The translations under genes and the position numbers were made by a program. Below are positions 1 to 44,543 of a DNA stretch of 44,543 nucleotides, one piece after another. The stretch's first letter is position 1, and each line of letters starts with the position of its first letter. The notes under the pieces were generated by a model, which was given only the letters and a program-made list of their open reading frames with translations, was not told the origin of the DNA and ran no database searches. Source of the DNA: a virus. The DNA lies in the IMG/VR virus record IMGVR_UViG_3300025093_000039, positions 1 through 44,543 of that record, one strand, 5' to 3'.

Positions 1-470
1 ATTCTATCGGAGGTATATCGCGGAATCGTGTAATGGCTGTAATTGATCCCGATTTTTGAGCCTGAGTATATTTTAGATTCTTGAGACTGAATAGGAAACG
101 GGTTTTTTGGATCGGGGTTAAGACTCCCGGCGGCTCCAGGGTAACCCCCGTAAACGGCAAAATCTTTTATATTGGCTCTGATCTTTTGGATCATTGAACG
201 TCTTGCGGCTGACTCTGGAAAAATTCGCGCCTCGTTGCCCATAAATACAACGTCGTGCCCTTCTGTGTTCTCCCATTTCTTATAGGTTTTCGGATCAAAG
301 CCTATTTGCAAAAAGGCTGATTTGCCCGAAAAGTTTTTAACGTCTCGGTTGTTGCTGAAGGTCGTCAAGTCCGCCGGAAATCTAAGCATCCAAGCAGGGA
401 TAGTGTCGCGAACGTCGCCGGTCCAATTCAGAACGAAAGCCCCTTTTTTCTGGAGTGCCTTTATACTGTC
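1..470. repeat. Left copy of the 470-base terminal overlap
   Basis: Positions 1-470 align without a gap to 44074-44543. I count 31 substitutions, about 93% identity. In the reading frame of the glycosyltransferase that covers it, 28 of the 31 changes are synonymous; the other three alter two residues (E to K, L to I). The simplest reading is one locus seen twice at the ends of a circular or terminally redundant genome, assembled from two strains. A tandem pair of paralogous genes broken by the contig ends is the alternative. Confidence 0.9.
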
Positions 471-662
471 GACTATTTCTAACCCTATGTCATTTTGAAT
501 TTGGCAAAACACCAAATCAGGGGACCAATCAAAATTTCGTAGTTTGACAGGTAGCAATTTATCAACCGGCAATTCCTTATATTCGTGCCCTGAGTTTAGG
601 AACGCTCCGGAAAGCCCCTCACCTCTCCCGTTAACGGTTAACCCTATGTGTAAAATCTTCAT
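1..662 (-). CDS. Glycosyltransferase, GT-B/CgeB-like (3' end cut by the contig edge)
   Basis: The frame is open from the ATG at 662 down to base 1 with no stop, so only the first 220 residues are here. The right-hand end of the window (43818-44543) carries residues 64 onward of a near-identical protein. Joining the two at the overlap gives a 305-residue protein in frame. It starts MKILHIGL, as in GT-B enzymes, and the C-terminal half has the Tyr-Ser-x-Ser-Lys-Ile-Gly and PRYTSDR region typical of CgeB-like glycosyltransferase family 1 proteins. The ATG overlaps the stop of a 43-residue ORF as ATGA. It probably modifies a glycan on the virion or the host surface; the substrate is unknown. Confidence 0.8.
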   Translation of the reverse strand, partial: MKILHIGLTVNGRGEGLSGAFLNSGHEYKELPVDKLLPVKLRNFDWSPDLVFCQIQNDIGLEIVDSIKALQKKGAFVLNWTGDVRDTIPAWMLRFPADLTTFSNNRDVKNFSGKSAFLQIGFDPKTYKKWENTEGHDVVFMGNEARIFPESAARRSMIQKIRANIKDFAVYGGYPGAAGSLNPDPKNPFPIQSQESKIYSGSKIGINYSHYTIPRYTSDR

Positions 663-790
663 AATCGATAAATTTTATCAAGCAGCTTATTATTTCTCCG
701 CCTTGCGTACCTGTTTGATCTGGCTATTTTATGGAAACAGACAATAGGATTTCCTCCCATGTCGACCCCTATTTGATACGATACAATCAT
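659..790 (-). CDS. 43-residue microprotein, coupled at both ends
   Basis: This short ORF fills exactly the gap between two glycosyltransferase-cluster genes. Its ATG overlaps the upstream stop as ATGA at 787-790. Its own TGA overlaps the downstream ATG as ATGA at 659-662. The product is basic towards its C-terminus (SNRYARRRNNK) and has no clear membrane segment. I do not recognise it. The double ATGA coupling is the same arrangement used by the real genes around it and is the main support for translation. It could instead be a remnant of a longer gene or only a ribosome-relay ORF. Confidence 0.55.
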   Translation of the reverse strand: MIVSYQIGVDMGGNPIVCFHKIARSNRYARRRNNKLLDKIYRL

Positions 791-1467
791 AAGTTAAAAT
801 TATCTACTCGTCTAAGATTCCCCCATTTAGAGCGTGCCCCAGTCATTCGGTGGCTATAAACGGGTCGTTGTTGGCTAATGTGGTGGTGAGCGCAAACTAT
901 TTGCATCTGTGGGTTCTTCAGGTTGTAAACAGACCCAAGATAATAGGCCATTAAGTTATCGCAACCAGGGACACCCATACCGAAAGGGATATGATCAAAC
1001 TCCCCCGTAACTAAATGTTGGGCTAATACCGTCTCCGGAATCCGGGCCTTACATTTGCCGTTAATTACCCAAGTGTCCTGGCTCCATTGCGGTTTTACTC
1101 CCGCTCCGTGGAATTGGGCAAAATGGATTTTGTGACCCTTGGCGTTCATTTCGTGTCTGGTTATACAATAGGCATCCGCCGGAGCCATGCGGTTAACGTG
1201 TCTAATTGTGTCGTTGTAGCTTATGTCGGCGTTTGATAGCACGTTTATGCTATCAGCCTCAAACAAGTCTGTAAAGTCCTTGAAAATAGGTATTTTCTCA
1301 ACGGGGTACTCCTCAATCTTTGGGCTCTCAATTGGGACCGGATCGTTGGACAATACAACTATTCTGTCGATGTGCTTGTTTTTAACGTTAAGCTCTAACG
1401 CTTTGTCAATCTCGACCCGTCTTTGGCCCCGTGGGTGTTTGAAGTAATTAACGAATAGTGTTATCAT
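787..1467 (-). CDS. Putative glycosyltransferase-like protein of the glycan cluster
   Basis: A 226-residue protein starting MITLFVNYF. It contains VLSNDPVPIE and, about 30 residues later, VLSNADISYNDTI. This Asn-Ala-Asp-Ile pattern resembles the metal-binding stretch of GT-A-like phage proteins that sit in glycan clusters. The C-terminal half holds several His residues (CAHHHIS). It lies between a GT2 gene and a GT-B gene, so a role in sugar transfer or glycan decoration is likely, but I do not recognise the family with certainty. The start overlaps the end of a 41-residue membrane microprotein by 20 bases, and the stop overlaps the next start as ATGA. Confidence 0.6.
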   Translation of the reverse strand: MITLFVNYFKHPRGQRRVEIDKALELNVKNKHIDRIVVLSNDPVPIESPKIEEYPVEKIPIFKDFTDLFEADSINVLSNADISYNDTIRHVNRMAPADAYCITRHEMNAKGHKIHFAQFHGAGVKPQWSQDTWVINGKCKARIPETVLAQHLVTGEFDHIPFGMGVPGCDNLMAYYLGSVYNLKNPQMQIVCAHHHISQQRPVYSHRMTGARSKWGNLRRVDNFNL

Positions 1468-1573
1468 TCCTGTCGTTTATTTGGTCCTCTAATCGTCTAA
1501 CTCTTCGTTCGAGATAGGCCACAACCGTAACCAATACGAACACTATGAACATTAACAAATTAACTAAAATCAT
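1448..1573 (-). CDS. 41-residue single-span membrane microprotein
   Basis: The ATG at 1573 overlaps the TGA of the upstream GT2 gene as ATGA. The product has one hydrophobic segment at residues 2-20 (leucine/valine/phenylalanine-rich, no charge). A strongly charged tail with LERRVRRLED and DRNDN follows. The predicted topology is N-out with a basic cytoplasmic stretch directly after the membrane span. The 3' end overlaps the next gene by 20 bases in another frame. Function is unknown; membrane anchoring of the neighbouring glycosyltransferases, or interference with the host envelope, are possibilities only. Confidence 0.6.
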   Translation of the reverse strand: MILVNLLMFIVFVLVTVVAYLERRVRRLEDQINDRNDNTIR

Positions 1574-2139
1574 ATTCTTACTTGGTGGGTTTCGCTTTCT
1601 CTGGAAGAGTAACGGTAATAATACAAAACTTTATTTATCTGTCGGTGGGTCTGATAGTGGTCTAACATGGACATAGCCCAATCATGATCCTCGCCTAATG
1701 ATTTATTTGGAAATTTTACGTTTATTACCGCTTTCCTCCAGACACAAAGGTGGTTACAACAAAGTTTATATTGCCCGTTTACGTTCCGGGGCCTTGGTGT
1801 CACCGTATCGTAAACCATCAATTTAGGTTTCTCCCCGTTGTAGGTTCTCTCGACTGTGAAAGAAACGACATCGGGTCTTATGCCTGTCTCCAAGGCCGTA
1901 AAAATATCTTCTATGTAATCGTCCGAAACCCAATCATCATCGTCGATGAAAGTGATATATTCGCCCTTGGCTAAATCGATTAGTTGGTTTCTTTTCTCTC
2001 CAACGCTTCTCGTTTTGGTATCTCCTAGAAATAGTATTTCAACTTTGCGGTTTCCAATTTGGCTGTTGAGGTGGTCTAATAACTTAGTTAATTTCGGTAG
2101 TCTTACCGGCAATGTAGGGATTAAAATAGATAGTTTCAT
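1570..2139 (-). CDS. Glycosyltransferase family 2 (GT-A fold)
   Basis: A 189-residue compact GT2 protein. The N-terminus MKLSILIPTL is the usual nucleotide-sugar binding strand. It is followed by GEKRNQLIDLAKGEYITF and the metal-binding run IDDDDWV near residue 67. GEDHDWAMSM near residue 150 is the ED catalytic motif. The usual C-terminal extension is missing, so this is a minimal catalytic domain. It is the first gene after the capsid-block terminator. Its start codon lies in the right arm of a 14-bp inverted repeat that encloses that terminator, so translation of read-through RNA may be restricted. Confidence 0.88.
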   Translation of the reverse strand: MKLSILIPTLPVRLPKLTKLLDHLNSQIGNRKVEILFLGDTKTRSVGEKRNQLIDLAKGEYITFIDDDDWVSDDYIEDIFTALETGIRPDVVSFTVERTYNGEKPKLMVYDTVTPRPRNVNGQYKLCCNHLCVWRKAVINVKFPNKSLGEDHDWAMSMLDHYQTHRQINKVLYYYRYSSRESETHQVRI

Positions 2140-2212
2140 AATTGCAATATAAAGAAAAACCCCCGTAATAATACAGGGGTTTAACCAAAATTAGACGTAT
2201 TATGAAACTATC
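2129..2212 (-). repeat. 14-bp inverted repeat enclosing the terminator and a start codon
   Basis: GATAGTTTCATAAT at 2129-2142 is the perfect reverse complement of 2199-2212. The terminator hairpin (2157-2182) lies between the arms. In the transcript the outer arms can pair as a stem that includes the ATG of the downstream GT2 gene (2137-2139). Read-through RNA would therefore hide the start codon. Confidence 0.7.
2157..2182 (-). terminator. Rho-independent terminator after the capsid genes
   Basis: On the minus strand AAACCCCTGTA pairs with TACGGGGGTTT (one G-T wobble) around a TTAT loop. TTCTTTATA follows. It ends the transcript of the capsid block. Confidence 0.85.
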
Positions 2213-2221
2213 CGAAAATGA

Positions 2222-2755
2222 TTAGTTAAAGATACCCGCCGGTACGTCGTAAGTGTACGGTAATCTAATGTCACTCCATACGCTTGTGACCTCCCATTCT
2301 AAGATCGTCCCCAAGTCGTCCTCCTGGATCAATACTGGGGTAATCCTTGCGTTGGTAGTTGCCACAAATAAGATATTGTAGAAATCACCAACCCAAACAG
2401 GTCTGTAATTATCCGCAACCATGAGATCATTAAAATACTCGGTATTTCCTTTAACCCCTTCTATTCTGGTCGTTAGGGTGTGGGTCATTCCGGTGTTTCT
2501 CTCTAGTTGCGTTCCCTTACCTGGAGAGGTCGCCCCCGCTCCGGTGTAGCTCCCCGAAACTTTTTGGTGAATTAGGATATCCCCTGAATAATCCTCGGCA
2601 TTCCAAAAAGACGGGTCGGACCAAAGAGAAGGTGTCGCGTCTGCGATCTCCGCCTTTTCCTCGGTAACAAATGCAAGGCCATTTACTCGACCTGACTCAA
2701 ACTGACAGTTGGCCAAGTCGGTAAATGATCCTATATTTTTCCTACAATTAGACAT
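2222..2755 (-). CDS. Virion structural protein after the major capsid gene (possible tail tube)
   Basis: A 177-residue protein directly downstream of the major capsid gene (one base apart) and ahead of a strong terminator, so it is made with the capsid protein and probably in large amounts. The start MSNCRKNIGSFTDLANCQF has two Cys. The C-terminal half is rich in beta-strand-type sequence (LTTRIEGVKGN, WVGDFYNILFV, LEWEVTSVW). This fits a head decoration protein or a tail tube protein; a tube protein is otherwise not obvious in the genome. The assignment comes from position and composition rather than from a recognised family. Confidence 0.6.
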   Translation of the reverse strand: MSNCRKNIGSFTDLANCQFESGRVNGLAFVTEEKAEIADATPSLWSDPSFWNAEDYSGDILIHQKVSGSYTGAGATSPGKGTQLERNTGMTHTLTTRIEGVKGNTEYFNDLMVADNYRPVWVGDFYNILFVATTNARITPVLIQEDDLGTILEWEVTSVWSDIRLPYTYDVPAGIFN

Positions 2756-2756
2756 A

Positions 2757-3842
2757 TTATGCCTGAGTTATGTTATAACCAACTAGACCGTTGAAGTCTC
2801 CGAGGTCGCTATATACGCCTCCGAAAGCATCCGACGGAACAGTGAATAGATCGAAATATTTGAAAACTGTGACAGTCCAAGAGCCCTGGAGGCCGTTATC
2901 GTCGTCGCAATCCTCGTTATACTTTAGTTTGTAATCCCAATCAAACCCATAAATAGGGTCTGGCATTGTTCCTTTTATCAGGTTGTCTGGGGTTACTTTC
3001 GCAAACGCTCCGTTGTAAAGGTTGTAGCCGTAAAACTGAGTCAATCCAGGATAAACAGCTAACACTCTGTCGGCACCACCAAGCGCAGACTCAACGGCGT
3101 CGTCTTTGTAAAGGATTTGACCAAATTCGTTAGCCACTGAAAGGATATCGACCCCGGCGTTGGTGTTCACGTTACCGACCGCAAGTCTGTTAAAATACTT
3201 TCGCATTTTACCCTTACCGATAACTGCAACAGGTCCACCCATAAAATTATCTTCTTGGTCGTTCTTGATATCGTCGAAAGTGTCGATTGAAACCGAACCG
3301 TCTGAGTTCAATAACTGGAGACTTGTGTAGCTTCCCGCTCCTGTCCCTTGAGCCGGGTTAGAACCCATCAAAGAGGCGGCTTTTGCCAATAGTTGAGAAC
3401 TCATAGACTCTCTACAATTTCTCATAGCTTGTCTAAATCCTCTTTCTAATCTCTGGTCCTGGCTGTCGCCGTTCTCGGTGTTTTGTCTGATATACTCCTC
3501 GTTGAGGGTAAACTTGTAAGACACGAAAAGATCAACATCATAGTTTTCGATATAATCTCTTCTCTGGTTGGTCTTATCGCAAGTTAAAGACGAATCGGTT
3601 GTTACTAAATCCTCTGTCCCCCAGTGTGGTTGATATCTAACCTCAACGGATCGATATTGGCTTGATCGGCTGTTATTCTGTTGGATAACGTCGATTGTTC
3701 GAGGGTTCAAAGCGGGATTTAATAGAAAATCCAAAAATCCTGTCTGCTTAGTATAGTTTTCAGGATCATTTATAATTGTGTTCTGTGATAGTTGGGTTCT
3801 AGCGGCCTGTAACCTCTCAACCCAAGCGGTAGTAAAGCTCAT
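2757..3842 (-). CDS. Major capsid protein
   Basis: A 361-residue protein in the canonical position after portal, MuF-like protein and scaffold. It has its own terminator/promoter region upstream and a terminator one gene downstream. The N-terminal 100 residues are polar and helix-prone (AWVERLQAARTQL). The middle has TGAGSYTSLQLLN and the C-terminus is acidic and aromatic (DWDYKLKYNEDCDDDNG). I do not see an HK97 signature clearly, and many capsid families in Bacteroidota phages are sequence-divergent. Gene order and the separate transcription unit make the call. The 36-base leader before the ATG is A/T-rich with no Shine-Dalgarno. Confidence 0.75.
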   Translation of the reverse strand: MSFTTAWVERLQAARTQLSQNTIINDPENYTKQTGFLDFLLNPALNPRTIDVIQQNNSRSSQYRSVEVRYQPHWGTEDLVTTDSSLTCDKTNQRRDYIENYDVDLFVSYKFTLNEEYIRQNTENGDSQDQRLERGFRQAMRNCRESMSSQLLAKAASLMGSNPAQGTGAGSYTSLQLLNSDGSVSIDTFDDIKNDQEDNFMGGPVAVIGKGKMRKYFNRLAVGNVNTNAGVDILSVANEFGQILYKDDAVESALGGADRVLAVYPGLTQFYGYNLYNGAFAKVTPDNLIKGTMPDPIYGFDWDYKLKYNEDCDDDNGLQGSWTVTVFKYFDLFTVPSDAFGGVYSDLGDFNGLVGYNITQA

Positions 3843-3928
3843 TTTATAAGAGTTTGAAAGTTAATTAATTTTTTATTCGCTTGCCGGATCGGCCTTTGTG
3901 AGAGGTTGACTTTGATTAAAGTCCAGTG

Positions 3929-3961
3929 TAAAGGTAATAAAAAAACTCAACATTGAAACAA
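3929..3961 (-). promoter_or_regulatory. Candidate promoter of the major capsid gene
   Basis: The minus strand shows TTG, 22 bases, then TACCTTTA, close to the Bacteroidota consensus TTG-N19-21-TAnnTTTG. It overlaps the 3' part of the terminator of the scaffold gene, so the upstream transcript would stop where a new one starts. The spacing is one base too long, so this is weaker than the three N19 promoters. Confidence 0.45.
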
Positions 3962-3972
3962 CGCTGAGTTTT
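3942..3972 (-). terminator. Rho-independent terminator between scaffold and capsid genes
   Basis: On the minus strand AAAACTCA pairs with TGAGTTTT. The stem can extend inward through wobble pairs to a TTT loop, and a T7 run follows. It separates the head/tail transcript from the capsid transcript. Confidence 0.85.
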
Positions 3973-3998
3973 CGGTATATGAAGAAGTGAATAAGAAT

Positions 3999-4841
3999 CT
4001 AATATTGGACCCTGTGGGATCGCATAAGCCCCGCCGCGCTCCTATCGTTTAACCCTTGGTCTTTCTTATCAATTTTAACCGGTGGGTTGTTCGGGTTAGG
4101 GTCGTTTGTCGGCTTTTTCTTTTTGTACGGTTCAAAAAACGAATCAAAAACGTCCTCAACCTTTAGTTTGTTGTTATCCTGTCCGAATAACTCAATTTCA
4201 GGGTTGTTTGGGTCTAGCAATTTATAGCCGCTTTCACTCTTATCGTCCAACTTGATAATTGCCTTTCCCTTAATCTTGCTTTTAGCCTCTCCAAACAAAG
4301 CCTTTTTAAGTGTCGGCTCCTGGTAAGCGTCGGCAAGTTTTACCCCGTTCATCTTTTGAGTTAGAAAACTGTCAATCTTGTAATTCTCAAATTCTGATTG
4401 CTGTTTTTTGATTTGCTCCTCAAACTCGCTTTTAGTCTTTTTAAACTCCTTTTGCAAATCCTCGTAAGCCTGAGTTTTAGCCTTTGAAGGGTTAACGCCC
4501 TGGAGCTTGTCAACTATTTCGTCTATTCTCATGTCTGACAAGTCAACCCCGAATTTCTCGCCAAGAGGTTTTAGTTTTTCCTCTGCCTGAGTGTAAATAG
4601 ATTTTTTGACTTGTGCCTTGTACTCGTCGTCGATACCTCCTTTGATTTTAGGTGTTACCGCCGCGATAACATCGGCGTTGTTCGCCGCACTCTCAACAGT
4701 TAAAAGGCTGTTAATCTGATCGCTAAACGCTGTAAAATCCTCGTCTTGGATTTCAGGCGTTTCTACGTCCGCCAATTGGGCCAATTTCTGATTCCCTGTT
4801 TTGGCGGCTAGTATTTTCAATAGTTCTGTCGTCTTTGGCAT
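3999..4841 (-). CDS. Capsid scaffolding-like protein
   Basis: A 280-residue, charged, helix-rich protein without Cys. A coiled-coil stretch of K/E/Q runs over about residues 125-155 (DLQKEFKKTKSEFEEQ), and the C-terminal tail is basic and Pro/Asn-rich (KKKKPTNDPNPNN). Its place between MuF-like and capsid genes fits a scaffold. The frame also allows a TTG start at 4850, but the ATG at 4841 overlaps the upstream stop as TAATG, the coupling used across this genome, so I use the ATG. Confidence 0.7.
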   Translation of the reverse strand: MPKTTELLKILAAKTGNQKLAQLADVETPEIQDEDFTAFSDQINSLLTVESAANNADVIAAVTPKIKGGIDDEYKAQVKKSIYTQAEEKLKPLGEKFGVDLSDMRIDEIVDKLQGVNPSKAKTQAYEDLQKEFKKTKSEFEEQIKKQQSEFENYKIDSFLTQKMNGVKLADAYQEPTLKKALFGEAKSKIKGKAIIKLDDKSESGYKLLDPNNPEIELFGQDNNKLKVEDVFDSFFEPYKKKKPTNDPNPNNPPVKIDKKDQGLNDRSAAGLMRSHRVQY

Positions 4842-5269
4842 TATCCGCAAGATTTACATTTTGAATATGTGGCCGCTCCTGTGTACGGCGTACCCTCTGG
4901 AAATTCTATCTCTTTTGCATAAGATCGCATTGCTTCAATGTTGGCCTGAGTCCACCAACGAGCCTGTCCCCTGAAGTAAACCAAATATTGAGTTGTTCGG
5001 CCTCGACCCCTGACTAACTCGTCTTTGATAACCTCAACTACTTTTTTGGGTGCCGGCTCTGGTTTTGCTACCTCTTTGGGGGCTTCGGCTTTGGCCTCCT
5101 CTTTGGGTTCTTCTTGTACTGTCTCATTGATTTGAGTTTTAAACATACTAACATCAACGCCCTCTTTCTCCAGGCGTGTAATAATTGTGTTGGCCCTTGC
5201 ATTGGGTCCGGGTTTCCTACCTACTGTTTTCTCGTATAAGGCTCGGAGTTTTTCTAATTGATCGTCCAT
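4841..5269 (-). CDS. Unknown head-block protein with K/E/P/A linker and C-terminal CxxC
   Basis: A 142-residue protein with three parts. The N-terminal segment (1-45) is helical and resembles a small DNA- or protein-binding fold (RKPGPNARANTIITRLEKEG). A low-complexity linker of Glu/Lys/Pro/Ala covers about 50-78. The C-terminal segment ends in YSKCKSCG, a CxxC that could bind metal with a partner. It is coupled to the scaffold gene by TAATG and follows the MuF gene by 14 bases. It is probably a head assembly or minor head protein. I do not recognise a family. Confidence 0.5.
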   Translation of the reverse strand: MDDQLEKLRALYEKTVGRKPGPNARANTIITRLEKEGVDVSMFKTQINETVQEEPKEEAKAEAPKEVAKPEPAPKKVVEVIKDELVRGRGRTTQYLVYFRGQARWWTQANIEAMRSYAKEIEFPEGTPYTGAATYSKCKSCG

Positions 5270-5283
5270 AATAATTTATTTAA

Positions 5284-6159
5284 TTAAGGTTTGTAATTCC
5301 CATTTGATATATTGCGTCTCACTACTGACCGGGGCACCGCCTCGACCATAACAGATAAATAAAGATGCCGGCAATTGTAGCCGCCCCGGTAAATAAAAAT
5401 CGTGCTTGAGTTTGTCCCAGGTATGCGGCCCGCCCAATCTGCCGGGACGTCCTCGACTTCTTTTTTGTGAAAATATTTACCGTTTCTCTTTTTACAATAG
5501 TCTCGCGTGTCGTCAATAATACCACCACTATAAAAATACCATTCCATCCCAAGGTCTTTAGTAATAGCCTCGTTATAATTAGCCGAATATTGGTTTAAAG
5601 CGTCGCGGGTTATTTGGCTCGTGTACCGTTCAAGTGTTCCTAATCTCTTCTCGTCCCCTAAAATAACCGTTCTTAAATCCTCCTCCATGTCTGCAAGAGC
5701 CGCCCCAGAGCTAATAGACTTGTTAATTATGTCCATTATAGGATCGATAACAAACTGGTTGATCCCTGAAGTAGTTAAACTCTTGCGGGTCGACTCAACA
5801 CTAAAGTCTAGTATCTCCTCAAACAAAGGTTTAGTTGCGATAAACTCGGTCGAGACATCACCAAAAAACCCGTCTGTCACCCCCTTGACTTCGCTAAATG
5901 TCCTCAAGTAACGCCCTAGACGTTCTAAGTATTGTTTATTCAATACGATAGCCTCTATGTCGTTGCGTAACTCTCGGACAATTCTAAAATTGGTTGTCGT
6001 TGGCTTGATATTGCCGACTTGGTCCAACTCTAAAAGCCTAATATACCTATTTATTCTGAGAATAATACCCCGTTCAGAGGTTTTGGCCGATTCTGTAAAG
6101 ACTGTCGCGGCTGTCTCTGTTAGGTTAATTATCTCTCTTACTGTCTCTTTTTCTGCCAT
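5284..6159 (-). CDS. MuF-like minor head protein
   Basis: A 291-residue protein immediately after the portal gene (TAATG overlap), the standard place for phage Mu gpF / SPP1 gp7-type head proteins. The first 200 residues are helical. The C-terminal 80 residues carry the MuF signature: DDTRDYCKKRNGKYF near 216-230, W242 with GRIPGTN, then GGYNCRHLYLS near 259-269. These proteins sit inside the capsid near the portal and some are injected with the DNA. Nothing is missing from the C-terminal domain. Confidence 0.85.
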   Translation of the reverse strand: MAEKETVREIINLTETAATVFTESAKTSERGIILRINRYIRLLELDQVGNIKPTTTNFRIVRELRNDIEAIVLNKQYLERLGRYLRTFSEVKGVTDGFFGDVSTEFIATKPLFEEILDFSVESTRKSLTTSGINQFVIDPIMDIINKSISSGAALADMEEDLRTVILGDEKRLGTLERYTSQITRDALNQYSANYNEAITKDLGMEWYFYSGGIIDDTRDYCKKRNGKYFHKKEVEDVPADWAGRIPGTNSSTIFIYRGGYNCRHLYLSVMVEAVPRSVVRRNISNGNYKP

Positions 6160-7925
6160 TATTCAACCGGCACCGGCGGGTCAAAATCGTCTTTGTAATC
6201 CCTATCGATTATCGTATTTAAAAAATCTATTTGCTCTTGTTGGCTCAACTCTAAAAACCCGTCGTTCTCCTCAATTGCCTGGGTTACTAATTCGTCAATG
6301 TTTTCGTTTCTGATAACGTCGTTCTCCCTTACCGCGTTTATTGCGTTCGCGCTTAGTAATTGATCAATCGATTTATTCGGGAATGGCTTTAACTTAATAA
6401 TTGCCAAATTCTTTTTTAGCTCCTTTTCGTTGGTTGAAAATTTGCGCTGTGCTAATTCCGTTTCAAGCTGTCTGTAATAATTGCTCGATACTTGCCCCGC
6501 CTCTTTTAGTTCTGCCATTAGCATTTCCATATTCAACGCCCCGAACTCTTTAGGCTTTGATAGTTTTATCTCTCGTATGTAGTCCTCGACGTTAAGTACC
6601 TCCGAATATCTCCATCTAGCCGTTAAGTTGACAATATTGCGAGCCACCCAGTCGAATAAGTGATTAGACACCCTTTGCAAAAAGCCGTAAAGGTCTTCGC
6701 GGTCTATTGTCTTAGCTACTCCCGATTGATCCGCCCCGACTTTGTGCAAAACCTCCATGTTGATAGCCGAAAAACCTTTATAGATTTCGTCGTTTATCAT
6801 AACTTTTAACTCCTTCATTGGCTCTATATCCTTTGTGATATACCCGGCGGGAGGTATTGGGCTCGGTAAGTCTGGGTTTATGGCGTCTCGTTTAATGCTG
6901 TAAATGCCAAACGGGCTTTTATTGGTAACGTAACCGGCCCCCTCGCATCGATAACAATTCCTTTTACCTATTCTGTCCTCATAGTGGTCGCCGACCCTTA
7001 CGTGTTCCTCGATTTCAATATAGCCTTTGCCGGCGCATCTGTCGCATTCGTCTTGCCATTCGAACCGCTCCGGGAATAGGTGGTTAACAATCGAGGCGTC
7101 TAGGTCTGAGGTCATTGTTACCACTTTGTCCCAGTGTGGCTGAACACCTCCAATCAAAGAGCTAAACCAATACGGGTAATAATCCCCCTCGGCCTGGCCA
7201 CCAAGTCGGAAAGCCGGAACGACCCCCAAGTTATGCGGCTCAAACTCATAAGTGTAATTGTTCTCGCCGTCTATTTCAATGTAAAGTAAATATTCGGCTG
7301 TAACGATGTGCATTTTTGCCGATATTACTTTATTGTCTTTTTTCTTTTCAGGAAAATAGAAAGTATAATAATAACCGTCTTTGAAATCTATTACATACTC
7401 GGACCGGTAGATATACGGCATCGGGTTATAATACTCTGTATCGTCGTCGTCCATGTTCGTTGGCTTGACCAGACAAACGGCGTTAGCATCTGAGAACGTT
7501 AATTTTATACCTGTCTCCTGGAGATATTGCCATATCGAGCCATAAATGCCGTAATCTTGCGTCAAATACTCCCCAACCGGCATTTCCTTTGGTTCCCCGT
7601 TGAAATCGTCGGGGAATTTAAGAGAGAACAATTTAGGCGACATAATCCGGGCGACTGTGTTAGTGACTTTGTCCGATTCCGATTTAGTGACCGGTTTCCA
7701 GTTGTTTAGCCTGTAATCTCTTAATTGCTCCGGCTCGTTTGGCCTTTTCTGCTTTAGAAGTTTATAGGGTTCAAACCCCTCGACATGGATACCCATATTC
7801 TCGGCGTGTCTTACCGTCTCGTCGTAATATTTATGCCGGTAAGGCTCCGCCCCTTGAGTCGTTAGCTTAATATACTCGGTTAGTTGTGCGGTTTCGCCGG
7901 CCTGAAGTTCTTCTAAAGTTATCAT
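6159..7925 (-). CDS. Portal protein with an internal DnaJ-like zinc motif
   Basis: A 588-residue protein followed by the MuF-like gene. The length, the position and sequence such as YLQETGIKLTF and DLYGFLQRVSNHLF in the helical stem/crown region fit a portal of the SPP1/HK97 type. Residues 294-297 (CDRCAGKG) and 324-327 (CYRCEGAG) form two CxxCxGxG repeats 26 residues apart, the pattern of the DnaJ zinc-finger domain. This insert is unusual for a portal and would bind one zinc. The protein forms the ring through which DNA enters. The stop overlaps the MuF ATG, and the start overlaps the upstream stop as ATGA. Confidence 0.8.
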   Translation of the reverse strand: MITLEELQAGETAQLTEYIKLTTQGAEPYRHKYYDETVRHAENMGIHVEGFEPYKLLKQKRPNEPEQLRDYRLNNWKPVTKSESDKVTNTVARIMSPKLFSLKFPDDFNGEPKEMPVGEYLTQDYGIYGSIWQYLQETGIKLTFSDANAVCLVKPTNMDDDDTEYYNPMPYIYRSEYVIDFKDGYYYTFYFPEKKKDNKVISAKMHIVTAEYLLYIEIDGENNYTYEFEPHNLGVVPAFRLGGQAEGDYYPYWFSSLIGGVQPHWDKVVTMTSDLDASIVNHLFPERFEWQDECDRCAGKGYIEIEEHVRVGDHYEDRIGKRNCYRCEGAGYVTNKSPFGIYSIKRDAINPDLPSPIPPAGYITKDIEPMKELKVMINDEIYKGFSAINMEVLHKVGADQSGVAKTIDREDLYGFLQRVSNHLFDWVARNIVNLTARWRYSEVLNVEDYIREIKLSKPKEFGALNMEMLMAELKEAGQVSSNYYRQLETELAQRKFSTNEKELKKNLAIIKLKPFPNKSIDQLLSANAINAVRENDVIRNENIDELVTQAIEENDGFLELSQQEQIDFLNTIIDRDYKDDFDPPVPVE

Positions 7926-8674
7926 TGCGCTTTATTGCTTGAGTATGTCGTTTTCTTTTGCAGCCTAATTGTCCCGTCTGCCAAAGGATAGTCGTCTATC
8001 CAATCAATCTGATAGTCCGAATTTCTAATATATTGATTCCAACCGTTGTTATCTCCAACCTCAAAGTTACTGTGTATTGTCGCCGCTTCAAAACCTTGAT
8101 GACTATCGGCATCGGCCCAAGATATCACAAACTCAAACGTCTGGCCTAATATTGTCCTAACCGGGTTAAACGATCCGTCGACTAGGTCATAACCTGTTTG
8201 GTTGACTTGGTTTAGTGGTTGTCTGTCTAGGTTCTTAACTCTAAAGGAGTTGTAGAAACTCGGCAATCCTTCATAATTGTAATTTAGAATATTTTTAGAA
8301 TTTCTAAATCTTATGAGTTTTGTGTAATCGGTTGAGGTTTTATAAACTATCGGAGCCGAGATATATTTAACTAGATCGTAAAATTCATCTATTACCGCTA
8401 ATCGATAGCACCCAGGCGTTAAGTTATCAGGGACAACAAAAGAAGAGTAAAACCTATATTCGGACCCACTAATAACGTCTTGCGTTAGTGTTCCTATGTC
8501 ATTAACCGCAACGCTGAAGGTATTATTAACCTCGAATAATAAATCTAAATGCCAGTTTGCAAAATTACCGTCGTCCTCTAGCTCGTCGAGGTTGGCATAA
8601 AACGCAAAATTGTCGCCGCCGACCATAACTAAATTAGGGTTGCTTACTTCGCTGTATTGGTTAAAGTTGCTCAT
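7922..8674 (-). CDS. Tail tip / baseplate-associated structural protein
   Basis: A 250-residue protein between a tail beta-propeller protein and the portal, coupled to both by ATGA. It is beta-rich, with many Asn, Asp and Tyr (FAFYANLDELEDDG, YRFYSSFVVPDN, GCYRLAVIDEFYDLVKY). The YRLAVID pattern resembles carbohydrate-binding or Ig-like beta sandwiches common in tail proteins. A virion role is inferred from context; the exact family is not recognised. Confidence 0.55.
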   Translation of the reverse strand: MSNFNQYSEVSNPNLVMVGGDNFAFYANLDELEDDGNFANWHLDLLFEVNNTFSVAVNDIGTLTQDVISGSEYRFYSSFVVPDNLTPGCYRLAVIDEFYDLVKYISAPIVYKTSTDYTKLIRFRNSKNILNYNYEGLPSFYNSFRVKNLDRQPLNQVNQTGYDLVDGSFNPVRTILGQTFEFVISWADADSHQGFEAATIHSNFEVGDNNGWNQYIRNSDYQIDWIDDYPLADGTIRLQKKTTYSSNKAQ

Positions 8675-10017
8675 ATCTCAAAATATTTTTCAGTAGCCGA
8701 AATATCATACCAGACTAAACCTGTTGTTTCAGTGCAAATAATCCAGGAATCGATATTTGTATCAGCAAAAGTATAAATAGCGGGCGCGTTTAACCTGTCA
8801 ACGTCTTCTAATTCAAAGTCACCAATGACAGAAGAAGGGGAGGCGGGCGCAGAAACGTCTAAAAATTCTGAATAAACAAAGTTTTCACCTGCCGCAAATA
8901 GGAAAACATAATCGCCATTTAGTTTTTTTGAATGTGTTATGAGGTTTGACCCCGCTGTGAAATTAGTTAAATATGATATGGAGGTTTTTGTTGTAATGTC
9001 GTATATTTCAAATTCTCCCGAAACATTCCCATTCCTAATGTAATAGTCGTCGCTAATAAGACAACCTGTTCCGTCGCTGCTTGATATCGCTGTTTGTGCC
9101 AGTGAATCTGCCTTGACTGGGGCCGAAGGCGTTGATATATCCCAAATGATGAACCCTTGGACTCCGTCTGATATTAAATAATTCCCGTCGCTTGTTACGG
9201 ATAAAGCCCCGTATTTTCCATTGTCTGTTGCATCTGCTAAACTTGAGGGTGCGGGTATGTTTGTTGGGTCGCTAATGTCAAAAATGTAAAGAGTGTCTAC
9301 CGCTTCTGAAACCTCATAGAGATAACTGCCACTAATAGCTAAACCATTATTAATAAACCCGCCGTTTCCAGTTTCTACTTGCGATATGTTTGTCGGATCG
9401 CTTATATCGAAAATAACTATACCTCCTTGCGTTTGACATGTTATGTACTGGTTGTCGATTTGTACTAAATTTCTAGGATCAATTAAACCGCTTAACGTGT
9501 CGAGTGGTGACCAATTGTCGTTATTTTGGTAATTATAACTAACCAATACACCCGTTGATCTTGTGGCAAATACAGTATCATTCACCACAACTGCGCTTGT
9601 CCAATCTTCTTGAGTTAAAGACTTCCCGTTATAATTAAGGCGTTTTTTGGTAAGGCTCAAAACATTCGACCAATTCGAATTTTTCACCGAGTTATTAGCC
9701 CTAACCCGATAATAAGCGTTTGGCGAGGGTGGCGTTCCGTCTGTTATTGATAACTGTGTGACTGTGTTTAGGTTCGCCCAGGTTATACCGTCGCTCGACT
9801 CCTGGATTGTATAAGTATCGGCATTCGTAACGGCACCCCATGACAACGTTACTGTCGAGGAGGTTGAGCTTGACAAAGCCAAAACCGGGGCGTCAAGATC
9901 AAAAAGATTTTGTTCAGGCGGCAAGCCTCCCGACATTAACTCACTCAAGGTTAAATCCCCTATTACCTTATTCCACTTTAAAGGGTTGTTAGACGTTATT
10001 TTTTTACGTTGTGCCAT
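8671..10017 (-). CDS. Tail protein with FN3 domain and LVIVD-type beta-propeller
   Basis: A 448-residue protein. Residues 1-40 are a short lead. Residues 42-125 look like one fibronectin type III domain (VTLSWGAVTNADTYTIQES, YYRVRANNS). From about 135 to the end there are five or more propeller blades, each with a variant of the IFDISDPTNI phrase (VIFDISDPTNIS, YIFDISDPTNIP, IIWDISTPSAPV, IYDITTKTSI, WYDISATE), as in LVIVD-repeat proteins of bacterial cell surfaces. The fold suggests glycan or surface binding. It sits after the large tail protein and before the portal, so it is a likely distal tail or receptor-binding component. Confidence 0.7.
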   Translation of the reverse strand: MAQRKKITSNNPLKWNKVIGDLTLSELMSGGLPPEQNLFDLDAPVLALSSSTSSTVTLSWGAVTNADTYTIQESSDGITWANLNTVTQLSITDGTPPSPNAYYRVRANNSVKNSNWSNVLSLTKKRLNYNGKSLTQEDWTSAVVVNDTVFATRSTGVLVSYNYQNNDNWSPLDTLSGLIDPRNLVQIDNQYITCQTQGGIVIFDISDPTNISQVETGNGGFINNGLAISGSYLYEVSEAVDTLYIFDISDPTNIPAPSSLADATDNGKYGALSVTSDGNYLISDGVQGFIIWDISTPSAPVKADSLAQTAISSSDGTGCLISDDYYIRNGNVSGEFEIYDITTKTSISYLTNFTAGSNLITHSKKLNGDYVFLFAAGENFVYSEFLDVSAPASPSSVIGDFELEDVDRLNAPAIYTFADTNIDSWIICTETTGLVWYDISATEKYFEI

Positions 10018-12212
10018 TATGGTAAATAATCCGTTGCTTTCTTAATTAACGTAAATTCTCCTATTTTATCAACTATATTATAGGTTAAATCTATTAGCCA
10101 CCCGCATTTATCCTCTCCGTCTGGGTCCGTAATCGTAATAAACCCATAAGATTTGGCATTGTCGGCGGTCCTGTGATATTCTTTTATTTGGTCGTACTCG
10201 CTTGCAGTCATTGCGGTTTTGAACCGAATAAATATAGGATCAAAAAGCCTCTCCCCCCAAATAACCTCTCCCGTTTCAAAATTATCGTCCATTTGCGGGG
10301 CGTCTATTGCTGTTGTAAACTTGCGCTCGTCCCCAACTTGGATCGTTCCGTAACTGTTTGCATAAGCAATTTTAAGAGTATTGCCTATTTTAAAAAAATC
10401 ATTTCTATATGTCTCGGTAAGGTCCCTGCCAAAAAATACTGAGTTCAATACCGGGCCGTGGTTGAAAAAGCAAAACCGGACGTTCAACCTTAAATTATAG
10501 TCATATTGGTCGTTTATCCCAGACGTTAAAATGCTCCCTGTGTTTGAATCATCAACAGGTATATTGGTAACTGTGTCAAGTAAAAATAAATCGTCGTCGT
10601 ATTTATCAGACTGATTATCTTCTGCAAAATACCTTTGGCGTTTTGCGTCCGCTATCAAAATAGGGCTTGTAATTACCCCAATCTCCCGGTCGTAAACCCC
10701 AGAAATGGAGTAATCTAACAGACTGTATTCAACCTCGCTGCAATATTCCTTTATTGATTCTAAACTAGTCCGCTTTTCATCGTCTGCGTATTTGGAATAA
10801 CGAATAGAAACCCGGTTTAGCATCATTTCAGAAACGAACTCCTCGGAGTAGCTGTCTAACTCATACTCTTGGCCCAAATCAAGCATTTCTACGTTCTGGT
10901 AAAAATACTCTGCCTTTTCTAACCTGAAATTGGTATAATCAGCAACCGTGTAATCATATTCAAGGTTAAAGCCGAGGTTAAACATACCGTTCAGGCTTTC
11001 TAATCTGGTCCTGAGAGAGTTTAGATTAGATTTGTTGATATTGCGTAACTCGTAGCCGTTGAACTCAAATAGTCCGCTAAAATCAGTCTGGAGAAAGTCA
11101 CTAACTAAATTCAAGTCTTTGTTAATAACCTTTAAATTCTGATCGATTGCGTCGGCATGGTTAAAAGCGTCTATTGCTGTCGAATTTCCCCCGGCTGAAG
11201 ATTGTAATTCGAAAATCCAGGACGACATAGTTAGCGTGATATCCGCCGGCGGGTTAGTGTTTACCGTAAACTCAATATCAAGATAATACTCAACTGTGTC
11301 GTCTGTATTGACATTCGTGTCGGACAAGCTATAAATCAGAGTTGCCGGAGTGCCCGTTACTACTTCAGATTGAGAATCAACAGTTGTAGTGCTTGCGTTA
11401 TTGACCCGCTTTTCTAGCTTAATGACTATCGTCACATAAGTAGTAGCCCCAGACCCGCCAAAACCCGAATAACTTATATTACCGTCAAACTCGATCGTGT
11501 TATTGTAGGCGTCTGCCATTGGTGACAATAACAAGCGGTTACCCATCCAAAGGTCGTCCGAGCCAACGAGTGTAAAATTATTTTCTTTTATGCCTGTTGT
11601 CTCGTTATACTGGACCTCGTTTAATTGAATGTTAAATGTCTCATTGTCAAAAGTTACCCCGCCTCCAGTATCGACAACCGCCAAAGTTCCTGAATTTATC
11701 AACCTGGAGACGAAATCGATACGAGGGAACGTAATTGTTTCGGTTGCTAAAGAGCTAATAGACTCCCCGTTTAAATCCTCTGTGGCTGCTAAATCAACCT
11801 TGACGTCGTAACGGTCCTTTATGTTTTTTAATACGCTCAACTCCTCAAAATCAACCGAGGCGTAAAGATTATTTATCTCTAGGTTCTCGATTATTGCATT
11901 GCCTGAGAACTCCGTAACATAAGCGTCAAACTCTGACTCTCTGGACTCAATGTCTAAACGTACAACCGCTTTTAAGCCGTCTATGTCTCTTGCATTTTTA
12001 AGGATATCCCGCCCGGTGCCTGGAAAGTCTAATCGAACGTCGCCGTTTGAAAACTCAAAAAAGACCCCATGAGTCTTTAAAAATTCTGTTTGGCCGTCGC
12101 CTTGAAATCCTCTTTGAAACTTAGATTGAAAGGTTGTCATCCCTCCCGGCTCCTCGTTCTCGGCCAATACAGTAGTTACCGAATTATAAGTTAGTGAATA
12201 TCGGTAATTCAT
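10017..12212 (-). CDS. Large distal tail / baseplate protein
   Basis: A 731-residue protein directly after the tape measure gene, coupled by ATGA. It is beta-rich at both ends, with an acidic, Tyr-rich middle (LEYDYTVADYTNFRL). The position after the tape measure protein fits the distal tail/tail-associated lysin region of siphoviruses, but I see no peptidase or lysozyme motif. The C-terminal part (DPDGEDKCGWLIDLTYN) is well formed and the gene is intact. The call rests on context and size. Confidence 0.65.
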   Translation of the reverse strand: MNYRYSLTYNSVTTVLAENEEPGGMTTFQSKFQRGFQGDGQTEFLKTHGVFFEFSNGDVRLDFPGTGRDILKNARDIDGLKAVVRLDIESRESEFDAYVTEFSGNAIIENLEINNLYASVDFEELSVLKNIKDRYDVKVDLAATEDLNGESISSLATETITFPRIDFVSRLINSGTLAVVDTGGGVTFDNETFNIQLNEVQYNETTGIKENNFTLVGSDDLWMGNRLLLSPMADAYNNTIEFDGNISYSGFGGSGATTYVTIVIKLEKRVNNASTTTVDSQSEVVTGTPATLIYSLSDTNVNTDDTVEYYLDIEFTVNTNPPADITLTMSSWIFELQSSAGGNSTAIDAFNHADAIDQNLKVINKDLNLVSDFLQTDFSGLFEFNGYELRNINKSNLNSLRTRLESLNGMFNLGFNLEYDYTVADYTNFRLEKAEYFYQNVEMLDLGQEYELDSYSEEFVSEMMLNRVSIRYSKYADDEKRTSLESIKEYCSEVEYSLLDYSISGVYDREIGVITSPILIADAKRQRYFAEDNQSDKYDDDLFLLDTVTNIPVDDSNTGSILTSGINDQYDYNLRLNVRFCFFNHGPVLNSVFFGRDLTETYRNDFFKIGNTLKIAYANSYGTIQVGDERKFTTAIDAPQMDDNFETGEVIWGERLFDPIFIRFKTAMTASEYDQIKEYHRTADNAKSYGFITITDPDGEDKCGWLIDLTYNIVDKIGEFTLIKKATDYLP

Positions 12213-14104
12213 AATCGATAACGATTTAATTTTTTACTGAGCCTGTAAGACTTCCGAACTTGTCTAAGCGTAAAGCCGTTTTCATCGATCTGTAAACTGT
12301 CTCTCGGTACTTCAATAACCTGAGTATTGCCGCCACCCTGGACAATTCCGTTTAACAATTCCGGTGCAATGTCCCCTTTTCTGATAGCTGACAGAGTAGG
12401 CAAAAAGTCGTTTGTCTCCTGAGTAGTCATAACGGATTCTCCGGGCATCAACATTGCCGGGATTGAGTCCTTGCCCCTTACTCCGCCCTCCAGGTTAATA
12501 ACCCCGTCGGCGAATTTTGGCAACTCAACAGCATTTATTTTGGCTACGCTTGCCAAGCCTTGGGCTATGGTTAACGCCGCCGCTATTTGTCCGAATGGCG
12601 GCGGTATTGTGGCCAGTGCCTTAGTCGCTCCCTGATAGGTATTTATAACAGCTTGAGCCGTTGCGGCTGCTTTGCCAACCATTGACGTCTCCGCCGTTAA
12701 AGCTATTATTTGAGAGGTCACAAATTGAGCCCCCTCAAGTTCCGACATCTGATATTGTTTCTTTTTGGCTGCTAACTCCGCCTCTAATCTTGCTTTTTCT
12801 TCAGCCGCTAATTTTTCAGCCTCTAACCTTGCCTCGATTTGCTCAATTTCTATTTCGGTTTGTGCAACCGCCAAATCTGCCTCTAGTTGCTTTCTCTCGT
12901 TTACAATTTCTAGAATTCTACCTTCTGCAATTTCTGAAAGCTCGGCGGCTCTGATTTTCTCCAATAGAACTGTTGCGTCGGACTCTTTGATTAGCTCGTT
13001 GATTGCAATCTCTTTGCCCGCTAACTCTTCAGCTATTGCAACCTGTCTTTCAAATGACTTATCCGCCAACGCTTGAGTTTCTGTTATTAGTCTCTGTTTC
13101 TCTTCAAAGGTTAATTGGTCGCTTGCTAATTGCTGCTCGTTGATTGTCTTTTGTCGGTCGAGTCCGTCTATCAATATGTCTAAATCCCGCTCTAGTCGGT
13201 CCTGAACTAATTGGTTACGTTCTCTTTGGGCGTTCGCAACTGTTGCGGTTTGTTCTGCCTCGGCATTGGCCAAAGCTATTTTAAGTTCGTTTTGCGTATC
13301 GAGTGCCGATCCTACTATTTCTAACCCGCTTGCTTTATATTCAGCCTCGAAAGCTTCAAGGTTACGGCGGGCAACGGCTAAATTCTCGTCTGCAATACGT
13401 TGTTCGACTCTCTGGAGTTGTAAAGCGGCTTGCTCTCTGGCTTTAAAACTTAAAGTTGCGTCGTCTCTTAGTTGCTCTAGTTTATTCCGTTGGTTTTCTA
13501 GGGTGGCGACAAGTAAAGAGCTAACCCGGTTTAATCGTTCAAATTCTTTTCGGGTTTCTGCAAGTTCGGCCCCTTTCTCGGCTGCCTCAACCAGGGCGGA
13601 CCCTAGATTATCAACAGACTGTTTGGCTAAATCAACCGCCCCGCTAAAATCTCCCTGAAATACTTTTATTACGGCCCTGCCTAATAGGCCAACTCTTGCA
13701 ATGACTGTGTTAACTACATTGTTAACCGCACCCATGGCTTTATTGAATAACCCTAACCCTTCAGTCGTTTTGGTTAGTGCGGTGCCTAAAGAGACGATTG
13801 CAGTTACAACGATCCCAATTACAGACGCCTTGATGATCCCGTTCAAGGACCTGAGAGACTTTCCAATGTTACCTAATCCGCTAACAGCTTGACCGGCTTT
13901 GCCCTTTAAGTCTCCGAGAGACATACCCGCAATATTAACACTGTCGGCCATGGAGCCGATATCTTTTCCCACATCTTTGGAGGTTTTACCCAGGTCGTCG
14001 GTTGAGTCCTCGACCTTTTTAGTTTCAATATTGAGAGCCTTTAGGGCCTCTTCAGCCTCTTTTACCTGGCTGTCGTCGACTTTGTATTCTATTCGTATTG
14101 CCAT
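12209..14104 (-). CDS. Tail tape measure protein
   Basis: A 631-residue protein. The N-terminal 85 residues are helical, then a hydrophobic membrane-like segment covers about 90-110 (ASVIGIVVTAIVSLGTAL). Long Ala/Glu/Gln/Arg coiled coil runs from about 180 to 460. A second hydrophobic Ala-rich region, AQAVINTYQGATKALA, is followed by a Gly-rich C-terminus. These are standard tape measure features. At about 1.5 angstrom per residue the length would set a tail near 95 nm, which suggests a siphovirus. The start overlaps the end of the frameshifted chaperone by 53 bases, as in other tail modules. Confidence 0.88.
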   Translation of the reverse strand: MAIRIEYKVDDSQVKEAEEALKALNIETKKVEDSTDDLGKTSKDVGKDIGSMADSVNIAGMSLGDLKGKAGQAVSGLGNIGKSLRSLNGIIKASVIGIVVTAIVSLGTALTKTTEGLGLFNKAMGAVNNVVNTVIARVGLLGRAVIKVFQGDFSGAVDLAKQSVDNLGSALVEAAEKGAELAETRKEFERLNRVSSLLVATLENQRNKLEQLRDDATLSFKAREQAALQLQRVEQRIADENLAVARRNLEAFEAEYKASGLEIVGSALDTQNELKIALANAEAEQTATVANAQRERNQLVQDRLERDLDILIDGLDRQKTINEQQLASDQLTFEEKQRLITETQALADKSFERQVAIAEELAGKEIAINELIKESDATVLLEKIRAAELSEIAEGRILEIVNERKQLEADLAVAQTEIEIEQIEARLEAEKLAAEEKARLEAELAAKKKQYQMSELEGAQFVTSQIIALTAETSMVGKAAATAQAVINTYQGATKALATIPPPFGQIAAALTIAQGLASVAKINAVELPKFADGVINLEGGVRGKDSIPAMLMPGESVMTTQETNDFLPTLSAIRKGDIAPELLNGIVQGGGNTQVIEVPRDSLQIDENGFTLRQVRKSYRLSKKLNRYRL

Positions 14105-14845
14105 TTTGCTCTCGTTGTTTTTTGGCTTGCTCTTTATACACCTTGAAGAACTCCTGAAAGTCTATAACAGACAAAGAGCTAATAAATTTCGCCTTTTCTG
14201 GGTCATTGTTACCCAAAGATAAGTAAAATTGGCTTAGTCTGCTTTCTTGCTCGACGTACTGTCTAACAATATCCCCATTTTGTTTAACTCCCTCAAGGAA
14301 TGTTTTAGCTTTTGCCGGAGTTCGATAGAGGTCTTTATATTGTCCGGCGACGAACCGATTGACTTCAGAAAGTTGCTCACTGATTTGGTCAAAAAAAAAC
14401 TTTTCAGTCCTGATTTCTCGAATAATTCTATTTTCCAGGTCCCTATATCCCAGTCGTAATAACTTAAATCCTCGTCTTTCGTGAAAAAAGCGCAACTGAT
14501 AACCCTCATGATCAAATCAATGTCTTCAGATATTTCTAGTCGCGCTTTTAGGTATTTTTGAACAATCAAAGAGTTAGTTACCCCCTTCAAATCGTTAGAC
14601 TCTAAACCTTCTATCGATTCGTCCAAAGCCTTTTTAAGTTCTTCGTTATCAATCCCCCGGCGTTTGTTCTCCAAAAAGTTATTCATGTCGGTAAACCTAC
14701 GAGCCGACATATCAAACAGCGTATTGAACTCGTAGAAATCAATCTTTCGCCCTTCGTGTTCGATTGTTATTACTTTACTAACTAGCTTTTTGACGTCTGG
14801 GTGGATAGCCGTTATCTTTTCTGGCTTTTTCTTAAATAGTCTCAT
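14052..14845 (-). CDS. Tail assembly chaperone, -1 frameshift fusion (GT type)
   Basis: A -1 shift at the T9 run (14391-14399) joins residues 1-151 of the upstream ORF to FDQISEQLSEVNRF and on to the stop at 14052. The product is 264 residues. The second-frame part is charged and helical and ends in a very basic tail (RIQSRRQPGKRG). The arrangement matches lambda gpG/gpGT, where the fusion binds the tape measure protein during tail assembly. The fusion overlaps the tape measure start. The second frame has no convincing start of its own just before the overlap. Confidence 0.8.
14234..14845 (-). CDS. Tail assembly chaperone, unshifted product (G type)
   Basis: A 203-residue, helical, Lys/Glu-rich protein directly upstream of the tape measure gene. 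It starts MRLFKKKPEK and reads through the T9 slippery run as SFFLTKS. The 0-frame continues for 52 residues past the slip site before stopping at 14234. Made in excess over the fusion, this form would coat the tape measure protein during tail assembly. The position, overlap and slippery site support the call; the sequence alone is not diagnostic. Confidence 0.75.
   Translation of the reverse strand: MRLFKKKPEKITAIHPDVKKLVSKVITIEHEGRKIDFYEFNTLFDMSARRFTDMNNFLENKRRGIDNEELKKALDESIEGLESNDLKGVTNSLIVQKYLKARLEISEDIDLIMRVISCAFFTKDEDLSYYDWDIGTWKIELFEKSGLKSFFLTKSVSNFLKSIGSSPDNIKTSIELRQKLKHSLRELNKMGILLDSTSSKKAD
14391..14399 (-). other. T9 slippery sequence for -1 frameshifting
   Basis: The minus strand reads AAA AGT TTT TTT TTG in the first frame. 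A one-base backward slip on the T run gives TTT GAC and enters the second frame, which is open to 14052. Frame arithmetic gives 265 codons for the fusion. Confidence 0.8.
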
Positions 14846-15198
14846 AATCGTCTAATATTGAGCAATACCGCTCGTTCGTTTCCTTGGTTGTCGTAAAAGG
14901 TCACTATGCCGGAGGTCCTTTGGTGCAATACCTGGAAAGTTCCACAATCATAAAAGCTAGAATTTCGTGTATGGCTTGATCTTTTAACTTCAAATCTTTT
15001 TGCACCGACGACAATATGGCTGTCGCTCAAATAAAACTCTGTGTAAGCCTTGACCGGGTGCCCGCTTGTTATGTTAAAGCCGGAGCCGTAACGGGCCGCC
15101 TCGACTGTTTGGCAACCTGAGGTAATCATAACCAACAAGATTAATAACATTAATATTATTAACACTATCTCGTCTTGTATGGCGTCTTTCAATCTCAT
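14842..15198 (-). CDS. Small lipoprotein, paralogue of its neighbour
   Basis: A 118-residue protein. A charged N-terminus and a hydrophobic run (IVLIILMLLILLVM) lead to the lipobox ITSGC, with Cys at residue 29. The mature part has the pattern F-x-LSD-x(7)-FEV, also present in the gene just upstream, so the two are paralogues. The ATG at 15198 overlaps the upstream stop as ATGA; an in-frame GTG at 15207 is less likely. Phage lipoproteins can be outer spanins or superinfection-exclusion proteins. This pair lies in the tail block, not next to the lysis genes. Confidence 0.65.
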   Translation of the reverse strand: MRLKDAIQDEIVLIILMLLILLVMITSGCQTVEAARYGSGFNITSGHPVKAYTEFYLSDSHIVVGAKRFEVKRSSHTRNSSFYDCGTFQVLHQRTSGIVTFYDNQGNERAVLLNIRRL

Positions 15199-15539
15199 AG
15201 TTCGCACCCATAAATTAAATGCCCTCTTTGCCCGTTGACCGATGCAAAATATTTCAAATGTCCATAAGTTCTGTCCCCGTATGGTGGTCGGTATTCAACC
15301 TCGGCGTTTCTTAGTTTGTAGTAGCTCCTATAGTGGCCGTGTGCGACGGATTGGACCTCAAAGCTGACCCCGTCAATCGTTACGGTCGTATCAGATAAAA
15401 CAAACTCTTTGCCCCCGCAATACTCCGTTTTGGCCGGATAGTATCTGGGGCTGCAAGAGGAGGCAATAACTAATATTACAAACAGGAATAACAGCACTAA
15501 AACGGCTATTATATCACTAAATCCTTTTGGTAGTTTCAT
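15195..15539 (-). CDS. Small lipoprotein, first of a tandem pair
   Basis: A 114-residue protein with an N-terminal hydrophobic segment (residues 10-26) and lipobox VIASSC, Cys at 29, so processing by signal peptidase II is expected. The mature part has FVLSDTTVTIDGVSFEV, matching FYLSD...FEV in the next gene. Extra Cys residues (EYCGG, IYGC) suggest a disulphide in the periplasm. The tandem paralogy and shared lipobox position point to one ancestral duplication. Function unknown; exclusion of other phages from the outer membrane is a reasonable guess. Confidence 0.65.
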   Translation of the reverse strand: MKLPKGFSDIIAVLVLLFLFVILVIASSCSPRYYPAKTEYCGGKEFVLSDTTVTIDGVSFEVQSVAHGHYRSYYKLRNAEVEYRPPYGDRTYGHLKYFASVNGQRGHLIYGCEL

Positions 15540-15817
15540 TTGTCTAATAATTTATTGGTTATAACATTGGCTCCGGCTAGGCATATTACCCAAATAGGGT
15601 ATAAATACCAAGGGAGCCCGGTAAGCCAAAAACACCAACCCCAAATAGAGGCCATGCAGGGAGCGCAAACGAATAAAGGTTTTACGAGCCACATTGCCGC
15701 CGGGTATTGGTTCAAGTTTGCCAAATAGGCAAGATATACAGGGCCTAAAATGCTCTCCGGCTTAAAGCTGAATTGCAAGCCCTGTATAAACAAAATATTA
15801 ATTATGAAGAATGTCAT
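15536..15817 (-). CDS. Polytopic membrane protein
   Basis: A 93-residue, very hydrophobic protein with about three predicted membrane spans (TFFIINILFI, AMWLVKPLFVCAPC, PIWVICLAGANVI) and a FVCAPCMASIWGW motif with a CxxC. The frame is open upstream to a TTG, but the stretch before MTFFIIN is Arg/Pro-rich and overlaps the previous gene more, so I start at the ATG. It is coupled to the lipoprotein by ATGA. It could be a holin-like or exclusion protein; no family recognised. Confidence 0.55.
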   Translation of the reverse strand: MTFFIINILFIQGLQFSFKPESILGPVYLAYLANLNQYPAAMWLVKPLFVCAPCMASIWGWCFWLTGLPWYLYPIWVICLAGANVITNKLLDK

Positions 15818-15971
15818 TTTTCTTTTTCTCGGCGGCGGCTCTCGCTTTCTGCCTGGTTGCAAATCCGTCTTTTACATACGTCGTTAAATACCCCTCGGGG
15901 TCCTCAAAGATTAGTTTAATTCTATGGTTGTCTAATCTTAGCTCGATTATTTCGGTGTCAATGTGGATCAT
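15798..15971 (-). CDS. Small soluble protein of unknown function
   Basis: A 57-residue protein, MIHIDTEIIELRL onward, with a beta-type first half and a basic helical end (RQKARAAAEKKK). The frame is open further upstream to 16049, but that part overlaps a membrane microprotein. The ATG at 15971 overlaps the stop of that microprotein as ATGA, so I use it. The 3' end overlaps the next gene by 20 bases. Confidence 0.5.
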   Translation of the reverse strand: MIHIDTEIIELRLDNHRIKLIFEDPEGYLTTYVKDGFATRQKARAAAEKKKNDILHN

Positions 15972-16075
15972 AAGGCTAAAAATAAAAGGCAACCCATACA
16001 AAAGCCGGCAACCATGCCGATTGCAATTAGGAACAAAGCCGGCATACAAGATTGATATAATTTATCCTCTTCCAT
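15968..16075 (-). CDS. 35-residue membrane microprotein
   Basis: The ATG at 16075 lies one base after the stop of the upstream gene. The TGA overlaps the next ATG as ATGA at 15968-15971. After the polar start MEEDKLYQSC the remaining 25 residues are hydrophobic and small (FLIAIGMVAGFCMGCLLFLAL), a single membrane span with three Cys overall. It has no recognised family. The tight fit between two genes is the main evidence that it is translated. Confidence 0.55.
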   Translation of the reverse strand: MEEDKLYQSCMPALFLIAIGMVAGFCMGCLLFLAL

Positions 16076-16076
16076 G

Positions 16077-16355
16077 TCAAACTGCTTTTAGTTCATTGCC
16101 TACAACCTTAACTTTCTCTTTAGGTCTAATGATTTTAAACCTTTTACCGGAAAGCTCCTCATGTTTGGCAATCATATCTTTGTGGAACTTCTCCAGGGTT
16201 GGCCGGAGTATTGATAAATCGTTATCAATTTTCTTAATCTCCAGAGTGATATTAACGTCTTTAGGAGATTTTAATAAGGCTTGTTGGTACCTCTCTTTAA
16301 AGCGTAAAAGGGCGTTGATTTGTTCAGTTGCCCATAAAAATTCGGTTGTTTCCAT
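16077..16355 (-). CDS. Small helical protein after the large terminase
   Basis: A 92-residue protein, helical and charged, with no Cys. The middle has LEIKKIDNDLSILRPTLEKFH and the C-terminus is basic (KRFKIIRPKEKVKV). It is coupled to the terminase gene by a one-base overlap of stop and start. It may be a packaging accessory or a tail/head joining factor, but I do not recognise a family. Confidence 0.5.
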   Translation of the reverse strand: METTEFLWATEQINALLRFKERYQQALLKSPKDVNITLEIKKIDNDLSILRPTLEKFHKDMIAKHEELSGKRFKIIRPKEKVKVVGNELKAV

Positions 16356-17605
16356 TATCGTCTTTGTTTTGGTGACTTAATCAATTCAGGGAATTTGGCG
16401 TCGAGCGCGTATCTAAACCCGTCAAAAATATCTAATTTGTTTTTCTTTCGGTCCTTAATTAGCTCTCCTCTATCATCGACCGCCGCATAGGTGGCCTCTT
16501 GTATCAATTGCTCGCATTTCGGATCGATCAGAACGTTCTTAAACTTCAGAGCTGCATTGCATAAAATCCGGCTTTGTACTAAATCCAGGTTCTTAGCTCT
16601 TAGCCTAATTTGTCCATTGGCTAAATTTAACTCTTTTTTTATTATCGACCAATACGAGGTTTTACCCCTAACCGTTCCCGTTCGGTTGTAGCCTGTGCGG
16701 TCCCCTGTGACTACATAAAAAGCCTTTGGGTAATTGGCCTTTATGTAATCGCACATATCGTAAATATCACTACTTCTCTGTATTTCCTCAAATACATAAA
16801 TGCCGTTTTGCGTTTCCTGGTAAGCTATGCAGCTAAAAGGCTCTAAGTTAAAATCGAATGATAGATTTAGGGTTCTGTCTGCTTGATAGCCTCCCTCGTC
16901 GCTTACGTGTTCGTCCCGGTTGAAGTTGTAAAGGAATTTATTTGATTTGTCAACCACTCCAGGAATGCCCAGACAATAAACATCGTAATAGATTTGATTG
17001 GTGGTTTTATAACTTTCTATTACCTCGACATCCTCTTTAGACAAAAATAAATTGTCTTTATAGGTTGAGTGTATAACAGTCGCGTTGCTGTAATTTTTAT
17101 TTATGATATAGCGTTTAACAACCTCATTATCTTCTGAAATCGGGTTAAACGATAAAATGTATTGGACGTAATTAGGCTTTTTGCCTCTAATCCTCAAGTT
17201 CAATTGGTCGATATCTGTTAGCTCGAACTCTGTCGCCTCCTCTAACCACATTCCCGTAATTCCTTTGATCGATTTGATCTTTTCGGGGTCGTCCATACCC
17301 AGACAGTAAATAACATTGCCGTTGCGCTTGTATGTCAACGAGTAATTCCCGATTGATTGGTTTATTTTGAAATCCCCTCTAATCCCGGCAACGTCTAAAC
17401 AGTCTAAAAGCTCCTGGAATATGGATTTTTTAACCGTGGTTCCAAATTTCCTGAGAGCCAAAAAGCGGTGCCCCGATTCGGTCAACATTCGGGCTATTAT
17501 CTTTTGGGCTACAAAATAGCTCTTGCCCGAGGAGGCCCCGCCGTAAAGGATCAAAAACCTGTCGGTGTTGTGGATTAACGGTAAATATTTATCGTTTATG
17601 ATCAT
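16355..17605 (-). CDS. terL: Terminase large subunit
   Basis: A 416-residue packaging motor. Walker A is GGASSGKS at 22-29 and Walker B with catalytic Glu is MWLEEATE at 119-126. The C-terminal RNase H-like nuclease shows acidic residues at D251 (SFDFN), D302 (GDRTG) and D392/D395 (LDIFDGF). This order matches the PBSX/Terminase_3 type, and the length is normal. It cuts the concatemer and pumps DNA into the prohead with the small subunit. Translation is coupled to the small subunit, whose stop overlaps its ATG. Confidence 0.92.
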   Translation of the reverse strand: MIINDKYLPLIHNTDRFLILYGGASSGKSYFVAQKIIARMLTESGHRFLALRKFGTTVKKSIFQELLDCLDVAGIRGDFKINQSIGNYSLTYKRNGNVIYCLGMDDPEKIKSIKGITGMWLEEATEFELTDIDQLNLRIRGKKPNYVQYILSFNPISEDNEVVKRYIINKNYSNATVIHSTYKDNLFLSKEDVEVIESYKTTNQIYYDVYCLGIPGVVDKSNKFLYNFNRDEHVSDEGGYQADRTLNLSFDFNLEPFSCIAYQETQNGIYVFEEIQRSSDIYDMCDYIKANYPKAFYVVTGDRTGYNRTGTVRGKTSYWSIIKKELNLANGQIRLRAKNLDLVQSRILCNAALKFKNVLIDPKCEQLIQEATYAAVDDRGELIKDRKKNKLDIFDGFRYALDAKFPELIKSPKQRR

Positions 17606-17997
17606 TTCAATAAATCGTCGTCGTCCTCAATTACTTGTGCATCCTCTATGTCATCATCCTTTTTGTTCTTCAGATAATCAGACGCCGAGACTATGTTTAG
17701 TTGCTTAGTGCCTGGACCGGCGGATATCTCTAACTCCTCTTTGAGTTTGCCATAAACATTCTCAATCAATGCTTTATAGGCGTTTGTATCCCCTTGCCTG
17801 GCTTTCACTATTTGGGCCAAGGTTATTAGGTCCTCTTGCGTAAGGTTCTGAAACTCACCGGTTATCGGGTTCTCTTGCGCTGTCATAGCCTCTAACCATT
17901 TCTTGGCTATTGTCTTTCGGCTCTTTGCTCCTTTGGGCCTCCCTTTAGGGTTTCTGACCTCTCCGGGCTTGATCGGCTTCAGGTTTTCATTATTCAT
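17602..17997 (-). CDS. terS: Terminase small subunit (DUF5681-like)
   Basis: A 131-residue protein with the N-terminal signature NPKGRPKGAKSRKT seen in DUF5681 and related small terminases. A helical middle and a very acidic C-terminus (DDDIEDAQVIEDDDD) follow. It precedes the large subunit with a 4-base overlap. An upstream TTG at 18045 would extend it into the previous gene; the ATG at 17997 leaves a 13-base gap and is preferred. It recognises the packaging site and regulates the motor. Confidence 0.75.
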   Translation of the reverse strand: MNNENLKPIKPGEVRNPKGRPKGAKSRKTIAKKWLEAMTAQENPITGEFQNLTQEDLITLAQIVKARQGDTNAYKALIENVYGKLKEELEISAGPGTKQLNIVSASDYLKNKKDDDIEDAQVIEDDDDLLK

Positions 17998-18010
17998 TTT
18001 AAGCTCATTT

Positions 18011-18574
18011 TTACTGGAGCAATAAATTTGTCTTATATCCTTCAAGCAATCCCGCTAAATATTGCCACAATTTAACCTTATTGTCGATTGCTTTTATTTT
18101 TAATTGCCTCTTTATAAAAGGCTCAACGGCTAACGTCGTACTGCAAACCCCGTACTCATTTTTATCAAAGGTTTCAAACTCACACTCCCTGTAAAGTTTT
18201 TCTATTATGTCCGGTTGGGCTTGCCTTAACAAAAAGGCCAATCTTGATATTTCAAATTTAAGCGTTTCTGGCACTGCAATAACTGTCCTCGGTTTTGGGG
18301 GTATGTAATTAATCGCGTCTAGATACCCTTTAACTAACTGGGAGGCCGCAAGATTAGCGGACTTGTTGCCAAAGCTATCAAGATATTTATACATTGAGTC
18401 GGTAACCCTTAACATCTTTATAGGTTTACTAAATCTAAGTTTTTTGTCCCTCTCTCCATATTCAAACGCTGCCTTGATAACCTCTATGGTGTCGAGGTTT
18501 TCTTTCTCGGCGTGTTCGGTGGCAAGATCGTAAATATCCCGCATCATAAAAAGACCATGTTTTGGAGTTTCCAT
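18011..18574 (-). CDS. First gene of the late transcript, unknown function
   Basis: A 187-residue protein next to the symmetric repeat region and ahead of the terminase genes. It is mostly helical, with basic stretches (KKLRFSKPIKMLRVTD, KRQLKIKAIDNKVK) and two Cys. The position at the head of the late block makes a regulator of late genes or a packaging factor plausible, but I see no certain helix-turn-helix. Confidence 0.5.
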   Translation of the reverse strand: METPKHGLFMMRDIYDLATEHAEKENLDTIEVIKAAFEYGERDKKLRFSKPIKMLRVTDSMYKYLDSFGNKSANLAASQLVKGYLDAINYIPPKPRTVIAVPETLKFEISRLAFLLRQAQPDIIEKLYRECEFETFDKNEYGVCSTTLAVEPFIKRQLKIKAIDNKVKLWQYLAGLLEGYKTNLLLQ

Positions 18575-18868
18575 ACCGTAAAATTAGGATATAATTTGTA
18601 TATAGGACTAGAAAGATCATGCTTTTTTGTATGATCTTAGATAACCTATTGATTATCAGTGTTTTATGGAAAAATAGATCATACAGATCGTTAATTCCTT
18701 AAAGAGTATATTTCGTAAATTACAGTATATAAATAATATTATATTTACTACACCCTATTTATTTCTAAAAACACTCTTTATATAAAATATGATCTGTATG
18801 ATCTTTCTATTTATAGGTATTTGATTATCAAAGAGTTACAAAATATAGAAAGACTATAGAAAAAGGGG
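18575..18868. promoter_or_regulatory. Late-operon control region with symmetric operator-like repeats
   Basis: This 294-base A/T-rich stretch holds no gene. A two-part module occurs twice in opposite orientation: AGATCATACAGATC at 18676-18689, ten bases, then TAAAGAGT at 18700-18707; and the exact mirror image at 18773-18804, also with a ten-base gap. A further pair AGATCAT/ATGATCT lies at 18614-18637, and another AAAGAGT at 18830-18836. I find no standard TTG-N19-TAnnTTTG promoter. It probably holds binding sites for a phage regulator of the late genes, or an origin. Confidence 0.7.
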
Positions 18869-18880
18869 CTAAACGCCCCT
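18860..18880 (-). terminator. Terminator of the small-gene operon
   Basis: On the minus strand AGGGGC, loop GTTTA, GCCCCT, then a T5 run. The stem overlaps the stop codon of the gene that ends at 18869. It insulates the early operon from the late control region. Confidence 0.8.
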
Positions 18881-19120
18881 CAACATGAAATAATTAAATT
18901 TTAACTTTTTTCGTCTTTTATACAACAGCCATTTTATCAGTAAAAAATTGAAAAGGTTAACCAAAATCATAAAATTTGGGAATACCCCCAGGCCTAAAAA
19001 CCCGACAACTACTAACCCGAAAGCTCCCCCGGCCAAGATTCTAAGCCTGATTAGTTCGGGATCATTGCGGCACTCCTCCAGAAATGCCGCCTCTGATTTG
19101 TCTATTTCTGATAACTTCAT
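18869..19120 (-). CDS. Two-span membrane protein
   Basis: An 83-residue protein. A charged N-terminus (28 residues) is followed by two hydrophobic segments, about 29-46 (GGAFGLVVVGFLGLGVF) and 50-66. A basic tail follows (KRRKKLKF). The ATG overlaps the end of the previous gene by four bases. It is an inner membrane protein of unknown role; holin-like size, but not near the amidase. Confidence 0.55.
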   Translation of the reverse strand: MKLSEIDKSEAAFLEECRNDPELIRLRILAGGAFGLVVVGFLGLGVFPNFMILVNLFNFLLIKWLLYKRRKKLKFNYFMLRGV

Positions 19121-19404
19121 TCGATATCTACTCTCAATGAATACCTGTTTTTCTCGCTTGCCTTAATGGCTGAACGTTTAGGAGTCATTCTCATAAGGAG
19201 GTCTTTCCTGTTGGCTCTAAACCCGTCTGAGAGCTTGTTAAACCTTTCGCCGACAGACATAAAAGAAAGCCGCATACGATACATATAAAGGTTTTCTAAG
19301 AACCTGTTTAACTCTTTCTCATTATCAAATTCGAGGCTGTCAACCTCAATAACTGTTTCGCCCTCTTGGAGAGCATACCTTACTGTCTTTTTAAATTCTG
19401 TCAT
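19117..19404 (-). CDS. Small protein of unknown function
   Basis: A 95-residue protein with an N-terminal beta-like part (TVRYALQEGETVIEVDSLEF) and a basic, helical C-terminal half (RANRKDLLMRMTPKRSAIKAS). It lies between a weak terminator at 19422-19439 and the membrane protein gene, to which it is coupled by ATGA. No family recognised; the basic half could bind nucleic acid. Confidence 0.5.
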   Translation of the reverse strand: MTEFKKTVRYALQEGETVIEVDSLEFDNEKELNRFLENLYMYRMRLSFMSVGERFNKLSDGFRANRKDLLMRMTPKRSAIKASEKNRYSLRVDIE

Positions 19405-19421
19405 TTGTTATTAAAAGTTAA

Positions 19422-19439
19422 GGCCCCTGAAGCGGGGCC
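19422..19439 (-). terminator. Hairpin after the 74-residue gene, weak terminator
   Basis: On the minus strand GGCCCC, loop GCTTCA, GGGGCC. The following TTAACTTTT is an imperfect T tract, so termination is probably partial. Confidence 0.6.
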
Positions 19440-19448
19440 GATTTAAGA

Positions 19449-19673
19449 TTAGATACAATATGCTTTGTAATATTCGCCGTAATTATCAAGAGTGTTTATT
19501 TTATCAGCTATTACAGTAGCGCAAGCAAGTTGTTTCGAGTCTCCCAATCTTACTAAAGAGTTGAAAGTTTTTAGGCTTTTAGTTTCTCCGTCAATCTCCC
19601 AACCCCTCACAATGTTATTTGCTTCTTGCTCTGTCATTTCGTTTGCTAGGTTGTAAATTTCTTGATTTGTCAT
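19449..19673 (-). CDS. Small early protein behind its own promoter
   Basis: A 74-residue protein starting MTNQEIYNLANEMTEQEA. It is helical and acidic, with two Cys. It follows a clear TTG-N19-TATCTTTA promoter, so it is probably expressed strongly and separately, and a hairpin comes right after the stop. The type resembles the small early host-takeover proteins of many phages. Function unknown. Confidence 0.6.
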   Translation of the reverse strand: MTNQEIYNLANEMTEQEANNIVRGWEIDGETKSLKTFNSLVRLGDSKQLACATVIADKINTLDNYGEYYKAYCI

Positions 19674-19699
19674 TGTATTATCGTGTTATTGTTATGGTG

Positions 19700-19729
19700 T
19701 AAAGATAGCACAATAAAATTAATTTTCAA
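19700..19729 (-). promoter_or_regulatory. Bacteroidota-type promoter (19.7 kb)
   Basis: On the minus strand TTG (19727-19729), 19 bases, then TATCTTTA (19700-19707). It fits the Bacteroidota consensus TTG-N19-21-TAnnTTTG. The region from TTG to the -7 box closely resembles the promoter at 25920-25949. It lies just after the SNF2 operon terminator and drives the small genes that follow. Confidence 0.8.
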
Positions 19730-19760
19730 CTATTTGTAAAAAATATTTTTAATAAAACTG

Positions 19761-19797
19761 CAAAAAAATACCCCGGCATGACAGAAACCGAGGTATT
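19761..19797 (-). terminator. Rho-independent terminator after the SNF2 helicase
   Basis: On the minus strand AATACCTCGG pairs with CCGGGGTATT (one wobble) around an 11-base loop. A run of seven T follows. It ends the replication/repair transcript. Confidence 0.85.
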
Positions 19798-19844
19798 AAA
19801 AAAAACACGAATGTACCTAATTATCCTACTCCTACAAATATAAC

Positions 19845-21224
19845 TTATCCTAACAAATCCAAACTATATTCTTTCAATCTTGCCTTTATAGCTTGCATTA
19901 GCCCCTCTTGTCGTCCGCTCTTAGCCCCCAAAGCCGCTACAACGTCCGTGTCTAAGGTTCCAGAGGTTACCAAATGATAAATAAATACTCTGTCCGCCTG
20001 TTGGCCCTGTCTGTATAACCTTGCGTTTAGTTGTTGGTATAACTCCAGGCTCCATGTCTGACCGAACCAAACGACTATATTACCCCCCGCCTGGAGGTTG
20101 AGGCCATGGCCTCCGCTTGCCGGGTGCATCATCAAAACTTGTATTTCGCCTTTGTTCCAGGCCTTGATCTCGGCCTCTCCTTTGAGTTGTACGGGCTTAT
20201 AAGCCTTGAGGTGTCTTAGTAGTCTGTCGCGGTCGTGTTGGTACGTCCAGGCTATTAAAACGGGCTTTCCTCCTGCTTGTTCAATAATCTCTTCAACAGC
20301 CATTAACTTAACTTTGTGGACCTCGTGAACCTCCCTATCCTCATCATAGACCGCCCCGTTGGCAAATTGCAAGAGCTTATTACTAAGAGCCGCCGCATTA
20401 ACCGCCGTAATCTCTCCTTGCATAAGCTCTAAAACTTGCTCTTTCTCAAAGGCTTTATACTTAATCTTGACGTCCTCTGGCATTTTCAGCCTAATAGTCT
20501 TTTCGACCCTCTCCGGCATATCCAGAAAGTCAACCGCTTTCATCGACATACAAATATCATCGATCTTGTTGTGTATGGCCGCCTCTCCCTCGTCCCGGAT
20601 TTTGTAATTATAGACAATATGCCCGTTGCGCTGTCCAGGCTTAAAATAGCGTTCTCGATAGGCCCCAATCGTCTTACCTAGACGTTCACCTTTATCAAGT
20701 AAATAAACTTGGCTCCAGAGGTCAATTAGCCCATTGGGTGCCGGCGTTCCTGTCAATATAACAACTCGATTAAAGGCTATTCGCTTGAGAGCCTTAAACC
20801 TCATAGACTTAGGATTTTTAAAGCTAGACGACTCGTCAATTACTAACATATCGAACGGTAACATTAACCCGCCGTATTGGCCCGTCAACCATGCGACGTT
20901 ATCCCGACTGATCAAATAAATATCTGCTTTACGCCTGAGAGCTTGCTTACGTTTAGGCTCCGTGCCGATAATCTTTGACACCTCCAGGTGCCGCAAATGG
21001 TCCCAGTTCTCAACCTCTTCGGCCCAAACCGACTCAACCACCCGTTTAGGAGCAACCACTAAAACGGAAGATATCTCTAACTCTTCATAGATCAATCGGT
21101 TGATCGCTGTTAGCGTCGATACTGTCTTACCCAAACCCATCTCCAGAAGTAACCCGCATTTCGGAGTGCTAACAATCCGTTCGACGGCGTGTCTCTGGTA
21201 GTCGTGAAGGTTAGACTCGTTCAT
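19845..21224 (-). CDS. SNF2-family DNA helicase/translocase
   Basis: A 459-residue superfamily 2 ATPase. Motif I is MGLGKT at 29-34, motif II is DESS at 130-133 in place of DEAH, motif III is LTGTP at 157-161. Motif VI lies near 405 (ARLYRQGQ). The single-domain size is typical of phage SNF2 proteins without accessory domains. It moves on double-stranded DNA and may aid replication, recombination or protein removal. It is coupled to a VRR-NUC nuclease, a common pair in phages. Confidence 0.9.
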   Translation of the reverse strand: MNESNLHDYQRHAVERIVSTPKCGLLLEMGLGKTVSTLTAINRLIYEELEISSVLVVAPKRVVESVWAEEVENWDHLRHLEVSKIIGTEPKRKQALRRKADIYLISRDNVAWLTGQYGGLMLPFDMLVIDESSSFKNPKSMRFKALKRIAFNRVVILTGTPAPNGLIDLWSQVYLLDKGERLGKTIGAYRERYFKPGQRNGHIVYNYKIRDEGEAAIHNKIDDICMSMKAVDFLDMPERVEKTIRLKMPEDVKIKYKAFEKEQVLELMQGEITAVNAAALSNKLLQFANGAVYDEDREVHEVHKVKLMAVEEIIEQAGGKPVLIAWTYQHDRDRLLRHLKAYKPVQLKGEAEIKAWNKGEIQVLMMHPASGGHGLNLQAGGNIVVWFGQTWSLELYQQLNARLYRQGQQADRVFIYHLVTSGTLDTDVVAALGAKSGRQEGLMQAIKARLKEYSLDLLG

Positions 21225-21505
21225 CCCTCCATCAATTTAAAAAGTTTATCAATTCCTTTCGTCGAGTCAATAACTTCAACTCTAAAACCCATATTTCTAA
21301 GTTTCCTATGTATGGCCGCTTGAGAGGGTCTAACAGTCTTTCCGGTTGACTTCATTTCAACGAACACAACCCGACCCCCAGGCCACAAACACAGCCTATC
21401 TGGCAACCCCGTAATATGGACCGCCAAGAGCTTAACAGCCCAACCGCCAAGTTTAGCAAGACGGTTGGTTAACTTTTTCTCTAAGTTTTTCTCTATTTCT
21501 GTCAT
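21221..21505 (-). CDS. VRR-NUC domain nuclease
   Basis: A 94-residue stand-alone nuclease of the PD-(D/E)XK fold. The signature is GLPDRLCLWPGGRVVFVEMK: GxPD, then Glu-x-Lys, and a Gln (PSQAAIHR) ten residues on. Stand-alone phage VRR-NUC proteins act as Holliday-junction-type resolvases. The overlap with the helicase gene suggests a joint role in branched DNA processing. Confidence 0.88.
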   Translation of the reverse strand: MTEIEKNLEKKLTNRLAKLGGWAVKLLAVHITGLPDRLCLWPGGRVVFVEMKSTGKTVRPSQAAIHRKLRNMGFRVEVIDSTKGIDKLFKLMEG

Positions 21506-21708
21506 TTTATCCCGATAGTTATAATCTTAACAACGTTTGTAGCATCAACGCCAAACATCTTTTCTGCCTCTCTGAACGCCGCCCCCTCTAACTCTGGTTG
21601 ATGCCCAACCCATGCCCGCCCGGTCTCACCTTCAGGATAACCGAGTTTCTTCCTTACGTGTTTACAGGCTTTTGCCATGTTGTCCGCTCTTTTCTCTTGT
21701 TCACTCAT
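21502..21708 (-). CDS. Small protein between MazG-like and VRR-NUC genes
   Basis: A 68-residue protein, helical and basic at the N-terminus (ADNMAKACKHVRKKLGY). A C-terminal part holds GAAFREAEKMFGVDATNVVKI, which could form a small DNA-binding fold. It overlaps both neighbours by four bases. No family recognised. Confidence 0.5.
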   Translation of the reverse strand: MSEQEKRADNMAKACKHVRKKLGYPEGETGRAWVGHQPELEGAAFREAEKMFGVDATNVVKIITIGIK

Positions 21709-22136
21709 TTTCTACCTCCCGACTCTTTTAACAATAATTCAATCTCGGTTTTGGCGTCGTCGATAATGTCCAAATATTCATTATTCCAATGCCGCCTAAC
21801 CCTTGAGTTCTGGAGGTCTTTTATACGGTCAAGTATTACCCGACCTGGTAAACTCTCGTCTTTCTCTTGCTCTAATTGCCTGTCCAGGCTCTCGACCATC
21901 TGGACCGCAACGGCGGCGGCCTGTATAACCTCTTTTCGGTATTGCTTGACTCGGTTAATGTTCTCCAGGTGCATATCAACCGCCTCTTTGGCCGCCTCTC
22001 CGACCTCCTCGGTCAATATCGCAATCCATTCGACGGGGTTGTGGTCCTGGAGCCCCCATTTCTCATTCTGTCTAACTCTCTCGTTCTCAACCTCGCCAAG
22101 AACGGCTCTCATTCTAATTTTGGTTTTCGTGTCCAT
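21705..22136 (-). CDS. MazG-like nucleotide pyrophosphohydrolase
   Basis: A 143-residue protein. EKWGLQDH and ILTEEVGEAAKE (EExxE-type metal site) are followed by KEVIQAAAVAVQMVE, the helical arrangement of phage MazG-like proteins. A helical C-terminal extension is present. These enzymes hydrolyse NTPs or alarmones to monophosphates and are thought to help phages keep the host nucleotide pool active. It is transcribed with nuclease and helicase genes. Confidence 0.8.
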   Translation of the reverse strand: MDTKTKIRMRAVLGEVENERVRQNEKWGLQDHNPVEWIAILTEEVGEAAKEAVDMHLENINRVKQYRKEVIQAAAVAVQMVESLDRQLEQEKDESLPGRVILDRIKDLQNSRVRRHWNNEYLDIIDDAKTEIELLLKESGGRK

Positions 22137-22139
22137 CGT

Positions 22140-22370
22140 CTAAAATGGTGTTTTTTGTTTTGTTATTAATTCTAGTTTATTTCGTAGGTTGCCGACCGTG
22201 TAAAACTTGCTTTTAATCCAATACCCCAGACTCCCACCGTTCACAACTTTTCTGATCTCTCGACCTGTTTTGGTATTAAAACATTTGCCGTTTTTCTTTC
22301 CTTCAAATTGATATTCAGGAGCAAAAGAAATTTGGTATTTCAAACCATAAGTCTTTGATATTGTGTTCAT
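22140..22370 (-). CDS. Conserved phage protein of unknown function
   Basis: A 76-residue protein, MNTISKTYG onward. The middle has KCFNTKTGREIRKVVNGGSL, then GYWIKSKFYTVGNLR, a pattern I associate with short phage proteins without known function. The frame is open to an ATG at 22427, but those 19 codons coincide with the end of the Mom cassette and its ACCTAAC core, so the native start is more likely the ATG at 22370. It is the first phage gene after the cassette island. Confidence 0.55.
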   Translation of the reverse strand: MNTISKTYGLKYQISFAPEYQFEGKKNGKCFNTKTGREIRKVVNGGSLGYWIKSKFYTVGNLRNKLELITKQKTPF

Positions 22371-22408
22371 TGTTGTTTGGTATTGGTGTTTATAGCCGGT
22401 TGTTAGGT
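22371..22408 (-). repeat. Terminal attC-like half-site after the mom-like gene
   Basis: ACCTAAC at 22402-22408 follows the mom-like stop codon directly. It matches the RYYYAAC core and is the reverse complement of GTTAGGT at the start of the same cassette (23020-23026). The pairing continues through the A/T-rich flanks for about 20 bases with one gap. A matching GTTRRRY partner downstream is not clear, so the site may be truncated at the phage junction. Confidence 0.5.
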
Positions 22409-22999
22409 TTAATTTAATTTTCCCCACCGCACGTTTAGTTTTTTATCAAAAACTATTAAGTATCTATGTTTTCTGCTTCTTGGTCTCCATTCACCTTTAA
22501 TTCCTTTTGTTTTACCTCTGCTATGCTTTTTATACGTTCCGTCTGGTTGTTCTATCCAAAAGTCTTTTTTAGGTGCGGATAGCCCGTAATAATCAAAATT
22601 ACAAGCCTTGTAAACTGTGCCATTGTGAAAGTCCGCATCAGCATAACTTAATATAACTTTTACTCTAGTGTCTTTCCTTAATTGTCTTATAGCCCTTGAA
22701 ACAAACCAACTTGCAAGATTATGTTCATCTTTTTGTATTTCAGGCTCTAAGCACAATCTACTTAATTCAAATAGCCCCTCTTGTTGGTTTCTTTCTAGTC
22801 CTAACATTCCTTTTGCAAGTTCAGGTACAGGGAAGCCAGTAAATATTATTACACCTAAAAGAATATCATTTTTGAATATTCCGTAGTTGTAACCGCTTTT
22901 AAACCCTTTTGATATATCCTTTAAGTAGTGGTACTTTAGAAGTATAGTGCCAGCTTCTTTTTTAGATACTTCTTTTATTTGATAATCCGTTTTTGCCAT
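22409..22999 (-). CDS. Mom-like DNA modification protein (GNAT fold), cassette cargo
   Basis: A 196-residue protein. Family features I recognise are KYHYLKDISKG near 22-32, LLGVIIFTGFP, FELSRLCL at 78-84, NLASWFVSRAIRQL, and SYADADFHNGTVYKACNF near 118-135. These match the phage Mu Mom family, which converts adenine in DNA to N6-carbamoylmethyladenine and blocks many restriction enzymes. The fold is that of GNAT acyltransferases. It is the last cassette of the array and is flanked by its own inverted core (GTTAGGT/ACCTAAC). A different GNAT-type function is the alternative. Confidence 0.65.
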   Translation of the reverse strand: MAKTDYQIKEVSKKEAGTILLKYHYLKDISKGFKSGYNYGIFKNDILLGVIIFTGFPVPELAKGMLGLERNQQEGLFELSRLCLEPEIQKDEHNLASWFVSRAIRQLRKDTRVKVILSYADADFHNGTVYKACNFDYYGLSAPKKDFWIEQPDGTYKKHSRGKTKGIKGEWRPRSRKHRYLIVFDKKLNVRWGKLN

Positions 23000-23019
23000 C
23001 GCTCGAAAATTAAACTAAA

Positions 23020-23080
23020 ACCTAACATCCGCTATAAAATCATAGGCTATCGCCTACGCTTCATAGCTTTTTCATTACCC
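23020..23080 (-). repeat. attC-like site between dam-like and mom-like genes
   Basis: It runs from GGGTAAT (23074-23080) to GTTAGGT (23020-23026). The inside has AAAAAGCTATGAAGCGTAGGC, GATA as loop, and GCCTATGATTTTATAGC as opposite arm. The flanks AAAAAGCTATG and ATAGCGGATGTTA are shared with the site at 23809-23868. Confidence 0.7.
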
Positions 23081-23776
23081 ACCATACACAAATAACCGCT
23101 CGGTACTGTGCTTCGTATCACCCGTTTCGCCATTTGCCCCAAAGGTACTTACTGCGTCTTTTTGCCATACGCAAACGAAATCGCTCGGTGCGTTATATTC
23201 ACTTATGTACACCTTATGTCCTTGTTTGCTTTTCTCTCTACACCAATCCCAAAACAGGCTGTGGTCAAAGTTGGTTCGGTACTTCGTTGTGCCTTCGTAT
23301 GGGGGGTCACAATATATAATACTGTTTGGTGGTATTTCAAGTTCGGTAAAAGAGCAGTTTCTAAATTCAACACCTTTCATACTTGGCACTTGCTTCATTA
23401 TGTTGTTGTAGTGCTCTCTCCAATAATCTCTTTTACCTTGTTTGTCTCTTCGGTAGCCTGCAAACCATTTGCCCCCATACGAATTAAAACCTACGTAGGC
23501 AAGTAGTTCTACTGGGTAGCCTGTTTTGTTAGCTTTCATTTGTCGGTACTGCTCTTCTGTTACGGTTAGTGGTGGTTGCCAATCGCAAACAAGGGCTTTC
23601 CACATTTCAATAAGCTCCTTGTGTATATCGTTTGCTATTCGCTTACCTTCTACCTTGTCAATCATATTCATTCCGCCAGCAAATGGCTCTACGTAGGTCT
23701 GTGCTTCTGTCTTACCTTCCAATACTATTGGCAGTATGTACTTTGCAAACCTCGCTTTACTTCCCATATATTTCAT
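23075..23776 (-). CDS. Dam-type N6-adenine DNA methyltransferase, cassette cargo
   Basis: A 233-residue D12-class methyltransferase. MKYMGSKARFA at the N-terminus and EPFAGG at 30-35 form the SAM site, and the catalytic DPPY lies at 157-160. LLAYVGFNSYGGKWFAGY is a family-typical stretch. It would methylate adenine in the phage or host DNA; the target sequence cannot be told. The gene is a cassette: it starts behind GTTACCCACCGTAC and ends in GTATGGTGGGTAAT. The stop codon TAA lies inside the closing core. With the mom-like gene it forms a two-gene modification set. Confidence 0.88.
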   Translation of the reverse strand: MKYMGSKARFAKYILPIVLEGKTEAQTYVEPFAGGMNMIDKVEGKRIANDIHKELIEMWKALVCDWQPPLTVTEEQYRQMKANKTGYPVELLAYVGFNSYGGKWFAGYRRDKQGKRDYWREHYNNIMKQVPSMKGVEFRNCSFTELEIPPNSIIYCDPPYEGTTKYRTNFDHSLFWDWCREKSKQGHKVYISEYNAPSDFVCVWQKDAVSTFGANGETGDTKHSTERLFVYGG

Positions 23777-23808
23777 AAAATTCTCATTTTCAAATTAATA
23801 AGTACGGT

Positions 23809-23868
23809 GGGTAACATCCGCTATATTGCATACCCTTCGGGATACGCACCATAGCTTTTTCGTTAGGC
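23809..23868 (-). repeat. attC-like site upstream of the dam-like cassette
   Basis: GCCTAAC (23862-23868) to GTTACCC (23809-23815). Between them GCTAT...TGCGTATCCC, loop GAA, and GGGTATGCA...ATAGC pair with one extra-helical base, as expected for attC. It shares flanks with the site at 23020-23080. Confidence 0.75.
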
Positions 23869-23872
23869 TTCA

Positions 23873-24091
23873 TTACTTGCCCAACTCTTTTATCTTGTCT
23901 GCAATCATTCTAATACCTGTTATGCTTATAGTTGCATCACCATTTGTTTTAATGTAGCACTGTCCTTGTATTTGTCTTACTATTTCCTCACATTCTGAAA
24001 CAGTTAATAACGGAAGCCTAACATTTTGTAAAACACCATTTTCATCAGTGCTTACATTATATCTTTCTGCGTATGTTTTTCCTTTGTTCAT
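23873..24091 (-). CDS. Small cassette protein of unknown function
   Basis: A 72-residue protein, MNKGKTYAERYNVSTDENG onward. It has a beta-rich middle (VLQNVRLPLLTVSE) and a C-terminal helix (TGIRMIADKIKELGK). It ends at GCCTAAC of the next attC-like site. The gene has no close look-alike in the phage part of the genome. No family recognised. Confidence 0.55.
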   Translation of the reverse strand: MNKGKTYAERYNVSTDENGVLQNVRLPLLTVSECEEIVRQIQGQCYIKTNGDATISITGIRMIADKIKELGK

Positions 24092-24108
24092 ATTTGTAAT
24101 TTTTATTG

Positions 24109-24138
24109 TTAAAACGGTGTTTACAAGGAGCGTTAGGC
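24109..24138 (-). repeat. Short attC-like site
   Basis: GCCTAAC (24132-24138) to GTTTTAA (24109-24115). The first core is the exact reverse complement of the start of the preceding cassette (GTTAGGCGTA/TACGCCTAAC). The second core is degenerate and the site is only 30 bases long, so it may be decayed. Confidence 0.5.
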
Positions 24139-24142
24139 GTAA

Positions 24143-24424
24143 TTAAACCACCTGCCTACTATTGTCATCGTCCACAACTCTTTTTATAGGTGCTGCGTAA
24201 ACATTCAAACCAGTAATTGTGTTGCCATCATTTTCAAATGTAATGTTGGTTGTCACTTGTTCTGACTTTTTGCTTTCTTGAATTACTCCTATCCAATTAT
24301 GGTTTTCATTACTCCAACTTCCGTTTTCCATTGTAAACCCTGCTTTCCTTAAAGCCTTATCCATTAAATCAAAAAGAGTTGTTTCCTGTAATTTTCCGTC
24401 TGTATCTTTTATATAAATTTCCAT
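24143..24424 (-). CDS. Small cassette protein of unknown function
   Basis: A 93-residue protein, MEIYIKDTDGKLQETTL onward. It is acidic with a WSNENHNWIGVI stretch and a beta-type C-terminal half. The frame is open to a TTG inside the preceding attC core; the ATG at 24424 just after the core is preferred. The cassette ends are perfect: GTTAGGCGTA at the start and TACGCCTAAC at the end. No family recognised. Confidence 0.55.
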   Translation of the reverse strand: MEIYIKDTDGKLQETTLFDLMDKALRKAGFTMENGSWSNENHNWIGVIQESKKSEQVTTNITFENDGNTITGLNVYAAPIKRVVDDDNSRQVV

Positions 24425-24433
24425 AATAACTAC

Positions 24434-24565
24434 GCCTAACAATTTGTATAATTCAGTTGGCTGTTAAGCTGTATTTCCAACCTTTGCACATTTATTTAAG
24501 TTTAGTTCGGTAAGCATATCTAGTGCTATTAATGCCAACCGAAATCATACAAGTGGTCGTTATGA
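24434..24565 (-). repeat. Long attC-like site downstream of the ORF-less cassette
   Basis: TCATAAC (24559-24565) to GTTAGGC (24434-24440). TTGTATGATTTCGGTTGGC near the start pairs with GCCAACTGAATTATACAA near the end as a long imperfect stem with unpaired bases. With the site at 24581-24712 it accounts for most of the 290 bases without an ORF. Confidence 0.7.
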
Positions 24566-24587
24566 TGCAATTAAAAAAGCACATAAC
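24559..24587 (-). mobile_element. Candidate ORF-less mini-cassette
   Basis: Between two attC-like sites lie only about 30 bases: GTTATGTGC at the start and GCATCATAAC at the end. These are reverse complements of each other with one inserted base. No start codon or ORF fits, so this would be an empty cassette made only of ends. Confidence 0.45.
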
Positions 24588-24712
24588 AAAAGATAAAAAG
24601 AACAAGGGTACAGGCTCTCTCCGAAAGAGTTAACGACTTGTTACTCTGCGTTTGCAACCGCCAGTCGAACCTCAGTAGTGACCCCTTACTCATTTTATCA
24701 AAACCGTTAGGC
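24581..24712 (-). repeat. Long attC-like site after the coiled-coil gene
   Basis: GCCTAAC (24706-24712) to GTTATGT (24581-24587). GATAAAA near the first core can pair with TTTTTATC near the second. The centre has further partial pairing (GTAAGGGGTC and ACCCTTGTT). GTGCCTAAC is the perfect complement of the start of its own cassette, GTTAGGCAC. Confidence 0.6.
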
Positions 24713-24716
24713 ACAA

Positions 24717-24911
24717 TTAAGGCAACTGCCCCAACAATTCATCAATCTGGTTTTGTATCTCTTGCTTTTGTTCTTCCAACTTTTTTACTTCTTCGTAAAT
24801 CTCTTGGGCTTGTTGTGCCATCATTTCAGCTTGGGCTTGTTGTGCCATCATTTCAGCTTCGGCTTGTCCACTCATAGCTTCATTATACTCTTCTTCGCAA
24901 CTATAATTCAT
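24717..24911 (-). CDS. Coiled-coil cassette protein with internal repeat
   Basis: A 64-residue protein. AEMMAQQAQ occurs twice in tandem at about 19-36 and a Glu/Gln/Lys-rich coiled coil follows (EEVKKLEEQKQEIQNQIDELL). It is acidic with one Cys near the N-terminus. The tandem repeat is also visible in the DNA and may have arisen by slippage. The cassette ends are GTTAGGCAC and GTGCCTAAC. It may form dimers; no family recognised. Confidence 0.55.
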   Translation of the reverse strand: MNYSCEEEYNEAMSGQAEAEMMAQQAQAEMMAQQAQEIYEEVKKLEEQKQEIQNQIDELLGQLP

Positions 24912-24921
24912 AATTAAAAGT

Positions 24922-25018
24922 GCCTAACAATGGCTAAAGTTAATAGCCTCGTAAGGTCTTGTTATAATTTTAATGGTCAGTAATTAAGGCTACTAACCTT
25001 AGCCTAAGCGTTGTAGCC
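24922..25018 (-). repeat. attC-like site with long palindrome
   Basis: GGGCTACAAC (25009-25018) to GTTAGGC (24922-24928). GGCTAAGGTTAGTAGCC on one side and GGCTATTAACTTTAGCC on the other pair at 15 of 17 positions. The pairing also leaves an offset next to the core (TTAGGC against GCCA), as the extra-helical bases of attC do. This is the best attC match in the array. Confidence 0.8.
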
Positions 25019-25020
25019 CA

Positions 25021-25266
25021 TTAGTGATTGAATATGTAGTTATCATTTTCATCAAATTGAGCGTCTAATTCGGGTACGGGGTCGCAGTTTACAAACTTAC
25101 CGTTTAAACCTCCTTCCCATTTTTGGGCTTGTCTGCATTTCAAGCATACTCTATAAGTGGCGTTTTGGTATCTACTTCTACCTCTTACCTGCCATTTGTG
25201 GCGGTGCTTAAATAAACGGGCTACAACACCCGTTATAAAATCATATTCGTTCCTCATACGCTTCAT
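25021..25266 (-). CDS. Zinc-ribbon-like cassette protein whose start lies in an attC-like site
   Basis: An 81-residue protein. CLKCRQAQKW is a CxxC pair and there is one further Cys (FVNCDPV). Basic residues dominate the middle (KHRHKWQVRGRSRYQNA), so nucleic-acid binding is possible. The cassette core GTTGTAGCCC falls at codons 14-17 (25218-25227). The first 13 codons, including the ATG, therefore come from the preceding attC-like site, and the reading frame crosses the recombination point. Confidence 0.55.
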   Translation of the reverse strand: MKRMRNEYDFITGVVARLFKHRHKWQVRGRSRYQNATYRVCLKCRQAQKWEGGLNGKFVNCDPVPELDAQFDENDNYIFNH

Positions 25267-25313
25267 AGCTTATTCATTAAAGTGCATTAAAACACACAAT
25301 AACATTGTATAAC
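25218..25313 (-). repeat. attC-like site that supplies a start codon
   Basis: GTTATAC (25307-25313) to GTTGTAGCCC (25218-25227). The inside AAGCTATGAAGCGTA and ATGATTTTATAACGGGTGTTG is clearly related to the site at 23020-23080. The ATG used by the next ORF lies in this shared stretch. Confidence 0.6.
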
Positions 25314-25318
25314 ACAAA

Positions 25319-25501
25319 TTAAATTATTACACTATCGGCTTTTATTAGGCTTTCCATAAATTGAAATGTTCGTGTCAAAGCCCAATCTTTTGGCACTTCA
25401 TTTTCCATCATTACACCGTTACGAGTGCAGAAGGTTACTATCCTTGTTTCGCTATGGTATAGGGCTTTTTTACCGTTAATATTTAGTTCTATCTGTTCCA
25501 T
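25319..25501 (-). CDS. Small cassette protein of unknown function
   Basis: A 60-residue protein, MEQIELNINGKKALYHSET onward, with beta-type N-terminal half (RIVTFCTRNGVMM) and helical end (FQFMESLIKADSV). The cassette starts GTATAACAAATT and the end has AATTTGTGTTATAC, a complement with an inserted GT. No family recognised. Confidence 0.5.
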   Translation of the reverse strand: MEQIELNINGKKALYHSETRIVTFCTRNGVMMENEVPKDWALTRTFQFMESLIKADSVII

Positions 25502-25513
25502 AATTTAAAATTT

Positions 25514-25533
25514 GTTATACTTAGCGTTACATG
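25514..25533 (-). repeat. Very short attC-like junction
   Basis: CATGTAAC (25526-25533) and GTATAAC (25514-25520) face each other with only CGCTAA-type sequence between. It is too short to fold like the others, so it may be a deletion product. Confidence 0.35.
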
Positions 25534-25537
25534 CCAT

Positions 25538-25888
25538 TTAAGAATCCATGTACCAAGGCTTATTAACCTGTTCTGTCTTTTTACAGTGGCTTTTCATTCC
25601 GTCAGGCAATTCTCCACCGCTATTGCATCCATTACTTTGTATAGTATGTTCACAATCATCACACAAAGGAGCACCACATACTAACCCCATTGTTTCAGGA
25701 CACTCTCTTGTCGCTTGTGCTCCACAGCTTACACATTTTATTCCTTTGTGTTCTTCGCAGAATCCACTTTCATCAGCTTCTTTTCCACATTTGCCAACCC
25801 ACGCCTTATCAAAACGGCATGTAACACTCTGTATAAGAGCATTGCCTTGCGTGTCGGATAGTTTGGTGCTTTCTAGTTCTTTTTTCAT
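25538..25888 (-). CDS. Cys-rich zinc-binding-like protein, first cassette
   Basis: A 116-residue protein with 13 Cys and several His. GKCGKEADESGFCEEH, KCVSCGAQATREC, and LVCGAPLCDDCEHTI follow each other like three zinc knuckles, and SHCKKTEQVNKPWY ends the protein. I recall similar Cys-rich proteins as common cassette or island cargo, but I cannot name a function. It stands directly behind the promoter at 25920-25949, so it should be the best-expressed cassette. Confidence 0.6.
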   Translation of the reverse strand: MKKELESTKLSDTQGNALIQSVTCRFDKAWVGKCGKEADESGFCEEHKGIKCVSCGAQATRECPETMGLVCGAPLCDDCEHTIQSNGCNSGGELPDGMKSHCKKTEQVNKPWYMDS

Positions 25889-25919
25889 AAGTTAAACTAG
25901 CTTGTAATGTACATGGCCT

Positions 25920-25949
25920 CTAAGATAACGCAATAAAACTTATTTTCAA
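25920..25949 (-). promoter_or_regulatory. Bacteroidota-type promoter at the head of the cassette array
   Basis: On the minus strand TTG (25947-25949), 19 bases, TATCTTAG (25920-25927). The TTG and spacer resemble the promoter at 19700-19729 (TTGAAAAT..., TTTTATTG). The -7 box ends AG instead of TTA, just where the array begins with GTTATCT. A cassette entering a native promoter at GCG/TTATC would explain this. Confidence 0.7.
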
Positions 25950-25952
25950 TAA

Positions 25953-28370
25953 TTAACAAAAATTATTTTTAGAATAATATCTTTGTTGGCCATAAGGCTT
26001 TATATTTTTCCGGCTGCCTTTGGAAAACTCCCAACCCTCAAGATTTCGCAATATGTTGTTTATCTGTCTGGCGTTGAACGGGTTGAGGTCGTGTTTTTCT
26101 CTCCCTAGACATTCGCACCAAACCTCGGCAACGCTAACGACCTCTCTTTCTATCTTTCCTGAAGGGCTCAACGGATCGTTTAGGTAATTTCTCCGTTCGT
26201 GTATCTCCAGGTTGTCCCAGTCTTCAGGTAATAACCTTTCTAAATAGTCAACAATCAACCCTTCGCGATCGTCTTTCTCTGTATGTTCTTCTCTTTCGAT
26301 CTTGGCTAGTTTCTCGGCCTCTCCGTCTAAATACAGTTTTTCACCTTTCCGCCACATAGTAACCGCCTCGGCCCAAATCTGGTCTATCTCCTCTCGATCT
26401 AAAGCCCCCTCGTCGAACACATACTTTTCGATTTTGGCCCCCTCTACATCAACAGGCATAAACCGCCTATTGCCTGAAGGGTCCCGCAAAAAGTCTCTTT
26501 CGTTAGTAGTGGCGAAAAATACACATTGCCGGGGGTATGTCTCGTCGACTCTTGCGTAAGCCGGCCTATATTGGTCCTCTGTCTTAGTTATAAAGTGTTT
26601 GATTTGTTCAACCTCTGATTTTCTAACCCCTGAGAGTTCAGCCATTTCTATAACCCAGGCTCCCTTTAGTTGCTCGAATGCCTCTTTGCCGCTTACAGTA
26701 TGGAACGAATCAGAAAACCAATCAACCCCCAGACGTTTTATAAACGTACTCTTTCCCGTACCTTGAGCCCCGACAAGAGTTAACACCAAATCGAATTTTG
26801 TGCCTGGGTTGTATATCCGAGCAACGGCGGCAACGAGCGGTTTTCTAATTGCGGCGTGCGAATAGGCGTTATTTTTAGCTCCTAGATACTTAACTAACAG
26901 TTTGTTGACTCTTGGCGTTTTATCCCAGACCAACGAGTCGAGATAGTCTTTAACAGGATTGTAGCTGTTTTTAGAAAATTCCGAACGTAAAGCGTCCTCT
27001 ATTTTTGAAGGGCTTACGATCTTGTAAATCATTTCAATATAAATCCGGATATCTGCTAAATCGACCTCTCGTAACCTCCTGCGGCCTCTAAAGTCTTTAT
27101 CTGAGGGTAAGCGTTTTAAAACGTATTTATGCTTATCAAACTCATTCTCGGTAAATGCTTTCGATAGCATAGGATCGTTATTGAAAATCAGGTTTATATT
27201 TTTCGCGCTGTTGAGGATTTGGCCGTTGTTGTTATACTCTAAATCTTCTAACCAATCGTCGGAATATTCCTCAACAGGGACCGCCTCGACTGTCTCAACC
27301 TCCTCGGCGAAATCTCCAAAATCCTCTTTGGCACTCGTTACCGTCTCCAGGGCTATTGTTTTAACAACCTTTTTGTCCTCGGTGCAAAACTCCGTCATTG
27401 CCTTATAACTTTTAAGGCTTGTTACGTTGTCGGTCCTCTGGTTGCTGTCCAGGTGGCCGAATTTGTGAATGCGGACCAAATCAAAGGCGTTGCATAATTG
27501 CCCGCTTGTTGGATCGGTGCCGTGGTGGCTATATGCAAATTTATCATCGTAAACCACCAAGCCCGCACCTGCCGAGCCGTTTACATAAGTGTATCGATCC
27601 TCTCCTGCCGGTGTGTACTCCTCGCTTAGAAATTCATCTATTGCCTCCGAGATTGTGTAGGTTCTACAAAAACCACCTATCAATCCTTTTTTCTCCTGTG
27701 GGTCCTCTTGCTTATTTACCCCAGATTTAACCCGTTCAATCTCACTTGAGGAGGTCGGCCAACTCGACGAATCGGTCCAATCAACATAGGCGTTTTCTAA
27801 AATGTCGTCGACGTCTAGCCAAGGCCCTTTTTGGCTCTCGGCATAATACTCAACATCTTTAGAGGAGGACGGCCAAAACATTAAACGTTCTGTTTGAAAC
27901 GTTGTGTTATCAAAATAATCGATCCCCAGGACGCCCGCAACGTAACGAGCGACGGCCATATATTCGTCGGGGCTAACCTCCCGACTCAAAGGCATAACCA
28001 AACGATAACGAGGGGTTTTTTCACTGTGTTTATGTGTGCCATGGATAACCGCCGCATTGTCAAATGACATTTGGAAATCTAACCAAAAGTCTAAATGGGC
28101 CTCGTCAATGTCTAGGGTTATTAGTTGTCTGTGTACTACGTTCTCCGGTTTACGGCGTCCCCCTCTGAGGTAACCGCCCACATATCCGCCGACGTCTTTA
28201 ATTTTTAGTTGGTCGGTCTTTGAGGCGTTAACAAACTCTTTGTAAGTCTCATTAGTTCTGTGAGGCGTTAGTAGTTTATCCTCGATCTCTGACCAAGATA
28301 ATTTTTGGTTTTTCCATTTCTTCGATTTTACCCCGTGTGCGGTCGCAATGTCTAATAATTCGTCTGTCAT
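25953..28370 (-). CDS. Primase-helicase, VirE type with AEP-like N-terminus
   Basis: An 805-residue fusion. The N-terminal third has VVHRQLITLDID near 79-89 and VIHGTHKHSEKTPRYRLVMP near 108-127, which fit a primase-polymerase (AEP) active site with DxD-type acids and His. The C-terminal half is a VirE/D5-like ATPase. Its Walker A GAQGTGKST lies near residue 535, followed by WVIEMAELSG (Walker B-like) and FFATTNERDFLRDPSGNRR. It would open the fork and make primers. It lies 4 bases after the polymerase gene. Confidence 0.85.
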   Translation of the reverse strand: MTDELLDIATAHGVKSKKWKNQKLSWSEIEDKLLTPHRTNETYKEFVNASKTDQLKIKDVGGYVGGYLRGGRRKPENVVHRQLITLDIDEAHLDFWLDFQMSFDNAAVIHGTHKHSEKTPRYRLVMPLSREVSPDEYMAVARYVAGVLGIDYFDNTTFQTERLMFWPSSSKDVEYYAESQKGPWLDVDDILENAYVDWTDSSSWPTSSSEIERVKSGVNKQEDPQEKKGLIGGFCRTYTISEAIDEFLSEEYTPAGEDRYTYVNGSAGAGLVVYDDKFAYSHHGTDPTSGQLCNAFDLVRIHKFGHLDSNQRTDNVTSLKSYKAMTEFCTEDKKVVKTIALETVTSAKEDFGDFAEEVETVEAVPVEEYSDDWLEDLEYNNNGQILNSAKNINLIFNNDPMLSKAFTENEFDKHKYVLKRLPSDKDFRGRRRLREVDLADIRIYIEMIYKIVSPSKIEDALRSEFSKNSYNPVKDYLDSLVWDKTPRVNKLLVKYLGAKNNAYSHAAIRKPLVAAVARIYNPGTKFDLVLTLVGAQGTGKSTFIKRLGVDWFSDSFHTVSGKEAFEQLKGAWVIEMAELSGVRKSEVEQIKHFITKTEDQYRPAYARVDETYPRQCVFFATTNERDFLRDPSGNRRFMPVDVEGAKIEKYVFDEGALDREEIDQIWAEAVTMWRKGEKLYLDGEAEKLAKIEREEHTEKDDREGLIVDYLERLLPEDWDNLEIHERRNYLNDPLSPSGKIEREVVSVAEVWCECLGREKHDLNPFNARQINNILRNLEGWEFSKGSRKNIKPYGQQRYYSKNNFC

Positions 28371-28374
28371 TTGG

Positions 28375-30351
28375 TTAGTCCTTTTTATAATACTCTGTCA
28401 AATACCCATCGGCGGCAAGCGGCAAACCCGGAGCCCAATTTACCGGCTTGGACATAATTTCGCACATCGTCTCTAATTGAGTCACCGGCTTATAGTCTAT
28501 TATCTCGCAAACTGCCTCGTCGTGAACGTGCATAACAATTTTAAACAAATCTTTTAATCTGATCATTGAAACAGCTAATAAGTCTCTGGCTATTGCCTGG
28601 ACTAGGTTTTCCGTCAATTTCCCGCCGTAAGTGTCTAACCGTGTCCAGACCTTTTTAACCTGGTCCATGCCTTTATAAACTATCGAATCGGCCTCCCAAC
28701 TCTCGCCGTTAGGCTTTTTAATCACTTTACGTTTTAGTTGAGCCTCGGCGTAAAACAGCTTTCTACCGGAGGGCAATTTAATAGTTAAATAACCACTCTC
28801 ATAATCGAAAACTAGGCCTCTGTGTCTGGACTCAACCGCCTGTTTGGTTCTTAAACATTGTTTTGCACAACCTTCTAAATCTTTCCACAATTGCACAATT
28901 GCCGGGCTTGCTCTCCGCCAACGTTGTACTATGTCCTCTAACTCCTTATCAGATAAACCCATCTTATCCGCTCCCATTGCTTTAAGAGCCCCGACTCCGC
29001 CTTGATAACCTAACGCCAACTCGGCAACCTTGCCCCTCTGTCTAAGGTCTGACCCTTTGGTAACTGACTCAATAGGAACGCCAAACATATTAGCCGCCGA
29101 CGCCTCGTAGATTTTACCGTGGGTGTTAAATACGTTCAACCTCCAAGTCTCCTCGGCTAACCAGGCGGTTACTCTGGCCTCAATGGCTGAGAAGTCGGCA
29201 ACGGCGAATATTTTGCCCTTTGGGGCAATAAAAGCGGTCCGGATCAATTGGCTGAGAGTGTCCGAGACATTACCAAACACTAATTCGACGTTTCGATATT
29301 CTCCAGTTTTAACCATTTCGCGGGCGTTGGTCAAGTCTGGGAGATAGTTTCTCGGTAAGTTTTGCAATTGGACCAAACGCCCCGCCCAACGTCCGGTTCT
29401 GTTGGCTCCGTAAAACTGAAAAAATCCATGCCCTCGACCGTCTGAACATTGACAGTTTAGCATAGCGGTGTATTTTTTAATACTTGACTTTCCCGCTTGT
29501 TGTCTGAGGGTCAAGAGTTCCCGAACGTCCGGCGTTAGTGTATCTTCAGCTAAAAGGTCGTTAACGTTTTCTTTGGCCAATGAATCGATTGTTTCTCCGG
29601 TGGCCTCGCTAATCCATTTTTTAAGCTGTGTCGGACTGTTCGGGTTCTCTAGCCCTGTAATTTCTTGCATACGGTTAAAAAGAACCTCCGAGTAATTTCC
29701 ATCTACTTTATAGGCACTCTTAACCATTTGGGTATCGATTAAAATACCTCTGTCATTTATCTGTTGGTCTAATATATAAAGGTCCCGTTCAAACTGTGTG
29801 GGTTGGAAGTCTTTTAATCTCTTCTCAATCTCTCGTTCTGCCTCAACATCTTGACGGCAATACTGTTTGAACTGCTCCCACTTTTCGGGGTGGTGTTCTG
29901 GTAAGTTTCTAACCCGCCCGCCGTTGGTCTTTGTGGGTTTACAGGGGCAACAGAAATAACGAATGAGGGCTTTTCCTGTTGAGAGTTTGGCTTTATCCTC
30001 TGTAAAGTTGAGAGCCTTAGAGACTCCGTCCAGGTGAATTGGGAGGCCACAATATGCCGAATGTACGGCGGTGCAAAACCATTGATCTATTGGGCTGTCT
30101 ATGCCGTAAGCCCTAAACGCCAACCGCTCAAATGCGGCATTGTGAGCAAATTTCTTAATTGTTGAGTCCTGGAGGTCTTTTATAAACTCTGGCGGTAAAC
30201 TGTCCCCCTCTATTAGTTGGACCGGGTTATCGTCATAGGCAAACGCAACCATTAAAATTTCAAAGTCTGGACTTTCTACGTATTTATAAGCCCCGGCGGC
30301 CCTGATATCAACAGACGAGAAAGTTTCAATGTCTATGTGTAGTTCTGTCAT
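28375..30351 (-). CDS. Family A DNA polymerase with 3'-5' exonuclease
   Basis: A 658-residue replicative polymerase. The exonuclease starts at once with HIDIETFS (DxE motif), and AHNAAFERL and YCRQDVEAE complete it. Polymerase motif A is VADFSAIEAR near 384, motif B lies in ELALGYQGGVGALKAMG, and motif C is HVHDEAV near 607. There is no 5'-3' exonuclease domain. The frame is open to a TTG at 30405, but that stretch is the terminator hairpin, so the ATG at 30351 is used. Confidence 0.93.
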   Translation of the reverse strand: MTELHIDIETFSSVDIRAAGAYKYVESPDFEILMVAFAYDDNPVQLIEGDSLPPEFIKDLQDSTIKKFAHNAAFERLAFRAYGIDSPIDQWFCTAVHSAYCGLPIHLDGVSKALNFTEDKAKLSTGKALIRYFCCPCKPTKTNGGRVRNLPEHHPEKWEQFKQYCRQDVEAEREIEKRLKDFQPTQFERDLYILDQQINDRGILIDTQMVKSAYKVDGNYSEVLFNRMQEITGLENPNSPTQLKKWISEATGETIDSLAKENVNDLLAEDTLTPDVRELLTLRQQAGKSSIKKYTAMLNCQCSDGRGHGFFQFYGANRTGRWAGRLVQLQNLPRNYLPDLTNAREMVKTGEYRNVELVFGNVSDTLSQLIRTAFIAPKGKIFAVADFSAIEARVTAWLAEETWRLNVFNTHGKIYEASAANMFGVPIESVTKGSDLRQRGKVAELALGYQGGVGALKAMGADKMGLSDKELEDIVQRWRRASPAIVQLWKDLEGCAKQCLRTKQAVESRHRGLVFDYESGYLTIKLPSGRKLFYAEAQLKRKVIKKPNGESWEADSIVYKGMDQVKKVWTRLDTYGGKLTENLVQAIARDLLAVSMIRLKDLFKIVMHVHDEAVCEIIDYKPVTQLETMCEIMSKPVNWAPGLPLAADGYLTEYYKKD

Positions 30352-30370
30352 TTGGTTAAAAGATAAAAAG

Positions 30371-30402
30371 AACCCCGGAAAACAACCACGTAAACCGGGG
30401 CT
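30371..30402 (-). terminator. Hairpin upstream of the polymerase gene
   Basis: On the minus strand AGCCCCGG pairs with CCGGGGTT (one wobble) around a 16-base loop, then CTTTTTAT. It may attenuate the transcript from the DUF2815 gene into the polymerase gene, which lies 20 bases downstream. Confidence 0.7.
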
Positions 30403-30470
30403 CAAAACCTAGCATTATGAAAATTAACGAGGTTCTACCAAAACCCCGATTGCCCGTCTGGCAATATCTT

Positions 30471-31019
30471 TTAACCTAAAAGGTCGTCATCTTCGAAATC
30501 GTCCGCAAAATCATCAACGGCCCTGGAGCGTCCACCCAAAGGCTCTCCGTCTTTTAACTTTTGGAGGTTGTTAAGCCCGCAAGCAATACCCATGTTACCG
30601 CTACTGTTGAACGGGAAAAAGGTAATCGACGCTCGGCCCCAACAGCCCGAATAAAAATCGGTACTGTCCAAAATTTCGTCTTTATCGACGTCAATTAAAC
30701 CGGGCTTTTGCTTTGAGGACGCCGTCAAGAAAAAAGCGTCTTGATACGCCTCATCCTCGTCTCTATCCTCATCCCCGTCTCTTAGTGGCCAATGAAACTT
30801 TTTAATTTTTTTCGGGTCTTTGTTGTTAAACTTAGACTTTCCGTTTTCTGCCGCCGCCTCTATGGCCGCCTCGATCTTTTTTAACGTGTCCTTTTTATCC
30901 TTTGGGATAATTATAGAAACGCTATACTTTTCATCTTGGCCCTCTTGAGCCGCGTGAGGTTCAAATACGTGAACGTAACTAAACCTTACTAAACCTGTGA
31001 TAACTTTTGTTTCACTCAT
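30471..31019 (-). CDS. DUF2815-type single-stranded DNA-binding protein
   Basis: A 182-residue protein with the DUF2815 pattern: RFSYVHVFEPHAAQEGQ, KYSVSIIIPKDKKD, and RASITFFPFNSSGNMGIACGL. The C-terminal tail is acidic (VDDFADDFEDDDLLG), as in phage SSBs of the T7 gp2.5 type, where it contacts polymerase and helicase. It lies between DUF2800 and the polymerase, the usual order in such replication blocks. Confidence 0.85.
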   Translation of the reverse strand: MSETKVITGLVRFSYVHVFEPHAAQEGQDEKYSVSIIIPKDKKDTLKKIEAAIEAAAENGKSKFNNKDPKKIKKFHWPLRDGDEDRDEDEAYQDAFFLTASSKQKPGLIDVDKDEILDSTDFYSGCWGRASITFFPFNSSGNMGIACGLNNLQKLKDGEPLGGRSRAVDDFADDFEDDDLLG

Positions 31020-31035
31020 TTTACGTCTATTTTAA

Positions 31036-32205
31036 TTATGAAAAATCTTTTTTGGCTGACTCGGCCCCGTTCATCGGTGGGCGTTTGTCGCTATCAGGCA
31101 CAAGAGTTGGTTTGCCCTGTGGCTTTATTGTAAGTCCCAATTTAGCAAATTCCGACTTACCTACCAACTTCTCAATCTCTCCTATGCCTTTAATCTTGTG
31201 GTTTTGTAGTTGATCCAATTCGTAACCCATAACCTCCAACTCGTCAATTGCGGCGGCCTCGTCTTTCCATTTGCGGACCGAGCGACCTTCGACAATCTTA
31301 TAACCTGGGTAAGAGGTCCCGTTTAACGCCTCGTCGAGCATATATCTATTAACTGAGTTGAACCAATCAACCAATAATTCCCCTTTGGCCAATACCTCGA
31401 CAAGTTCTCCGGGCTCCAGTTCGTTTGGTTCTGCAAAATCTTGCTTGGCTAACTCCAAGTTATGATTTGCCAAAGCTCGACAAGTTGGTTTTACTTTGCA
31501 CCATCTGCAATGCCCCCCAGGCTTAAACTCTCCTTTGCCCTCAAATGCTAACTTTGCCGCCGGCTTTACGATCTCCTCGGCCCATTGCTTTAACTCCTCA
31601 ACGGTTAGTTCCTCGGTGTCTATATGATCTAATCGAGGTTGTACGATTGTCATTTTTACGTTTTGGATATCGTAAAGCAACTCAAACTTATGGAGGAGGC
31701 CTAGAGCGTAAAGCCTTAATTGTGAGTTTTGATAGGCGTCTACTTTTACACCTTTGCCATATTTCAAATCTGCAATATGCAAAGTATCGTCGGCTATTAT
31801 ATTAGCGTCTGAGGTCCCGAACCCTTCAGGCACTAAATAAGAATAGTCGGTTTTCTCTTCAACCAATAATTCCGCACTCCCGTAAGTCTTTTTAGCATTC
31901 AACCATTCGGTTAAAACGAAATCGACGTATTGCATAACATACCCTTGCATTTCGTCTTTGTAAAGGTCGTGTTTAGTCAACCTCTCAATCTCGTTCCTGA
32001 ATTTAGCCTTTCCTCCTTTTGGTCCTGTATAGCTTTCTAACCTTAATTGATTGTCTGCTAACTCGTGCGCCAAGGTCCCCTCGTCCGCATGGACTGAGGA
32101 CCCGGAGGGCTTTGTATCTTCAAGCCTTGCCGACGGCGGGCAATTGATCCAACGAGAGGCACCCGACGCCGACAAAAGGGCGTGTTTTCTCTGTTTGTGA
32201 CCCAT
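31036..32205 (-). CDS. DUF2800 protein (Cas4/RecB-like nuclease fold)
   Basis: A 389-residue protein. HALLSASGASRWINCPPSARLE at the start and GTLAHELAD are the DUF2800 signature. NIIADDTLHIADLKYGKG holds the Asp and Asp-x-Lys of a PD-(D/E)XK nuclease. GGHCRWCKVKPTC with the N-terminal Cys could hold an iron-sulphur cluster, as in Cas4. It probably processes DNA ends in replication or recombination together with the DUF2815 protein. Confidence 0.85.
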   Translation of the reverse strand: MGHKQRKHALLSASGASRWINCPPSARLEDTKPSGSSVHADEGTLAHELADNQLRLESYTGPKGGKAKFRNEIERLTKHDLYKDEMQGYVMQYVDFVLTEWLNAKKTYGSAELLVEEKTDYSYLVPEGFGTSDANIIADDTLHIADLKYGKGVKVDAYQNSQLRLYALGLLHKFELLYDIQNVKMTIVQPRLDHIDTEELTVEELKQWAEEIVKPAAKLAFEGKGEFKPGGHCRWCKVKPTCRALANHNLELAKQDFAEPNELEPGELVEVLAKGELLVDWFNSVNRYMLDEALNGTSYPGYKIVEGRSVRKWKDEAAAIDELEVMGYELDQLQNHKIKGIGEIEKLVGKSEFAKLGLTIKPQGKPTLVPDSDKRPPMNGAESAKKDFS

Positions 32206-32207
32206 GG

Positions 32208-32603
32208 CTAAAGGCTCTCCAGAAATTCCACAAAATCCGCGTAGTGTTCCGCCTTTAAGGTTGAGACGTTTTTAGCCCCGTACTCTTGCAGCTTTTCGGC
32301 TGCTTTGTCCCTAGCCTCTTTGCCTTTGTCCTTAATAACGCCTCCAAGCGTTTCTCTAACCTTCGCCAAATCTACTGTTGGCTCCGCCTTCTCTGGTTGT
32401 GGTTCAGGCTCTTTGGTTGGTATTACCGGAGTCTCTTTGGCTTTTGCCTTGGTTTTCCTTTTTGGTTTTTCTTCTGGTTTGTCGTCTTTTGGTTCTTCTG
32501 TTTTACCCATTAATCCTTTACCAACAAGTATTTTAGCCAACTCGGCCACCATTTCCGCTTGTTCTTTTGTTAGATCAGGGTTTAATTCTAGTGTGATTTT
32601 CAT
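32208..32603 (-). CDS. Early protein with charged linker
   Basis: A 131-residue protein in three parts: a helical start (MKITLELNPDLTKEQAEMV), a Lys/Pro/Glu-rich linker at about 35-75, and a C-terminal helical domain from about 80 (LAKVRETLGGVIKDKGKEARDKAAEK). The C-terminal pattern is common in phage early genes near DUF2800 but has no known function. It overlaps the regulator gene by four bases. Confidence 0.55.
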   Translation of the reverse strand: MKITLELNPDLTKEQAEMVAELAKILVGKGLMGKTEEPKDDKPEEKPKRKTKAKAKETPVIPTKEPEPQPEKAEPTVDLAKVRETLGGVIKDKGKEARDKAAEKLQEYGAKNVSTLKAEHYADFVEFLESL

Positions 32604-32992
32604 TTTATTAGTTCGTCTAATTTGTTAATATATTCTTTCAGGGTTACGGTGTTAGAGTGTAACAAAAACTCGTGTAATATCCTGTTATTGTGAAATACTC
32701 TAGTGGTCCAGGTGTCCAGATCCAACTTTGCTGTAAAGTCTCCATTGTTAAAAGTGATTATGTTTTTGCTCTCTGGTTTAGAGGACCAACCCCCAGAATA
32801 AAGGGCGGAAATAGGCTCATTGACCCAGGCGGCTAAACGGCTTATTTGGTCCGCATCTAATACGCCCTCGCCGCTTAACACCCGCGTCAACGCCAATTTT
32901 GGGTACTTGTGATGCGGGAATAGTCCCGCCGCCAACATATTTTTATCGAGCCCCTTTTTGTCTATTAGGCCCTGTAAATCGATAGTTTCCAT
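32600..32992 (-). CDS. Putative HTH regulator from a possibly leaderless transcript
   Basis: A 130-residue protein. Residues 8-62 (KNMLAAGLFPHHKYPKLALTRVL, then LDADQISRLAAWVNEPISALY) resemble an XRE-type helix-turn-helix, with the recognition helix least certain. The rest is beta-type (ITFNNGDFTAKLDLDTW). The ATG begins five bases after the -7 box TACCTTTG, so the transcript probably has little or no leader. It heads the replication operon and could control it. Confidence 0.55.
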   Translation of the reverse strand: METIDLQGLIDKKGLDKNMLAAGLFPHHKYPKLALTRVLSGEGVLDADQISRLAAWVNEPISALYSGGWSSKPESKNIITFNNGDFTAKLDLDTWTTRVFHNNRILHEFLLHSNTVTLKEYINKLDELIK

Positions 32993-32997
32993 GAGCC

Positions 32998-33027
32998 CAA
33001 AGGTAAAAAGGTTTTTTATAAAAACAA
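32998..33027 (-). promoter_or_regulatory. Strong Bacteroidota-type promoter of the replication operon
   Basis: On the minus strand TTG (33025-33027), 19 bases, TACCTTTG (32998-33005), a perfect match to TTG-N19-TAnnTTTG. The start codon at 32992 lies where transcription should begin. Confidence 0.85.
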
Positions 33028-33034
33028 CAAAAAA

Positions 33035-33469
33035 TTATTTTTTATTTTTTCCGAACTTGTCCATTGCAACGCCTGTTATCTGTCCTAAATATGGAGAGGC
33101 GAAATAAAACCCTAGAATCAACATAACCGCCCCGGTCATTTGCTCGATGTTGTCGCCTATTACTTGCGCTGAGTCGTCCCACTCGGCCCCCTGGAGCCAA
33201 ACCCCGGCAATACCTAAAGCCATTCGACCAACAAACATCAACAACCAAATTGCCGTAATTGACAAGGCTATGAGCCTGCGAGCTAAGTTCTGGCCCTGGG
33301 TCGTCTCCATCCACTTTATAAGCATTTGCCGACCCTCTGTTATTGCTTTGGCCGTGTTCTCGGCCTTTTCCTCCTTAGTATAAATGAATTGTCCCAGACC
33401 GTCGGAGACGGCGTTAACCGTGTCGGTCAATGCTTTCGGACTGCCGAGTAATCTACCTAGAAACCCCAT
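33035..33469 (-). CDS. Holin, three-span type
   Basis: A 144-residue protein. The N-terminal 50 residues are soluble and helical (KEEKAENTAKAITEGRQML). Membrane spans follow at about 69-85 (IALSITAIWLLMFVGRM) and 113-130 (AVMLILGFYFASPYL), with a shorter hydrophobic stretch between. This resembles the Holin_3TMs family of Bacteroidota phages. It follows the amidase with a 17-base overlap and is the end of this transcript before the promoter at 33.0 kb. Confidence 0.75.
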   Translation of the reverse strand: MGFLGRLLGSPKALTDTVNAVSDGLGQFIYTKEEKAENTAKAITEGRQMLIKWMETTQGQNLARRLIALSITAIWLLMFVGRMALGIAGVWLQGAEWDDSAQVIGDNIEQMTGAVMLILGFYFASPYLGQITGVAMDKFGKNKK

Positions 33470-33953
33470 TGATGTAGTGAATTAAGAATTTTTTAAGAGT
33501 ATTTACGTTGTTGTGTTCTTCGATTGCCTCGTAACACGGGCACTCTTTCAAACGCTCGTTTGCTTCAATCGTTCCGTCGCCGTCTTTGTCCTTGCTTAAG
33601 TCCCTATGGCCTACAACCGGGACGTTACCATAAACGGCCCTTAGTTGGTCGATCCTTTTAGCCATTGCGGCTTTCTGTTGTAGTGTTCTCGTGTCTTTGG
33701 GCTTTCCTGAAGCGTCTAACCCTCCCTCGTAAGATAACCCGACCGAGTCAATATTAAAGCCTTTGGCGTGGGCTCCTGGTCGCTCAATTGGCCGACAAAT
33801 GTACTCTTTGCCGTTTCTGGTATAATAGAAATGGTAACCGATATCCGACCACCCGTTTTTCTCAACGTGTAATTTGGTAAGGTCTAAAATACCGAACGTC
33901 TCGTTTTCTCTGGTTGCGCTGCAATGCGTAACGATTAAATTAATGTCTCTCAT
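33453..33953 (-). CDS. N-acetylmuramoyl-L-alanine amidase (endolysin) with EF-hand loop
   Basis: A 166-residue Amidase_2 protein of the T7 lysozyme type. Zinc ligands are likely H10 (IVTHCS), H116 (VVGHRDLS) and C138 or C140 (KECPCYE). VGLSYEGGLD fits the family core. DKDGDGTIEANE at 122-133 matches the 12-residue EF-hand calcium loop, inserted between the His and Cys ligands. There is no signal peptide, so release depends on the holin gene next to it. Confidence 0.9.
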   Translation of the reverse strand: MRDINLIVTHCSATRENETFGILDLTKLHVEKNGWSDIGYHFYYTRNGKEYICRPIERPGAHAKGFNIDSVGLSYEGGLDASGKPKDTRTLQQKAAMAKRIDQLRAVYGNVPVVGHRDLSKDKDGDGTIEANERLKECPCYEAIEEHNNVNTLKKFLIHYINGVSR

Positions 33954-33954
33954 C

Positions 33955-34962
33955 TTATCTAACTTTTCCGTTTATAATTCGGTGGTTCTTAACTTCAAAA
34001 TTGCCGTCTTTCCCGATCTCAACAATTGCGAACCCGTGATTCCATTTGTTTACTCTCATATATCTGGGGTGCAATTCGCACAAACAGCCGGTCGACCAAG
34101 TTGTTGTAATCTTGCCGTTTAGGTTCGGCTCGGTGTGTTCGCTTGTCTGGTGGTTGTGGCCGCAAAGGGTGTTAGTCTTTGATCTCATGTAATAACCCCT
34201 TGCCGGGTTTACAGGACTAAACACGGACCGCCCGAACTCGTGCCCATGTAATATGTTCAAATTACCGGCTTTTATAACCCTGTCGTCCTGTATTAGTGTC
34301 GCGTTATATTCCCTGAACCTTAAGAGGACGTCTAATTTAAACTCGGACATATCCAAAAGCTCTGGGGCTTTGAGCCTTAAAAAGCTCTCGTATCGGTCCT
34401 CGTGGTTCCCCAACTTATAATAGACGGGTAAATCAAACTCTTTCTTGAGAACGCCTAAAAACTCCCGGCAAGCCTGTAACTCTTCAGAAAACCGCCTTTT
34501 GCGTGGGTCCTTCTCGTATCTTGACAGGCTGTAAGCGTCTAGGATATCCCCGTTTAATAATATGGCGTCGACTCCTTCTTTTTTGCCCTTCTCTAGTGCA
34601 AGCGTAACCGCACTTATTGTGTGGTACGGTATATGAATATCGGAGAGAACCAAGTATTTTTTACCCGACGGCAATATAAAAGGCTCCCAAACCTCCTCGT
34701 CTGACTCTGGCAAATGGTAAGGGTTGCCGATATTGTGTTTTATAGCCTCCTCCCCTTTTGCTGTCGGGTGGGTGGCTGCTTTTCGATTGCTTTGACCCAT
34801 TTTACCTTTATAATACCTAATTGCACATCTTACCGCCTCTTTATTAGGGAATAATAAACTATTCTCTTTGTAGATTTTCAAGGCAAGTGTGTTAATAGGA
34901 AGATCGGCGAATTTTCCGTCTAGGTATTTTTGGACCGTTTCGCCTTTTATCGTGCGGCTCAT
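33955..34962 (-). CDS. Calcineurin-like metallophosphoesterase
   Basis: A 335-residue protein. The metal-binding motifs are in order: LSDIHIPYH, LLNGDILD, YYKLGNHEDR, ILHGHEFG, and LCGHNHQTS. The first 100 residues are separate and may hold a helix-turn-helix-like part (FPNKEAVRCAIRYYKGK). The substrate is unknown; phage members act on nucleotides, RNA or DNA ends. It lies among lysis genes and is coupled to its upstream neighbour by a 4-base overlap. Confidence 0.88.
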   Translation of the reverse strand: MSRTIKGETVQKYLDGKFADLPINTLALKIYKENSLLFPNKEAVRCAIRYYKGKMGQSNRKAATHPTAKGEEAIKHNIGNPYHLPESDEEVWEPFILPSGKKYLVLSDIHIPYHTISAVTLALEKGKKEGVDAILLNGDILDAYSLSRYEKDPRKRRFSEELQACREFLGVLKKEFDLPVYYKLGNHEDRYESFLRLKAPELLDMSEFKLDVLLRFREYNATLIQDDRVIKAGNLNILHGHEFGRSVFSPVNPARGYYMRSKTNTLCGHNHQTSEHTEPNLNGKITTTWSTGCLCELHPRYMRVNKWNHGFAIVEIGKDGNFEVKNHRIINGKVR

Positions 34963-35255
34963 TTCTTGTTAAGTAAGTGGTCCAGGATCAAATCGAGCCG
35001 GCTTTTAACGTCTGTCATTGTGCTTTCTACCTGATTTCTGAACTCCTGGTCGAACTTGGTATTAGTCTCTATGTCGCTTTGGACCTTTAAAATAGCTCGG
35101 TCCATAATATCGACTCGCTCCTCCAGTTTAGAAATCTTCTGATCTTGTTTTTTGTCGGTTAGCTTTTTAGCTGCAAGGCCTCCGCCGCCGCCGACTCCAA
35201 CAGCCGCCGCAAGTTCTGGCCAGTGTTTAATTATCCAGTTAAGTAAATCATTCAT
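34959..35255 (-). CDS. Small membrane/coiled-coil protein in the lysis region
   Basis: A 98-residue protein. MNDLLNWIIKHWPELAAAVG with GGGGGLAAKK is a short hydrophobic, Gly-rich N-terminal span. About 55 residues of coiled coil follow (SKLEERVDIMDRAILKVQS). The topology fits an inner-membrane spanin-like or holin-accessory protein. There is no clear lipoprotein partner beside it. Assignment rests on topology and place. Confidence 0.55.
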   Translation of the reverse strand: MNDLLNWIIKHWPELAAAVGVGGGGGLAAKKLTDKKQDQKISKLEERVDIMDRAILKVQSDIETNTKFDQEFRNQVESTMTDVKSRLDLILDHLLNKK

Positions 35256-35601
35256 TGGTTTTATAGATTAGGTCGTAAATCTCAAAGGGGCGTTTATTCA
35301 GGTTCTTGTTGGCGAAATCGTCGGCCTCGTATTCATAAAACCAAAATTTCTTTATGTACTTCCAGACCCATTGTCGGCGGGTTAATCCTTCTGATTGCGT
35401 TTTCATGTGCCAAAGCTCATGTAAAAAACGCCAATGTTCCTCCGCCCCAAAGTCTATAAACCAGACCTTAGACCGCATAATCATAGTTTTAAACTTACGC
35501 TCATATATTTTAATGTTTTCTTTTCTCCGGGTCCACATAGTTTGATCATCTAAAACCATATCGACCGCCCAAAACATAAAGGGAACGTAAATTATTTTCA
35601 T
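35248..35601 (-). CDS. Minimal HExxH zinc metalloprotease-like protein
   Basis: A 117-residue protein. HELWH at 61-65 is the zincin motif HExxH, and FYEYEADDFANK near 88-99 supplies the further Glu/Asp ligands in the usual distance. The N-terminus is hydrophobic (YVPFMFWAVDMVL), but there is no typical signal peptide. No inhibitor or substrate domain is visible. It may cleave a virion or host envelope protein during lysis or entry. Confidence 0.65.
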   Translation of the reverse strand: MKIIYVPFMFWAVDMVLDDQTMWTRRKENIKIYERKFKTMIMRSKVWFIDFGAEEHWRFLHELWHMKTQSEGLTRRQWVWKYIKKFWFYEYEADDFANKNLNKRPFEIYDLIYKTNE

Positions 35602-35603
35602 AG

Positions 35604-36002
35604 CTATTCTATTTCATCCCAACTAAAAGCGTGTTTTCCTGAACTTACCCCGTTTTTGCTCTCCTCAATCGATCCGATAAAGAACCTGGGGGCCGCTAAC
35701 CCTGCCCCGTCTGCTTTCCAGTCCTCAATTTCGTTATTAATTAAACTTAAATCAAACGGTATCACAAAAAAATCTTGCCCGTTGCAAGTTTTAACGTTCG
35801 GACTCTTGACAATCTTGCCTTTTCGTTGTGCATCTGCGATCCATTGCGCATTTGTCGGATTAGCCACATCATCAAACGTTTCTGTCTCCTCGTTCCATTC
35901 CTGAACCTGTCCGAACTTTTGCGCCCGCATACTTGATTTGATAGGTTCGTCTAAATCTGATAGCGGTATGCAAAACGCTATATTTCCGTTTGTCTTGTTC
36001 AT
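35604..36002 (-). CDS. Unknown protein after the LamG-type tail gene
   Basis: A 132-residue acidic protein with two Cys and a mixed alpha/beta composition (IAFCIPLSDLDEP, NGQDFFVIPFDLSLI, PRFFIGSIEESKNG). It is coupled to the tail fibre gene by a 4-base overlap, so it may be a tail fibre chaperone or part of the fibre complex. No family recognised. Confidence 0.5.
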   Translation of the reverse strand: MNKTNGNIAFCIPLSDLDEPIKSSMRAQKFGQVQEWNEETETFDDVANPTNAQWIADAQRKGKIVKSPNVKTCNGQDFFVIPFDLSLINNEIEDWKADGAGLAAPRFFIGSIEESKNGVSSGKHAFSWDEIE

Positions 36003-38011
36003 TGTATTAGCCTTTGATTATAATATGCCAGTGTCTTAATTTCTGATAATTCGATGCTTGCTTTGTCGTATAGTTGAGGTATTGAGATAAGGCCTCCAAA
36101 TGAAAGTGTTAAACTATTTGGTCTAATCCCAAATAAACAACTTTCAGAACCGCCCCCAATAGCCCCGACCGTTCCCGAATCTGTTGGCGTTGAAGGAAAA
36201 TCCGAATCAATATCAGTAATATAAATATCTGCTTCTGTTCCAATGTGGACAACTACAAATTTATAAGTAGTACCGTCAACAGGTGTTATGCTCGATAAAA
36301 TAGTTTGTGACCCGCCAACTTCATTAACATAAGCAAAATCTAAACTGCCTAAAATAAGAACATTAAATCCATCATTTCCTGCTTTATTTGTAACGATGTA
36401 TTGACTAGCTCCATTTGCATTATAAGTAAACGATCCTGCTATAACCCTTCCATCCACAACATCCCAAACGTCAATCTGATTTCCACATTGAACCCCTCCA
36501 TGAATATTATCTACTAAATCTAATCCCGTAAAGTTCAGCGTGCCTTGCTTCTGAATTACTTGAATAGCGTTACCGTATTCGTCTTGAGAAGAGGTTGTTT
36601 CGTTACGAAATCGGATAGTTGGCGAACCGTTTATAGTTCCACTGGGGAATCCTAAATGGTTACAGCTTACTATTGAATCATCAAAATTAAAGTAATCTAT
36701 TATGCCTTTATAGGCAAAAGCATTTCCTAATCTTGCACCGATATAAAACGTATTTTGAGGCGTTCCGCTGTTTGCTCTTGATCTTGAGACTACCCCATCG
36801 TCGGTAGTTTCAACATTGTTAACAGTGCAACCGCTCACATCACCATTTGCATCTGTTGTAATAACAATCGTAATCATTTCGGCGTTATTCCAACTTCCAG
36901 TAGTTATAAATCTCGAAGATTGCAAAGTAAATGTTGAGCCGACCCATGTACTTATACCAAAATCAACGCCCGATGTATGGTTTAGGGTTATTGCCAAAAA
37001 CCTATCAGTGTTTGTGGAATCTGATAGCTGAATTACTTGATATTCGGCTGTATCAAAATATTGTAGTCGTAAAGTAATTGTTTTGTTCGCTAATGATTCG
37101 GAAGTGTATAGGATAGAATCATCAACCCCATCAAACCAATAGTATAAATTCCTACTCAACAAAACTTGCTGTGAACCTACTTGAGCGTCGTTGCCAATCA
37201 TGTTGTCTGTTGATCCGCTTTGCAAAGTAAGAGGTATAGCTAAATCAGCTAGATTAGTGACAGGCTCACCATCGAATCCGTTCCCTTCATTGAAGTCTGC
37301 TATTATCGTAGCCCCAAAATCGCTGCCTTTATCCGCATATTTTTGAGGATTGTTATAAATTTCTAATATTTGGGTATTGGATAAAGGTTCGGTCGTAACG
37401 ATTAAATCTTTTAAATCGATATCCCCGAATGTGCTATTTACTTGGCCTATGTTATTGATTACAAAATTTGTCGTCCCGACAATATCAAAATCAACATACG
37501 AACCATTTACGTAAATAGATAAATCCCCCGAATCCCTTTTTATCAAATAGTGTAAAAAGTCTGTATTTGTATCGGTTGTAAAATCATAATTAGAACCATT
37601 GACAACTGCCCTAAATGTTGTAGAATCAACAAAATAAAGCCCTGAATTTGCCGTATTGGCGTCGCCTAAAATCGGCTCAAGTGTACCGTTATTTTTTGCC
37701 CAAAAAGAAATAGAAAAGTCTCCTAACGTTTGCTCTGTTAGGCTTACGTTGTTCTCGTGTGTTCCCGCACTATTCCCAATAAAATAGCCGCCTGTTTTGC
37801 ATTGTAAATTTCTGTTTATGCTGTTATCAGCTTCGTTGTCTAATTGATAACCTTCTTGATTCCATTTATCGCGGGTTTCAATCTTTCCTTCTGACCAGAA
37901 TAACCCGCCTGAAATCTTGTTTGGGTTCCAGAATATGCCCCAAATATCTAATATCTCCGCCGGGAGCCCTCCGTAATCCTGGGCTATTGGCATTTGTCTT
38001 TTCCAAGTCAT
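35999..38011 (-). CDS. Tail fibre-like protein with LamG/concanavalin-type domains
   Basis: A 670-residue protein. After a 65-residue lead, two or three beta-sandwich domains of the LamG type can be recognised (FSISFWAKNNGTLEP, LSIYVNGSYVDF, KDLIVTTEPLSNTQI; then ITLRLQYFDTAEYQ, ITIVITTDANGD and NTFYIGARLGNAFAYKG). A further similar domain closes the protein. Such domains bind glycans and suggest a role in adsorption. The ATG at 38011 overlaps the upstream stop as ATGA; an in-frame GTG at 38020 is less likely. Confidence 0.7.
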   Translation of the reverse strand: MTWKRQMPIAQDYGGLPAEILDIWGIFWNPNKISGGLFWSEGKIETRDKWNQEGYQLDNEADNSINRNLQCKTGGYFIGNSAGTHENNVSLTEQTLGDFSISFWAKNNGTLEPILGDANTANSGLYFVDSTTFRAVVNGSNYDFTTDTNTDFLHYLIKRDSGDLSIYVNGSYVDFDIVGTTNFVINNIGQVNSTFGDIDLKDLIVTTEPLSNTQILEIYNNPQKYADKGSDFGATIIADFNEGNGFDGEPVTNLADLAIPLTLQSGSTDNMIGNDAQVGSQQVLLSRNLYYWFDGVDDSILYTSESLANKTITLRLQYFDTAEYQVIQLSDSTNTDRFLAITLNHTSGVDFGISTWVGSTFTLQSSRFITTGSWNNAEMITIVITTDANGDVSGCTVNNVETTDDGVVSRSRANSGTPQNTFYIGARLGNAFAYKGIIDYFNFDDSIVSCNHLGFPSGTINGSPTIRFRNETTSSQDEYGNAIQVIQKQGTLNFTGLDLVDNIHGGVQCGNQIDVWDVVDGRVIAGSFTYNANGASQYIVTNKAGNDGFNVLILGSLDFAYVNEVGGSQTILSSITPVDGTTYKFVVVHIGTEADIYITDIDSDFPSTPTDSGTVGAIGGGSESCLFGIRPNSLTLSFGGLISIPQLYDKASIELSEIKTLAYYNQRLIQ

Positions 38012-38550
38012 AGCGCACACCCTCCTCCGGTGCCTCTTAGTTTCAAATCGTAATTTATCGCAAAAGCGTAAAGGTCTAAAACCTTTTTCGTAATCTTTTC
38101 GTTGCCGGCGTACTCCGTCCCCAAGACCTCTGACTTTTCGGTTTCTGGTCGTCCGGTCACCTGGATAATAGCGTTTCCGACTTTCGGGTTACTGCCTAAT
38201 ATATTCATTACCGTGTTTGCCTGATCATCATTATCAAAGTCAACCGCAACCGTACTCCGGTGCCCAACCGCGACCAAAGTACATTCGTAGTTGTGGAAAG
38301 CATAAGCCGCCGAGCCTTTGCCGCTATCCTCGTCGACCCCGTGGTCAATAACCCGGTGGTAGAACTGGAGCCCTTGCGTATCTATTGGGCTAATCTGTTG
38401 GCCCTCTCTGGCTCCTATCTTGACTATGGGGAACGTTAAACCGTCCCGCTCTTGCAATACCGCTTGACCGTAATAGACCGCCGCATAGTCCGCCAAATTA
38501 GCCTGAATTACGGCGTTGATTGCATCGAATACGTTATCTAGTTGCCGCAT
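38008..38550 (-). CDS. Neck / tail-completion protein candidate
   Basis: A 180-residue alpha/beta protein (IQANLADYAAVYYGQAVL, TLVAVGHRSTVAVDF, IIQVTGRPETEKS). It follows a gp10-like protein and an adaptor-like protein, so it fits the tail terminator or neck position. The C-terminus ends Gly-Gly-Gly-Cys-Ala-Leu. No motif is decisive. Confidence 0.5.
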   Translation of the reverse strand: MRQLDNVFDAINAVIQANLADYAAVYYGQAVLQERDGLTFPIVKIGAREGQQISPIDTQGLQFYHRVIDHGVDEDSGKGSAAYAFHNYECTLVAVGHRSTVAVDFDNDDQANTVMNILGSNPKVGNAIIQVTGRPETEKSEVLGTEYAGNEKITKKVLDLYAFAINYDLKLRGTGGGCAL

Positions 38551-38950
38551 CTATTCTTTTTTGTATTACTTTCTCTAAAAATTCTGCCTCTGACTTGGTC
38601 GCCTTGAAAATGTCTTTGCTGTAAGTGTTCTCGACCCAAATAGACTTATCATTATTAAACGAGTTTTGAAACCCTGACCCGATCCGGTTACCTTGCTTTA
38701 TTATTGAAAAGTCATTTTTCATTTGTTGGGTAAACTGGAGATTGACCCTAGACGATCCGCCAAGCCCTTTCCGTTTCCTTGTCTCTAAATATCCCGCTGA
38801 GTAAGTCCCGATTTGCCTGTCGTTTGCATCTAACCCGTCGTCAAATATCCTCTTAGTGATCAGACTATGAGTCGTAACGATTGCTTGCATTTGCAACTTA
38901 CCTGTTAAAATGTCTTTTAATACTTTGATATTTTTCTCAATATCATTCAC
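38534..38950 (-). CDS. Head-tail joining protein candidate (gp10-like)
   Basis: A 138-residue protein. GTYSAGYLETRKRKG and VNLQFTQQMKND followed by RIGSGFQNSFNND resemble the HK97 gp10-like neck proteins common in Bacteroidota phages. It is basic and helical at both ends. It overlaps the upstream gene by four and the downstream gene by 17 bases. Confidence 0.6.
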   Translation of the reverse strand: MNDIEKNIKVLKDILTGKLQMQAIVTTHSLITKRIFDDGLDANDRQIGTYSAGYLETRKRKGLGGSSRVNLQFTQQMKNDFSIIKQGNRIGSGFQNSFNNDKSIWVENTYSKDIFKATKSEAEFLEKVIQKRIDAATR

Positions 38951-39906
38951 GGCATAATCATTTTATAATTTATCTCTCGGTCGCACTCAAAACAACCATC
39001 GTTATTATAGTCAATCTTGAGGCCGGTTAACGTCCCTTTTACCATGTCTTCATATTCACCCTCTAGGAACGTTTTTAGCTCTTTGGCCTCCTCTGTGTTT
39101 AGTAAAGTATAAGAGCTTATGCGGTCCGAATGTATTACTTCGTTGCAGAACTCAACGCCTAGAGCGTACATATAAAGCTCCTCGAAAACTGTTAGCCTTT
39201 GGCAAATATAATTATCTAACGAACACTCCAGGTTGTAAGCTACGATAAGCCCTTGACCCGCAACGCCTGAGAGGTTGTTATTTACAACGCTTGACGCTTT
39301 CGGGACCGTTTTAGTTGCTATGCTTATCCCAGACCCCCAATTAAGATCGTCGGCTTTTATGGTTTGAACCTCTGACTCGTCGTAACAAACAAAGAGTTTG
39401 GGGTATTTCCAAACCGGGAACTCTTTCCGCATATAAACTCGGTTAATCCCTGCGGTGAAATCGTGGCTAACCGTGTCCAGGAGGTCCCCCGTTACGGCGT
39501 TATAAACTCTGATCGAGGAGGTTACCGTATTAGAGGCGTAAAGGTCAACAAACGGTATTAGTATTTTAACGTTCTTGTAATAGCTCGATCCATCAAAAAA
39601 CCACCCTGTATAATTAGCGTTTTGGCTTGCCGCCTCGTTCTTATCATAGTTACCCGTAACAACGTTGTTGATTATCGAGTATTGTTTATAAAACTTCATT
39701 GCCCACATATTCAGGCTCTTTTCAAAACGCCTAATAGCTCTGGACTCAACTTTAGCCCAAGCCGTGGTTACGCTGTCCTCCTCCTCTTTACGAACCAACC
39801 CGAATTTTGTGGTATCAATCCCCGGCAACTCGTTAACATACCGCCCCGATAGTGGGTTAGTCGTTACGTTCAAAAGTCCTATGTAATTCTCTAAACAGCT
39901 AATCAT
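38947..39906 (-). CDS. Head-tail adaptor-like structural protein
   Basis: A 319-residue protein. The first 90 residues are helical (KVESRAIRRFEKSLNMWAM) and the middle is a beta-rich insert. The C-terminal part holds helical EELYMYALGVEFCNEV and a final DGCFECDREINYK with CxxC. Its order ahead of gp10-like and tail-completion candidates suggests a head-tail connector. The large beta domain is unusual for an adaptor and may face the outside. Confidence 0.5.
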   Translation of the reverse strand: MISCLENYIGLLNVTTNPLSGRYVNELPGIDTTKFGLVRKEEEDSVTTAWAKVESRAIRRFEKSLNMWAMKFYKQYSIINNVVTGNYDKNEAASQNANYTGWFFDGSSYYKNVKILIPFVDLYASNTVTSSIRVYNAVTGDLLDTVSHDFTAGINRVYMRKEFPVWKYPKLFVCYDESEVQTIKADDLNWGSGISIATKTVPKASSVVNNNLSGVAGQGLIVAYNLECSLDNYICQRLTVFEELYMYALGVEFCNEVIHSDRISSYTLLNTEEAKELKTFLEGEYEDMVKGTLTGLKIDYNNDGCFECDREINYKMIMP

Positions 39907-40187
39907 TTTTTCATAGATTTTTTACCTCTGCAATTCCACAACATACGGGCAAAGTCGTTGGCTGTTGCTTTGTTGCTCTTTGATTTTATGCCGCTTGACC
40001 GAGCGCAATAATTATCTCCCCTGTCTGTGCCTGGAGCGGCTTTGTAACCTTTTGCCCCAAATTGAATCGTTCTATTACCATTAACCGCAACAGCTTTGTA
40101 TTTTTTACCCTTTGCCGTTCCTGCCTGTATTTTATACTTTGCCCCTTTTACGGTTACGGTTTTACCTATTTGTATTCTACTTGCCAT
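39903..40187 (-). CDS. Small, very basic conserved phage protein
   Basis: A 94-residue protein with a high count of Lys/Arg. The pattern IQFGAKGYKAAPGTDRGDNYCARSSG, and then a Trp-Asn-Cys-Arg-Gly-Lys-Lys ending, resembles small proteins in many phages and large DNA viruses with an FG(A/D)...Y..R core. The function is unknown. High charge and late position suggest a DNA- or capsid-bound protein. Confidence 0.6.
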   Translation of the reverse strand: MASRIQIGKTVTVKGAKYKIQAGTAKGKKYKAVAVNGNRTIQFGAKGYKAAPGTDRGDNYCARSSGIKSKSNKATANDFARMLWNCRGKKSMKK

Positions 40188-41429
40188 TTACCTTTCCTCT
40201 AGTATGTAGTCTGAATTAAGCTCTAATGTTACGTTCTGATTCCCTGAGTTATTACGAACCTGAAAATACACATAATCATTTAAATCAAGGTTAACGTTAA
40301 AACTAAAATTAAATATTGCAACGTCACGGCCCCCAACTAATGAGTTTACCTGTCTGCGTCTTTCTACAAAATCTATAAACGTTCCCTCTGAATCGTCATA
40401 TTTTCGTAGCCTTATCCCTAAATCGTTATTTGCTTGCGACTCAATGACAAAGTTTATTGTGCATTTATATTCTCTTGGTGAATTTCCTATGTGCCGCAAT
40501 TGACCACTTGCGGGGCTGTCGAAATGTTCTAGGGCTGACGCTGTCCAAATAGCGTTTAACGTGTACCATGTAGAGCCCGCCCCGATAACTGTTAAGTTTT
40601 CACTCGATACGGTTAGCCTGCCGCCCTCGAAAGTATTAGCAATACCGATGTTATTGCTCCATGCGCTCACTATACTTGCTTGTGTAATGTTCGGCGTAAG
40701 GTTTGAATCCCCCGCATCTATAACACCATCTCTGGAAACCAACGCGCCTGTTACTTGTAGTGTTGAAGGGTTTACAAAATTAGATTCTGCAAAATCAAAA
40801 TATGAAGCATTTGCAGGTAAATCTATGTTTTGATTTGTTCTAAATCGACTATTCATAACGAAAGCAGTACCCGCTTTAAATAACGAATAGCCGCCATCTG
40901 TCAAACTACGAACTATCGACGTTTCAATAAAATAACCGCCTAGCCATGTACCCGATAGTGTCATTTCAGGTGTTCCGCCAAATCGACCCGTATTATTTTC
41001 TAGTCCTTGACGATATCCGTTAATCTCCCCTATTGCTGTGCAATTGTTGAAGTTCACTCTTACAAGCTCAATGGTGTTAAAACCTGTCGCATCTGTAAGA
41101 TTAAAAACTTGTGAGCTTGTGCCCGTAACCTCTAATGATAAATCTTGAATGAACACGTTTCCCGCTGTTGCGCCTGTAAACATTGTGTACGAGTTATCTG
41201 AACAAACCAACTCTGATAAGTCAAGATTATACCCTTTTAAAAATATGCCTGAACTTGGAACGGTTACAGTTATGCCCGTAATGTTCACCGACCCATCGAT
41301 AAAATACTGCTTAGAACTGTCTATCGTACCGCCGAGCGTTGTCCCGACATTCGATTGAGTTACAATAACTCTGTTTTCGAGAGTGTCCGGGTATTCTATT
41401 TGTATTGTTGAGCCAAAAATATTAGGCAT
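40188..41429 (-). CDS. Tail spike / fibre with beta-helix
   Basis: A 413-residue protein. From residue 50 to 270 short strands repeat in the style of a right-handed beta-helix (VFIQDLSLEVTG, IELVRVNFNNC, FVMNSRFRTN, YFDFAESNF). The C-terminal 120 residues look like a beta-sandwich trimerisation or binding domain (INFVIESQANNDLGIRL, VYFQVRNNSGN). No catalytic residues are clear. It overlaps the upstream glycan gene by eight bases, linking adsorption and glycan genes. Confidence 0.65.
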   Translation of the reverse strand: MPNIFGSTIQIEYPDTLENRVIVTQSNVGTTLGGTIDSSKQYFIDGSVNITGITVTVPSSGIFLKGYNLDLSELVCSDNSYTMFTGATAGNVFIQDLSLEVTGTSSQVFNLTDATGFNTIELVRVNFNNCTAIGEINGYRQGLENNTGRFGGTPEMTLSGTWLGGYFIETSIVRSLTDGGYSLFKAGTAFVMNSRFRTNQNIDLPANASYFDFAESNFVNPSTLQVTGALVSRDGVIDAGDSNLTPNITQASIVSAWSNNIGIANTFEGGRLTVSSENLTVIGAGSTWYTLNAIWTASALEHFDSPASGQLRHIGNSPREYKCTINFVIESQANNDLGIRLRKYDDSEGTFIDFVERRRQVNSLVGGRDVAIFNFSFNVNLDLNDYVYFQVRNNSGNQNVTLELNSDYILEER

Positions 41430-42027
41430 TGCGGATTGAATTTACTTGATCGGGTGTTAAATGTTTGTCTATTGCGTGGTAGCCGAGAGGTTGCGAATAA
41501 TATACAGTCTCAACGCTGAATTTCTGACAAACCTCAAAAGGTGCAATTTTACCGCCTATTTTGTCTAGGTGGTGTGAAAAATAGCAATCCTCATAACCAA
41601 TCCTTGCATTGTATTTTATTCGCCGTAGTAAAGATAAGCATTTTCGGGGATTTCTAAGAGATAGACCGCCGTTACCTCCTTTCCGGTCTTTCCTTGCCCA
41701 AGGTGCCCCCTCTCTCCAGGGAGCCCCGACATAGTCCCACTCTAAAAAATCCTCTATGCCTGGACGTAATAGGCCGCTATCCTGTTGAAAGATTAAAACC
41801 CTGTCGTAATCCTGCAATTTCTCCCAGAACCAAACAGAGGTTAAAAGGTTGTTGTAATCCCAGACAGACCGCATCGGGTTAATAAGAAAAAACCGACTTT
41901 TAGGCCGGTAATTATCTACATTATCCGAGAAGATACACAACTCAAAACCAGGCAAAAAGTCTAAATGACTTTTGATAACCTCCTCGCTAATCTTTGCGCT
42001 GTCTGCTATTACTGCGGCAAGTTTCAT
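41422..42027 (-). CDS. DUF5672-type glycosyltransferase-like protein
   Basis: A 201-residue protein. VLIFQQDSGLL, WDYVGAPWREG and KGGNGGLSLRN are the DUF5672 signature, which belongs to GT-A-like enzymes. QQD holds the metal-binding Asp position. GYEDCYFSHHLD follows like an ED catalytic motif. It is coupled to the methyltransferase by ATGA and probably adds a sugar in the same glycan. Confidence 0.8.
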   Translation of the reverse strand: MKLAAVIADSAKISEEVIKSHLDFLPGFELCIFSDNVDNYRPKSRFFLINPMRSVWDYNNLLTSVWFWEKLQDYDRVLIFQQDSGLLRPGIEDFLEWDYVGAPWREGAPWARKDRKGGNGGLSLRNPRKCLSLLRRIKYNARIGYEDCYFSHHLDKIGGKIAPFEVCQKFSVETVYYSQPLGYHAIDKHLTPDQVNSIRNA

Positions 42028-42506
42028 TCAAAGTAAACTATCCCCGTTCCTGTGTAGTGACCGAACTCCGTAACGTCCTCTTTGCGGTGTTTTATTGATC
42101 TCCAGACCTCCCGCATTGAGTCGTTATAGTTTATGTCGTCCATGACTAAAACGCCTTTATATCCGATCTTATCGAGTCTTTCCAAAAATTGCATTTCAAA
42201 CGGCCCGTTGTGGAAAGTGTCTAGTAATATCAAATCGGCGTTTACTAATTTACTGTCTGCCAAAACGTCCCCTATCTTAAACTCGATTTTCGGGTGTCTC
42301 TTGATCTCTCTTTGATTTTGAATATCATAACTGATAACCTTTTTCGCGCTTGTCATTGCAAGAGCTGAGTAACCCCGATAAGTACCAACATCATAAACCA
42401 AATCTTTGTCTTTGCAAAGTAAGTTTAACAGCTTGTAATGTTCGCCGCTCGGTTTGTTATACCAAACATTCTGGCCGTATGGTAATTCTATTGAGTCTAA
42501 TTCCAT
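42024..42506 (-). CDS. Class I SAM-dependent methyltransferase
   Basis: A 160-residue protein. Motif I is VYDVGTYRGYSAL, then VISYDIQNQ as the acidic end of strand 2, IGDVLADS for motif III, and LILLDTFHNGP for motif IV. It belongs to the Methyltransf_24-like group often found with glycosyltransferases. A sugar or small glycan is the likely acceptor. Confidence 0.8.
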   Translation of the reverse strand: MELDSIELPYGQNVWYNKPSGEHYKLLNLLCKDKDLVYDVGTYRGYSALAMTSAKKVISYDIQNQREIKRHPKIEFKIGDVLADSKLVNADLILLDTFHNGPFEMQFLERLDKIGYKGVLVMDDINYNDSMREVWRSIKHRKEDVTEFGHYTGTGIVYFE

Positions 42507-42508
42507 TG

Positions 42509-43078
42509 TTAAAATCTTATTTTATTAGGGTCGACTATGCTTTTAAATGCCTCTTCAAAAGCCAAAAAGCCAACCGATAATTCTAATTTTCTATAAAGAT
42601 AAACGGGGTCAATCCTCATTTTCTCGAATGATATGAACACGTGTTTTATGCCTTGCGTCTCCAAATACTGAGTTAACTTATAGATTAACTTTGCGTTTTC
42701 GGTCTTTTGCTCCTCTGGGTTTCTAGCCCCTAACCAATAACCCCCATAATTTCCGTGTGTCACTCGATCCATGTACTCTCTAGACTTAGCCGTTGCCCCT
42801 AACTCCCTGATCGGTGTTATTACTTTGTCTATGTGCGGTTGGACCTGTTTGAAGTTTTCAATTATGGCAAACTGAGGGTTTTTAATATATTTGGCTCTTT
42901 GGTATCTGGGGGACATAAACCCGTGTTCAACCCCGGCGTTTAAAGGTCCGTTTTTCTTTAATTCCGACTCGACTTCTCGTAGTGCAAAACCTGTGTTCTC
43001 CCCGACTGCCGTTAGTAGGTGCATTAAAAAAGTAGTTCCGGCTCTACCTGTCCCGGTTATAAGGGTCTTTTTCATCAA
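42509..43078 (-). CDS. Sulfotransferase-like protein
   Basis: A 189-residue protein. LITGTGRAGTTFLMHLL at the start is the PAPS phosphosulphate-binding loop (GTGRSGTT type). The 3' phosphate motif may lie near FISFEKMRIDP. It is short for the family. Sulphation of a glycan on the virion or of a host polysaccharide would fit the cluster. It overlaps the upstream glycosyltransferase gene by four bases. Confidence 0.7.
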   Translation of the reverse strand: MMKKTLITGTGRAGTTFLMHLLTAVGENTGFALREVESELKKNGPLNAGVEHGFMSPRYQRAKYIKNPQFAIIENFKQVQPHIDKVITPIRELGATAKSREYMDRVTHGNYGGYWLGARNPEEQKTENAKLIYKLTQYLETQGIKHVFISFEKMRIDPVYLYRKLELSVGFLAFEEAFKSIVDPNKIRF

Positions 43079-43821
43079 TGGTAAGGGTTAGGCATATAAT
43101 CAGGTAAAACCCCGTCAAACTCTTCAGTCTCAATCCATACGTCGCGGCTTGCCGGGTGCAAATGAGTTGTTTTGCCTTTTTGATAGTTCGCCCATTTGTT
43201 AGTGAACCACGAGGAGGCTATTTCGGATTTGTGACCGTGGCAAGATAGTTTATACTCCATTTCTGCCTGAGTAATTGCGTAACCCATATGGTAAATCCGC
43301 CCGACCTCAATGTGATCTGTCGCGTTGTTGTTATTGTTCAGGTTGATTAGTCGCATAGGTGCGAACCCGTCTCGGTTCACCTCTTTGTGACCTTTCCAGA
43401 AATGAAACCATTGAGAGCCCCGGACATTGTGATAGTGATAGTTAGATTTATAGCCTGTATGTAATAACTCCTCTATATTGGCCTGATCGTGGACCTCGTC
43501 GGCGTCAACAGGTAAAACCAAATCGAATTTATTGCCCGCTCGCTTCTCTTGCCTGACATAATCGAAAACCATTTGACGGTGTGAGTTTTCACGGCTAATA
43601 TTGAATCTGGTAACGTCCCACCAAACCACATTTTCAAACTTTTCACATATCGCAAATAAGGTGTTTTTGCTGTCTGGGTTGGGAATGTTGCCCCCGTGGC
43701 CGTATGTCGGCTTCGATGAATAAAGTATTAATGTCTTATCGACAAACGGGTTAATGCTTGTCAATACGGCCTCTAGGTAACTAGCCCCGTAATGTAAAGG
43801 AATGTAAGCTAATGTTTTCAT
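43075..43821 (-). CDS. Glycosyltransferase family 2-like protein (GT-A)
   Basis: A 248-residue protein. AYIPLHYGASYLEAVLTSI replaces the usual start strand, LVLPVDADEVHDQ near 100-112 is the metal-binding stretch, and RGSQWFHFWKGHKEV follows. This resembles the Glyco_tranf_2_4/family 92-like phage enzymes. The gene follows the GT-B enzyme as ATGA. Both probably act on the same glycan. Confidence 0.75.
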   Translation of the reverse strand: MKTLAYIPLHYGASYLEAVLTSINPFVDKTLILYSSKPTYGHGGNIPNPDSKNTLFAICEKFENVVWWDVTRFNISRENSHRQMVFDYVRQEKRAGNKFDLVLPVDADEVHDQANIEELLHTGYKSNYHYHNVRGSQWFHFWKGHKEVNRDGFAPMRLINLNNNNNATDHIEVGRIYHMGYAITQAEMEYKLSCHGHKSEIASSWFTNKWANYQKGKTTHLHPASRDVWIETEEFDGVLPDYMPNPYH

Positions 43822-44543
43822 TTTCTGTTTTGTTCATAAAGCCAAATAATCTCTTTTACCATATTCTCGTAAGTAAAAAACCTATGAGCTATGTCATAAC
43901 CATTTGCCGCAATCTCGGCCCGCTCCTCTTCATGCTCAAGATAATAATTTATCTTTTTAATCATTTCGTTGTGGCCATTAAAAACGTCCAGGTCCTCCCC
44001 AATTACAAAGTCCTCCTCGATCTCTGGGTAATAATGAGAGAGGACCATAACCCCGGAGCCCAACATTCTAAACATTCGGTCGGAGGTATAACGGGGAATT
44101 GTGTAATGACTGTAATTTATCCCGATTTTTGAGCCTGAATATATTTTAGACTCCTGTGATTGGATCGGAAACGGGTTTTTTGGATCGGGGTTAAGACTTC
44201 CGGCGGCTCCAGGATAACCCCCGTAAACGGCAAAATCTTTTATGTTGGCTCTGATCTTTTGGATCATTGAACGCCTTGCGGCTGACTCTGGAAATATTCG
44301 CGCCTCGTTGCCCATAAATACAACGTCGTGGCCTTTTGTGTTCTCCCATTTCTTGTATGTCTTTGGATCAAAGCCTATTTGCAAAAAGGCTGATTTACCC
44401 GAAAAGTTTTTAACGTCTCGGTTGTTGCTGAAGGTCGTCAAGTCCGCCGGAAATCTAAGCATCCAAGCCGGGATAGTGTCGCGAACGTCGCCGGTCCAAT
44501 TAATAACAAAAGCCCCTTTTTTCTGGAGTGCCTTTATGCTGTC
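43818..44543 (-). CDS. Glycosyltransferase, GT-B/CgeB-like (5' end cut by the contig edge)
   Basis: The frame is open from base 44543 (no start in the window) to the stop at 43818. It is the C-terminal 241 residues of the gene whose first part is at 1-662; the two agree in frame over the 470-base overlap. GSGVMVLSHYYPEIEEDF and LDVFNGHNEMIKKINYYLEH are the nucleotide-sugar binding end of a GT-B enzyme (CgeB-like). An ATG at 44462 is internal, not the start. Confidence 0.85.
   Translation of the reverse strand, partial: DSIKALQKKGAFVINWTGDVRDTIPAWMLRFPADLTTFSNNRDVKNFSGKSAFLQIGFDPKTYKKWENTKGHDVVFMGNEARIFPESAARRSMIQKIRANIKDFAVYGGYPGAAGSLNPDPKNPFPIQSQESKIYSGSKIGINYSHYTIPRYTSDRMFRMLGSGVMVLSHYYPEIEEDFVIGEDLDVFNGHNEMIKKINYYLEHEEERAEIAANGYDIAHRFFTYENMVKEIIWLYEQNRK
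44074..44543. repeat. Right copy of the 470-base terminal overlap
   Basis: It matches 1-470 without a gap and with 31 substitutions, almost all silent. Joining here gives a circle of 44,073 bases. Confidence 0.9.

Follow-up and report, generated by a model that had tools for sequence, protein, structure and literature searches.

A probable integrase-less integron-type cassette array in a virulent-type phage of Bacteroidota

Introduction

Can a phage genome that encodes no integrase carry an integron-type array of gene cassettes, and what would move the cassettes if it does? The question is raised by a viral sequence of 44,543 nucleotides (IMG/VR record IMGVR_UViG_3300025093_000039; the whole stretch is referred to below as the window), in which a sequence-only reading had noted small genes separated by sites with attC traits. 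Integrons are considered to be almost missing from Bacteroidota and to be uncommon in phages. That reading had considered a CALIN-type array in a lytic-type phage unusual; the CALIN was upheld but the category was already published for virulent phages in 2023 (Qi et al. 2023, PMC9892861), and the anatomy is odder than that reading had noticed. The same source reports that IntI1 recombined one of two tested sites of P12002L, a Polaribacter phage whose description was given by Kang et al. 2015 (PMC4615864).

Results

The island at 22.4–25.9 kb (Table 1) is most probably a CALIN, an array of integron-type cassettes with no integrase, carried by a virulent-type Bacteroidota phage. Its GC content of 36–40%, against about 45–47% in the neighbouring kb, bears out its description as more A/T-rich. 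The eight small genes first counted do form a cassette array, but the count was corrected to approximately nine cassettes, one of them a 29 bp unit without an ORF. The ORFs of three cassettes (c1, c3 and c7) begin before the boundary of the cassette to which they belong, within the preceding attC-like site. The attC-like site behind c1 is eroded and that behind c2 is weak. An Rfam scan of the window gave no matches.

Table 1. Features of the island and its flanks, in window coordinates.
Feature	Position	Strand	Remarks
Left flank, VirE-type primase/helicase gene	25953–28370	-	
Cassette c1	25526–25825	-	ends GTTACATGCC / GGCATGTAAC
c1 ORF, Cys-rich, 116 aa	25538–25888	-	begins upstream of cassette core, in-frame through GTT
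c2 ORF, 60 aa	25319–25501	-	cassette ends only partly complementary; flanking sites both eroded
Cassette c3	25010–25227	-	ends GTTGTAGCCC / GGGCTACAAC; ORF 25266–25021 in-frame across core
attC site S3, c3/c4 junction	24920–25019	-	top model match, 25018–24920, 56.3 bits, E 1e-9
Cassette c4	24706–24928	-	ends GTTAGGCAC / GTGCCTAAC; ORF 24911–24717
attC-like site S4, c4/mini-cassette junction	24579–24714	-	stem score 11
Mini-cassette, 29 bp, no ORF	24559–24587	-	GTTATGTGCTTTTTTAATTGCATCATAAC
attC-like site S5, mini-cassette/c6 junction	24431–24568	-	stem score 12
Cassette c6	24132–24440	-	ends GTTAGGCGTA / TACGCCTAAC; ORF of phrog_31941 family (function unknown)
attC-like site S6	24013–24141	-	L'' TTGTAAACACC, L' GGTGTTTTACAA; c7 ORF starts within S6 loop
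Cassette c7	23862–24022	-	ends GTTAGGCTTC / GAAGCCTAAC; ORF 24091–23873 in-frame across core
attC site S7	23806–23871	-	model match 23870–23807, 27.1 bits, E 0.002
Dam cassette	23074–23815	-	D12 N6-adenine methyltransferase ORF 23776–23075; start GTTACCCACCGTA
attC site S8	23018–23083	-	model match 23082–23018, 19.4 bits, E 0.096; body common to S7 and S8
Mom cassette	22402–23026	-	Mom-family DNA modification protein ORF 22999–22409; ends GTTAGGTTT / AAACCTAAC
Right flank, phage gene phrog_35066	22140–22427	-	adjoins array end AAC/AACCGG

Recurrent cores and complementary cassette ends had been proposed, and their positions were confirmed. Where four cassettes had been credited with complementary own ends, six were found with perfect pairs, far above shuffled sequence: 10/10 bases in c1, c3, c6 and c7 and 9/9 in c4 and the Mom cassette. 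In dinucleotide shuffles of the island, 10-mer end pairs averaged 0.10 (maximum 2 in 1000 shuffles; observed 4) and 9-mer pairs 0.42 (maximum 3; observed 7, including the pair 23015/22407 nested within the Mom pair). The ends of the Dam cassette are complementary at 9/10 bases, its R'' finishing TAAT rather than TAAC. R' and R'' co-vary within each cassette such that complementarity is kept. The GTT of the R' core is invariant; the RRRY part of GTTRRRY holds in some cores but not in GTTACCC, GTTATGT or GTTGTAG.

Hairpins of the form AAC-stem-GTT were searched for with a stem score of 11 or more and a loop of 38–140, and only four were present in the whole 44.5 kb, all of them inside the island (S3–S6). 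On single-strand folding, z-scores for single sites were modest (about -0.4 to -1.9) and were not used as main evidence. Failure of an attC model to match had been named as a refutation of the array, and the array withstood this. A covariance model, R1, trained on 13 sites from other phage contigs with the window excluded and supported by covariation at 13 of its 22 pairs, gave three matches in the window, all on the coding strand, all in the island and none elsewhere; control loci amounting to 305 kb scored at most 23.9 bits. R1 neither recovered the published sites of TJE1 nor matched anything in the initial 50 kb of PH101, and so it is specific to the Bacteroidota attC type.

The array had also been described as lacking an integrase, and the window record indeed gave no match to IntI (TIGR02249) or to any other tyrosine recombinase, so that an intI gene next to the array, as in a complete integron, is not present in it. 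Together with the confinement of R1 matches to the island, this supports a CALIN-type array. None of the array contigs searched encodes IntI, and hardly any has another tyrosine recombinase match. The enzyme acting on the phage arrays has not been demonstrated and there are no recombination data for these sites. The window array may be partly dead, given the erosion of its sites around c1 and c2.

Three elements of the array recur elsewhere with boundaries at the cores: c1, the start of the Dam cassette and the mini-cassette. The c1 cassette is present at 88% identity in another viral contig (L179) with different flanks, the homology ending near GTT and R'', and is joined in-frame to two different N-termini. 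The Dam cassette start GTTACCCACCGTA lies behind unrelated DNA in two further contigs (L045 and L096), and the 29 bp pattern occurs in nine other viral contigs with unrelated flanks. Related phages identified via the primase have no island between the VirE-type primase/helicase gene and the VRR-nuclease/helicase; the proposed empty-site comparison therefore yielded array-free phages but showed no empty site at the level of cassettes. The isolates P12002L and P12002S are 99.6–100% identical outside the array, within which their cassettes, including methyltransferases, differ, with breaks at or near R''. P12002L has three R1 matches and shares with the window the absence of an integrase, Dam and Mom in the same order and a homologous array-end gene. 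A homologue of the right-flank phrog_35066 gene stands at the corresponding end of an array of the same type in P12002L/S, which argues against a chimeric assembly of the island. Comparison of these sequences shows the array to be an accessory locus that is variable and whose cargo consists of small proteins of unknown function and of DNA-modification genes that can replace one another, in the window Dam and Mom.

In many uncultivated phages, as in three window cassettes, a gene starts in the attC loop and reads in-frame across the core. Such core-crossing ORFs were in phase 0 at all 58 sites examined, and differences in the C-module fell mostly at third codon positions (32/41/107). Phage pairs shared the back half only in 17 cases, the front half only in six and both in one, and the X-Y identity correlation was 0.04; between phages, the N- and C-terminal halves show almost no coupling. 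The search pattern leaves right breaks unanchored, and 8/15 of these lay no more than 1 base from R''. In one instance an X module (98% over 103 bp) of contig L212 sits on a different core in L214, and homology stops at GTT. A strict-core nearest-core test and a first automatic chain finder were too sparse, and a looser core test was used for enrichment: across all arrays, block ends fell at GTT/AAC in 33% vs 20% (p 5e-5), a moderate enrichment only. Sequence comparison shows that the arrays of related phages differ by blocks whose ends tend to fall at the R' (G/TT) and R'' (AAC) cores. A classical integrase acting on the attC bottom strand produces breaks at R' only, and breaks at R'' as well as R' were counted against its action here.

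The same attC type was present in 17 of 149 sampled Bacteroidia chromosomes, with an XerA/IntI-like recombinase adjacent in several. This recombinase lay approximately 0.1–7 kb from such sites at seven loci (G020, G131, G212, G098, G166, G155 and G218) and in one viral contig (G043). Conversely, an R1 match with an E of 5e-4 or lower lay about 1.4 kb or less from 3/30 recombinase loci, one being the Winogradskyella query locus itself; a Winogradskyella algicola recombinase of 277 aa is among the candidates. The Bacteroidia recombinase failed the requirements for the IntI family, a score over the cut-off and the IntI-specific insertion: it scored 199.6 bits against a cut-off of 265 and aligned to the IntI model in two stretches, skipping positions about 181–235. 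True IntI was found in 1/149 Bacteroidia genomes, and that genome had no R1 match. The chromosomal arrays resemble the phage arrays in their R1 matches and in having about 9–13 complementary end bases per cassette, but differ in their long one-gene cassettes, genes inside R'..R'' and adjacent recombinase. A reversed attC polarity in the chromosomal arrays was considered and dropped: sites of the 98-bp subtype (L285) match the strand of the genes, and disagreement is confined to the 135-bp subtype, for which the strand call is perhaps unreliable. No description of Bacteroidia arrays with an XerA/IntI-like recombinase was found in the literature searched.

Discussion

Hairpins and repeats that arose by chance in an accessory region rich in A/T would account for the base composition, the modest fold z-scores and two weak sites, but are scarcely credible given the shuffle tests, and the 1e-9 match of an independently trained covariance model and cassettes shared with other phages at matching boundaries already refute them. 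Ordinary mosaicism, with homologous or illegitimate recombination at short conserved stretches and hairpins that serve as terminators or passive microhomology, deserves more attention while remaining unlikely. Phage genomes are mosaic in general; a 24-bp block (VSQQRELL), in whose proteins Pfam names no domain, recurs across many arrays and could give homologous exchange an anchor; the X module shared by contigs L238 and L196 breaks in L' at -12; and core enrichment over all blocks is only moderate. Mosaicism does not, however, readily explain the clustering of unanchored right breaks on R'', the L212/L214 core switch without downstream homology, the movement of the 29 bp unit with different DNA on either side, or the co-variation that keeps the ends of each cassette complementary.

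The preferred reading infers that a tyrosine recombinase provided in trans by the host or a co-infecting element recombines the folded cores; a candidate is the XerA/IntI-like family, members of which neighbour this attC type in Bacteroidia chromosomes and in a single viral contig that has an array, and the inferred benefit would be that anti-restriction and further accessory functions can be exchanged quickly. A more far-reaching proposal, less likely than not, is that phages of Bacteroidota possess a site-specific system of in-frame domain shuffling: with attC-type cores inside small genes, recombination at G/TT and AA/C would swap N/C modules and whole genes, driven by an integrase other than classical IntI that is encoded beside matching Bacteroidia chromosomal arrays. 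It is also possible, with no stronger backing, that the XerA/IntI-like Bacteroidota recombinase is not an integron integrase proper and exchanges the array at both hairpin halves, as a sister of integrons rather than a degraded form. Its repeated proximity to the attC type, including the recombinase loci with R1 matches, its score under the IntI cut-off with part of the model skipped and the rarity of true IntI in Bacteroidia favour this, but an adjacent recombinase is missing from most of the array phages and from many genomes that bear attC, the family is so common (102/198 genomes) that most members may do other work, and biochemical data are lacking. The reported activity of IntI1 at one P12002L site (PMC9892861) indicates that a classical integrase is capable of acting as well.

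Sedentary chromosomal integrons and CALINs (IntegronFinder, PMC9024848) share with the window the R''-L''-L'-R' architecture, own-end complementarity and tandem small unknown genes. A classical cassette has its ORF between R' and attC (PMC9024848), whereas the phage attC loops can contain the start of a gene or a small gene in its entirety, and the phage arrays, unlike those integrons, swap at R'' too and without IntI. Coding sequence also runs from one cassette into the next in fused cassettes of class 1 integrons (blaGES-1/aacA4, PMC4670013); there, fusion arises by loss of attC and is fixed, whereas in the phage arrays the attC-type hairpin persists and each half also turns up in further combinations. 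Core-crossing genes, exchange of N/C halves and the L-versus-S array difference are not described in the available portions of the P12002L papers (PMC9892861, PMC4615864). The category is known from virulent-phage CALINs (PMC9892861); the behaviour is new as far as the literature searched shows.

These observations name a candidate integrase outside the IntI family. As R'-R'' and L''-L' modules are seen moving separately, the arrays offer a natural test bed for the origin of cassettes and attC sites. If exchange is site-specific, the phages of a major marine and gut phylum would possess a platform for capturing genes, one that exchanges anti-restriction enzymes between nearly identical phages and also recombines the halves of proteins in-frame.

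Gene content and attC sites of the array

The window, an IMG/VR record of 44,543 bases, contains a Terminase_3 gene, primase, polymerase and structural genes, and no match to a tyrosine recombinase was found in it. The primase and a small phage gene (Table) enclose a 3.5-kb island whose genes are on the minus strand and whose GC content is reduced, in agreement with the A/T-rich island described in the sequence-only reading, and the core motifs listed there were found where they had been placed. Island cassettes encode a Dam-type adenine methyltransferase and a Mom-family DNA modification protein. Others code for a Cys-rich protein, for a member of phrog_31941, which Cellulophaga phages have too, and for a number of small unknown proteins; a further unit, of 29 bp, has no ORF. 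No comparable island was found in phages with related primases. The host most likely belongs to the Bacteroidota, since Cellulophaga, Croceibacter, Polaribacter and Bacteroides are the hosts of the nearest phages.

The complementary cassette ends also claimed from sequence alone were recovered as perfectly complementary own ends in six cassettes on the coding strand (four 10/10, two 9/9). This exceeds the expectation from 1000 dinucleotide shuffles of the island, which gave means of 0.10 (10/10) and 0.42 (9/9) pairs and maxima of 2 and 3, respectively. A whole-record search for hairpins of the form AAC-stem-GTT (stem score at least 11, loop 38–140) found four, 4/4 inside the island. R1, a covariance model of Bacteroidota-type attC, was trained on 13 sites located in other phage contigs and shows compensatory change in 13 of its 22 pairs. 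The covariance check proposed in the sequence-only reading was met by three island matches to R1 (best 56.3 bits, E 1e-9) with none elsewhere in the window, and the best score on control loci (305 kb) was 23.9 bits. In the Polaribacter phages P12002L and P12002S, R1 matched three and four sites, respectively; IntI1 is reported to recombine one of two tested P12002L sites (PMC9892861). The window array is an integron-type CALIN (a cassette array without integrase) in a phage. The array type proposed earlier is supported; the kind was already published in 2023.

Three window sites have a common attC body (AAGCTATG..GCG..TATAGCGG) and differing cassettes, as if bodies may have been homogenised or copied. 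Within the attC stem, G-T pairs are near-invariant on the coding strand (alignment A3, columns 23/87 and 28/82) and become C-A mismatches on the opposite strand, a possible strand mark.

Coordinates of array features, breaks and candidate recombinase genes
Feature	Sequence	Position	Strand	Remark
Primase	window	28370-25953	minus	one border of island
Small phage gene	window	22427-22140	minus	other border of island
R1 match	window	25018-24920	minus	56.3 bits, E 1e-9
R1 match	window	23870-23807	minus	27.1 bits
R1 match	window	23082-23018	minus	19.4 bits
Common attC body	window	23871-23806
Common attC body	window	23083-23018
Common attC body	window	~25270-25218
c1 cassette	window	25825-25526
Break	P12002L/P12002S	about 12 bases after R''
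Break	P12002L/P12002S	2 bases after R''
Break	P12002L/P12002S	exactly between AAC and AACGG		array end
XerA/IntI-like recombinase beside attC arrays	L283, L317-L323, L300, L307, L272	7779-8612 (L283), 1471-2286 (L272)		in Bacteroidia chromosomes and in a single viral contig of 101 kb

Cassette movement and exchange of gene halves

The c1 cassette has a counterpart of 88% identity in viral contig L179; homology begins near GTTACATGCC and stops at the AAC of R'', and the DNA on either side differs. The Dam cassette start GTTACCCACCGTA also occurs in loci L045 (behind a terminase gene) and L096, and the 29-bp mini-cassette pattern, searched with three letters left open, was present with unrelated flanks in nine other viral contigs, all copies except one being identical to that of the window. 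From these sequence comparisons cassettes are inferred to move between contexts. A close relative of Dam (about 60–66% identity), apparently near-core, occurs in about 30 Winogradskyella genomes (L127-L158), one of which (L143) has two copies.

P12002L and P12002S (L001, L275; NC_028924, NC_028763), from one seawater sample, are 99.6–100% identical outside the array in the compared region, and their arrays differ there. In P12002S two other methyltransferase genes replace the Dam and Mom of P12002L, and additional units are present. The gene past the array end is a homologue of window gene 22427-22140. Dam and Mom have the same order in P12002L and the window, and the Mom proteins share 27% identity. 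No mention of the array difference was found in the accessible parts of PMC9892861 or PMC4615864.

Window ORFs of c1, c3 and c7 begin upstream of the core of their own cassette, whose GTT then serves as a valine codon. Such core-crossing ORFs are common in the long arrays of phage contigs L191 and L196, where some entire small genes sit between L'' and L'. A conserved cassette start, GTTAGCCAACANCGTGAACTGTTA, was present in 64 viral contigs and in 0 of 395 Bacteroidia genomes. An ATG-initiated ORF crosses the core in phase 0 in 58/58 non-redundant copies and in other phases in 0/58. At these sites the front module (N-terminal half) lies inside the attC loop and the stop codon of the back module (C-terminal half) falls in R'' or just before it. 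Back modules are under selection as protein, since their differences lie mostly at third codon positions (32/41/107 by position); the corresponding values for c1 against L179 are 8/6/22, and the third-position excess of front modules is weak. Widespread phage arrays (L191-L199, L210-L271) encode such modular small proteins (front, attC loop; back, VSQQRELL...), whose PHROG matches are weak and of unknown function.

Pairs of GTTAGCCAACANCGTGAACTGTTA sites had only the back in common in 17 cases, only the front in 6 and both in 1, and the correlation of front with back identity was 0.04. Right breaks, which are not anchored by the search pattern, lay at most one base from R'' in 8/15 pairs; the left-break statistic is partly fixed by that pattern and is not to be over-read. 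A front module shared by L212 and L214 (98% over 103 bp) is attached to two different cores, homology stopping at GTT. Ends of all shared blocks fell at GTT/AAC in 33% versus 20% (p 5e-5), and were not enriched to this degree at control triplets. The mechanism of these exchanges is not shown, and homologous or illegitimate recombination stays a rival account, if an unlikely one.

Chromosomal arrays and a candidate recombinase

No IntI above the family cut-off was found in the array records searched, and one was found in 1/149 Bacteroidia genomes, in agreement with the known rarity of IntI in the Bacteroidota (PMC9024848). This sole true IntI is at a 3.9-kb locus (L276) of genome G220, in which no attC of R1 type was detected. 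R1 matches at E 1e-4 or better occurred in 17 of the 149 genomes, in some of which the sites form arrays with about 9–13 complementary bases at cassette ends. Chromosomal arrays L285 (genome G105) and L284 (Winogradskyella algicola) have at least 12 such bases and come from a phylum believed almost without integrons.

Tyrosine recombinases of one family lie within about 0.1–7 kb of R1-type sites in W. algicola (L283) and genomes G131, G212, G098, G155, G166 and G218, and 250 bp from attC in viral contig G043. Among the best 30 chromosomal recombinase loci, 3 (including the query's own) had an R1 match (E 5e-4 or better) no more than about 1.4 kb away. The best scores of the protein are against XerA and integron integrase models, yet none reaches its cut-off, and about positions 181–235 of the IntI model are left out of the alignment. 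This XerA/IntI-like recombinase may act on the phage arrays, which is inference only. Relative to the papers searched, the new features are in-frame core crossing, independent exchange of the two halves, breaks at R' as well as at R'', and a candidate non-IntI integrase.
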